The notes beneath the pieces are model-generated. The model was not told where the DNA came from. It saw only the letters and a list, made by a program, of their open reading frames with translations, and did no database searches. From the IMG/VR virus record IMGVR_UViG_3300017963_000524, positions 1 to 34,866 of that record: a stretch of DNA of 34,866 nucleotides; one strand, given 5' to 3'. Origin of the DNA: a virus. Both the position numbers and the translations under genes were made by a program. Of this stretch, positions 1-34,866 are shown piece after piece (position 1 is the first letter of the stretch; each line of letters starts with the position of its first letter).

Positions 1-258
1 AATGGTGATTGGGATTGGGATATGCTTGGTAATGCTTGGGACCCGACTGATTTAGTCGAGTGGGGCTTTACCATGGAGGAGATGCACCTTGAGCAGCTAC
101 CTTCTAAAGAAGAAGGTGAAGGCGAAGGTGGAGAGACGGGTAAAAGCTGTACGATGACGATTCATTTTTCCGATGCTACCCACTTACAAGAGGCGGAAAA
201 TAGAATAGCTTGCATCGTAGAGGAATTTAAAGGAGCTAGATACAAAGTAAAGGTATAG
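1..258 (+). CDS. ParB-like nuclease-domain protein, C-terminal part (start missing)
   Basis: The frame is open from base 1, so the gene begins outside the window. The first residues, NGDWDWDMLGNAWD followed by LVEWGF, match the signature that follows the ParB/Srx-like N-terminal domain in phage ParB-like proteins, where W-D-x-x-x-L-x-N and a D-W-G-F-like motif are usual. A Glu/Gly-rich linker (about residues 36-47) is followed by a small tail with alternating hydrophobics (TMTIHFSD...YKVKV). It ends 2 nt before the small terminase gene. It is most likely the other half of the gene that runs off the right end at 34866. The family assignment rests on motif recognition; the exact role (DNA binding, nicking or a partner of a modification enzyme) is unknown. 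Confidence 0.7.
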   Translation, partial: NGDWDWDMLGNAWDPTDLVEWGFTMEEMHLEQLPSKEEGEGEGGETGKSCTMTIHFSDATHLQEAENRIACIVEEFKGARYKVKV

Positions 259-260
259 AG

Positions 261-695
261 ATGGCATTACGAAAAGAACCACAAAAAAAGTTAGTACATA
301 CAAAAGGTAGATCACCTGGACCATCCAAAGGGAAGGCAAAGAGAGAGATTGACTGGGACTTGGTCAAAAAGCTGTGCCAAATACAGTGCACACAAGAAGA
401 GATCTGTGCCTTTATTGATATTAGCGAAGATGCCCTACGCGCGGGAGCAAAAGAAATATATGATTTACAACTTAAAGAGCTATTTGCTGATTGGCGATTA
501 GGCGGAAACTGTTCGCTCAGGCGAAAACAATGGCATTTAGCAGACACAAGCGCTGCTGTTGCCATCTTCTTGGGAAAGCAATACCTAGGACAAGATGATG
601 ATTACAATTTAAATCATAATGGATCTGTTGTTCAAGTGGTCCATTATGGAGATGGAGAACCTGAGCCATGGAAAGACAAAAATGCCAAAGACTAA
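261..695 (+). CDS. terS: Terminase small subunit
   Basis: A 144-aa protein with a basic Lys/Pro-rich N-terminus (residues 1-28), a helix-turn-helix (about 33-62, with CTQEEICAFIDIS) and the characteristic block SLRRKQW...VAIFLGKQYLGQ near residues 84-110. That block is typical of phage small terminase subunits that recognise the packaging site and stimulate the large subunit. It lies directly upstream of the large terminase and overlaps its start by 14 nt, the usual terS-terL arrangement. ATG at 261 is the first start after the ParB-like stop. The family call is strong; the pac sequence it would bind is not identified. Confidence 0.88.
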   Translation: MALRKEPQKKLVHTKGRSPGPSKGKAKREIDWDLVKKLCQIQCTQEEICAFIDISEDALRAGAKEIYDLQLKELFADWRLGGNCSLRRKQWHLADTSAAVAIFLGKQYLGQDDDYNLNHNGSVVQVVHYGDGEPEPWKDKNAKD

Positions 696-2022
696 ATACT
701 GGAACAAGGGAGTCAAAGTGCCCGGGTTTGTTCCAAGACCATACCAGTTTGATTTTCTTCGTGCTATGGACAACGGCCTTAAGCGTGCCGTGTTGGTATG
801 GCATCGGCGTGCTGGTAAAGAAATTGCTTGCTTCAACTGGCTGATCAAGCAGGCATACTGGCACCGTGTGGGGACCTATGTGTATTTCTTTCCAACTAGT
901 ACGTTAGGAAGACGTATTCTATGGGATGGGGCTAATAAGGACGGAAAGCGTTTTTTGGATTATATTCCCAAAGAGATTATAGATGGTAATATTAACAATA
1001 ACGAAATGAAAGTGAGGCTAACCAATGGTTCAGTCATCCAAGTCATCGGCTCTGATCAAATCATCAACGTTGGGATTAACCCTGTTGGGTGCGTCTTCTC
1101 CGAGTATAGTCTCCAGGATCCTAAGTGTTGGAACTTCATTCGTCCGATTCTTCGTGAGAATGACGGTTGGGCGGTATTCAACTTCACCCCTCGCGGGAAA
1201 AATCACGCCTTTGACCTCTACCTCATGGCAAAGAATAACCCAGAGTGGTTTTGCCAACGCCTTACTATTAACGACACTGGCGTTCTCAGCGATGGCGACA
1301 TGGATGCCGAGCGAGCCGAGGGTATGTCGGAACACCTCATTCAGCAGGAGTATTACTGCAATTTTGATCAAGGTTCCGAGGGTGCTTATTATGCAAAACT
1401 TCTCAACCAGGCAGAATTAGATGGCAGACTTACGGCTGTGCCTTATGACCCAAATTGTAGTGTTGATACTTATTGGGATCTTGGCGTATCAGACGAAACA
1501 GTTATACTCCTCGCTCAGAACACAGGTAACCAGATCCACATCATCAATATGTATCGAAATCAGGGGGAAGGACTTAACCATTATGCAAGATGGTTACAGA
1601 CTGAAGCTGAAAAGTGGGGATACGTATACGGAACACATTACGCCCCTCACGACATACAAGTTCGTGAACTTGGATCAGGAGCACAAACGAGATTGCAAAT
1701 AGCTAGAGATCTTGGCATCCGCTTTGAGATAGTGCCCAACATATCGATACATGAGGGGATAGAACTGACGCGTGGCATATGGCCTAAACTATGGATAGAT
1801 TCTGACAAGTGTTCTTTCTTTATTAAGGCTGCGGAAAACTACCATAAATCATATAATGAAAAGTTAAATGTATATAGCGATAAGCCTGTGCACGATTGGT
1901 CTTCACATTGTATGGATGCATTTCGTTATCTTGCAGTGTCACAGAATAAAAAGAGCCGAGGTAGAATGACTGAAGAAGAAGCGCGCTTGCTTGAGCAAAG
2001 ATACTCATTTAAGCATGTGTGA
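682..2022 (+). CDS. terL: Terminase large subunit (packaging ATPase and nuclease)
   Basis: A 446-aa protein of normal size for the family. The N-terminal ATPase has a deviant Walker A, LVWHRRAGKE (38-47), and a Walker B-like segment VGCVFSEY (135-142) in which Glu141 would be catalytic. The C-terminal RNase H-like nuclease shows WDLGVSD (265-271), APHD (321-324) and CMDAFRY (410-416), giving three acidic metal-binding positions. It cuts and pumps DNA into the prohead through the portal. The reading frame is open further upstream (ATG 619), but ATG 682 has GGAAAG before it and limits the overlap with terS to 14 nt, so it is preferred. Confidence 0.93.
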   Translation: MPKTKYWNKGVKVPGFVPRPYQFDFLRAMDNGLKRAVLVWHRRAGKEIACFNWLIKQAYWHRVGTYVYFFPTSTLGRRILWDGANKDGKRFLDYIPKEIIDGNINNNEMKVRLTNGSVIQVIGSDQIINVGINPVGCVFSEYSLQDPKCWNFIRPILRENDGWAVFNFTPRGKNHAFDLYLMAKNNPEWFCQRLTINDTGVLSDGDMDAERAEGMSEHLIQQEYYCNFDQGSEGAYYAKLLNQAELDGRLTAVPYDPNCSVDTYWDLGVSDETVILLAQNTGNQIHIINMYRNQGEGLNHYARWLQTEAEKWGYVYGTHYAPHDIQVRELGSGAQTRLQIARDLGIRFEIVPNISIHEGIELTRGIWPKLWIDSDKCSFFIKAAENYHKSYNEKLNVYSDKPVHDWSSHCMDAFRYLAVSQNKKSRGRMTEEEARLLEQRYSFKHV

Positions 2023-2053
2023 AAATAGAGAAAAGTGTATAAGAATAAAGTAT

Positions 2054-2169
2054 AAGCCCTGAACCACATATTGGGCTAGTAACTACACGCGAGGCGGACT
2101 GATCATCCTAAGCTATCCCGCTAGATAGCCCTCGCACCCTTTCCATAGCGGTGGAAAGTAAAAACCGCT
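2054..2169 (+). ncRNA. Candidate structured RNA / 5' leader with pseudoknot
   Basis: The 160-nt gap between terL and the next gene folds into several helices on inspection. AGCCC 2055-2059 pairs with GGGCT 2073-2077. GCGAGG 2089-2094 pairs with CCTCGC 2130-2135 and encloses GCTATC 2112-2117 with GATAGC 2124-2129. CTTTCC 2139-2144 pairs with GGAAAG 2153-2158. The loop of that last hairpin holds AGCGGT (2147-2152), complementary to ACCGCT 2164-2169, which makes an H-type pseudoknot just upstream of the ATG at 2183. The pairings are seen directly; a role as riboswitch, translational operator or stable ncRNA is inference. Confidence 0.45.
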
Positions 2170-2182
2170 TGGGACTGGTGCG

Positions 2183-2482
2183 ATGGCAGACATCTGTAAA
2201 AATTATCATAAGGGAGCCGACACCTCGATAGAGGCGTATGCGCAAACCCCTGAAAAGTCACGCTCAAAGATCCGCTATGCAATCCTAGCAAAAATAAAAG
2301 AGCTAGGAAATGCTACGTGCGACGAAATCGAGCAACTACTCAACCTATCCCATCAGTGCGCATCTGCACGTATTTCAGAACTTAATAAAGACAATCTCAT
2401 CGAAGACACTGGTGAGCGTCGTCTCACTCGTTTAGGCCGTAAAGCCAGGGTCTATACTCCTCGGGAGGTGGCGCATGTCTGA
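2183..2482 (+). CDS. Winged-helix DNA-binding protein
   Basis: A 99-aa protein. Residues about 28-95 form a winged helix: IRYAILAKIKELGNATCDEI is helix 1, then a recognition-helix region QCASARISELNKDNLIED, then a wing with GERRLTRLGRKARVY. The pattern of helix, SxRISEL and 'LIEDTGERR.T..GR.ARVY' is common among small phage regulators with MarR/ArsR-like folds. ATG 2183 has no good Shine-Dalgarno sequence and lies 13 nt after a predicted pseudoknot, so translation may be controlled by RNA structure. It overlaps the portal start by 8 nt. Its target is unknown; a late-gene regulator or a packaging accessory are both possible. Confidence 0.7.
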   Translation: MADICKNYHKGADTSIEAYAQTPEKSRSKIRYAILAKIKELGNATCDEIEQLLNLSHQCASARISELNKDNLIEDTGERRLTRLGRKARVYTPREVAHV

Positions 2483-4556
2483 TTTGGAAATAATCAGAGA
2501 GTTCGATACCAAATATAACGAGGCGTATTACGCATGGGATCCTTTCTTTCCTCTCGCTGAGAGAGACCTAAGGTTTTACCTCGGGGATCAGTGGGACGAG
2601 AGAGAAAAAAGACAGCTTTTCCAAGAAGGCAGATCCACATTCGTCTTCAATAGAGTTCGTCGAAACATCAATATGATCACGGGATACCAGAGAAAGCATC
2701 GGCTTTCCTCTGTGGTATCTCCTGTTGAGAATTCCGACCAGCAGACAGCCGATCAGCTATCTCAATTACTCCTTTACACCATGAATTACGGTGAAGGCTA
2801 TCGCACAATTAGCGATTGCTTTGGTGGAGCGCTAAAAACAGGCTGGAACCTAGCAAGCATCTGGGTAGATTACCGCGATGACCCTATCAATGGAGACATC
2901 AAGTTCGGTAGAGAGCCATATAACGGCTTCATCGTAGACCCCTACTTCACCAAATTAGACTTTTCCGACGCCGCATACATCCTTAGGCGTCGATATCTTA
3001 GCGCAGATCATGTCGCATCCCTTCTTCCTGGCCAAGAGAAAGAGGTTTATGCCCTCTATGAGCAAGGTTGGGAGAGAGACGATAAATTCACGTGGCTTCC
3101 GTATCAAAGACAGCCAAACGGCCAACAGCTGATGGCCTATTCCGAGATGTACCAACAGAAGTGGAAGAATGTTCCGATGTTGGTCGATATGGAGACGGGA
3201 GAAACCACTGAATTTGACGTAGATAACGACCTTCTTCAGACATTCCTCCAAAGATACCCGCAGCTCAAGGTTGTTGACCGTCCAAAGCGCTACATAGAGC
3301 AAAACATCATCGTTAATGACCACGTCATGCGTACGGATATCAACCCTTACGGTCTAGACGAGTATCCCTTTGTCCCATTCACTGCGATTTTCGAACCAGA
3401 ATCCGACCAGTGGGGCCTAAAAGTTCAGTCTCTTACTCGATGCATGGTCGATCCTCAGCGAGAAGCGAACAGACGCCGATCCCAAATGACTGATTTGCTT
3501 GATTCCCAGATTAACTCTGGATGGATAGCGAATGAAAACAGCGTCATTAACCCTAGCAGTCTTTTCCAGACTTCTCAGGGCAAAGTGATATGGCGTCGGG
3601 AAGACGCGCCTCCTGGTTCGTTGGAGAAAATACCTCCCGCACAGATTCCCCCTTCCATGTTCCAGCTTCAAGAGCTGTATGACCGAGACATGATGGAAAT
3701 CGCGGGTGTTAATGACGCTGCCTTTGGCCAATCAGACAGTGCGGCAGAGTCTGGAGTCATGATGATGCTTCGACAGGGTGCAGCTCTTGTCAATCTCCAA
3801 GAACTCTTCGATAACCTGCGTTTTAGCCAAAAGGCGATGAGCAAGAAGGTTCTTAAGCTTATCCAGCAGTGGAAGCCTGAAAAGGTTGAGCGAATCATCA
3901 ATCAAACGCCGACACAACAGTTCTACGATGCCGAGTTCACTAAATACGACGTGACTGTTCAAGAGGGAGTGCTCACTGACACACAAAGACAGATGTACTT
4001 CCGTCAGCTCGTCGACCTTCGTCAACTTGGAGCGCCTGTATCAGGAGAGATGCTCGCGAAAGCCGCTCCAATCCAAGGAAAGTCCGAGTACATCGAAGAA
4101 CTCTCGCAGATGGAGCAGCAGCAGGCTCAAGCCCAACAGCAACAACAGCAAATGCAAGAACAAGTGCTCGACTCCCAGAGACAGATGTCTCAGGCGAAGG
4201 CTATTTCCGACATTGCGCTTAGCAAAGAACGATTCACAAGGGCCGTGGCCAACATGGGTCTTGAAGATGAAAGGGCCTCCGCAGCAATCGAGAACAGATC
4301 AGATTCAGCACTCAAGCGCGCTAAAGCGATGAAAGAGCTGGACTCTATGAGTGACGACCGTCTCTTGAAATACCTGTCCATCGTACGACAGATGGAAGAG
4401 GTAGCTCGGATCAAGGAAGAGCAGGTGAAAGAGGACGATGTCAAGCTTTCTGCGCAGGCAAACGAGCCTGAACAGAATGTCCCTGAAGTGGGAGGTCTAC
4501 TTCAGGAATTACCAGTGAACCAACAACCTGTGGAGGTCCCAAATGGCCAAGTATAA
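2475..4556 (+). CDS. Portal protein (P22-like)
   Basis: A 693-aa protein, close to the length of the P22 portal family. The N-terminal region has FYLGDQWDEREKRQL (about 34-48), the FNRVRRNINMITGYQRKHR segment and the long wing/stem region typical of P22-type portals. The dodecameric ring occupies one vertex, is the channel for packaging and ejection, and docks terminase and the head-tail adaptor. Residues from about 540 are strongly helical, with a Gln-rich tract (about 543-560) and a long charged coiled coil, resembling the extended helical barrel of P22 portal. The C-terminus overlaps the next gene by 14 nt. Confidence 0.9.
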   Translation: MSDLEIIREFDTKYNEAYYAWDPFFPLAERDLRFYLGDQWDEREKRQLFQEGRSTFVFNRVRRNINMITGYQRKHRLSSVVSPVENSDQQTADQLSQLLLYTMNYGEGYRTISDCFGGALKTGWNLASIWVDYRDDPINGDIKFGREPYNGFIVDPYFTKLDFSDAAYILRRRYLSADHVASLLPGQEKEVYALYEQGWERDDKFTWLPYQRQPNGQQLMAYSEMYQQKWKNVPMLVDMETGETTEFDVDNDLLQTFLQRYPQLKVVDRPKRYIEQNIIVNDHVMRTDINPYGLDEYPFVPFTAIFEPESDQWGLKVQSLTRCMVDPQREANRRRSQMTDLLDSQINSGWIANENSVINPSSLFQTSQGKVIWRREDAPPGSLEKIPPAQIPPSMFQLQELYDRDMMEIAGVNDAAFGQSDSAAESGVMMMLRQGAALVNLQELFDNLRFSQKAMSKKVLKLIQQWKPEKVERIINQTPTQQFYDAEFTKYDVTVQEGVLTDTQRQMYFRQLVDLRQLGAPVSGEMLAKAAPIQGKSEYIEELSQMEQQQAQAQQQQQQMQEQVLDSQRQMSQAKAISDIALSKERFTRAVANMGLEDERASAAIENRSDSALKRAKAMKELDSMSDDRLLKYLSIVRQMEEVARIKEEQVKEDDVKLSAQANEPEQNVPEVGGLLQELPVNQQPVEVPNGQV

Positions 4557-4806
4557 GCAAGGCTACGCAGACCGCAAGGATGAATCACTAGGGATGAGAG
4601 ACGGTAAGGAGTCTTCTAAGAAGCAATCTTACAAATCTCGCCGTGATGAGTCTTACGGTATGAAGGACATGGGTGTCATGGGTCATGAGAAGAAGCCAAT
4701 GAAGTGTAATGCGTTCGCAGCGCAGAAAAGCGACATGGGACGTCTTGATCGTGAGCCAGCAGACAACCGTGGATATCCTGAACAGGCTTTCAAATACAAG
4801 TATTAG
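4543..4806 (+). CDS. Small basic protein with duplicated DESxGM motif
   Basis: An 87-aa hydrophilic protein, rich in Lys, Asp, Gly and Met, with no membrane segment. It carries an internal near-duplication: RKDESLGMRD (11-20) and RRDESYGMKD (33-42). The start overlaps the portal end by 14 nt and GGAGG lies upstream at a normal distance. It sits between portal and scaffold genes, which suggests a virion or assembly role, but no family function is recognised. Confidence 0.7.
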   Translation: MAKYKQGYADRKDESLGMRDGKESSKKQSYKSRRDESYGMKDMGVMGHEKKPMKCNAFAAQKSDMGRLDREPADNRGYPEQAFKYKY

Positions 4807-4815
4807 GAGCCTGAT

Positions 4816-5187
4816 ATGAAACAAGAGACTGGAGAAACCCGCGACGCAATCATTGAAGACGACGAAAAGGTGATACAGCAAATCGTCGACGCCAACAAGG
4901 ACCTAAAAGACCCTTATTGGATCGTGCTGTTCGCCAAGCCGGCCAAGGTTAACGTTGAAGGGAAACCCACCTTGATGAAGCACATAAAGCCTTACTTCAA
5001 GAAACCCGCCCCTCAGGTCGGGATGATTGTAGCTGAGGTGAACAATCAAAAGGGAACCATCCAATGGGACGTGAATATGCCCCAGCGGCCTTTTGACTTT
5101 GATGCTTTAAAAGCAATTGGGGCTGAATCAGCCAATGAGATGGTCGTTGAAACCACCTCTATACCAGGTGCTTACGTAACACAATAG
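4816..5187 (+). CDS. Unknown protein between portal and scaffold
   Basis: A 123-aa, mostly soluble protein preceded by AGGAG and lying 9 nt after the previous gene. The acidic N-terminus (about 1-28) is followed by a compact region with YWIVLFAKPAKV and a conserved-looking IQWDVNMPQRPFDFDAL segment. No catalytic motif is seen. Position in the head-morphogenesis cluster suggests a head or assembly factor. I do not recognise the family. Confidence 0.7.
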   Translation: MKQETGETRDAIIEDDEKVIQQIVDANKDLKDPYWIVLFAKPAKVNVEGKPTLMKHIKPYFKKPAPQVGMIVAEVNNQKGTIQWDVNMPQRPFDFDALKAIGAESANEMVVETTSIPGAYVTQ

Positions 5188-5228
5188 TGCCGCCGACTTA
5201 AGGGCGCATAAATAAGGAGCTACACGCG

Positions 5229-5900
5229 ATGAGCGAAGAACCACAAGCAACGGGCGATCAAATGGAGGCCGCCGCTCCTGTAGAAACTAACGAAGCAGAT
5301 CACCAAGGACAGGGTGAACAGATGAACCGTCAGGTTCCTTTGGACGCCTTGCAATCCGAAAGGGCTGAACGTCAGCGACTACAAGACGAACTCAAGATGG
5401 TTAAGGACAATATGTCTTTGATTATGGCGCAGCAACAGCAGCGATCACAACCAGAGGCAAAGGACGAATTCGATGGAGTGTCTAAGGATGATGTTCTGAC
5501 TTATGGGGATCTTGAAAAGATTCTCTCTAAGAAAGAGCAACAGTACCAGATGAACATTCAAGAACTTCGAATGACTCAAAAATATCCCGATTATCAGGAG
5601 ACCGTCACTAAGTATTTACCCGAAGTTTTGAAACAGAATCCCGGGTTAAGACAGACCTTGCAGCAGAGTAATGATTACGAACTCGCTTATTACTTAGCTA
5701 AGAACAGTGATGCCGCTAAAGGTGCCACTAAAAGCGCGAAGAAGAATGCCGATGCAGAACGCATAGTTCAGAACGCCCAAAGGGCAGGTTCACTTTCGAG
5801 TGTTGGGCAAACTTCGCCGATTAACGAAGCTAAGCGATACCGCGATATGAGTGATACAGACTTTAAAGCACAGGTCCAGAAGAACCTAGGATATTTTTAA
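5229..5900 (+). CDS. Scaffolding protein
   Basis: A 223-aa acidic, Gln- and Glu-rich protein with a disordered N-terminus (about 1-35), a coiled coil (about 40-75, QSERAERQRLQDELKMVK) and a helical C-terminal half ending in a short basic and aromatic tail (FKAQVQKNLGYF). It sits directly upstream of the major capsid gene, the standard place for the scaffold that directs prohead assembly and leaves before or during packaging. Phage scaffolds are called largely by position and helical composition, so the call is contextual. The start is within the sequence CTACACGCGATG, which shares a 10-mer with two other non-coding sites. Confidence 0.75.
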   Translation: MSEEPQATGDQMEAAAPVETNEADHQGQGEQMNRQVPLDALQSERAERQRLQDELKMVKDNMSLIMAQQQQRSQPEAKDEFDGVSKDDVLTYGDLEKILSKKEQQYQMNIQELRMTQKYPDYQETVTKYLPEVLKQNPGLRQTLQQSNDYELAYYLAKNSDAAKGATKSAKKNADAERIVQNAQRAGSLSSVGQTSPINEAKRYRDMSDTDFKAQVQKNLGYF

Positions 5901-5911
5901 GGAGATAACAA

Positions 5912-6856
5912 ATGGCTAATGTAACAACAGTTGCAGTGCTACCTCCAGCTGTTCGGGAGTACTATGATCGTCTTTTGTTGATGACTGCTTATCCGCAGCT
6001 CATTCATACAAAATTCGCTCAAAAACGAGTACTTCCCGAAAAGATGGGCGACACTATTGTGTTCCGTAGGTATGCACGCCTAGCAACAGTACCTATCCCG
6101 CTTTCTGACGGCATCACGCCTCCAGGAGCACCACTATCGGCAACCGACATTAAAGCGCGCGTCGATTTTTATGGTAACTTCGTGACAATCACGAACCAAG
6201 TTGAGCTAACAGTAGAAGACAGGGTTCTTAATGAATCCAGCCGTCTGCTTGCGCAAAACTTGGCTCAGACAATGGATGAAGTTACACGTGACGTGTTGGC
6301 ATCTACAAGCTCAGTCTTGCAGTGTGCTAACGGTGTCAACGGTAACACACCAACAGAACTCACTAAAGCAGACATCGACGCAGCTGTTCAGACTCTTTTG
6401 AACAACGACGCTGAGATGATCTCTGAAGTGGTGGTTGGACGTGATGCCTTCGGCACAGCTCCTGTACGACCCGCCTTCTGGGCATACATCGATACGGCTC
6501 TTTTGGATGATCTAGAGGCAGTCTCTAACTTCATCCATAGCGCCAACTACCCTAACCAGCAGTCTGTATTGGACGCTGAATGGGGAGCAACTGGCAACGT
6601 TCGCTGGCTCTACACTTCCGTTGGAAGCGTAACGGCTGCAAGCCCTGCTGTATACAACAACTTCATCATCGGTAAAGAGGCATACGCAGTCGTACACCTC
6701 GGATCTGAAAGTGGTGAGTTCTATGTTGAACCTCTTGGTTCTGCTGGTTCTGCCGATCCATTGCATCAGCGTGGTTCTGTAGGTTGGCAGCATCCATTTG
6801 TGGCTAGAATCCTCAACGATGCCTTCATGTTAAATCTTGAAGCAACACATTCATAG
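5912..6856 (+). CDS. Major capsid protein, N4-gp56 family
   Basis: A 314-aa protein preceded by AAGGAG at good spacing. The opening LPPAVREYYDRLLL, the block GDTIVFRRYARL (about 47-58), the VDFYGNFVTITNQVELTVED segment and the C-terminal GWQHPFVARILNDAFML pattern match the N4-gp56-type major capsid proteins (HK97 fold). It forms the icosahedral shell. It follows the scaffold by 11 nt and is followed by a small head protein and then a terminator, consistent with high expression of this pair. No internal protease gene is seen nearby, so maturation cleavage need not be involved. Confidence 0.92.
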   Translation: MANVTTVAVLPPAVREYYDRLLLMTAYPQLIHTKFAQKRVLPEKMGDTIVFRRYARLATVPIPLSDGITPPGAPLSATDIKARVDFYGNFVTITNQVELTVEDRVLNESSRLLAQNLAQTMDEVTRDVLASTSSVLQCANGVNGNTPTELTKADIDAAVQTLLNNDAEMISEVVVGRDAFGTAPVRPAFWAYIDTALLDDLEAVSNFIHSANYPNQQSVLDAEWGATGNVRWLYTSVGSVTAASPAVYNNFIIGKEAYAVVHLGSESGEFYVEPLGSAGSADPLHQRGSVGWQHPFVARILNDAFMLNLEATHS

Positions 6857-6866
6857 GAGGTGAATC

Positions 6867-7466
6867 ATGGCACAAATTAAAAGGTTTGCTTGGACTAATC
6901 CAAGCTCAGCAGTAGCAAGAAACCTAGATGTCGGCTTTACGGCGGCTAAGATTGAAATTTTCAACCTTACCACCGCAGCTGCACTAGCGTGGACAGCGGA
7001 TATGGCTGTTGCGTCCATCTTTAATGTTGGCGTTCCAGCTTACACAACCACTAATGGTGTAACTCCACTAGCTCAAGATGCAGCTTATGGACCAGCTATT
7101 AGCGGGTTTACTAATGCATCTCCAGGTGTGATCACTGTGAATGACACAGCCACATTTGGAATTGCGGCAGGTGACACGATCAAAGTTGCTGGCATTGCAG
7201 ACGATGGCGCTGCTGCTAACAGCTTGAACGGTCAATACACTGTAGCATCTGTGACAGCGACTTCAATCACCCTAAACGAAGCGACTAACTCAGGTTATAG
7301 CGCTTATGTTTCAGGTGGATTTGTAACTCGCGTTTCTGATGCTAACGGCGATGCAGTACCTATCGAGAACAAGGCTATTCGCGGTCTTACTCTTGGTACA
7401 TCAGCGGTCGGAGGAAACTCTGAATCCATGGTTGCAATCGTCTACGGTGAAGAGCCTGTAGTGTAA
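6867..7466 (+). CDS. Putative capsid decoration / head protein with FCCH-like beta module
   Basis: A 199-aa Ala/Thr/Val-rich protein with a near-ideal AGGAGGTGA ribosome site. Residues about 78-154 form a beta module: a 'TNASPGVITV' strand, GDTIKVAGI, LNGQYTVASVTATSITL and a terminal GYSAYVSGGF. It matches small modules in phage proteins often annotated as ubiquitin-activating E1 FCCH-like. The flanking parts (1-75 and 155-199) look like a separate beta-rich head protein into which the module is inserted. A similar module occurs at least twice in the protein at 9493-11892. Its position after the capsid gene suggests a decoration or head-stabilising role (inference). Confidence 0.72.
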   Translation: MAQIKRFAWTNPSSAVARNLDVGFTAAKIEIFNLTTAAALAWTADMAVASIFNVGVPAYTTTNGVTPLAQDAAYGPAISGFTNASPGVITVNDTATFGIAAGDTIKVAGIADDGAAANSLNGQYTVASVTATSITLNEATNSGYSAYVSGGFVTRVSDANGDAVPIENKAIRGLTLGTSAVGGNSESMVAIVYGEEPVV

Positions 7467-7475
7467 CAAATTGAG

Positions 7476-7500
7476 GGAGTGGGGAGACCCACTCCTTCTT
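7476..7500 (+). terminator. Rho-independent terminator after the capsid genes
   Basis: A perfect 8-bp stem GGAGTGGG (7476-7483) / CCCACTCC (7488-7495) with a GAGA (GNRA-type) tetraloop, followed by TTCTT. It lies 10 nt after the stop of the decoration-type gene and before the next ribosome site. The T-tract is short and interrupted, so read-through of late transcripts is likely. Confidence 0.8.
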
Positions 7501-7519
7501 AAAATTAAGGAGCAATAGC

Positions 7520-7894
7520 ATGGAACAAGCAGTCCAAGAACGAAGTGCAGTAGACATGAAGAAGATGGCACGTCTTCCAATCATCGACCCGTCCAATCCA
7601 TCAAAGAAGCACTCTGAAAAAGAGGAAAAATGGCTTAGAGAAATGGTGATGTACGAGTTCATGAATATTGAAGAGCCTGGTCTATCGCAGACATTTTCTT
7701 ATGGATGCGCTGGCAATGTAATGAAATTTGAGTTCCACCATGGTCATAAGTACAGGGTGCCTCGATTCATTGCTCGTCACGTCGATTCTCGATCCACTCC
7801 AATGTGGTCATGGAGACCTGACGGAAAAGGCAGCATTCAGAAAGAGCAAGTAGGACGAAAGAGTCGCTTCCAGATGCGTGAAGTGTACGAATAA
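7520..7894 (+). CDS. Unknown 124-aa protein, head-tail region
   Basis: Preceded by AAGGAG. Two parts are visible: a charged N-terminus (about 1-50, with NPSKKHSEKEEKWLREMVMYEF) and a compact region with FEFHHGHKYRVPRFIARHV followed by WSWRPDGKG and a basic end. The HHGxKYRVPRFIARHV pattern is distinctive, and I recall similar sequences among podovirus head-tail clusters without a known function. No zinc or nucleotide motif is seen. The location between capsid and adaptor genes suggests a virion or assembly role. Confidence 0.7.
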   Translation: MEQAVQERSAVDMKKMARLPIIDPSNPSKKHSEKEEKWLREMVMYEFMNIEEPGLSQTFSYGCAGNVMKFEFHHGHKYRVPRFIARHVDSRSTPMWSWRPDGKGSIQKEQVGRKSRFQMREVYE

Positions 7895-7913
7895 CGTCTA
7901 AAACGAGGTAATG

Positions 7914-8834
7914 ATGGCACAATGGACCCTAGCAGAGATTCGGCAGAAAGTTCGCCAGGTAACTGGCAGATACTCCCCACAGGAGTTGTCTAACGAACAG
8001 CTGGACGAATACATTAACAAGTACTTCCAGTATACCTTTCCTGCGGAGTTAAAGCTTGAGAGGTTCCATACCTACTATGAGTTTCTGACTTTAGCTAATC
8101 AGAAGGACTACACTTTGCCGGACGGTTTCGTGAATTTCGAGCCGCCAGCGACAGTGGACCGTCTATCTGTGCTTTGGTACCAGGAGCCATCATCCTTTTA
8201 TGAAAACAATCCAGAGAATATAGGTCGCCAGTCACTGGGTACTGGAGACGCTGCGACTGTCGCCTTTAACGGAACGGCTGGGAACTTTCCCTTACTTCCA
8301 GGGCAGACAGTGGTAACCGATGGTGTTGAGACTTTCCAAGACACAAGTACCGCCTATACTACTGCCAATGTTTCCTTAACAGGAAGTCTAGGTGGCACGG
8401 GAACATTGAATATGTCAACAGGTGTAGTCAGTGTGTCATTTGCGACAGCACCGGCAGACGGGGCAAATATTGCCTACTCCTACATTCAATTCCAAGCAGG
8501 AAGACCGACGGCTGTTCTACTTTACAACAACCAGTTCACATTCTTTCCGGTCCCGGACACAGCCTATAGATTCAGAGCTAAAGCATACGCCAACACTCTG
8601 GTAACTACAGCATCAGGGACAAACGCAGCACTCTTTTCGAATGCCACCGATAGACCATTACTTGATGAGTGGGGACCTTGCATAGCTTATGGAACGTCGA
8701 GAGATTTACACGCTGATTATGGCGAAATGGACGCTTACGGAGACGTTACAGCGCTCTATAAGGAACAACTAGCTTACGTGTTGAAACGCACTAACAATAA
8801 TCTACTTAACACGAGAGCACAACCAAACTTCTAG
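7914..8834 (+). CDS. Head-tail adaptor-like protein with inserted beta domain
   Basis: A 306-aa protein. The N-terminus WTLAEIRQKVRQVTGRYSPQ then LDEYINKYFQYTFPAEL resembles the helical start of podovirus adaptor/connector proteins that seal the portal (P22 gp4 or T7 gp11 role). Residues about 103-190 form a Gly/Thr-rich beta insertion (LPGQTVVTDGVETFQD, TGTLNMSTGVVSVSFATAP), a module widespread in phage virion proteins. The fold then resumes with LYNNQFTFFPVPD...YRFRAKAYANT and a C-terminal helical section. ATG 7914 gives 5-nt spacing from GAGG, better than the adjoining ATG 7911. Confidence 0.72.
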   Translation: MAQWTLAEIRQKVRQVTGRYSPQELSNEQLDEYINKYFQYTFPAELKLERFHTYYEFLTLANQKDYTLPDGFVNFEPPATVDRLSVLWYQEPSSFYENNPENIGRQSLGTGDAATVAFNGTAGNFPLLPGQTVVTDGVETFQDTSTAYTTANVSLTGSLGGTGTLNMSTGVVSVSFATAPADGANIAYSYIQFQAGRPTAVLLYNNQFTFFPVPDTAYRFRAKAYANTLVTTASGTNAALFSNATDRPLLDEWGPCIAYGTSRDLHADYGEMDAYGDVTALYKEQLAYVLKRTNNNLLNTRAQPNF

Positions 8835-8842
8835 GAGATACC

Positions 8843-9493
8843 ATGGCTTGGGACAAGACACTTCCGAACAATACGACAAAGATAAGGAATTATCCGACCG
8901 TTCTTACGGCAAACTTTGCCGCTGTTGAAGAAGGTCAGACTTCCTTGCAGTATTGGAAATCAAATTACATAGAAAGGAACGTGATTCCTTCAGCGCCATC
9001 GGTTGATCCCGCAAGAATAGACGATGTGATGCAGGTCTATTCCAAGCAGAATGCGGATGGAGAGACCGATCTTTATGTCATCGATGATAGAGCCAGTGCT
9101 AACGTCATCGAACTGACTGAAAACGGCCGATTAGGTGGAAGAAGTCAAGATATTGTCTTCAATGATGCTTACTACGGCACAGATACTCTAGCTCGCGGTA
9201 TGTGGGCGGTACCGACAATTGTTGGGAGTATTAACTCTTCCGGAGGAGTGGAAGCGTGGAGTGAAGGAATCGCATCTACGTCAGTAGTCTCGAGCCGCAG
9301 AAGAGTTACATTTGATGCAAGTCGAATCACCAACACGAACTACGTTGTTCAGGTTACTCCCACTACAGGTGGAAACACTAGGATAGCTACTTGGGTCAAT
9401 AAAACGACCGGCTATGTAGACATCCGGATAACAAATCAAAATAACACAGATGCTCTAGTTGCATTCGATATCGTGATCTGGGGAGGAAGATAG
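8843..9493 (+). CDS. Putative virion/fibre protein
   Basis: A 216-aa protein starting MAWDKTLPNNTTKIRNYPTVL, a start common to phage structural proteins that attach to the tail. The middle is a loose beta region. The C-terminal part from about 150 (RRVTFDASRITNTNYVVQVTP...GYVDIRITN) resembles the beta-sandwich end domain of fibre-like proteins. It lies between adaptor and nozzle-like genes and overlaps the latter by 1 nt. A short head fibre or tail spike attached near the connector is possible; no enzymatic motif is visible. Confidence 0.62.
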   Translation: MAWDKTLPNNTTKIRNYPTVLTANFAAVEEGQTSLQYWKSNYIERNVIPSAPSVDPARIDDVMQVYSKQNADGETDLYVIDDRASANVIELTENGRLGGRSQDIVFNDAYYGTDTLARGMWAVPTIVGSINSSGGVEAWSEGIASTSVVSSRRRVTFDASRITNTNYVVQVTPTTGGNTRIATWVNKTTGYVDIRITNQNNTDALVAFDIVIWGGR

Positions 9494-11892
9494 TGCAACC
9501 TTATCAGCCGTTTTTGATAGCACCTTTCAAGACTGGTTTGGACACGGACCAAGAGCCGTGGCTATTACCGGTTGACGCCTTCACAGAAATCGAAAACGGC
9601 CATATCCATCACGGTTACATCGAAAAACGCTCTGGGTATCGTTTTTTAGCGGAGATGGTCCATGGACAAGCTATTAGTGCAGCCACAAACGCAGATCCTG
9701 CGGTCTTTACGATTGCTTCTACTGCTGCTTTTACTTCTGGTGACAGTGTCACGTTGCAGTACTTGGCCGGAGGAAGCTGGGCAAACCTCAACGGTCAGAT
9801 CTACACGATCACGGTACTGAGTGGAACAACCTTTTCGTTAACAGACTCAACGGGAACCGCAGTAGATGGGACAGCGTTAGGAGCCTATACGGCGAGTTCA
9901 GGGCGCCTAGGTTCCTTCGAAGACCTTAGAATCATGGGTATTTTCCGTTACATCGGAAGCGACAATACACGTGAAACTCTAGTTGCCGATACTCAGAGGA
10001 TCTGCCTATATAACAGTGCAACGAACCTTCTTGATCCGTTAGATCTATTTGATCTTACGTCAACTCTTCAAACGAATTCAGATGTATTTAGCTCATCTAA
10101 CACGGACTATATCTGGTCTGCCAACTGGCAACATGCTGGAAGTGTGAATAGAGTTTATATCACTAATGGTAAGGCTTATCAGACAGGAACACCAGGAACT
10201 GATGGAATCGTCTATTATGATGCTCAGAATCCTCGAGTTGAGCAATTCCAGCCGGCACTAAACGGAACGGATGACCTATATGGTTGCAAACTCATCTTCA
10301 GTATTCGTCAAAGGCTCCTTTGTCTTCACACGTTTGAATTTGACAGTGCTACGACAAACACCTTCCCTCAACGGGCTAGATGGTGTGCGGCGCAAGATCC
10401 TTCAAACTGGGATGATTCTGTCGCTGGCGGTGGTGGTTTTGTGGATGCTCCAACAGGAGAGCAGATTATCAGTGCGCGTCAGCTACAAGACATCATTATT
10501 GTACACTTCACAGATTCTGTGTGGACCCTTCGACCTGTTCCGGATCCAGCCCTTCCCTTTAGATGGGATAAAATCAACGATTTCAGAGCCTGCGATGGGA
10601 AAATGGCAAGTGTTGGTTTTGACCGCTACTCAGTTGGCGTTGGAGTGAGAGGGATTACAGCTACGGATGGGGTTGAAACACGTCGAGTCGATGACAGGAT
10701 TGAAGATTTCGTTGATGATGACATCAATGACAGTCAGTTCGAAAAAGTTTTCGTCGCTCGTAGTTATTCAAACAGGCGTACATGGTTTCTTTACCCAACT
10801 GGTGAAAGTGACGACGCAGATGCCGCTCTAATATTTGACGATGAATCTGGAGCCTACTCCAAATATCTCATCAACATGAACGTTTTAGGTTATGGAAATG
10901 TGTCACAAGACCTAGCAGCTCAAGATTTCATCGCAGCCAATGATCTCGATGTGTCAGCAGCTGATTTAAACGATGAAACCGCCTTAAGTTACTTTTGGTC
11001 TCAGGCAGCAGAGCTATTTTTAGGTGGGGACCGAGAAGGACGTGTTTACATCCTTGAAACGGTAAATACAGACGATGGAACAGCTGTTCCGTTCTCGATG
11101 ACAAGTGCTGCATGGAATCCATTTAAAGACCAAGGCGTTGAAGCACAGCTTGGATACATCGATTTCTTCCTCGATTCAGATCAACGAACTAAGTTCGACG
11201 TTTTATTCTACAAGAACAACGAAGAAGATCCGTATGTAACCCAGGCTATGGATGCACTTCCGAATTTAAACTTCCGGTCTGTCGTCGCAGATATAGTCAT
11301 CAACGCGGACCCTACCACAGGGTTTACGGTCACCTCAAACTCTCATGGTCTTGTCAATGACGATACCTTCTATTTTTATGGAATAGAGGGAGCTAATTGG
11401 CTAAACGATAGAGAATGGACCGTCGGTGCGGCAGTGACAGAAAACTCATTCAATGTCGACACAGATATTACAAGTTTTGGGGCTGCTATCACTGGGATCA
11501 CGCAGGCAAATCCAGCGGTGGTGACTGCTGCAAACCATGATTTCAGTAATGGAGATAAGATTTATATCACAGCGGTTGTCGGCATGGTCCAGGTGAATAA
11601 TCTTGCATTTACCGTAGCGAACGTGACGACCAACACATTTGAACTCCAAGGGATCGACTCTTCAGCCTACACGGCCTATAGCTCTGGTGGATACGCCCAT
11701 AAAGATTACCTCTCCGGCGGGCAGATATGCGAAAGAAAATTCTTCCGAACAAAGGTTTGGAAGCGGGCCTATGCAGGAGCTATTGGATACCAGCATAAGA
11801 TGGGAATAACTAGCGAAGGTGAAAATCAACCAGTCAAAATCCATGGAGTGAAGTTATGGATGAAGCCCAGAGGTAGGAGGACACTAGGATGA
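9493..11892 (+). CDS. Tail nozzle/hub-like protein (T7 gp12 or P22 gp10 type)
   Basis: A 799-aa protein starting at GTG 9493, which overlaps the previous TAG by one base. It opens with IAPFKTGLDTDQEPWLLPVDAF then EIENGHIHHGYIEKRSGYR, a pattern of large podovirus tail proteins around a beta-propeller core (about 140-570: IWSANWQHAG, ICLYNSATN, DSVWTLRP, TWFLYPTGESDDADAALIFD). Three small beta modules interrupt it: about 59-138, 598-660 and 663-735 (the last with YTAYSSGGY, as in the 6867-7466 protein). The C-terminus ends in WMKPRGRRTLG. Nozzle or DNA-stabilisation function is inferred from size, gene order and overall pattern. Confidence 0.7.
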   Translation: MQPYQPFLIAPFKTGLDTDQEPWLLPVDAFTEIENGHIHHGYIEKRSGYRFLAEMVHGQAISAATNADPAVFTIASTAAFTSGDSVTLQYLAGGSWANLNGQIYTITVLSGTTFSLTDSTGTAVDGTALGAYTASSGRLGSFEDLRIMGIFRYIGSDNTRETLVADTQRICLYNSATNLLDPLDLFDLTSTLQTNSDVFSSSNTDYIWSANWQHAGSVNRVYITNGKAYQTGTPGTDGIVYYDAQNPRVEQFQPALNGTDDLYGCKLIFSIRQRLLCLHTFEFDSATTNTFPQRARWCAAQDPSNWDDSVAGGGGFVDAPTGEQIISARQLQDIIIVHFTDSVWTLRPVPDPALPFRWDKINDFRACDGKMASVGFDRYSVGVGVRGITATDGVETRRVDDRIEDFVDDDINDSQFEKVFVARSYSNRRTWFLYPTGESDDADAALIFDDESGAYSKYLINMNVLGYGNVSQDLAAQDFIAANDLDVSAADLNDETALSYFWSQAAELFLGGDREGRVYILETVNTDDGTAVPFSMTSAAWNPFKDQGVEAQLGYIDFFLDSDQRTKFDVLFYKNNEEDPYVTQAMDALPNLNFRSVVADIVINADPTTGFTVTSNSHGLVNDDTFYFYGIEGANWLNDREWTVGAAVTENSFNVDTDITSFGAAITGITQANPAVVTAANHDFSNGDKIYITAVVGMVQVNNLAFTVANVTTNTFELQGIDSSAYTAYSSGGYAHKDYLSGGQICERKFFRTKVWKRAYAGAIGYQHKMGITSEGENQPVKIHGVKLWMKPRGRRTLG

Positions 11893-12449
11893 CGGTACCT
11901 ACCAACTGGAACTTTCCACTTCATGCTGAGCGCATTCTCTCTGAAGAGCATTCGGAACAAGAGAAGCATTGGAGAGAGTTTATCTTCTCTGTCCAGCGCA
12001 TGTATGAAGAGTTAGCACAAGGGATAAATGGTGACATTAGAGCCAATGCACTTGAACCAGACAGGCAGTGGACTCCAGTTCTTCAAGGAGCTGGCACCTC
12101 CGGAACCTTCACCTATGACCATCAGGTTGGATGGGTGTTTAGACAGGGAATCTTTGTAGATGCCTGGTTTGATGTTAAGTGGACAGCGGCAGGAACAGCC
12201 GCAGGTAATTTATATGTAGAACTTCCATATATAGCTGCTGTAAGCAGTCAAAAACCATTCGTTGGAGTGGTGCAGCCTTCCGGTATCACATATACCGGAG
12301 GCACCGAGATCGTGGTTAATGCTATTCCTGACACATACAGGGGTGAATTCTGGAACACAGGTACAGGATTTACCACAGCAAACCAGGCTGTCGTCGCATC
12401 AGGTCAGCTGATTGGGCACATAAGATACATAGGACAAGCAGATGAGTAA
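11889..12449 (+). CDS. Small virion protein
   Basis: A 186-aa protein overlapping the previous stop (ATGA). It has a helical N-terminus (about 12-45, HAERILSEEHSEQEKHWREF) followed by a beta domain with TFTYDHQVGWVFRQGIFVDA and NLYVELPY, a pattern that recurs in podovirus virion proteins next to the nozzle gene. Aromatic and Gly content suggests a beta-sandwich that attaches through the helical end. The precise role is unknown. Confidence 0.68.
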   Translation: MTVPTNWNFPLHAERILSEEHSEQEKHWREFIFSVQRMYEELAQGINGDIRANALEPDRQWTPVLQGAGTSGTFTYDHQVGWVFRQGIFVDAWFDVKWTAAGTAAGNLYVELPYIAAVSSQKPFVGVVQPSGITYTGGTEIVVNAIPDTYRGEFWNTGTGFTTANQAVVASGQLIGHIRYIGQADE

Positions 12450-13011
12450 AAAATACGAGCTAGACGAGTTGAGATGGGTAAGACTATTCAGCCCAGTGCA
12501 TATACCGGCCTACTTGGTAGAGCAGGTACGAGACAGAGACTATGAAGTTGAAGACTTCTTCAAGTATCAAGAAATTAACTGCTTGATACAAGGGAAAGAG
12601 GGACCAACTTTGAATCCATTTAACCATCTTTATGCGTTAGTGGACCCAGACAATATAGTCAAAGGTTTTTTATGGTTTGTGATAGACTCACTATCAAAGG
12701 AAATGATCATCAATACCTTCAGTATGGACAAGTCCTACTGGGGTCAAGGAGAAGCTGTGAAAAGGCTAAGTGATCATGTAAAAGAAATCATGAAAAAGTT
12801 AAAAGTAAAGAAAAGTTATTGGTTAACAAACTACCCAAAACACAGTGAACGCCACGGCTTTAAGCGATCTAGAAGTGTTTTGATGGAATATACGGAGGTA
12901 CCCGATGGGAAAAACACTGATGGGGGGGAGCACCCACAAGGGCAACGTGAGCATGTTGACTCCAGAGCAGCAACAGCTCTACAGCCAAGCTCTAGGTCAG
13001 CTGGGGCCTAA
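12442..13011 (+). CDS. GNAT acetyltransferase-like phage protein
   Basis: A 189-aa protein. Residues about 62-150 follow the GNAT layout: a substrate strand (LYALVDPDNIVKGFLWFVID), then SMDKSYWGQGEA (94-105), where WGQGEA is a plausible acetyl-CoA loop, then a helix and a final strand (GFKRSRSVLMEYTE). GNAT-like proteins of this size recur in podovirus late clusters; the substrate is unknown. The C-terminal 35 residues (from about 155) overlap the next gene for 107 nt and are low-complexity polar, so they may not be functional. The overlap starts next to a run of seven G (around 12925), which could allow slippage. Confidence 0.7.
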   Translation: MSKKYELDELRWVRLFSPVHIPAYLVEQVRDRDYEVEDFFKYQEINCLIQGKEGPTLNPFNHLYALVDPDNIVKGFLWFVIDSLSKEMIINTFSMDKSYWGQGEAVKRLSDHVKEIMKKLKVKKSYWLTNYPKHSERHGFKRSRSVLMEYTEVPDGKNTDGGEHPQGQREHVDSRAATALQPSSRSAGA

Positions 13012-13666
13012 TTTTCTTGGTGGCCTCGGACAGTTTATGCAGCCTCAAGGGGTTGAGGATTACCAAGAAGTGTTTCAACAGTCCTATGTTGACCCAGCTA
13101 TGCAAGCGCTTAATCAGCAGATATTGCCTAGCATCCAGCAAAGATTCACGGATGCAAATGCCGGATCATCCTCAGCGTTGAATCAAGCTCTGGCACAAAG
13201 TGCGACTGATCTCTCTACATCGATTGGGTCTCAGTTTGGACAGTTCATGCAAGGACAACAAGGTAATCAGCTACAGGCACTGTCACAATTCCTCCCTCTA
13301 CTGACAGGACAGACCTTTAGCCCAATGATTCAACAACAGCAAGGGATCCTTGGTCCGCTAATTAGCGCAGGGGGTCAGATTGGAGCTGCTGCTGCGATGT
13401 CATCTAAGCATGTGAAGGAGAACATCAAAGACTACAAGAAAGGTCTTGAGGCTCTCAAAGATTTAACAGTGAAGCAATATGACTACATCGAAGACGTTGG
13501 CGGCGAGAAGGATAAGGTAGGGCTTATAGCCGAGGATGTCCCTGAAGAATTAACATCTAAGAAAGATGGGATTTTACATGTCGACCTTTATGGAGTCATG
13601 GGGCTAATGATTAACTCGATCAAGATGCTAGATAAGCGACTTGAGAAACTCGAGGAGAAAAAATAA
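12905..13666 (+). CDS. Virion protein with C-terminal S74 (endosialidase-type) chaperone domain
   Basis: A 253-aa protein with GGAGG at good spacing before ATG 12905. Residues 15-160 are Gln-, Gly- and Leu-rich and helical (LTPEQQQLYSQALGQLG; LSTSIGSQFGQFMQGQQG), similar to P22-like injected or tail-tip proteins. Residues about 166-253 match an intramolecular chaperone (Peptidase_S74): SSKHVKENIKDYKKGLEAL, VKQYDYIE, KVGLIAEDVPEEL, then VDLYGVMGLMINSIKMLDKRLEKLE. In that family a Ser at the domain start is the self-cleaving residue; Ser166/167 is in place, but the usual next Asp is Lys. The fused combination of short helical body and chaperone is notable. Confidence 0.78.
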   Translation: MGKTLMGGSTHKGNVSMLTPEQQQLYSQALGQLGPNFLGGLGQFMQPQGVEDYQEVFQQSYVDPAMQALNQQILPSIQQRFTDANAGSSSALNQALAQSATDLSTSIGSQFGQFMQGQQGNQLQALSQFLPLLTGQTFSPMIQQQQGILGPLISAGGQIGAAAAMSSKHVKENIKDYKKGLEALKDLTVKQYDYIEDVGGEKDKVGLIAEDVPEELTSKKDGILHVDLYGVMGLMINSIKMLDKRLEKLEEKK

Positions 13667-14700
13667 TGCCAGCACCAATTATCCTTCAAGATCAGTCAGG
13701 CTTAGCACAAGGAATCTCAGGAGCAGGAAGCGCTTTGGCGCAAGCTCTTCAGTTCCGTAATCAGCAAGCACAGAAGCAGCAGGGTCTTTCAGCGTTTAAC
13801 GAAGGATTATCGGCCGCGGGTAACGATCCACAAGCTATTATGTCGGCATATCAGCAAGCTTTGTCTTCTGGTGCAGATCCCCAACAGCTTCAGATGATGC
13901 AAGGTGCATACCAGCAAGCAAAACAGCAGAACGCCTTCCAATCAGCGTTTGACCAGGCGATTAACGCAGGTGGCCTCACAAGTCCAGAAGGACAAGAAGC
14001 ATTCCTTATGGAATATTCGAAGTCTGGAGGAGATCCGTTCAAGGCTATGCAGCTTTTCAAGAAGGATGCAAAAGGGGAGACCACGTTCGATAAGAAGCTC
14101 AATGAGTTCAAAGCAAACGCAGTCATCAGCTACCTTCAGGGTGGTGACGATGCTTCCAATACCTTGACTGAGAATCTCGATTATCTTCAAGAGAACGCAG
14201 AGAACGTCGGTCGAGCAAAGGGTCTAGTCTCAGGAGAGTTCTTATGGAACAGCGCAGATTTCACAGAGTATAGAAACCGAGGTAACCTGGTTCTTGATGG
14301 AGTCATCAAAGTCTTTAACAAAGCCGGTGTTCTTCCACAGAAGAAACTCGAGTGGATTAGAGAGACATTTGCGATCTCACCATGGGATACTCAAGAGCAG
14401 ATTCGCGGTAAAGTTCAATCTCTTAGAACTCTTGCCAAAGACGCAAGTCAGTTTAACACGGGACTTGGTTCATTGATCGATCAGTATGGAGAGAATATAC
14501 CAACATCGGAGTTCTTAAAGCTTCAAAAGAACATGGACAAGTCATTAGACCGGTTTAACCAGCAGATCGAATCTCCCCAAAAGGAACAGGTAGTCGAGAA
14601 ACTGTCGACTAAAGGTTACAAAAAAGGAGATATGGCGACGGATTCCGAGACGGGACAAAAACTAATATTTAACGGAACCCGTTGGGTGAAAAAGAAATAG
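13666..14700 (+). CDS. Putative internal virion / DNA ejection protein (shorter)
   Basis: A 344-aa protein overlapping the previous TAA by 1 nt. The N-terminal third is Ala/Gln-rich helix (QDQSGLAQGISGAGSALAQ; FRNQQAQKQQG; QAIMSAYQQALSSG), as in P22-type ejection proteins (gp7, gp16, gp20). The middle is helical with no Cys, and the C-terminus ends with a small basic strand segment (DMATDSETGQKLIFNGTRW). It precedes the longer ejection candidate. Assignment is by gene order and composition rather than by a catalytic motif. Confidence 0.62.
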   Translation: MPAPIILQDQSGLAQGISGAGSALAQALQFRNQQAQKQQGLSAFNEGLSAAGNDPQAIMSAYQQALSSGADPQQLQMMQGAYQQAKQQNAFQSAFDQAINAGGLTSPEGQEAFLMEYSKSGGDPFKAMQLFKKDAKGETTFDKKLNEFKANAVISYLQGGDDASNTLTENLDYLQENAENVGRAKGLVSGEFLWNSADFTEYRNRGNLVLDGVIKVFNKAGVLPQKKLEWIRETFAISPWDTQEQIRGKVQSLRTLAKDASQFNTGLGSLIDQYGENIPTSEFLKLQKNMDKSLDRFNQQIESPQKEQVVEKLSTKGYKKGDMATDSETGQKLIFNGTRWVKKK

Positions 14701-14707
14701 GATAGCT

Positions 14708-17059
14708 ATGCCATTTATCATCACACGAGCAGAAGAAGAGGAAGAGGAAGTTGTCGAAGCGCAACCAAAGAAAGGTTTCGTTGTACAACCACGCGAAGAA
14801 GTTGAAGACACATCTTTTAGCTTCATGAAAGATATCCTCGGGCCAGCCAAAGAGTTTGGAGTGGGAGCTTTAAACCTTGGAATACAAGCATTCGGTGGTG
14901 GTGAGGGTTCGCCTATGGCTATGGAAGAAAAGTTCCGTATGCAGCAAAAACAGGCGCAATATGACCAGGCAGCTCAAGCAATGGCACAGCAAGGAGCATC
15001 CGAGGAAGTAATCAAAGAGCAGCTAGGTAATCGTCCTGATCTACTCACTATCTCTGAATTTATCGACGAATCAACCGGCGGTGCGCTACTCCCAGAGAAT
15101 GCAAGACAAAGAATGACGCAGAAAGGAGCGAGTGAAGCTGGAGAATTTGTAGCAGCTGAAGCGATTTTCCCTGGAGGTTCATCTTTGAAGTCTCTGGCTA
15201 AGTGGGCAGGAATTGGGGGTTTGTTTGGTCTTGGAGAGCAGGTAGCTGAAGAGGCTGGAGGAGAAGAAGGATCTCAACTAGCTACAGGATTAACGTTTGC
15301 CGCAGCACCATTCCTCTTGAAAAAAGGATTCAGTGGTCTTAAAAACGCTATGGAATGGGGAAGAGGTCTTCTAAAAAGCCCGAAATTAGAGGGTATACCT
15401 TCATTTCTAACAGAAGTTGGCACTCCAAAAGCATTGGCAGAGCTTGAACTGTCCAGCAAAAACCTTGCAGGCCGCGTCGCTCAGACCAGTGAAGAGATGC
15501 TCAGCAAGTTTGAAGAGCAAGTAGGCAAAGTAGCTGAACCATCTTTTAAAGATGTAGGTACATTCAGAGCCGCGGACGTAGAAAAAGAGATCATCAAAGC
15601 TAACCAAAAAGCGATCCTTGACACCATAAGTCCTGCATCCGAGACACAGAAGAAATCGTGGGAAGGACTACAGAACTTTGTAGAAGAAAATTTTAAGGCA
15701 TCGAAAGAGGCATATTCGAAGCTTTATGAAGTCGTAGAGCAGGCATCAAAAGAGCTTCCAGTCATACCAAAGAACACATTTGAAGCAGCATCAAAAGTGT
15801 TCAACGACCTAGAGCGAAGCATCATCAAAGCACCCGAAGAAGGGGGTGTAAAAAAAGCACTCGAACAGGTGGTCAATACCCTAAAGCCAATGGCGGAAGG
15901 AAATCTTGTAGAGATACCACTCGAACAGCTTATGGCTGGAAAAAGAAGTATCAACAGACTTCTAGAGCGTAGCGATATCATCCCAGCACCTATTGACTTG
16001 CTAAAACCAGTCTCACGAGCAATGAAGCTTGATACTCTAGCGGCATTAGAGGCTAGACCAAGCGTAAAACGAGCATTCGAAGCGGCTGAAGAGACATTTA
16101 TGAAGGCGCAGGAGACATTTAACAATGATGCAATGGTTAAGATGCGTAAAAGTGAGACTCCTGAGAAGCTTACATCAATGTTTAGTGAGCCTAGCAATCT
16201 GGAGAGACTCAAAAAGGCGTCCGGAGAGAATAAACAAGTGGAAAACTTCATCGACCGACTCGTCGTGGAGAATATCGCATCAAAAAACAAGGCCACTGCT
16301 CAAGAAATGGCTAGAGAAAGCCGTGAGTATCTTGGTAAAAAGGGAAAGGAAGCACTAGACACAATTTTAGAGTATGGAGATACCCTTGCTAGTCCAGGTC
16401 AGCAGTCATTAGCTCGAGGAAGAGTACTTGAAGACTTGCAGAAAGCGTTTGACGTAGGCTCTAGGCCAAAAGCTACTCTTGACATGATGAAGAATAAGGT
16501 TGGATACGATCTTGTCAAAGACACACTCAATAGAAGCCCTAGAGGAAAGAAGATGTGGAAGAGTCTTCAGCGTATGACGTTTGAAGATATGGTGTCCTCC
16601 GTCATCGGAAAAGACAAACAGATCGACTTCGAGAAAGCAAAAGACATCCTTTCAGATCCCCACTTAAAATCTGTGGTTAAAGAGGCTCTCGGTGAAGAAG
16701 GTTTACGATTCTTCAGTCAGATTGAACAGTATGGAAAGAACATTTCCCAGAACTTACAACGTTTTGCCAGCCAAGACATGAACCTATTCGAGAAGATCAG
16801 TGAAAATTACCTCGATAAAGGGTTGAAATATGGTCTTTACGCTATGGCACCCGGAACCTTTGGAAAGAGTTTGCTTCCAATTTTGGGAGTAGAAATTGGA
16901 AAACGAGCGAGAAGGGCACGTTTATTTAAAATGTTGGAGAACCCCCAATCAAGAAAGGTAATTAAAGAGATGAGCGCCAAGAACATTTCTCCTAAGAGAA
17001 TGGCAACTCTCTTGAAACAGCTTTCTAAGGTGGCAGGAGATTCATCGGAAGAAGAATAG
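14708..17059 (+). CDS. Putative internal virion / DNA ejection protein (long)
   Basis: A 783-aa helical protein. The N-terminus has a Glu tract (residues 10-14) and FSFMKDILGPAKEFGVGALNL. Residues about 155-205 hold Gly/Ala-rich amphipathic or hydrophobic segments (WAGIGGLFGLGEQVAEEAGG; LTFAAAPFLLKKGF) that could insert into a host membrane. Residues 240-700 are almost entirely long charged helices, and the C-terminus is basic (KRARRARLF). Size, composition and position just before the fibre genes fit ejected proteins that form a channel for DNA entry (P22 gp16 or T7 gp15/gp16 role). No transglycosylase motif could be found. Confidence 0.62.
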   Translation: MPFIITRAEEEEEEVVEAQPKKGFVVQPREEVEDTSFSFMKDILGPAKEFGVGALNLGIQAFGGGEGSPMAMEEKFRMQQKQAQYDQAAQAMAQQGASEEVIKEQLGNRPDLLTISEFIDESTGGALLPENARQRMTQKGASEAGEFVAAEAIFPGGSSLKSLAKWAGIGGLFGLGEQVAEEAGGEEGSQLATGLTFAAAPFLLKKGFSGLKNAMEWGRGLLKSPKLEGIPSFLTEVGTPKALAELELSSKNLAGRVAQTSEEMLSKFEEQVGKVAEPSFKDVGTFRAADVEKEIIKANQKAILDTISPASETQKKSWEGLQNFVEENFKASKEAYSKLYEVVEQASKELPVIPKNTFEAASKVFNDLERSIIKAPEEGGVKKALEQVVNTLKPMAEGNLVEIPLEQLMAGKRSINRLLERSDIIPAPIDLLKPVSRAMKLDTLAALEARPSVKRAFEAAEETFMKAQETFNNDAMVKMRKSETPEKLTSMFSEPSNLERLKKASGENKQVENFIDRLVVENIASKNKATAQEMARESREYLGKKGKEALDTILEYGDTLASPGQQSLARGRVLEDLQKAFDVGSRPKATLDMMKNKVGYDLVKDTLNRSPRGKKMWKSLQRMTFEDMVSSVIGKDKQIDFEKAKDILSDPHLKSVVKEALGEEGLRFFSQIEQYGKNISQNLQRFASQDMNLFEKISENYLDKGLKYGLYAMAPGTFGKSLLPILGVEIGKRARRARLFKMLENPQSRKVIKEMSAKNISPKRMATLLKQLSKVAGDSSEEE

Positions 17060-17061
17060 GT

Positions 17062-17076
17062 CTCCTATGTTAGGAG
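17062..17076. repeat. Inverted repeat CTCCTA/TAGGAG
   Basis: A 6-bp perfect stem CTCCTA (17062-17067) / TAGGAG (17071-17076) with a 3-nt loop, directly after the long ejection gene. The same 10 bases CTCCTATGTT reappear as their complement AACATAGGAG at 17128-17137, just before the next start codon. Pairing between the two could hide the ribosome site. There is no T-tract, so it is not a convincing terminator. Confidence 0.45.
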
Positions 17077-17086
17077 CCGAAACAAA

Positions 17087-17115
17087 TTAACAGTAACACT
17101 AAATTGTGTTATACA
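17087..17115 (+). promoter_or_regulatory. Promoter-like site before the fibre genes
   Basis: TTAACA (17087-17092, 5 of 6 to the -35 consensus), 17-bp spacer, TATACA (17110-17115, 4 of 6) with a TGT just upstream that makes an extended -10. It lies 28 nt before the fibre gene start in an AT-rich 83-nt gap, the only sizeable gap in the late region between 7520 and 24025. Not tested. Confidence 0.45.
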
Positions 17116-17142
17116 AAACTTAGTTTAACATAGGAGTTTATC

Positions 17143-17904
17143 ATGTCGGACAGAAACCCGCTAGCATATACCGGACGAGTGTCCGGCAGCACTAAAGTTC
17201 AAGGTGATGTGCAGTTTAACGCATCCCAGTTCACCGTAACAGATGGAGTTGTTCAACTCGCTGGAGGTGGCATCGGAATGGATACAGCGACCTCAGACAG
17301 TGGAAGCGCAACACCTACAGCAGCAGGTGTTATCACGTTTGCTGGTGGAGAGGGAATCGATACTTCAGCTACAGCAAATACCCTTACGATTGCAGGAGAG
17401 GACGCAAGCTCATCTAATAAAGGTGTAGCAAGCTTCGCAGCAAACGATTTCACCGTGACAGCAGGTGCAGTAGCCCTGAATGAGGGCATTATGAACTATT
17501 CCACGGTTTCAATGACTGCCACCCAAGTAAAAGCTCTAGCGACTACTCCCATCGAGCTTGTTGCCGCTCCAGGAGCTGGCAAGATGATTAAGTTCATGGG
17601 AGCATCTCTAAAGCTTGTTTACGGAGGTACTAACGTATTTACTGAGTCCGGTGACAACCTAGGGATTAAGTATACCAATGCAGCAGGTGTACAGGTTTCA
17701 AACACCATTGAAAGCACTGGGTTCATTGACCAAGCGGCAAGCACCTACACGAATGCAGAACCTGCAACCGATGCGATTGTAGCGGCCTCCGCAGCTGAAA
17801 ACGCAGCACTTGTTCTTGATAACCTCAATAACAACATAGCTGGAAACGCAGCGGACGACAACACGCTTGAAGTCAGCGTAGCATACAGAGTAGTAGAAAT
17901 TTAA
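17143..17904 (+). CDS. Fibre-like virion protein
   Basis: A 253-aa Ala/Gly/Thr-rich protein without Cys. The N-terminal half has short beta repeats ([33 protein letters not shown]) and a [21 protein letters not shown] block that recurs in the fibre genes at 19081 and 19803. The C-terminal half (from about 125) carries [20 protein letters not shown] and a final beta domain typical of phage fibre ends. It follows a promoter-like site and AGGAG. Exact location on the virion is unknown. Confidence 0.68.
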
Positions 17905-17909
17905 TGGAT

Positions 17910-17926
17910 GGGGACCTTGTGTCCCC
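17910..17926 (+). terminator. Hairpin after fibre gene (weak terminator candidate)
   Basis: A 6-bp perfect stem GGGGAC (17910-17915) / GTCCCC (17921-17926) with a CTTGT loop, five bases after the stop codon. What follows is TCCCTTAT rather than a T-run, so it may instead stabilise mRNA or attenuate transcription. Confidence 0.4.
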
Positions 17927-17949
17927 TCCCTTATACAAGGAGAAAATAA

Positions 17950-18753
17950 ATGGCTTCAGGAGCAAAACCAAATCAGGCGACGTGGAGTGAGTGGGACTTC
18001 CCCTTACGGGTTGCAGCCAATCGTATTCCATTTATGGCCGGAGAAGCGAAATATGGATTTAATCCGGCTGTTATAGATGCAACGGAAGATATCTGGAGTA
18101 ATGGCGGTGTTTTGTCTTGGTTAAGCTCAGCTGAAACGATGAATATTGCTTCTTCAAGTGGAGATGACAAGGGTACACCCACAGCAGGTACCGGAGCTAG
18201 AACCATTAATATTTTTGGATTGGATGCAAATTACAAAGAAATATCTGAGACAGTCACCCTAAACGGAATGTCAGATGTAGAAACAACCAATGCGTTTCTT
18301 CGAGTCAACAGAATGAGAGTAGTGACGGTGGGTTCAGGTGGGGTGAATGCTGGAGCAATAACGGCTACAGCGTCGTCCGCAGCTACAGTACAAGCATCAA
18401 TGCCCGCATCGACCGGAGCAACGTTTAAGAGTCAATATACTGTCCCAGATGGATTCTATGCATTTGTAAGGTCAATCAACTATGGTGCATTGAATAACGA
18501 CCAAGTACAGTTCGATTTTCAAACACGAAACGAAGATGAATCATGGGTGACACGAGACAGGATCAATACTGTAGAGAGTTTTATCCCTCAACCCTTTGAG
18601 GTCCCACTCGTTATTTCACCTCATGCCGATGTGAGAGTTCAAGGCATTAGAGCTACGGGAAGTGGAACACTTCAACTCTCAACTCGGTACGAGATGAATT
18701 TGATTAGAGAGGAATACGTAAACACTAACAGTATAATTGTTAGTGAGTTGTAA
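17950..18753 (+). CDS. Virion structural protein of the TEDIW / SETVTLNG type
   Basis: A 267-aa protein preceded by AAGGAG. It contains NPAVIDATEDIWSNGG, INIFGLDANYKEISETVTLNG, TTNAFLRVNRMRVVTVGSGGVNAG, and a C-terminal beta region (GFYAFVRSINYGALN; IVISPHADVRVQGIRATGSG-type). This block is common in structural proteins of environmental podo- and myoviruses, where it is seen in virions. It is likely a fibre or surface beta-sandwich. Function is not known beyond virion association (inferred from family). Confidence 0.7.
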   Translation: MASGAKPNQATWSEWDFPLRVAANRIPFMAGEAKYGFNPAVIDATEDIWSNGGVLSWLSSAETMNIASSSGDDKGTPTAGTGARTINIFGLDANYKEISETVTLNGMSDVETTNAFLRVNRMRVVTVGSGGVNAGAITATASSAATVQASMPASTGATFKSQYTVPDGFYAFVRSINYGALNNDQVQFDFQTRNEDESWVTRDRINTVESFIPQPFEVPLVISPHADVRVQGIRATGSGTLQLSTRYEMNLIREEYVNTNSIIVSEL

Positions 18754-18762
18754 GGAGCACTC

Positions 18763-19068
18763 ATGAGTATAGCAAGCCCAAGAATGAACCGGCCATTAAA
18801 GTTCGGTGAAAAAGATAGACGTGAATTTATCGTTCAGAATTCTGAGGTTGCCTTGAGGGCCGAAAACGATGCGAGTGGAAACCCCATTTACATCGGTCGA
18901 GCTAAGATAGGTACCCTTGATGGTGAAGTAAAGTGGCAGATTCAGTTTCTTGCATGGGATGCAAACAACAGCATCACATCTGTCACCTGGCCACAAAATT
19001 CTGATGGTAATGCAAGCGCAGAATATGAATTTGAATGGGATGAGCGTGCATCCTACACGTATTCGTAA
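18763..19068 (+). CDS. Small conserved virion-associated protein
   Basis: A 101-aa protein, mostly beta, with the diagnostic stretch YIGRAKIGTLDGEVKWQIQF followed by TSVTWPQNSDGNASAEYEF. Short proteins with this pattern follow the SETVTLNG-type gene in other phages, so the two probably act together at the virion surface. ATG 18763 follows AAGGAG. No membrane or catalytic features. Confidence 0.7.
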   Translation: MSIASPRMNRPLKFGEKDRREFIVQNSEVALRAENDASGNPIYIGRAKIGTLDGEVKWQIQFLAWDANNSITSVTWPQNSDGNASAEYEFEWDERASYTYS

Positions 19069-19080
19069 AGGGAGAAACAA

Positions 19081-19803
19081 ATGCCATTTAAATATAACCC
19101 TTACTCCGGAGAACTAGACTGGGTCTTAGGTCCTGGAAGTGGTACAGCTACAATAGAGTTTTCCACCGATTCAGGTACAGCAAACCCAACCGGTGCAGGT
19201 GTTATAACTTTAGCTGGTGGTACAGGAATAAACACATCAGGTGCGGCTAATATAGTAACTATTAATTTAGATGACCCTGTTATAGTCGACAACGGTGGCA
19301 CGGGAAGAACAAGCTTAACCGATGGCGCGGTACTCGTCGGAGACGGTACCAATGCAGTAGAGCAAATTGGTCCTTTGACCGATGGCCAGCTGTTGATAGG
19401 GGATACCGCTGGAGTCTCTCCCGCTGCTGCTACTTTAACGGCCGGAGCAAACATAACGATCACCAACGGTGCGGGTTCCATTGAGATTGCCGCAAATGCC
19501 GGTGGAGATATGACAGTTACGGCGCTAGACGATACCGATTCTCCATACACAGTTCTTGGAACCGACGAATATCTCAGCTGTGATGTCTCAGGGGGAACAT
19601 TAACGATTGAACTTGAGAACGCACCCTCTACAGGTCGAGTAGTAAAAATAAAAGACGCCGGTGGTGACGCCGCAACAAACAACATTTCCGTGACGACAGC
19701 AGGTGGTGTAGTGACCATTGATGGTTCAACGACCTACACGATGAACACCAATTATCAAGCCATCTCGGTGCTATTTAACGGAACAAGTTATGAGGTATTC
19801 TAA
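19081..19803 (+). CDS. Tail fibre protein with GGTG repeat module
   Basis: A 240-aa protein. It begins MPFKYNPYSGELDWV, a fibre N-terminus. Residues about 25-145 contain FSTDSGTANPTGAGVITLAGG, DNGGTGRTSLTDGAVLVGDG and TDGQLLIGD...ITITNGAGSIEIA, modules shared with the next gene. The C-terminal domain (about 150-240, LSCDVSGGTLTIELENAP, GRVVKIKDAGGDA, YQAISVLFNGTSYEVF) is a common phage fibre end. No lyase or hydrolase motif. It overlaps the next gene by 1 nt. Confidence 0.74.
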   Translation: MPFKYNPYSGELDWVLGPGSGTATIEFSTDSGTANPTGAGVITLAGGTGINTSGAANIVTINLDDPVIVDNGGTGRTSLTDGAVLVGDGTNAVEQIGPLTDGQLLIGDTAGVSPAAATLTAGANITITNGAGSIEIAANAGGDMTVTALDDTDSPYTVLGTDEYLSCDVSGGTLTIELENAPSTGRVVKIKDAGGDAATNNISVTTAGGVVTIDGSTTYTMNTNYQAISVLFNGTSYEVF

Positions 19804-21422
19804 TGGCATATAAGCAACCATCGGCAATTTCCGTCGCTGAAGGCGGAACAGGGGCTACCACACTCACAGATGGAGGTATTCTCCTCGGTTCTGGCACAGG
19901 TGCTATTACCGTAACCTCTCAGCCAACAAACGGCCAGATACTCATAGGTTCTACCGGTGTAGATCCTGTGTTAGGTAGCATCACCCAGCCAGCAGCGGGA
20001 ATAACAGTCACGGGTGGCGCGGGAAGCATCACACTAGCTCTTGCCGATGATCTAGCAGCTGTAGAAGGGTTGGCAACAGCCGGAATGGTGGCTCGAACAG
20101 CGGCCGACACCTGGACAACACGGACAATCACGGCTGGAACGGGAGTGTCAGTAGCAGACGGAGACGGCGTATCTGGCAACCCAACGATTTCAGCTGCAAC
20201 ATCCGTGCCAAATTCATTCCCAACAGATTCAGGAACTGCGACTCCTTCAGGAAATGCGTTAACAGTTGCAGGTGGTACCGGAGTCAATACATCTGGATCA
20301 GGTTCAACCGTCACCGTTAACATAGACAGCCCTGTAACGGTAGCAAATGGGGGCACTGGAGCTACTACACTAACAGACCACGGAATCCTCGTAGGAAGCG
20401 GCACAAGCACTGTAACACCCCTTGGTGCGGCTACTAATGGACAACTTCCGATCGGATCAACAGGAGCAGACCCCTCATTAGCAACTTTGACGGAAGGGTC
20501 TGGTATAACCATAACGAATGGTGCCGGTTCTATTACCGTTGAAGCCGATGCTCAAACAATTGTCACCACATTCACATCTTCCGGAACATGGACAAAAGAT
20601 TCCCGAACCAAAGCAGCTCGTATCATTGGATGGGGAGGCGGCGGCGGCGGCGGTTCAGGGCGAACACGTGGAGACCCCGTTGTAAGACCAGGCGGCGGAG
20701 GCGGCGCTTGCCAAGGTATTTTCGATATTCATTGTCCTGGTGCGTGGCTTGGTAGCTCAGAAACGGTGACAATTGGAGCGGGAGGAGCTGGTGGGGCGCC
20801 ATCTGCGGCTCCAAATAATGGAAATAATGGAACAGCCGGAGGCGTTACTTCATTTGGAAACTTAAGTACGTATAACGCTGGTGGTTCATCTTTTGGAACT
20901 GGTGGTACATCTGCTGGGTCTTCCGGTGCAGATGCTCCATATGTGGTAACTAATGGAAATGGTTTCCAGGTCCCGGGTGCTGGAGGTGGCGCTCCCACAT
21001 CTGGAGTAGGTGTAGATGGAGGAGACTCCCCAAGTTCATCAGGAGTGGGACTAGGATATGCCGGTGGAGGAGCTGGTGGCGGTGGTAGTGTAACTGGTGG
21101 TGGTACGGGAGCTAATGGTGGTCGAGGTGGTAATATCAGAACATGGGCAGCCAGTCCATCCACAATACTAGCTGGTGGAACGGCAGGAACATCGGGAGCA
21201 GTACCTGGAGCAGGTAATGCGGCATCTACTGTCACATCAGGCGGCTTGTTTATGACAGGTACAGGAGGCGGAGGATCTTATGGAAAGATTGGTTCACCCG
21301 ACACTGGAGGCGCAGGGGGTGCTCCTGGAGGTGGCGGAGGTGGCGGAGGTGGCGGATCGTCAGCTTCTGGTCGAGGTGGCGCTGGAGCCGATGGTCAAGT
21401 CATTGTTATTGAATATTTATAA
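19803..21422 (+). CDS. Tail fibre with glycine-rich (polyglycine-type) tip
   Basis: A 539-aa protein in two parts. Residues 1-245 are stalk modules: GGTGATTLTDGGILLGSG near residue 15 and GGTGATTLTDHGILVGSG near 182, with FPTDSGTATPSGNALTVAGG between. From about 250 (IVTTFTSSGTWTKDSRTKAARIIGWG) a long Gly-rich domain runs to the end, with runs of up to 8 Gly and many GGxG repeats. Similar domains form packed polyglycine-II helices in phage adhesin tips such as the S16-type gp38. It is probably the receptor-binding tip; the receptor cannot be predicted. Confidence 0.76.
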   Translation: MAYKQPSAISVAEGGTGATTLTDGGILLGSGTGAITVTSQPTNGQILIGSTGVDPVLGSITQPAAGITVTGGAGSITLALADDLAAVEGLATAGMVARTAADTWTTRTITAGTGVSVADGDGVSGNPTISAATSVPNSFPTDSGTATPSGNALTVAGGTGVNTSGSGSTVTVNIDSPVTVANGGTGATTLTDHGILVGSGTSTVTPLGAATNGQLPIGSTGADPSLATLTEGSGITITNGAGSITVEADAQTIVTTFTSSGTWTKDSRTKAARIIGWGGGGGGGSGRTRGDPVVRPGGGGGACQGIFDIHCPGAWLGSSETVTIGAGGAGGAPSAAPNNGNNGTAGGVTSFGNLSTYNAGGSSFGTGGTSAGSSGADAPYVVTNGNGFQVPGAGGGAPTSGVGVDGGDSPSSSGVGLGYAGGGAGGGGSVTGGGTGANGGRGGNIRTWAASPSTILAGGTAGTSGAVPGAGNAASTVTSGGLFMTGTGGGGSYGKIGSPDTGGAGGAPGGGGGGGGGGSSASGRGGAGADGQVIVIEYL

Positions 21423-21431
21423 GGAGAAACC

Positions 21432-21728
21432 ATGCGATACGCACTAATCAATAAAGAGACAAAACTCGTTGAAAATGTCATTATGTGGGATGGGGACGAG
21501 ACAAATTGGAAGTGTCCAGAGACACATATGTGTGTGGAGTCTCTAGATGCTGGGATTAACGACGAGTATGACGAACAGGAAAATGACTTCCGTCGAAAAC
21601 TCAGCAACTTGAAACCTAAAACCACAGAGCAAGACAGGCAAGAGATGGAATCTTACTTTCAGGCGAAGAAAGCCGAAATGAAAAGCGGTCTCCTCTTTGA
21701 AAATCCTACAGGTGAGTTAGAGGTGTAA
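21432..21728 (+). CDS. Small protein after fibre tip (assembly-like)
   Basis: A 98-aa protein starting MRYALINKETKLVENVIMWDG, a beta-hairpin start common in small proteins encoded just after phage fibres, where a fibre-assembly or capping role is often proposed. It is followed by a charged helix. ATG 21432 follows AAGGAG 10 nt after the Gly-rich fibre. Cys at two positions (CPETHMC) could pair or bind metal but there is no full zinc motif. Confidence 0.65.
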   Translation: MRYALINKETKLVENVIMWDGDETNWKCPETHMCVESLDAGINDEYDEQENDFRRKLSNLKPKTTEQDRQEMESYFQAKKAEMKSGLLFENPTGELEV

Positions 21729-21729
21729 G

Positions 21730-21993
21730 ATGTTTGAAGAAAAAGACCCAGCAGATGACAGGGACGAATTCGATAGACGTCTCAAAAGTATTTTTGATCA
21801 GGATATGTATTCACAGGAATTCATAGTGACAGCATTAAAAGCTTTATTAATTAATGATCAAGATGAAATTACAAAATGTAAAGAAAAAGCAGAAGCATCC
21901 AATTCTAAAATTAAGATGTATTTAGACGAGTGGGATGCGGCAAAAGATAAGAAAACCAAAGAGCAAGTGGTCTCAAGTGTGAGGAATGACTAA
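21730..21993 (+). CDS. Unknown small charged protein
   Basis: An 87-aa soluble helical protein, rich in Asp, Glu and Lys, without Gly or Pro-rich linkers. It is probably a coiled coil (about 35-80: ALLINDQDEITKCKEKAEASNSK region). It lies 1 nt after the previous gene and overlaps the next by 1 nt. It is flanked by fibre genes, which suggests an assembly helper, but no family is recognised. Confidence 0.6.
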   Translation: MFEEKDPADDRDEFDRRLKSIFDQDMYSQEFIVTALKALLINDQDEITKCKEKAEASNSKIKMYLDEWDAAKDKKTKEQVVSSVRND

Positions 21994-23816
21994 TGGTTAG
22001 ATTTGGCGTCCCAGGGCAGAACGTAGATTCATTATCATATGCGGATAGCAGACTCTCAACGGTCCCTGTAGTTCATGCACCCAGGCGCCCAACTGTTACC
22101 GATAAGAAATTCCCCATGTGGTGTGAATGGCGCACCAATAAAGAATCGCAGTCTCCAGTCACAGAAGGTGAGTTTTGGAAGCTTATTAGGTTTGAATCAA
22201 ACGGTGATGCCACCTGGGTTAGAGTTGACATCAGCGGAACCTCACCAGGAATAGATGACATAAGAGATCAGGTTGACGCAGCGGTAGGACCAGACGCCTC
22301 AGGAAACATCGATATAGATGGCAACGCAGTCAATAATGGAGCAAATCCATCAGGAATCCCGTTAGAATCAGTAGCCGACACAGGGACAAACACACTCGAT
22401 ATAAACCTTCAGGTAGCTACAGCAAGAACGGGAGCACCAGGCGATAAAAACGATGCTGGTATATGTAGTTTTGATGACACAGCATTTGTTGTTGATGGAG
22501 ATGGATATGTGACTTTAGCTGGTGGAGCAGGACCTGCGGTAGACTCTGTAGATGTGGATTTCAATACAGGACCAGGAACAGACCCGGTCGTTCCAGACGC
22601 TAATGGACTAATGGCTGTTTTTGGAAACACAGTAACCAACGCGACAAACGCAAACGCTCCCGTAGCAACACACTCAAGAGCCGCAAATCAGTATCAAGTC
22701 GATGTCCAACTAGGAGCTGCGATCGCAGCGTCCCCAGCTGACCCGTACGATGCAGGGTTGATCTCAGGAGATAATCGCTATTTCTCAGTTGATGGTAACG
22801 GATTTATGTCGATCACGGACGTTCTTCTCCAGATGCCAGTTGGAACAACGTACAACATCGGAATCAATTATTCCTCACCGACGTTCAAGGTTACGAGTTC
22901 TGATGGAACAGCTCTTTCAGCGACAAACCCAGGTTATGTGGTTCTTCCTAGCACATCAAGCGCTGGGTATAAAGTAGTCCATGAAATCACATCCGATATT
23001 TCCTTTGACGATGACAGCGGAACTTCAGATTTAACAGGAAACACCTGGGGTACAACAACCACGGTAGCATGGAATAGCGCAATGCCCATGTTTATCTATG
23101 CGGTAGCTGAAGATGCGAATGCAAGTGCTACTTTCATGATATCGAGAGTCCCTCACAGAACAACAGCTCCAGCGTCAGGGAATATCGCTAAATCTGGAAG
23201 TGCAGTAGCATCCACACAAGGCTCTTTCTTTGCGATAGATAGTGGGGTTACTGTAACAGCGTTCGATGGAAACCCGTGTATAGTAGTTGGTTCGTTTAGA
23301 ATAACTAAAAACGATGCTGCAAATGACGACTGGACTGTAACAGCTCTTACAGCGCAAGACGGGATTGGTAGGTTCCAGGAAGAAGTAACGTTTTCCCTTC
23401 CAGCGGATCAGAACGGAGCTTCCTCGGCCAATTTATCTTCATCAGTAGGTGGAGACACAATCCCTACATTTAATAACACTGCCGCGTCTTACAAGATTGC
23501 GAGAAATGGATTGTGTGAGCATTTCTGGAACTACAATAACATTAGTAGCGGTGGTTCAGGAACCGGCATTCTCAGAATACATATACCGTTCACAAATTCA
23601 TATAGTGTGAGCTGGGCAAATCCAGCGGGAAATATGATATTCCTTAACCAAGCTGGTGGAACCTGGACAACGTTAGTTCCACGAATTTACAATACGTTGC
23701 TCTATTTTGAAGTGGTATTCAGTGGAACAGGGACAGCAAAACTCACACCAGGTGGTCTCACCACTGATAAAAATCAAGGTTCGTTTAATGTGACGTACAG
23801 GGTGAACACAGGATAA
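21993..23816 (+). CDS. Long tail fibre / spike protein
   Basis: A 607-aa protein. The N-terminus (1-90) has an RPTVTDKKFPMWCEWRTN and FWKLIRFESNGDATWVRV part that looks like an attachment domain. Residues about 95-270 hold two imperfect repeats (DAAVGPDASGNIDIDGNAVNNG and VPDANGLMAVFGNTVTNATN), each followed by VxLQVATARTG or VDVQLGAAIA and a DDAGIxSF or YDAGLISGDN end, suggesting a repeated triple-beta stalk. The rest is a beta-rich region ending in a VTYRVNTG strand. No catalytic motif was found. It is likely another receptor-binding or scaffold fibre. Confidence 0.7.
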   Translation: MVRFGVPGQNVDSLSYADSRLSTVPVVHAPRRPTVTDKKFPMWCEWRTNKESQSPVTEGEFWKLIRFESNGDATWVRVDISGTSPGIDDIRDQVDAAVGPDASGNIDIDGNAVNNGANPSGIPLESVADTGTNTLDINLQVATARTGAPGDKNDAGICSFDDTAFVVDGDGYVTLAGGAGPAVDSVDVDFNTGPGTDPVVPDANGLMAVFGNTVTNATNANAPVATHSRAANQYQVDVQLGAAIAASPADPYDAGLISGDNRYFSVDGNGFMSITDVLLQMPVGTTYNIGINYSSPTFKVTSSDGTALSATNPGYVVLPSTSSAGYKVVHEITSDISFDDDSGTSDLTGNTWGTTTTVAWNSAMPMFIYAVAEDANASATFMISRVPHRTTAPASGNIAKSGSAVASTQGSFFAIDSGVTVTAFDGNPCIVVGSFRITKNDAANDDWTVTALTAQDGIGRFQEEVTFSLPADQNGASSANLSSSVGGDTIPTFNNTAASYKIARNGLCEHFWNYNNISSGGSGTGILRIHIPFTNSYSVSWANPAGNMIFLNQAGGTWTTLVPRIYNTLLYFEVVFSGTGTAKLTPGGLTTDKNQGSFNVTYRVNTG

Positions 23817-24025
23817 TGAAAGAATTTTTCATAAAATATAGGAAGTATGTTATGAGATTATGTATAGCAATGATCCTGATGGGGGGATTGGTAGGTGGCT
23901 GTAGCTATCTCAATCAGAAGCTCGGATTGCGTGATGATAATATAATAGAAGAAGCAATCGAGAACAAAATTGAAGATCATACAGGGTTGAACATCGACCT
24001 ATCGCCGGATTCAGAGGAAAGCTAA
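23816..24025 (+). CDS. Small phage lipoprotein
   Basis: A 69-aa protein that starts on the stop of the preceding fibre gene (TAATG). A basic N-region (KYRKYVMR) and hydrophobic stretch (LCIAMILMGGLV) lead to a lipobox-like VGGC with Cys29; the downstream part is acidic (NQKLGLRDDNIIEEAIENK...DIDLSPDS). This pattern fits a small outer-membrane-anchored lipoprotein found near phage tail or lysis genes. A role as outer spanin is possible but no inner partner was found. A second start at 23851 with GGAAG would shorten the N-region. Confidence 0.66.
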   Translation: MKEFFIKYRKYVMRLCIAMILMGGLVGGCSYLNQKLGLRDDNIIEEAIENKIEDHTGLNIDLSPDSEES

Positions 24026-24070
24026 ATCCAGTTGTTTTTCATGGACTCCTCCTTTTGTTTAGGTTAGTTG

Positions 24071-24097
24071 GGAGAGGACTTCGGTTCTCTCCTTTTT
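24071..24097 (+). terminator. Rho-independent terminator with UUCG loop
   Basis: A 9-bp stem GGAGAGGAC (24071-24079) / GTTCTCTCC (24084-24092, one G-U pair) capped by TTCG in a C-G context, the very stable UUCG tetraloop, followed by TTTTT. It closes the late fibre operon 46 nt after the lipoprotein stop. A smaller hairpin TGTAAG / CTTACA follows at 24110-24126. Confidence 0.93.
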
Positions 24098-24134
24098 CCT
24101 TGCAGGCAATGTAAGAAAATCTTACATATAAAAT

Positions 24135-24284
24135 ATGTTTGAATTCATCATTGCATTGCTTCTATTTGGAAAAGGGGACGTCAATGACAATTGGCACGTC
24201 TATGCCGGTCAAGACCCTAGAAACCACAAGGTAGCTCCCGTAGTAGCTCCCGTAGTAGCGATCGAATATACCCAGAGGTTCTAA
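24135..24284 (+). CDS. Small ORF with hydrophobic N-terminus (49 aa)
   Basis: ATG 24135 to TAA 24282-24284. The N-terminus FEFIIALLLFG is hydrophobic but short, followed by NWHVYAGQDPRN and a Val/Pro/Ala tract (VAPVVAPVVA) before EYTQRF. Similar small ORFs with a 'YAGQDxRN' pattern occur in other phages as I recall. It ends by overlapping the next start (TAATG). The tract is encoded by two tandem repeats of GTAGCTCCC. Function unknown. Confidence 0.55.
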   Translation: MFEFIIALLLFGKGDVNDNWHVYAGQDPRNHKVAPVVAPVVAIEYTQRF

Positions 24285-24487
24285 TGGAGCCATCGGTCGG
24301 AGTTACAGTCAAATGTGAAAGCAACTGCTTTCAGTGGTGTCCTAGGAAATGTAAGAGTTCTTGCTGTTCTGTAGAAAAAGAGTCGGATGACGAGGTGATC
24401 AAAAGCGCGGATAAGGTCGCAAATGTTGCATTAAAAGAACAAAATAAACATGATGGAAATCAAACTAAATGTTGTGTTTTATTGTAA
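24284..24487 (+). CDS. Cysteine-rich small protein
   Basis: A 67-aa protein overlapping the previous stop (TAATG). There are 8 Cys: C11, C15 (CESNC), C19, C23 (CPRKC), C27, C28 (SSCC) and C63, C64. The middle is a Lys/Asp-rich helix, and the last four residues are CVLL, which happens to match a CAAX-box pattern. No membrane segment; the spacing suggests metal binding or disulfides. Whether it is secreted or cytoplasmic is not visible. Confidence 0.55.
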   Translation: MEPSVGVTVKCESNCFQWCPRKCKSSCCSVEKESDDEVIKSADKVANVALKEQNKHDGNQTKCCVLL

Positions 24488-24545
24488 ACTAATTAATTAA
24501 TGCAACATAAGCTATATTATCAGACCATTTAAGACAAAATAACCT

Positions 24546-24794
24546 TCAACTATTTATAAATTGTAAAACAGCCGACGGCTCGCGTGATGGTTCATCCGGA
24601 AGTGGCATCAAATGGGTAACGTATCCATACTTCGGATCAATCTTGTCTCCATCCTTATCATCGAACCAGTCATCCCCAATACGTGATGCAATCTGAGTGT
24701 TGTACATCTTAACATTATCTCGATGATCCCACTTACAGACTAATACATAAGTATCCTGAGGTGGCTTTCTCTTTTGAATTTCTATCCATTCCAT
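24546..24794 (-). CDS. DUF551-like small protein
   Basis: An 82-aa protein with W-I-E-I-Q-K-R-K-P-P near the N-terminus, YVLVCKWDHRDN, and VTHLMPLPDEPSR in the C-terminal part. This W-I...P...VLV...VTHWxPLPxPP arrangement is the DUF551 pattern, common in phage early regions, function unknown. It is the last gene of the leftward operon and faces the rightward Cys-rich gene across a 58-nt AT-rich gap. Confidence 0.75.
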   Translation of the reverse strand: MEWIEIQKRKPPQDTYVLVCKWDHRDNVKMYNTQIASRIGDDWFDDKDGDKIDPKYGYVTHLMPLPDEPSREPSAVLQFINS

Positions 24795-24797
24795 AAT

Positions 24798-25028
24798 TTA
24801 ATTCTTTATCCAGGGTTCATCACCTGGTTTAGAGACGTTAGCCTTATCTTTTTCCCATTGTCCCATGCGAAAGCGCGCGATAATACGCTCGCACGCTTCA
24901 AACTGACCGTCCGTCAGTGATCCATACTGGTCATAGGCTTCAGAAACACTGTCGATGAACTCGGTGTCGAATGAGGGGTGTTCTGCTGCGTATGCTTCGA
25001 TTAATTCTATGGCCTCATAGTCTTCCAT
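24798..25028 (-). CDS. Small acidic phage protein
   Basis: A 76-aa soluble protein. Its core FDTEFIDSVSEAYDQYGSLTD then GQFEACERIIARF is a helical pattern seen in small early proteins of many phages, with no assigned function. The start overlaps the previous stop by one base (TGATG). No Cys pair or membrane segment. Confidence 0.68.
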   Translation of the reverse strand: MEDYEAIELIEAYAAEHPSFDTEFIDSVSEAYDQYGSLTDGQFEACERIIARFRMGQWEKDKANVSKPGDEPWIKN

Positions 25029-25246
25029 CAGGGATCGGTCTTTCTCCTTTCCTCAAGCGAACACAATCGTCCATGAAAGTCTTTTATTTCCATATTGATA
25101 TCATCTTTCCATCCTCTGATTTCATTCTCAAAAGATTTCATATCAGATCTCAGCCAAGAAAAAAGCGCATAATTAAGACCAGCTACTGACAGGATAATAC
25201 TGAAGTAACCGGCTATAATGCTTAAAAGTGTTGCCCAGTCCATCAT
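25028..25246 (-). CDS. Small membrane protein with cytoplasmic coiled coil
   Basis: A 72-aa protein with one transmembrane segment (about residues 4-26, ATLLSIIAGYFSIILSVAGL) and a charged coiled-coil tail (about 33-70). ATG 25246 gives the ATGA overlap with the previous gene and has GGAGG four bases upstream; ATG 25243 is an alternative. The single-span layout could suit a superinfection-exclusion, lysis-accessory or membrane anchor protein, none of which can be chosen from sequence. Confidence 0.65.
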   Translation of the reverse strand: MMDWATLLSIIAGYFSIILSVAGLNYALFSWLRSDMKSFENEIRGWKDDINMEIKDFHGRLCSLEERRKTDP

Positions 25247-25464
25247 TCATCCTCCATAGGTCTTTGGTTAAGGAACTCTTCAATATGAAGACAATCTTCA
25301 TCAACGCCTTTGAATATTATTATATACGTACTCGTTTTTTCATCATACTGAAGGGAATCACAAAAGAGTTTCCACTCCTCTTCGTCCTCACACTTCTTGT
25401 TGTACCACCTCTGTAGTCTCTTTAGATAGTGCCAGTTCGGATCGTAACCGTCTGATCTCATCAT
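25243..25464 (-). CDS. Small charged protein, overlapping frame
   Basis: A 73-aa protein, acidic with many Trp and Tyr (WHYLKRLQRWYNKK; EEEWKLFCDSLQ). It overlaps the previous gene by 77 nt in another frame, long for this operon, and has only a weak ribosome site. Its 3' end has the ATGA junction with the membrane-protein gene, which supports it. Function unknown. Confidence 0.5.
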   Translation of the reverse strand: MMRSDGYDPNWHYLKRLQRWYNKKCEDEEEWKLFCDSLQYDEKTSTYIIIFKGVDEDCLHIEEFLNQRPMEDE

Positions 25465-25579
25465 ATAGCTTCTTTGCTACCGCATGTTGCAGCCTATATT
25501 TACGCTGAAAGAAACTTACGGAAATCGGGCTATCAGTATTAACCAGCCGCGACTTTTCGTATGTCGATAGCATCGTCAC
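25388..25579 (-). CDS. Small protein with FtsK-gamma-like winged helix
   Basis: A 63-aa protein. SPISVSFFQRKYRLQHAVAK followed by KLYDEI resembles the FtsK gamma domain recognition region ([24 protein letters not shown] in that family), so a DNA-binding role is plausible. It starts at GTG 25579 four bases after GGAG; ATG 25573 is an alternative two codons later. It overlaps both neighbours in the operon. Confidence 0.55.
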   Translation of the reverse strand: MTMLSTYEKSRLVNTDSPISVSFFQRKYRLQHAVAKKLYDEIRRLRSELALSKETTEVVQQEV

Positions 25580-25778
25580 ATAGCTCCTTCATGTCGACAA
25601 ATTCGCGAATTTTAGACATATCCTCTTTCATATGTTTAAATTCTTTCAATAATTCAGCATATCGCTTGAATAATCCCTTGCGAACATTGTCTAACTGTTC
25701 CTTTGTCTCCTTCAGCTCTTTCTCAAACTGAGTCTCCGTTCCTTGAGACTCAGCCAAAAAGGATAATTGCTCTGCCAT
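25539..25778 (-). CDS. Coiled-coil early protein
   Basis: A 79-aa protein almost entirely charged helix (about 15-65: ETQFEKELKETKEQLDNVRKG; LLKEFKHMKEDMSKIREF), so a coiled coil. The N-terminus MAEQLSFL is typical of small early proteins next to phage recombinases as I recall. Its ATG overlaps the stop of the upstream 29-aa gene (TAATG). Function unknown. Confidence 0.62.
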   Translation of the reverse strand: MAEQLSFLAESQGTETQFEKELKETKEQLDNVRKGLFKRYAELLKEFKHMKEDMSKIREFVDMKELCDDAIDIRKVAAG

Positions 25779-25867
25779 TACGTCCTTTTATTAATATAGG
25801 TTTTCAGCTTCTCGATTCCCGCCAAGATACCGATAACGCCTACGCCCCAAAACAATATACCTAACAT
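25778..25867 (-). CDS. 29-aa transmembrane microprotein
   Basis: Sequence: MLGILFWGVGVIGILAGIEK followed by LKTYINKRT. It has one membrane span (about 2-18) and a basic tail. The start at 25867 sits within the YqaJ gene's end (7-nt overlap) and has GGAGG five bases upstream, one of the best ribosome sites in the operon. Its stop overlaps the next start (TAATG). These two couplings argue that it is translated; the role is unknown. Confidence 0.6.
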   Translation of the reverse strand: MLGILFWGVGVIGILAGIEKLKTYINKRT

Positions 25868-26706
25868 GATAACCTCCACGCCTCAACGGGAGACTTCCTG
25901 TATTTTTCAAGGTCTACACCAGACAACTCCGGCACAGCCTTATAGTCTACCGTTCCCTTCCTTACGACCTTCTGAACCTTAATGCCCGCTCCTTGACAAT
26001 TACGGTTACCAGCTAGATCGATCAGTTGTTCACGACATGCCTTTTCCTTGGCCTTCAAATCCGCAAGCTGTGCACTGACAGACGCCCATTCCTGTGCAGT
26101 ACTTAGCCACGTATTATCGTTCCTTTCGACGTAATCTCTATCGGATAACGCCGGCGCATCAAAGTTCTGAAGCTTCTTCCAAAAGTCGCCTTCTTTTGTG
26201 TAAAGCTTCTGGATGTACTTCTCATCGCGCTCTACTTCAATGAGAGAGTAGTCTCCATCCTTGTACGAAAAATAGTGTAGCAGATTTACACCAATTGTGG
26301 CAAGCTGATGTTGTAACTGGGCGTAATATTTCTTTGGAATACGTCCAGCTTTAGCCTCATCATGGTCCTTTTGACCAGGGCATTTAATCTCTAACACAAT
26401 GGAGCGATCAAGTGAAATACCGTCGAGAGAAGCCATCATCCATTTTCGTTCTGGATGGAACACGACTTCTGCCTCGGCCGCATTGCCGGTATAGTCGTTG
26501 TAAGCTTGTCTCGCTATCGGCTCGAGTTCATGTCCGCGCTGCATTGCTGCATTCATTTGTGGGGGTTGGCGGAGTCCCAGCTTTTCTTCCCACAGTTGGA
26601 ACGCTGTTTTCCAGGGGCTATCGCCCATGATAATAGGTGCATCGGATGCACCCACCTTAGATTTTCTCATTTCTAGCCACTCAGGCGTGTTTTGCTGAAT
26701 CATCAT
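25861..26706 (-). CDS. YqaJ / lambda-exonuclease family nuclease
   Basis: A 281-aa protein. Nuclease core motifs are in order: VGASDAPIIMGDSPW (18-32), RGHELEP (57-63), MMASLDGIS (90-98, Asp95), LEIKCP (105-110, Glu106 and Lys108) and YYAQLQHQL (127-135). These are the PD-(D/E)XK residues of lambda exonuclease and YqaJ. The tail (210-281) is helical with a small C-terminal beta region. As a 5'-3' exonuclease it would make 3' ssDNA for the RecT annealase encoded 2 nt upstream. GGAGG lies six bases before ATG 26706. Confidence 0.92.
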   Translation of the reverse strand: MMIQQNTPEWLEMRKSKVGASDAPIIMGDSPWKTAFQLWEEKLGLRQPPQMNAAMQRGHELEPIARQAYNDYTGNAAEAEVVFHPERKWMMASLDGISLDRSIVLEIKCPGQKDHDEAKAGRIPKKYYAQLQHQLATIGVNLLHYFSYKDGDYSLIEVERDEKYIQKLYTKEGDFWKKLQNFDAPALSDRDYVERNDNTWLSTAQEWASVSAQLADLKAKEKACREQLIDLAGNRNCQGAGIKVQKVVRKGTVDYKAVPELSGVDLEKYRKSPVEAWRLSC

Positions 26707-26708
26707 CG

Positions 26709-27554
26709 TTAACCTCCCATCGCTTGAAGTTGTTCGCCGTAAACTTGCTCAGCTTCCATGTGCTGTTGCTTAGCCCGATTGATGGCGTGAACATAGATTT
26801 CACGTGGCATCTTACGGAAGTCATCGACGTTCCACTTCTTCTTTAGGAAGGTAGCGATATTCTGGCGCAAGGTATGGTTATCACCAAGCCATGCTTCGAG
26901 GTCGTTAAATTCCTCTTCAGTTATCGAATTGGGGGTTTGTGTCTCAATTGTCACCGTTTCTGAGACACAATCATCGTTTTGTACATCAGGTGATACACAA
27001 TCGTCTTTGTGTGCATCAATTGGTTCAATTGGTGTATTCAAAGGTGGAGCATCACTGATCTCACCCTGAACGTAACACCCTTTGATGATGTCAGGAAAAA
27101 GCTGTCTTGCAAGGCGACTCAACGCACGAGCAAACAGCATATCTTTTGGATACTTCAACCACTGATTGCGGTAGATTCCAGCTTGCTTTGCATCTTGAAT
27201 GGAAAAGCTCTCTACCCAGGTATCGCCGTTGTCTTTGCGCTTACCATGTAGGATGCAAATTGTCTCATCGGAACGCTTGTCTTTGGTGATGGAATGACCA
27301 TTCGCACGGATCAGGTGGTTCATCATCGCTGAGGTCAGCTCGACTTTTCCTTGCACGTAGTACATTCCGCCATTCAAAGCCTCTAATGGGGAAACCCCGA
27401 TAGATTTAGCCTTCTCGACGACTGCATAGATACCCTCGGCACCCATGCGTTTGTAGTGAGGCGCCTGCATAAGCATGCGGCACATCTCTTGTGTGTTTTT
27501 GATCTCAGCCATCATAAGCTGAGTATCTTCTTTTACAGTGACTTCGTTAGCCAT
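26709..27554 (-). CDS. recT: RecT-family ssDNA annealing protein
   Basis: A 281-aa protein. Core motifs: PLEALNGGMYYVQGKVELTS (56-75), a TWVESFSIQDAKQAGI segment (112-127), WLKYPKDMLFARALSRLARQ (132-151) and FPDIIKGCYVQGEI (153-166). The last part (about 205-281) is a helical C-terminal domain after a variable linker that repeats DDCVS twice. It anneals single strands made by the partner exonuclease. Start has AAGGAG at good spacing and overlaps the upstream gene by 8 nt. Confidence 0.9.
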   Translation of the reverse strand: MANEVTVKEDTQLMMAEIKNTQEMCRMLMQAPHYKRMGAEGIYAVVEKAKSIGVSPLEALNGGMYYVQGKVELTSAMMNHLIRANGHSITKDKRSDETICILHGKRKDNGDTWVESFSIQDAKQAGIYRNQWLKYPKDMLFARALSRLARQLFPDIIKGCYVQGEISDAPPLNTPIEPIDAHKDDCVSPDVQNDDCVSETVTIETQTPNSITEEEFNDLEAWLGDNHTLRQNIATFLKKKWNVDDFRKMPREIYVHAINRAKQQHMEAEQVYGEQLQAMGG

Positions 27555-27918
27555 GGTTCAACTCCTTCATGTAGGGTTCATAATCCTGAACAGTGCGTTC
27601 AGTGTGGTTCATTTGATCCATCGTAGCGCGCTGATACCCTAGGTACCATTGCATAAGATCTCTTTGCTTCTTCTTCTCAATCTGAACTTTTCCAAGCTCA
27701 AACTTCATGTCAAACTGATGGAATAGCTCTTCCAAGCAACCTTCCAACTTGTCAACGTTGCCGGTGACATAGAGTGACTCATAGATTCCTTTAAGGAAAT
27801 CTTCGACAGCTGCCATCTCAGGCAAATCGTCTTCGTGTACCCAACCAAAGTCGGCTGGTGTTGGTTCATCATAATCATATGGGCTGGCTAGCTTCCAGCT
27901 ATCATAATCTACGCTCAT
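27547..27918 (-). CDS. Unknown first gene of the leftward operon
   Basis: A 123-aa acidic protein, helical from about residue 35 (AAVEDFLKGIYESLYVTGNV, then a segment with LEELFHQFDMKFELGKVQIEK). Similar proteins are encoded upstream of recT in other phages as I recall, without known function. It starts at ATG 27918; upstream lies CTATACGCGAGGAG, close to a 10-mer found at three other sites, and then the promoter region. A nuclease accessory or recombinase partner is possible. Confidence 0.72.
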   Translation of the reverse strand: MSVDYDSWKLASPYDYDEPTPADFGWVHEDDLPEMAAVEDFLKGIYESLYVTGNVDKLEGCLEELFHQFDMKFELGKVQIEKKKQRDLMQWYLGYQRATMDQMNHTERTVQDYEPYMKELNHG

Positions 27919-27976
27919 CGTGGTTCTCCTCGCGTATAGGGTTCAAGTTCTATATATCATATCTTGGCTTCCGCCT

Positions 27977-28003
27977 CTATCACACCGTTCCTGATGTTGA
28001 TAG
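27977..28003. promoter_or_regulatory. Operator candidate: inverted repeat CTATCA-N15-TGATAG
   Basis: Perfect inverted half-sites CTATCA (27977-27982) and TGATAG (27998-28003), 15 bp apart. They fall near the predicted start of the leftward transcript. CTAT/ATAG half-sites also flank the -10 of that promoter. A Cro-like protein is encoded at 28122-28346, making this a plausible repressor site (inference). Confidence 0.45.
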
Positions 28004-28008
28004 ACCAG

Positions 28009-28038
28009 ACTATATCACATCATAGCTTAATGTGTCAA
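28009..28038 (-). promoter_or_regulatory. Sigma70-type promoter for the recT operon
   Basis: On the minus strand: TTGACA (28038-28033, perfect -35), 18-bp spacer, TATAGT (28014-28009, 5 of 6 to the -10) with a TGA giving an extended -10. It points to the leftward operon that begins at 27918. The rightward promoter for the Cro-like gene could not be resolved; AT-rich TATATA/TATAAG bases near 28063-28070 are one possibility. Confidence 0.75.
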
Positions 28039-28121
28039 CTCACAATCAAAAATAGTGGAAAATATATAAGAGAAGCTTTTATAGTCGGATAGGAACCTAC
28101 CAAACCAAAGGGGAACGCCAG

Positions 28122-28346
28122 ATGGACCTAGATGAATATGTGTGGAGAAACAGAGTGACGCTCGGTGCAATATCCGAAGCCACAGGGATTTCGGTAAACA
28201 CATTGAGCAATATTAAGACGAAAAAGATTATCCCTAAGCTGGATACGGCACTAAAGCTGAACCTTTACAGTCGGGGCATAATAAAATTTGAAGAAATGCT
28301 ACCAGATAATATACGTGAGAAGGTAAAAAAATGCATGGAAGAATAA
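28122..28346 (+). CDS. Cro/CI-like helix-turn-helix regulator
   Basis: A 74-aa protein. HTH at about residues 12-36: VTLGAISEATGISVNTLSNI, with the turn Gly and the recognition helix VNTLSNIKT. It is Cro-sized, transcribed away from the recT operon, with GGGGAACGCCAG before ATG 28122. It probably regulates one or both divergent promoters in 27919-28121. No integrase or CI gene is seen, so it may time early genes rather than control lysogeny. Confidence 0.78.
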   Translation: MDLDEYVWRNRVTLGAISEATGISVNTLSNIKTKKIIPKLDTALKLNLYSRGIIKFEEMLPDNIREKVKKCMEE

Positions 28347-28374
28347 CCGTGTATAGTTATATAAATAATATGAC

Positions 28375-28474
28375 ACAGGTATGGGAGTGCTTGGCCGGGA
28401 AAAATAGACCGGCAGAGGAACCACTCCCCACCGGTCCGCTACACGCGAGTTAGACCTATGCTACTAGGTCCTGT
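28375..28474 (+). ncRNA. Candidate structured RNA downstream of the Cro-like gene
   Basis: By eye the region folds into a closed multibranch shape. ACAGG 28375-28379 pairs with CCTGT 28470-28474. GGGAGTG 28383-28389 pairs with CACTCCC 28422-28428 and holds GCCGG 28394-28398 / CCGGC 28409-28413. GACCTA 28453-28458 pairs with TAGGTC 28465-28470. No convincing ORF spans it. A role as a small RNA, leader or terminator is inference; it lacks a T-tract. Confidence 0.4.
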
Positions 28475-28499
28475 ATGAAAAACTTAACCCTGTTACGGT

Positions 28500-28667
28500 A
28501 TGAAAAATAACACAACAGAATTAAACCAAACAAGACTCCTAAAAAAAGCCAGCGTAGTACCAGCCTTTTTTAGATCCGAGTCACAATCCATACAGCAGAT
28601 CGCTTCCCAGAAAAACATCTCAATCACTAACACCTCACAAAAGGATCGCAATGAGAATATGTCTTAA
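28500..28667 (+). CDS. Possible 55-aa ORF
   Basis: ATG 28500 to TAA 28665-28667. It encodes a polar Ser/Asn/Gln-rich peptide with no motif. There is no good ribosome site, and it overlaps the start of the next ORF. An 11-codon ORF (28475-28510) overlaps its start in another frame. Listed because the 575-nt stretch 28347-28922 is otherwise only RNA-like structure, repeat and one weak ORF. Confidence 0.25.
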   Translation: MKNNTTELNQTRLLKKASVVPAFFRSESQSIQQIASQKNISITNTSQKDRNENMS

Positions 28668-28926
28668 GCCAAACAAACTGAGCAAGTTTCTCTCTGTTTG
28701 CTCGAAACCACTGAAAACCGCAAAGGAGTCCATTATGAAAACACCTAACTTGCAGCTCCAGAGAAGTTTCTCTCTGTTTGCTCGTACACAATATAACATA
28801 TCGGGAGTTTTTAACCACAGGAAATTTCCGAAATCAGCATTATATAGTGTAACTCTAGATTTTATAAATAGGTTCTCCCTCCCAAATCGAACTGACACCA
28901 TTCCTACGATGGGAGGTGCAGTATGA
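28651..28926 (+). CDS. Small unknown ORF coupled to the initiator gene
   Basis: A 91-aa ORF whose TGA overlaps the initiator ATG (ATGA), as seen for real genes in this genome. ATG 28651 has AAAAGGA upstream; an internal ATG 28735 has AAAGGAG and would give 63 aa. The protein is basic and polar, with no recognised domain. Two copies of a 21-bp repeat lie within it but in different frames, so the repeat is not a protein repeat. It could be a coding leader or a non-functional reading frame. Confidence 0.4.
   Translation: MRICLKPNKLSKFLSVCSKPLKTAKESIMKTPNLQLQRSFSLFARTQYNISGVFNHRKFPKSALYSVTLDFINRFSLPNRTDTIPTMGGAV
28684..28784. repeat. 21-bp perfect direct repeat
   Basis: Copies at 28684-28704 and 28764-28784, 80 bp apart, share 21 identical bases (AAGTTTCTCTCTGTTTGCTC then G). 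Reading frame differs between copies. They sit about 140 bp before the replication initiator gene; a protein-binding or regulatory role is possible. Confidence 0.85.
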
Positions 28927-29720
28927 ACCGCGATTTTAAAGGAATTTGGATCCCCAAAGAAATCTGGCTCGTTCCGGGTTTGTCTAAGATGTCCGTCATT
29001 CTATGGGCAGAAATTCACTCACTCTACAGCCCAAAACATGGTGGCTGCTATGCAAGCAACGATTACCTCTGTGAGTTCATAGGCGTAAAAGAGCGCCAAC
29101 TTCAAAAATACCTCCGAGAATTGAAGGATGCGGGTCTACTTGAGCAAAAAGCCTTCAATGGACGCTTTCGCATATTACTCGCCCTAGTACCGCCTCACGA
29201 ATATGAGGAAATAGAAGAAGAATTTGAAAATAGTGAGTGCGGGGCAGACCCGCATTATAGTGCGGGGCAGGGGTGCACTAAAGTGCGGGGCAGACCCGTC
29301 GAATCGTGCGCCCCCTCTATATATAAGAATAAAGAAGATAACAAAGATAAAGAATATGCGCAGACTCGCAAAAGCTCGTCTTCGCCGAACGCTGATTTTT
29401 CTTTTTCTTCTTCAGACAAGAAATTCATAGGAATCACCGACAAGGACCTCGCCGACTGGAAGGAAGCCTACCCCTACGCGGACATCCCCAAAGAACTCAA
29501 GAAAGCCGAGCAGTGGCTCTTATCCAACCCTTCTCGAGCACGCAAGAAGAACTGGCGCAAGTTCGTCACCCAATGGCTCTCCAAAGCCTCCGACCAAGCA
29601 GAGAACAAAGCCGCATACCGCGGATCCAAGAGTACAACAGGCAGACAAGGTAAACTCGTTATCGAAGGAGACTCCAAGAGCGACGGATGGAAACGAAAGA
29701 AGGCGACGGATGTTTTATGA
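28923..29720 (+). CDS. Replication initiator (lambda O-like layout)
   Basis: A 265-aa protein. The N-terminus (about 10-95) is a winged helix: LSKMSVILWAEIHSLYSP, CYASNDYLCEFIGVKERQLQ, KYLRELKDAGLLEQK. A low-complexity linker (about 100-160) covers 23-bp-period iterons and an AT-rich tract. The C-terminal domain has DLADWKEAYPYADIPKELKK and RARKKNWRKFVTQWLSKA, typical of phage initiators and helicase-loader partners. It is followed with ATGA overlap by a DnaC-like gene. By analogy with lambda O and P, it binds its own gene and recruits host DnaB through the loader. Confidence 0.82.
   Translation: MNRDFKGIWIPKEIWLVPGLSKMSVILWAEIHSLYSPKHGGCYASNDYLCEFIGVKERQLQKYLRELKDAGLLEQKAFNGRFRILLALVPPHEYEEIEEEFENSECGADPHYSAGQGCTKVRGRPVESCAPSIYKNKEDNKDKEYAQTRKSSSSPNADFSFSSSDKKFIGITDKDLADWKEAYPYADIPKELKKAEQWLLSNPSRARKKNWRKFVTQWLSKASDQAENKAAYRGSKSTTGRQGKLVIEGDSKSDGWKRKKATDVL
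29236..29360. other. Candidate replication origin: iterons plus AT-rich tract in the initiator gene
   Basis: Three perfect copies of AGTGCGGGGCAG start at 29236, 29259 and 29282, exactly 23 bp apart; GTGCG recurs once more at the same phase (29306). Two of them extend to ACCCG. Since 23 is not a multiple of 3, each copy is read in another frame, so selection acts on DNA. About 20 bp on, 29316-29357 is almost only A and T with purine-rich strand bias. Same arrangement as ori-lambda in gene O. Confidence 0.75.
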
Positions 29721-30271
29721 CCGCATGGAATGAATTTTGCAGACTCAACAACGCACCACCACGGCTAGCTAACGCAACCCTAGAGGTAAACCAGTTCATG
29801 CCACAAGAAAGAGCAGACGCAGGTCAACGATGGCTAGCTAACCCGAGGAAGAGCCTTATCCTTAGCGGAGACGTCGGAAGGGGAAAAACCTACTTCATGT
29901 GGGCACTCATGCGAGGACTCATCTCAAAAATGGGCATCCTGGCAGCCCGATTCTTCCGTAGCAAGAACATCGACGATCGGCTCCTGAAAGAGGTGAGGGA
30001 GTACGGATCAGCTCAGCATTTTTTACAGACCTTGAAAGAAATACCATTCTTATTTTTAGACGACTTTGGTGTAGAAAGAAGTGGTGAGAGATCAGAAAGA
30101 GAGTATTTCGAAATAATTGACGACCGTGTCGCATGGGAAAGGCCGATGATTATCAGCACCAACATGAACGACGAAGAGATATTAGCCTGCTACGGGAGCA
30201 GGATTCACTCACGCCTCAAGGTGTGCGTAGGGATAGATTTTGAAGGACCAGATTTAAGGAGCATAATATGA
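29717..30271 (+). CDS. DnaC-like AAA+ helicase loader
   Basis: A 184-aa protein from ATG 29717 (ATGA overlap with the initiator). Walker A is GDVGRGKT (51-58), Walker B is FLFLDDFG (111-118), and IHSRL near residue 163 supplies a sensor/finger Arg. This is the AAA+ core of DnaC/IstB-type loaders, slightly short, with a small N-terminal region (1-44) for binding DnaB. It would load host helicase at the origin in the upstream gene. The frame is open to an ATG at 29687, which would overlap the initiator gene by 34 nt and is less likely. Confidence 0.88.
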   Translation: MTAWNEFCRLNNAPPRLANATLEVNQFMPQERADAGQRWLANPRKSLILSGDVGRGKTYFMWALMRGLISKMGILAARFFRSKNIDDRLLKEVREYGSAQHFLQTLKEIPFLFLDDFGVERSGERSEREYFEIIDDRVAWERPMIISTNMNDEEILACYGSRIHSRLKVCVGIDFEGPDLRSII

Positions 30272-30609
30272 AATTCTTTGACCAGATTATGGAATCAGTA
30301 AAACAGGAATGCCAAGAAGCAAGCTTCCATGACTACATCCGTGAAGCAAGAGACCGAATTGGTCTTAAGCAGTACAGAGCAGCAGAGCATTGCGGCATTA
30401 CACTAGGAAGACTACGGAACCTCGAGTCAGGTTACTACCGTCAGATGCCAGGAGAGGAAGAACTCAGGAGATTCGCAGAACTCTACGAGTTACCCTATGA
30501 CGTGCTCTATGAAAAAGCAGAGGAGTACGTAAACCAAAGACAACGCGATCGTAAAGTGAGGATTATCGAAGATGGCTCAAGTGCAGTGCCGCATATGCAA
30601 GCAAACTAA
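30268..30609 (+). CDS. XRE-family HTH regulator
   Basis: A 113-aa protein. HTH at about 30-60: IGLKQYRAAEHCGITLGRLRNLESG, followed by ELRRFAELYELPYDVLYEKA, the usual XRE helices. Starts on the loader's stop codon (ATGA). A basic C-terminal tail follows. It likely regulates early genes; the operator is not identified. Confidence 0.85.
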   Translation: MKFFDQIMESVKQECQEASFHDYIREARDRIGLKQYRAAEHCGITLGRLRNLESGYYRQMPGEEELRRFAELYELPYDVLYEKAEEYVNQRQRDRKVRIIEDGSSAVPHMQAN

Positions 30610-30748
30610 GGACTCAAGCTTCGACTTCTACTGGAACAAAAAAGGTAGACAAGGTCATTGCAAAGAGTGCCAGAGAAAATACAATCGCGCATGGAATGAA
30701 GGAATCCGTGACAGAATTAAAAATAATAATGCCAGGAAATCATGCTAA
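30572..30748 (+). CDS. 58-aa zinc-finger-like protein
   Basis: ATG 30572 to TAA 30746-30748. It has CRIC (6-9) and CKEC (31-34) with a basic spacer and a basic C-terminus, so a four-Cys zinc site typical of small phage zinc-finger or HNH-associated peptides. It overlaps the XRE gene by 38 nt and the RusA start by 7 nt. No His-Asn-His motif is visible, so it is not called an HNH nuclease. Confidence 0.72.
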   Translation: MAQVQCRICKQTKDSSFDFYWNKKGRQGHCKECQRKYNRAWNEGIRDRIKNNNARKSC

Positions 30749-31374
30749 AAAAGAGTCAATACACAATCTATGGCCCCCCTAAGGCAAAAGCCCGTCCAAG
30801 AGCTGCTAGGCACGGAGATGGAGTGCGTGTTTACAACAGCCAAAAGATGGAGATGGGGTTAGATAGGATTGAAGTTATGCAACAAATGCGGTCTCACGGC
30901 CATTTGCAGCGCCTCAGGGAGCCTATCTCGGTTTCAATGAGATTTCACATGGGTGGGGCCAATAAAGTCCAGACAAGGCGTTTAAATGGACGAGGCAAGC
31001 CAAACAAGCCAGACATTGACAATCTAGCTAAGTACTATCTCGATGTGCTTAACGAATTGGTGTACGACGACGATAGGTTCATCACAGAGCTTTGGTGTGA
31101 AAAAATATTTTCTGATAAACCTAAAGTTGAAATATGGGTTAACCCAGCAGGTGGAAAGATGATTAACGAGCATGTAATGACGGTTAAAAACGAATTATCT
31201 CTCGAAGAATTAAATTATATGGTTCGTAAAGCTAACCGACTTGGTAAGAGGGATCGTGAGCTTATCCGGTGCTTCATGGAAGAAGACGATGAGGGTAAGC
31301 ACTACTATTTCGAGTGTGAGGGCATGAAACCACTAGCAAAGGAGAAGGTCGATGAAGATAACAGTAACCCTTGA
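30742..31374 (+). CDS. rusA: RusA-type Holliday junction resolvase
   Basis: A 210-aa protein. The RusA core is residues 5-135: YGPPKAKARPRAARHG, RGKPNKPDIDNLAKYYLDVL and YDDDRFITEL. The acidic residues D91 and D93 and D109-D111 region fit the metal-binding set of the family. It resolves branched DNA made in replication and recombination. The C-terminal extension of about 75 residues (from about 136) is not part of the RusA fold and has a charged helix, which is unusual. Confidence 0.88.
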   Translation: MLKKSQYTIYGPPKAKARPRAARHGDGVRVYNSQKMEMGLDRIEVMQQMRSHGHLQRLREPISVSMRFHMGGANKVQTRRLNGRGKPNKPDIDNLAKYYLDVLNELVYDDDRFITELWCEKIFSDKPKVEIWVNPAGGKMINEHVMTVKNELSLEELNYMVRKANRLGKRDRELIRCFMEEDDEGKHYYFECEGMKPLAKEKVDEDNSNP

Positions 31375-31564
31375 GGGCGATGACATTGAAGATGCTGAGT
31401 GTTTCAACATCTACGCTAAAGCACGAGATATGCATTCAGCGATTTGGGATACCCGACAAGAGATCAGATCGCGCCTGAAATACGGTGAGAACGTTAGCAG
31501 TGATGAGGAAGGAGTGCTAGAAAAATTACAAGAACTCTTGTATGTTGAAGGCTTGGAGTGGTAG
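31352..31564 (+). CDS. Small early protein
   Basis: A 70-aa protein with GGAGAAGG before ATG 31352. The start MKITVTLEGDDIEDAECFNIYAKAR then HSAIWDTRQEIRSRLK resembles short phage proteins that begin with a beta strand and continue as a helix. No known function. It overlaps rusA by 23 nt. Confidence 0.65.
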   Translation: MKITVTLEGDDIEDAECFNIYAKARDMHSAIWDTRQEIRSRLKYGENVSSDEEGVLEKLQELLYVEGLEW

Positions 31565-31567
31565 GCG

Positions 31568-31804
31568 ATGGAGATTATTGTGTCACTTGGTCCCTGCGAG
31601 GATGCTGTCATACTTACTGAGGATGGTGAGTTTGCGGGTGTGTGGACAAAGGGCGCAAAAGAGGCATACCAAAATGCCGATGCCATACAGGAAATTATGT
31701 GCGACGTGATGAAAGACAGTGAACACCGAGAAGGAGTATGGCTCTGGACGATTATGAAGAAGTGGCGCGTCGTGCTGGGAAACTATTTAGGTGAGTATGA
31801 GTGA
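31568..31804 (+). CDS. Unknown small protein
   Basis: A 78-aa acidic protein with several Trp, a beta start (EIIVSLGPCEDAVILTEDGE) and helical end. It follows the previous gene by 3 nt and overlaps the next start by 8 nt. I do not recognise the family. Confidence 0.6.
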   Translation: MEIIVSLGPCEDAVILTEDGEFAGVWTKGAKEAYQNADAIQEIMCDVMKDSEHREGVWLWTIMKKWRVVLGNYLGEYE

Positions 31805-32111
31805 ATGGATGCAGTGTGTGACATGCAAAGAGACAGTGATAGCGAACCCGACCGGAACCTGTCTCGGTTGCCAAAGAGGTTTCACCCGTCGTCCCCAAGA
31901 AGACCACTTCCTAAACAATCGGCGTCCAGCTCCCTGCGGAGACTACTATCCGCCAGAAGAGCTAGAAGCCTGGAACAACTTAAAGGAGAAAAGAAATGCC
32001 ATTGAAGAAAGGCTCAAGCAAATCGACGATCAAGTCGAACATCAAGACAGAGATGAAGGCCGGAAAGCCTCAGAAGCAAGCGATAGCGATAGCAATGAGC
32101 AAAGCGGGTAA
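31797..32111 (+). CDS. Zinc-ribbon protein with overlapping C-terminus
   Basis: A 104-aa protein from ATG 31797 (AGGTGA just before). CVTC (7-10) and CLGC (21-24) form a zinc ribbon, followed by a helical segment ([26 protein letters not shown]). The last 35 residues, Asp/Glu/Ser-rich, share DNA with a separate gene at 31996-32133 in another frame. The zinc ribbon suggests DNA or protein binding; nothing more specific. Confidence 0.68.
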
Positions 32112-32133
32112 GTCCAAGAGGAAGAAGAAATGA
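31996..32133 (+). CDS. DUF6496-like small basic protein in an alternative frame
   Basis: ATG 31996 with AAAGGAG at proper spacing, ending at TGA 32131-32133. The 45-aa product starts [20 protein letters not shown] and continues with [17 protein letters not shown] and a Lys/Arg tail. The MPLKKG...NIKTEMxxGxPQKQAxAIAxSKAGK layout is that of DUF6496 proteins found in phages and bacteria. It overlaps the zinc-ribbon gene for 116 nt and its end overlaps the next start (ATGA). Function unknown; it may bind nucleic acid given its charge. Confidence 0.78.
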
Positions 32134-32327
32134 ATCCTGAGTGGTGGAGAGACTTTTGGGGAGCTTACGACAACGTGAAAGAGAAGTATGACTGGAGACA
32201 GTCAGTTCACGTAGATGAAGCTCAGTCAGAGATCACAAGCAAGTGGTTTCTAGATGCGGTTAAGAAGCTAAGGGATAAGACAGAAATATTTATCCAATCA
32301 ATGGAAAAGGAAGGGTTAGATGACTGA
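32130..32327 (+). CDS. Unknown small protein
   Basis: A 65-aa acidic helical protein with several Trp ([13 protein letters not shown]). It starts on the DUF6496-like stop (ATGA). No motif and no family recognised. Confidence 0.6.
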
Positions 32328-32670
32328 CCAACCAAGATGGGATGATGCATGGGAGTTCTTTTTTGACTCGATAGCGTTTCTGGATGAGACGAAGTACAAG
32401 TCAGTCTCTAAGTATCTCATCACGTCTTGGGAAGAAGAAATGAAGAAGCGCGGTCTTGTCGAGAGTATCGATGCAAACCTCGAAAGAATCGGCTCGAAGA
32501 ATCAGATGAACGTATTGATCCGGTTTCCCTGGGAGGGAGCCAATGCGGTGAGCTTGTGGTTTGATGACCATAAGACACGGTTTGAGGATCTGAAAGAGAA
32601 CATAAAGAAGTGCGAGCAAGCTGCACGTGAACAAATGAGGAACCACGATGAGAAAAGAAAGCTTAATTAA
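32320..32670 (+). CDS. Unknown 116-aa protein
   Basis: An acidic start ([15 protein letters not shown]), a beta-alpha core with NVLIRFPWEGANAVSLWFD, and a charged helical end (EDLKENIKKCEQAAREQMRN). It overlaps neighbours by 8 nt upstream and 23 nt downstream, so it is translated as part of the same operon. Function unknown. Confidence 0.62.
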   Translation: MTDQPRWDDAWEFFFDSIAFLDETKYKSVSKYLITSWEEEMKKRGLVESIDANLERIGSKNQMNVLIRFPWEGANAVSLWFDDHKTRFEDLKENIKKCEQAAREQMRNHDEKRKLN

Positions 32671-32992
32671 GCAGATCGTCGCAGGTCTGAAAGACGATGA
32701 TGTCTTAACGCCTGAGATGATGCGAGAAATGGTTGAGTCCAAAAGGGAAGAGAATGACAAGCATTTCTTCCAAATGGGATTTAAATACGCCCACGCAATG
32801 TTTCGCCACATGGCTAAACAGCTAGAGCATGACGATGATACCTACGTAGTGGTATTCAACCGCTATTTATCAGACTTCCATGAGAAAAACTTCGAAGACG
32901 ACGACTATCGCGATGGCTATATCGCTACCGAAGAAGACGCGGACCATATTGCCACGGAATTCATTTTTCCTGAAGGAGGTCCCAATGATTGA
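32648..32992 (+). CDS. Unknown 114-aa protein
   Basis: Helical first half (ESLIKQIVAGLKDDD...; FFQMGFKYAHAMFRHMAKQL) and an acidic end (EEDADHIATEFIFPEGG). It overlaps the previous gene by 23 nt and the next by 8 nt. No family recognised. Confidence 0.62.
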   Translation: MRKESLIKQIVAGLKDDDVLTPEMMREMVESKREENDKHFFQMGFKYAHAMFRHMAKQLEHDDDTYVVVFNRYLSDFHEKNFEDDDYRDGYIATEEDADHIATEFIFPEGGPND

Positions 32993-33320
32993 GTGCACCA
33001 AATTCAAGAGCTTCCAGAAAGGACATCTTCAAGGGTTTGCGGACTTCTACATCGACAAGTGGGGAGTAGAGATCACAGGATGCTCACTCTACATGAAAGA
33101 TGGCAGACGATGGCTAAACCTTCCATCGAATGAGTACACCAATGCTGAGGGTGAGAAGAAGTATGCGCCGTTTCTAAGATTCAGAGAGAAGAAGCACTGG
33201 GAAACCTTCATGGAACAGGCTAAGTCCGCACTAGATAAGTGGTGTGCTGAGAACAACCAGCCAGAAGAAACCAACTGTACGACAGAATCGTACAACTCAG
33301 AGGAAGAGATACCGTTTTGA
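32985..33320 (+). CDS. SpoVG-like small protein
   Basis: A 111-aa protein from ATG 32985 with GGAGG at five-base spacing; longer upstream starts lack this. The core LQGFADFYIDKWGVEITGCSL, then RRWLNLPSNEY...GEKKYAPFLRF and a C-terminal helix (TFMEQAKSALDKW) follows the layout of SpoVG-type nucleic-acid-binding proteins and their phage relatives. Host SpoVG binds RNA or DNA and regulates genes; the phage version may do the same (inference). Confidence 0.62.
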   Translation: MIECTKFKSFQKGHLQGFADFYIDKWGVEITGCSLYMKDGRRWLNLPSNEYTNAEGEKKYAPFLRFREKKHWETFMEQAKSALDKWCAENNQPEETNCTTESYNSEEEIPF

Positions 33321-33541
33321 ATGAAAAGTTACCGAAGAAATGTCCTATCTGTGGTCATGAGCCGATGGTTTTGCAATTTCTCAGGTCCGATATACGACCG
33401 GATGTATCGGTAATAGGATCTGGATGCATGAAGTGCCAGAAATGCTGGGTGGAATGCAAGGCAGAGCTAGAGCAACACCCACACTCTGAGGATATATTCG
33501 AGGTAACGACCTATATGAAACCAAATAAGGAAGAATCATGA
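33317..33541 (+). CDS. Zinc-ribbon protein with TTG start
   Basis: A 74-aa protein. CPIC (9-12) and CMKCQKC (37-43) with a following Cys (VEC) make a Lar/restriction-alleviation-like zinc ribbon layout. The only start that keeps the first Cys pair is TTG 33317, which overlaps the previous TGA (TTGA). Antirestriction is suggested by resemblance only. Confidence 0.6.
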   Translation: MNEKLPKKCPICGHEPMVLQFLRSDIRPDVSVIGSGCMKCQKCWVECKAELEQHPHSEDIFEVTTYMKPNKEES

Positions 33542-33858
33542 CAGAAGAAGAAAAAACACCAGAGCAAAAAGATCTAGAAGCCAAGCTTGCCACCAACATA
33601 GGCAAGATGGAGATAGACGTATGGCCTAACCTTGTGCTCTTGAAAGACGGGTATTGGTTCGTTGCAGAACGGATCACCAATTGTAGTCGCTGCGGATCAG
33701 AGATGTTCCTCGAGTTTGATCTCGTTCAGGAGATGGACTACCAATTCGTTAAAAATCGGTATGAGATTGGTAAATGCCTAAACGGATGCTCAAGGCTAAG
33801 AGCCGGACTTTCCGTGAATGCCTCTAATATTATGACAATTCAACAGTTTGAGAGTTAA
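33538..33858 (+). CDS. Cys-containing unknown protein
   Basis: A 106-aa protein starting on the previous stop (ATGA). An acidic N-terminus is followed by LVLLKDGYWFVAERITNCSR with CSRCG (about 49-53) and C79, C83 (CLNGC), so a zinc site split by a helix. No known family. Confidence 0.6.
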   Translation: MTEEEKTPEQKDLEAKLATNIGKMEIDVWPNLVLLKDGYWFVAERITNCSRCGSEMFLEFDLVQEMDYQFVKNRYEIGKCLNGCSRLRAGLSVNASNIMTIQQFES

Positions 33859-33859
33859 T

Positions 33860-34138
33860 ATGTATCAGGTGCAATTATATTACAAAGATAAAGAACAGCT
33901 TAATATTGATGTATTAAAGACTGAGATAACACAGTTTTTTAACGACCTTAATAATAGTCAAGCATATATCCATCCGATTACAAAGGTTGGGTTTTGGACG
34001 AATATTCAAGATATTCGATACATCAAGGTTGTTGAGAAGGAAAAGAAAGATGGCGAGGTTATCGAAGAAGCTGACGGAGGTGCTGAACCTTTACCGGTCA
34101 GAGATGAAGATATTGAAGCAGGAGCAGAAGCTTCTTGA
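33860..34138 (+). CDS. Unknown 92-aa protein
   Basis: ATG 33860 is preferred; a TTG at 33848 would add four residues. It has a beta/alpha start (MYQVQLYYKDKEQLN), HPITKVGFWTNIQDIRYI, then a Glu-rich tail. The last 89 nt overlap the next ORF. Function unknown. Confidence 0.58.
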   Translation: MYQVQLYYKDKEQLNIDVLKTEITQFFNDLNNSQAYIHPITKVGFWTNIQDIRYIKVVEKEKKDGEVIEEADGGAEPLPVRDEDIEAGAEAS

Positions 34139-34433
34139 CGAAAGAAAAGATGCGGCGTTTCAGAGGTTCTTAGACCGTTCTGATTCTGCATATGAAGACT
34201 GTTCGGTGTGGACACTGATAGGTCAAAAACTAAATGAGGTGAAGACATTATGGCACGATCTGGAGAACGAAAGGCCAGGGTCAGCTCTAAAGAGCGACGA
34301 GTGGAATCTAGCCAACGACATCCTAGAGCAAAATCTGCTGGAAGAATGCAGATCGAGCGAGGAATTAAGGGATCAAGCCGGCAGTCACACAGACAAAAAA
34401 GAAGGTAAGGATGACAGAGGAAAAACAACCTGA
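34050..34433 (+). CDS. Unknown coiled-coil ORF
   Basis: A 127-aa frame from ATG 34050 (GAGAAGG upstream). The first 40 residues look helical and basic (LSKKLTEVLNLYRSEMKILK), and the last third is charged and low-complexity. It overlaps both neighbours strongly and a 52-aa basic ORF is nested in it at 34250-34408, so the second half could be non-functional. Confidence 0.48.
   Translation: MARLSKKLTEVLNLYRSEMKILKQEQKLLDERKDAAFQRFLDRSDSAYEDCSVWTLIGQKLNEVKTLWHDLENERPGSALKSDEWNLANDILEQNLLEECRSSEELRDQAGSHTDKKEGKDDRGKTT
34250..34408 (+). CDS. Nested 52-aa very basic ORF
   Basis: ATG 34250 with AGGTGA eight bases upstream, ending at TAA 34406-34408, only 2 nt before the next start. The product is Arg/Lys/Ser-rich from end to end (for example SKERRVESSQRHPRAKSAGR), as in a nucleic-acid-binding peptide. 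It lies fully within 34050-34433 in another frame. Translation is not proven; the ribosome site and tight 3' spacing support it. Confidence 0.4.
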   Translation: MARSGERKARVSSKERRVESSQRHPRAKSAGRMQIERGIKGSSRQSHRQKRR

Positions 34434-34653
34434 CAGCGGTGAACCGTGTCCTACCTACGTGTTTTTAAAAAAGGGCGTAGATGGAGAACTCCAGCTAGAG
34501 ATCCCGCGAGAATATCAGTCGGAATTCAAGCCGATCTCCGAGGCAACCTATAAGCGTTGGCTAAAGGAGAAGTCGGAAGATCCCGAAGCATTAAAGGAGC
34601 TAGAAGAAGATGAAATGGAGTTTGGAGAAGCGGAAAGTCAAGGAGCTGAATGA
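34411..34653 (+). CDS. Unknown 80-aa acidic protein
   Basis: A protein with a strand-forming segment (TYVFLKKGVDGELQLEIPREY), a basic core and a Glu-rich end (ALKELEEDEMEFGEAESQGAE). GAAGGTAAGG lies before ATG 34411. It overlaps the ParB-like start by 44 nt. No family recognised. Confidence 0.6.
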   Translation: MTEEKQPDSGEPCPTYVFLKKGVDGELQLEIPREYQSEFKPISEATYKRWLKEKSEDPEALKELEEDEMEFGEAESQGAE

Positions 34654-34866
34654 GTACGCTAGAAACGCAAGAAAACTCACGAAGCACGACGCCGCTCACT
34701 TGCAGCAGTCACTTGAGACGTTTGGACAATGCGAACCTATTGTCATCAACTCCGATAATACTATCATCGGAGGCCACCAGCGTCTCCGTACAATGCGGAA
34801 GATGGGCTTCAAAGAGGTGGATGTATACGTACCCGATACCCCACTCAGTGAGAAAGAGGTCGAAGA
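34610..34866 (+). CDS. ParB-like nuclease-domain protein, N-terminal part (runs off the end)
   Basis: Open to the last base (85 full codons). It has LNEYARNARKLTKHDAAHLQ (13-32), FGQCEPIVINSDNTIIGGHQ (38-57) and RLRTMRKMGFKEVDV. These are the box I and box II (GGHQR) of ParB/Srx-type domains, as in phage ParB-like proteins often linked to DNA methyltransferases. The last residues (PLSEKEVE) are where ELNIRLNKN-type residues normally follow, then the WDWD motif found at the start of this window. It is thus the first half of the gene seen at 1-258. Confidence 0.82.
   Translation, partial: MKWSLEKRKVKELNEYARNARKLTKHDAAHLQQSLETFGQCEPIVINSDNTIIGGHQRLRTMRKMGFKEVDVYVPDTPLSEKEVE

Follow-up and report, generated by a model that had tools for sequence, protein, structure and literature searches.

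Repeats and the origin question

The record of a virus analysed here (34,866 bases; this whole stretch is called the window) carries a replication initiator gene that contains tandem repeats running across its reading frame. The question raised by this locus is whether the repeated segment serves the protein or is itself a replication origin. We consider it very probable that the segment is a lambda-type iteron origin for theta replication, located in the linker of the initiator gene and bound by the winged helix-turn-helix (wHTH) domain whose codons precede it there. The coordinates are collected in Table 1.

Anatomy of the repeat array

The original observation of three perfect 12-mers at a period of 23 bp was exact: AGTGCGGGGCAG was located at 29236-29247, 29259-29270 and 29282-29293, and the GTGCG described as in phase with these three full copies was also present. 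A search of both strands of the record that tolerated one mismatch found no further AGTGCGGGGCAG, and no second copy of the array was found within the window. The array gave a Tandem Repeats Finder (TRF) period of 23 and a score of 84, the highest TRF score of the window. Two GTGCGGGG pairs at 23-bp spacing were present in the window versus none in 100 dinucleotide shuffles. The codon phase differs between the three 12-mer copies (1, 0 and 2), which are translated as ECGADPHYSAGQGCTKVRGRPVESCAP; each copy specifies different residues, as had been claimed, and no peptide is repeated.

The TGCGGG/CCCGCA inverted repeat described earlier was found to be perfect, and a second perfect dyad, with a lambda-like axis, was detected besides. 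Copy 2 is an imperfect palindrome with a deviating right arm, and only three copies of the array are full. The tract behind the iterons is exceptionally A/T-rich, its A/T content being reached by only 0.05% of the record's 42-base windows, but its earlier description as almost pure A/T overstated a content of 83%.

Table 1. Positions of the initiator gene, its domains, the repeat array and the adjoining loader gene
Feature	Position	Strand	Remarks
Initiator gene, 265 aa, HTH_36 (PF13730) replication initiation protein	28923..29720	+	Pfam and PHROG
Recognition helix alpha3 codons (residues 57-69, E57 R Q L Q K Y ...)	29091..29129	+	AlphaFold2 model, pLDDT about 97 there
Wing hairpin codons (residues 73-87), motif FNGRFR	29139..29183	+	Model strands 73-78, 83-87
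Iteron 1	29236..29258	+	AGTGCGGGGCAGACCCGCATTAT
Joint-centred dyad TGCGGG GCAGA CCCGCA	29238..29254	no strand	Perfect
A/T-centred dyad CCCGCA TTATAG TGCGGG, lambda-like axis	29249..29266	no strand	Perfect
Iteron 2	29259..29281	+	AGTGCGGGGCAGGGGTGCACTAA
Iteron 3	29282..29304	+	AGTGCGGGGCAGACCCGTCGAAT
Partial fourth copy (GTGCG in phase, 29306-29310)	29305..29315	+	
A/T-rich tract, candidate DNA unwinding element	29316..29357	no strand	83% A/T
C-terminal part of initiator	29370..29717	+	20% identity to L004
DnaC-like helicase loader	29687..30271	+	phrog_50 5.1e-26

Three other sites were observed in the record. The site GAATTGAAGGATGCGGGTCTACTT (29119-29142), in the HTH coding region, holds a lone TGCGGG half-site and is unchanged in the relative L004 though the surrounding codons differ; it is possibly a distal site, or else due to chance. 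Upstream of the initiator gene, a perfect 21-bp direct repeat, AAGTTTCTCTCTGTTTGCTCG, lies at 28684-28704 and 28764-28784 (80 bp apart) and is perhaps a regulator-binding site. A 30-bp unit is repeated 1.9 times at 26961-27018, in frame and with a near-duplicated peptide, within a minus-strand ORF (26709-27554) with a weak RecT match.

The initiator and its neighboring loader gene

The 265-aa initiator matched Pfam HTH_36 (PF13730) at 1.6e-10, as well as PHROG 270 (1.9e-12) and PHROG 2880 (2e-12), both described as 'replication initiation protein'. Its O-like PHROG matches were weaker (PHROG 678 'O-like', 2.6e-8; PHROG 391, 3.6e-6), and Pfam gave neither a lambda O nor a RepA_N match at an E-value of 0.1 or better. 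An AlphaFold2 model (pLDDT 87) predicted a winged HTH with alpha3 and the wing as placed in Table 1; the domain ends near residue 87, and the array starts just beyond. The best solved-fold matches of the domain were the RepA_N plasmid initiators 4pql, 4pt7 and 5kbj, the highest being 4pql with a Z of 10.7 (rmsd 4.8 over 102 residues), only barely above the generic wHTH proteins (Z 9-10) that made up the remaining PDB matches. Profile matches to 4pql, 5kbj and 4pt7 were weak (E about 0.5).

The DnaC-like loader gene directly adjoins the initiator gene; an in-frame ATG at 29717 in the loader ORF would overlap the initiator stop as ATGA if used. The PF13730 initiator thus stands beside a loader, and phage relatives share this neighborhood, which places it with the HTH_36 phage initiators. 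Repeats that follow the DNA-binding domain within the initiator gene, inverted-repeat units, an A/T tract beside them and a loader gene directly downstream are all lambda-type features. This architecture supports the claim of a lambda-like origin in the initiator linker, origin activity itself being inferred from it. The GC skew turns near 29-30 kb, but this turn is confounded by gene orientation.

Conservation of the array at the DNA level

The initiator was compared with that of its nearest relative, L004. The HTH region (residues 1-90) showed 89% protein identity, with the same codon used at 37 of 76 identical-residue positions, whereas the array matched at all 27 residues and at 26 of the 27 codons (Fisher p = 3e-6). 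The codon comparison bears out the proposal that the DNA itself is what is conserved in the array, and not the linker peptide. After the A/T tract, identity in the C-terminal part falls to 20%. Since this drop occurs while the HTH and array are conserved, the HTH domain and the array seem to travel together, and the C-terminal part has apparently been exchanged as a module.

Arrays in the linkers of relatives

An exact DNA pattern search for two units detected the same 12-mer pair in no other virus; therefore, relatives were gathered by protein-guided searches. The sample comprised 154 unique members from viral contigs, bacterial genomes and phage records, with 148 testable linkers. An array was called when a period of 21-24 exceeded a codon-shuffle null, and 322 other ORFs of the same loci served as controls. 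Arrays of this period were detected in the linkers of 71 of the 148 relatives versus 2 of the 322 control ORFs (p = 1.5e-39, related members counted separately): the period was 23 in 42, 22 in 16, 21 in 8 and 24 in 5. Another 19 relatives showed only other periods, mostly 12 or 15, and 58 had no significant array by the codon-shuffle test. Linkers that kept the peptide and lost the spacing had been named as evidence against an origin; the opposite was seen, with relatives losing both the peptide and the 12-mer and keeping the 21-24-bp period.

Among 49 non-redundant arrays, the array starts where the HTH domain ends, and the period is 22 or 23 in 43 of them; as neither number is a multiple of 3, these periods do not respect the reading frame. 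An A/T-rich flank lies beside 61 of 74 arrays. The tract after the iterons holds 12- or 15-bp A/T-rich in-frame tandem repeats of the AATAATACA type in many relatives (L049, L264, L077 and others); these might form a repeated element for unwinding or for binding of single strands. In Leptospira phage LE1, the linker of Orf5 contains AAAGCAG twice, exactly 23 bp apart (L260 2212-2241; deposited 5.3-kb replication fragment AF261714); the linker showed no significant array by the test, at most a trace.

Tandem repeats arising by chance or at the protein level, that is, low-complexity linker coding with no DNA role, would be in keeping with the fact that linkers are often repetitive, and the A/T tract of relatives does hold 12- and 15-bp repeats of a coding type. 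This reading was rejected, and we give it almost no credence: it is contradicted by the shuffles (0 of 100), by copies that stand in three codon phases with no repeated peptide, by the conserved codons and by the 43 of 49 periods that are not multiples of 3.

Palindromic units and their joints

For 34 of the 49 arrays, the repeat units were more palindromic than column-permuted units at p < 0.05; the combined p was 9e-26. Two axes alternate: one is rich in A/T (AAAA, TTATAG), and the other is a joint that often reads GCAG(A) or ACCCC/GGGGT. The arms differ widely by member, namely TGCGGG in the window, CCGGAA in L272, CCAAAG in L011, CGTGAA in L340, GTTAAA in L041 and TTCGG in phage Skulduggery, and paired changes on both sides, from TGCGGG/CCCGCA to GACGGG/CCCGTC, occur within L005. 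The wing motif F-D/N-G-R-x-R goes with a GCAG joint (22 of 28 versus 3 of 21, p = 1e-5), an association that is clustered on the tree, where a single clade of 15 accounts for most of it along with a few lone lineages; it is a lead that may reflect phylogeny. GCAG and GGGG joints are mixed within one array of L309; the wing therefore does not strictly dictate which joint is present.

Half-sites and the recognition helix

Half-site similarity tracked recognition-helix similarity after the rest of the domain was removed (partial Mantel test, partial r = 0.22, p = 0.0004, n = 34). When the domain was scanned, the half-site correlation was highest at KERQLQKY, where alpha3 begins in the model, and a second peak of equal height lay close to the N-terminus. 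An axis-free 5-mer version with GC controlled had the recognition helix as its only peak (partial r = 0.19, p = 0.0002, n = 47), the wing being near zero; the rest of the domain correlated as strongly in this version (partial 0.21), so that shared ancestry explains part of the coupling. The Mantel correlations are modest in size. As an illustrative case, L277 has RQLQK in common with the window protein and AGTGC half-sites likewise, whereas L272, with a rest of domain closer to the window than that of L277, has a different helix and CCGGAA half-sites. Exploratory residue-tetramer links connected Glu at the K62-equivalent position with CGGA, and Arg at R58 plus Gln at Q61 with GTGC; none of the single links survived Bonferroni correction over 7344 tests. 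These comparisons suggest that changes in the arms broadly follow changes in the protein region predicted to read them, and phylogeny may contribute.

The self-complementary arms, which persist though their sequence varies between phages, would also be explained if the repeats were RNA or single-stranded DNA hairpins controlling, for example, translation of the initiator or the loader. We regard this as very unlikely: the strict 22-23-bp period and A/T-rich centres fit double-stranded DNA, no Rfam match to the repeats was found, and a hairpin alone would not predict half-sites that track a recognition helix.

Comparison with known systems

In the lambda control, the annotated iterons occupy the middle of O at spacings of 20, 24 and 23 bp, and their dyads are of the TCCCTC-AAAAC-GAGGGA type. 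Each lambda iteron has been described as an imperfect inverted repeat that is contacted at its G-tracts and bends at its middle (PMC7466680), which fits the same plan as the units of the present family. Lambda O/ori-lambda and the window have in common tandem iterons with an internal dyad round an A-tract, placed between the DNA-binding and C-terminal parts of the initiator gene, then an A/T-rich tract and a helicase-loader gene. Lambda differs in its uneven spacing, its TCCCTC arms and the lack of a GCAG joint. The earlier comparison with lambda O is apt in architecture; the protein itself is an HTH_36 initiator of possibly RepA_N-like fold, with weak O-like PHROG matches and no Pfam lambda O match.

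Among plasmids, the RepA_N initiators (pSK41) offer the nearest solved fold, though only slightly above other wHTH proteins. The Rep boxes of pSK41 lie within rep, and the linker is origin-coded and dispensable as protein (PMC5703833); a wHTH domain that binds boxes within its own gene, A/T tract bending, an ori-encoded linker and an exchangeable C-terminal domain make up a plan that the window would share. The window differs in having no Pfam RepA_N match and in its DnaC-like loader gene, whereas pSK41 Rep contacts DnaG primase. In pPR9, a pfam13730 domain and its DNA have naturally replaced a RepA_N domain and origin, and the mini-replicon replicates (PMC5703833); compared by description, pPR9 resembles the window in this N-terminal domain and in a swapped segment that covers domain and origin.

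Phage SPP1 has direct repeats and an A/T-rich DNA unwinding element (DUE) inside the gene of its origin-binding protein (gp38/oriL), and the helicase loader gp39 takes part (PMC6316719). It resembles the window in these respects and differs by a second origin, oriR, the window being without a second array copy. Phages HU1, Skulduggery and GJ44 and Staphylococcus phage JK1 have an HTH_36 initiator with an array at the same in-gene position; the period by test is 22 in HU1 and Skulduggery and 23 in GJ44, and in JK1 the same layout with TTGACG arms was read by eye. They are unlike the window in their arms (e.g., TTCGG, TTGACG) and in having mostly ACCCC-type joints instead of GCAG.

These precedents also bear on the proposal that the palindromic units are mainly operators, through which the initiator autoregulates the replication operon inside its own gene while replication starts elsewhere. 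Proteins with a wHTH commonly repress via inverted repeats, and the same conservation and helix coupling would be expected of operators; nevertheless, the array starts about 310 bp into the gene, away from a promoter position, operators do not usually consist of phased tandem units with an A/T tract behind them, and in-gene iterons act as origins in lambda, SPP1 and pSK41. An operator role as the main function is thus improbable.

Proposed mechanism and implications

If the array is an origin, initiator dimers would bind the 23-bp units via the wHTH domain encoded just upstream, with recognition helices reading the inverted half-sites TGCGGG/CCCGCA that flank the A/T-rich centre. Copies about two helical turns apart would stack on one face of the DNA in an O-some-like complex, which would strain the adjoining A/T tract until it opens. 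The C-terminal part of the initiator would then recruit the replicative helicase with the DnaC-like loader from the next gene. The linker peptide would be a tolerated by-product of coding, so that DNA spacing is kept while the peptide drifts. Dimer binding, unwinding, loader recruitment and origin use at the array are steps that we infer.

Lambda O, SPP1 gp38 and pSK41/pPR9 Rep mean that this kind of origin is already known and that the array in the window is a new example of it. Less expected may be a spacing that stays at 22-23 bp while the arms vary freely and follow the helix, together with the GCAG joint between units; no description of fixed spacing with helix-tracking arms was found in the open-access literature, to which the search was limited. 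We tentatively suggest, as an idea that may well prove wrong, that HTH_36 phage initiators have co-evolved with the origins inside their genes as a lock-and-key series, in which dimer geometry fixes the period and the A/T centre, a few recognition-helix residues set the half-sites and the wing sets the joint (GCAG or ACCCC). Each phage would then have a private origin, and the recognition code would be readable from sequence.

Because origin and reader share one gene, many sequenced HTH_36 initiators bring their own candidate binding sites. They would provide dozens of natural protein-DNA pairs for testing how an initiator shifts its origin specificity without dying, a change that bears on replication compatibility and on module swapping among phages and phage-plasmids. 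For uncultured phages, a search for arrays with a period of 21-24 bp directly behind the HTH domain offers a way to locate origins.
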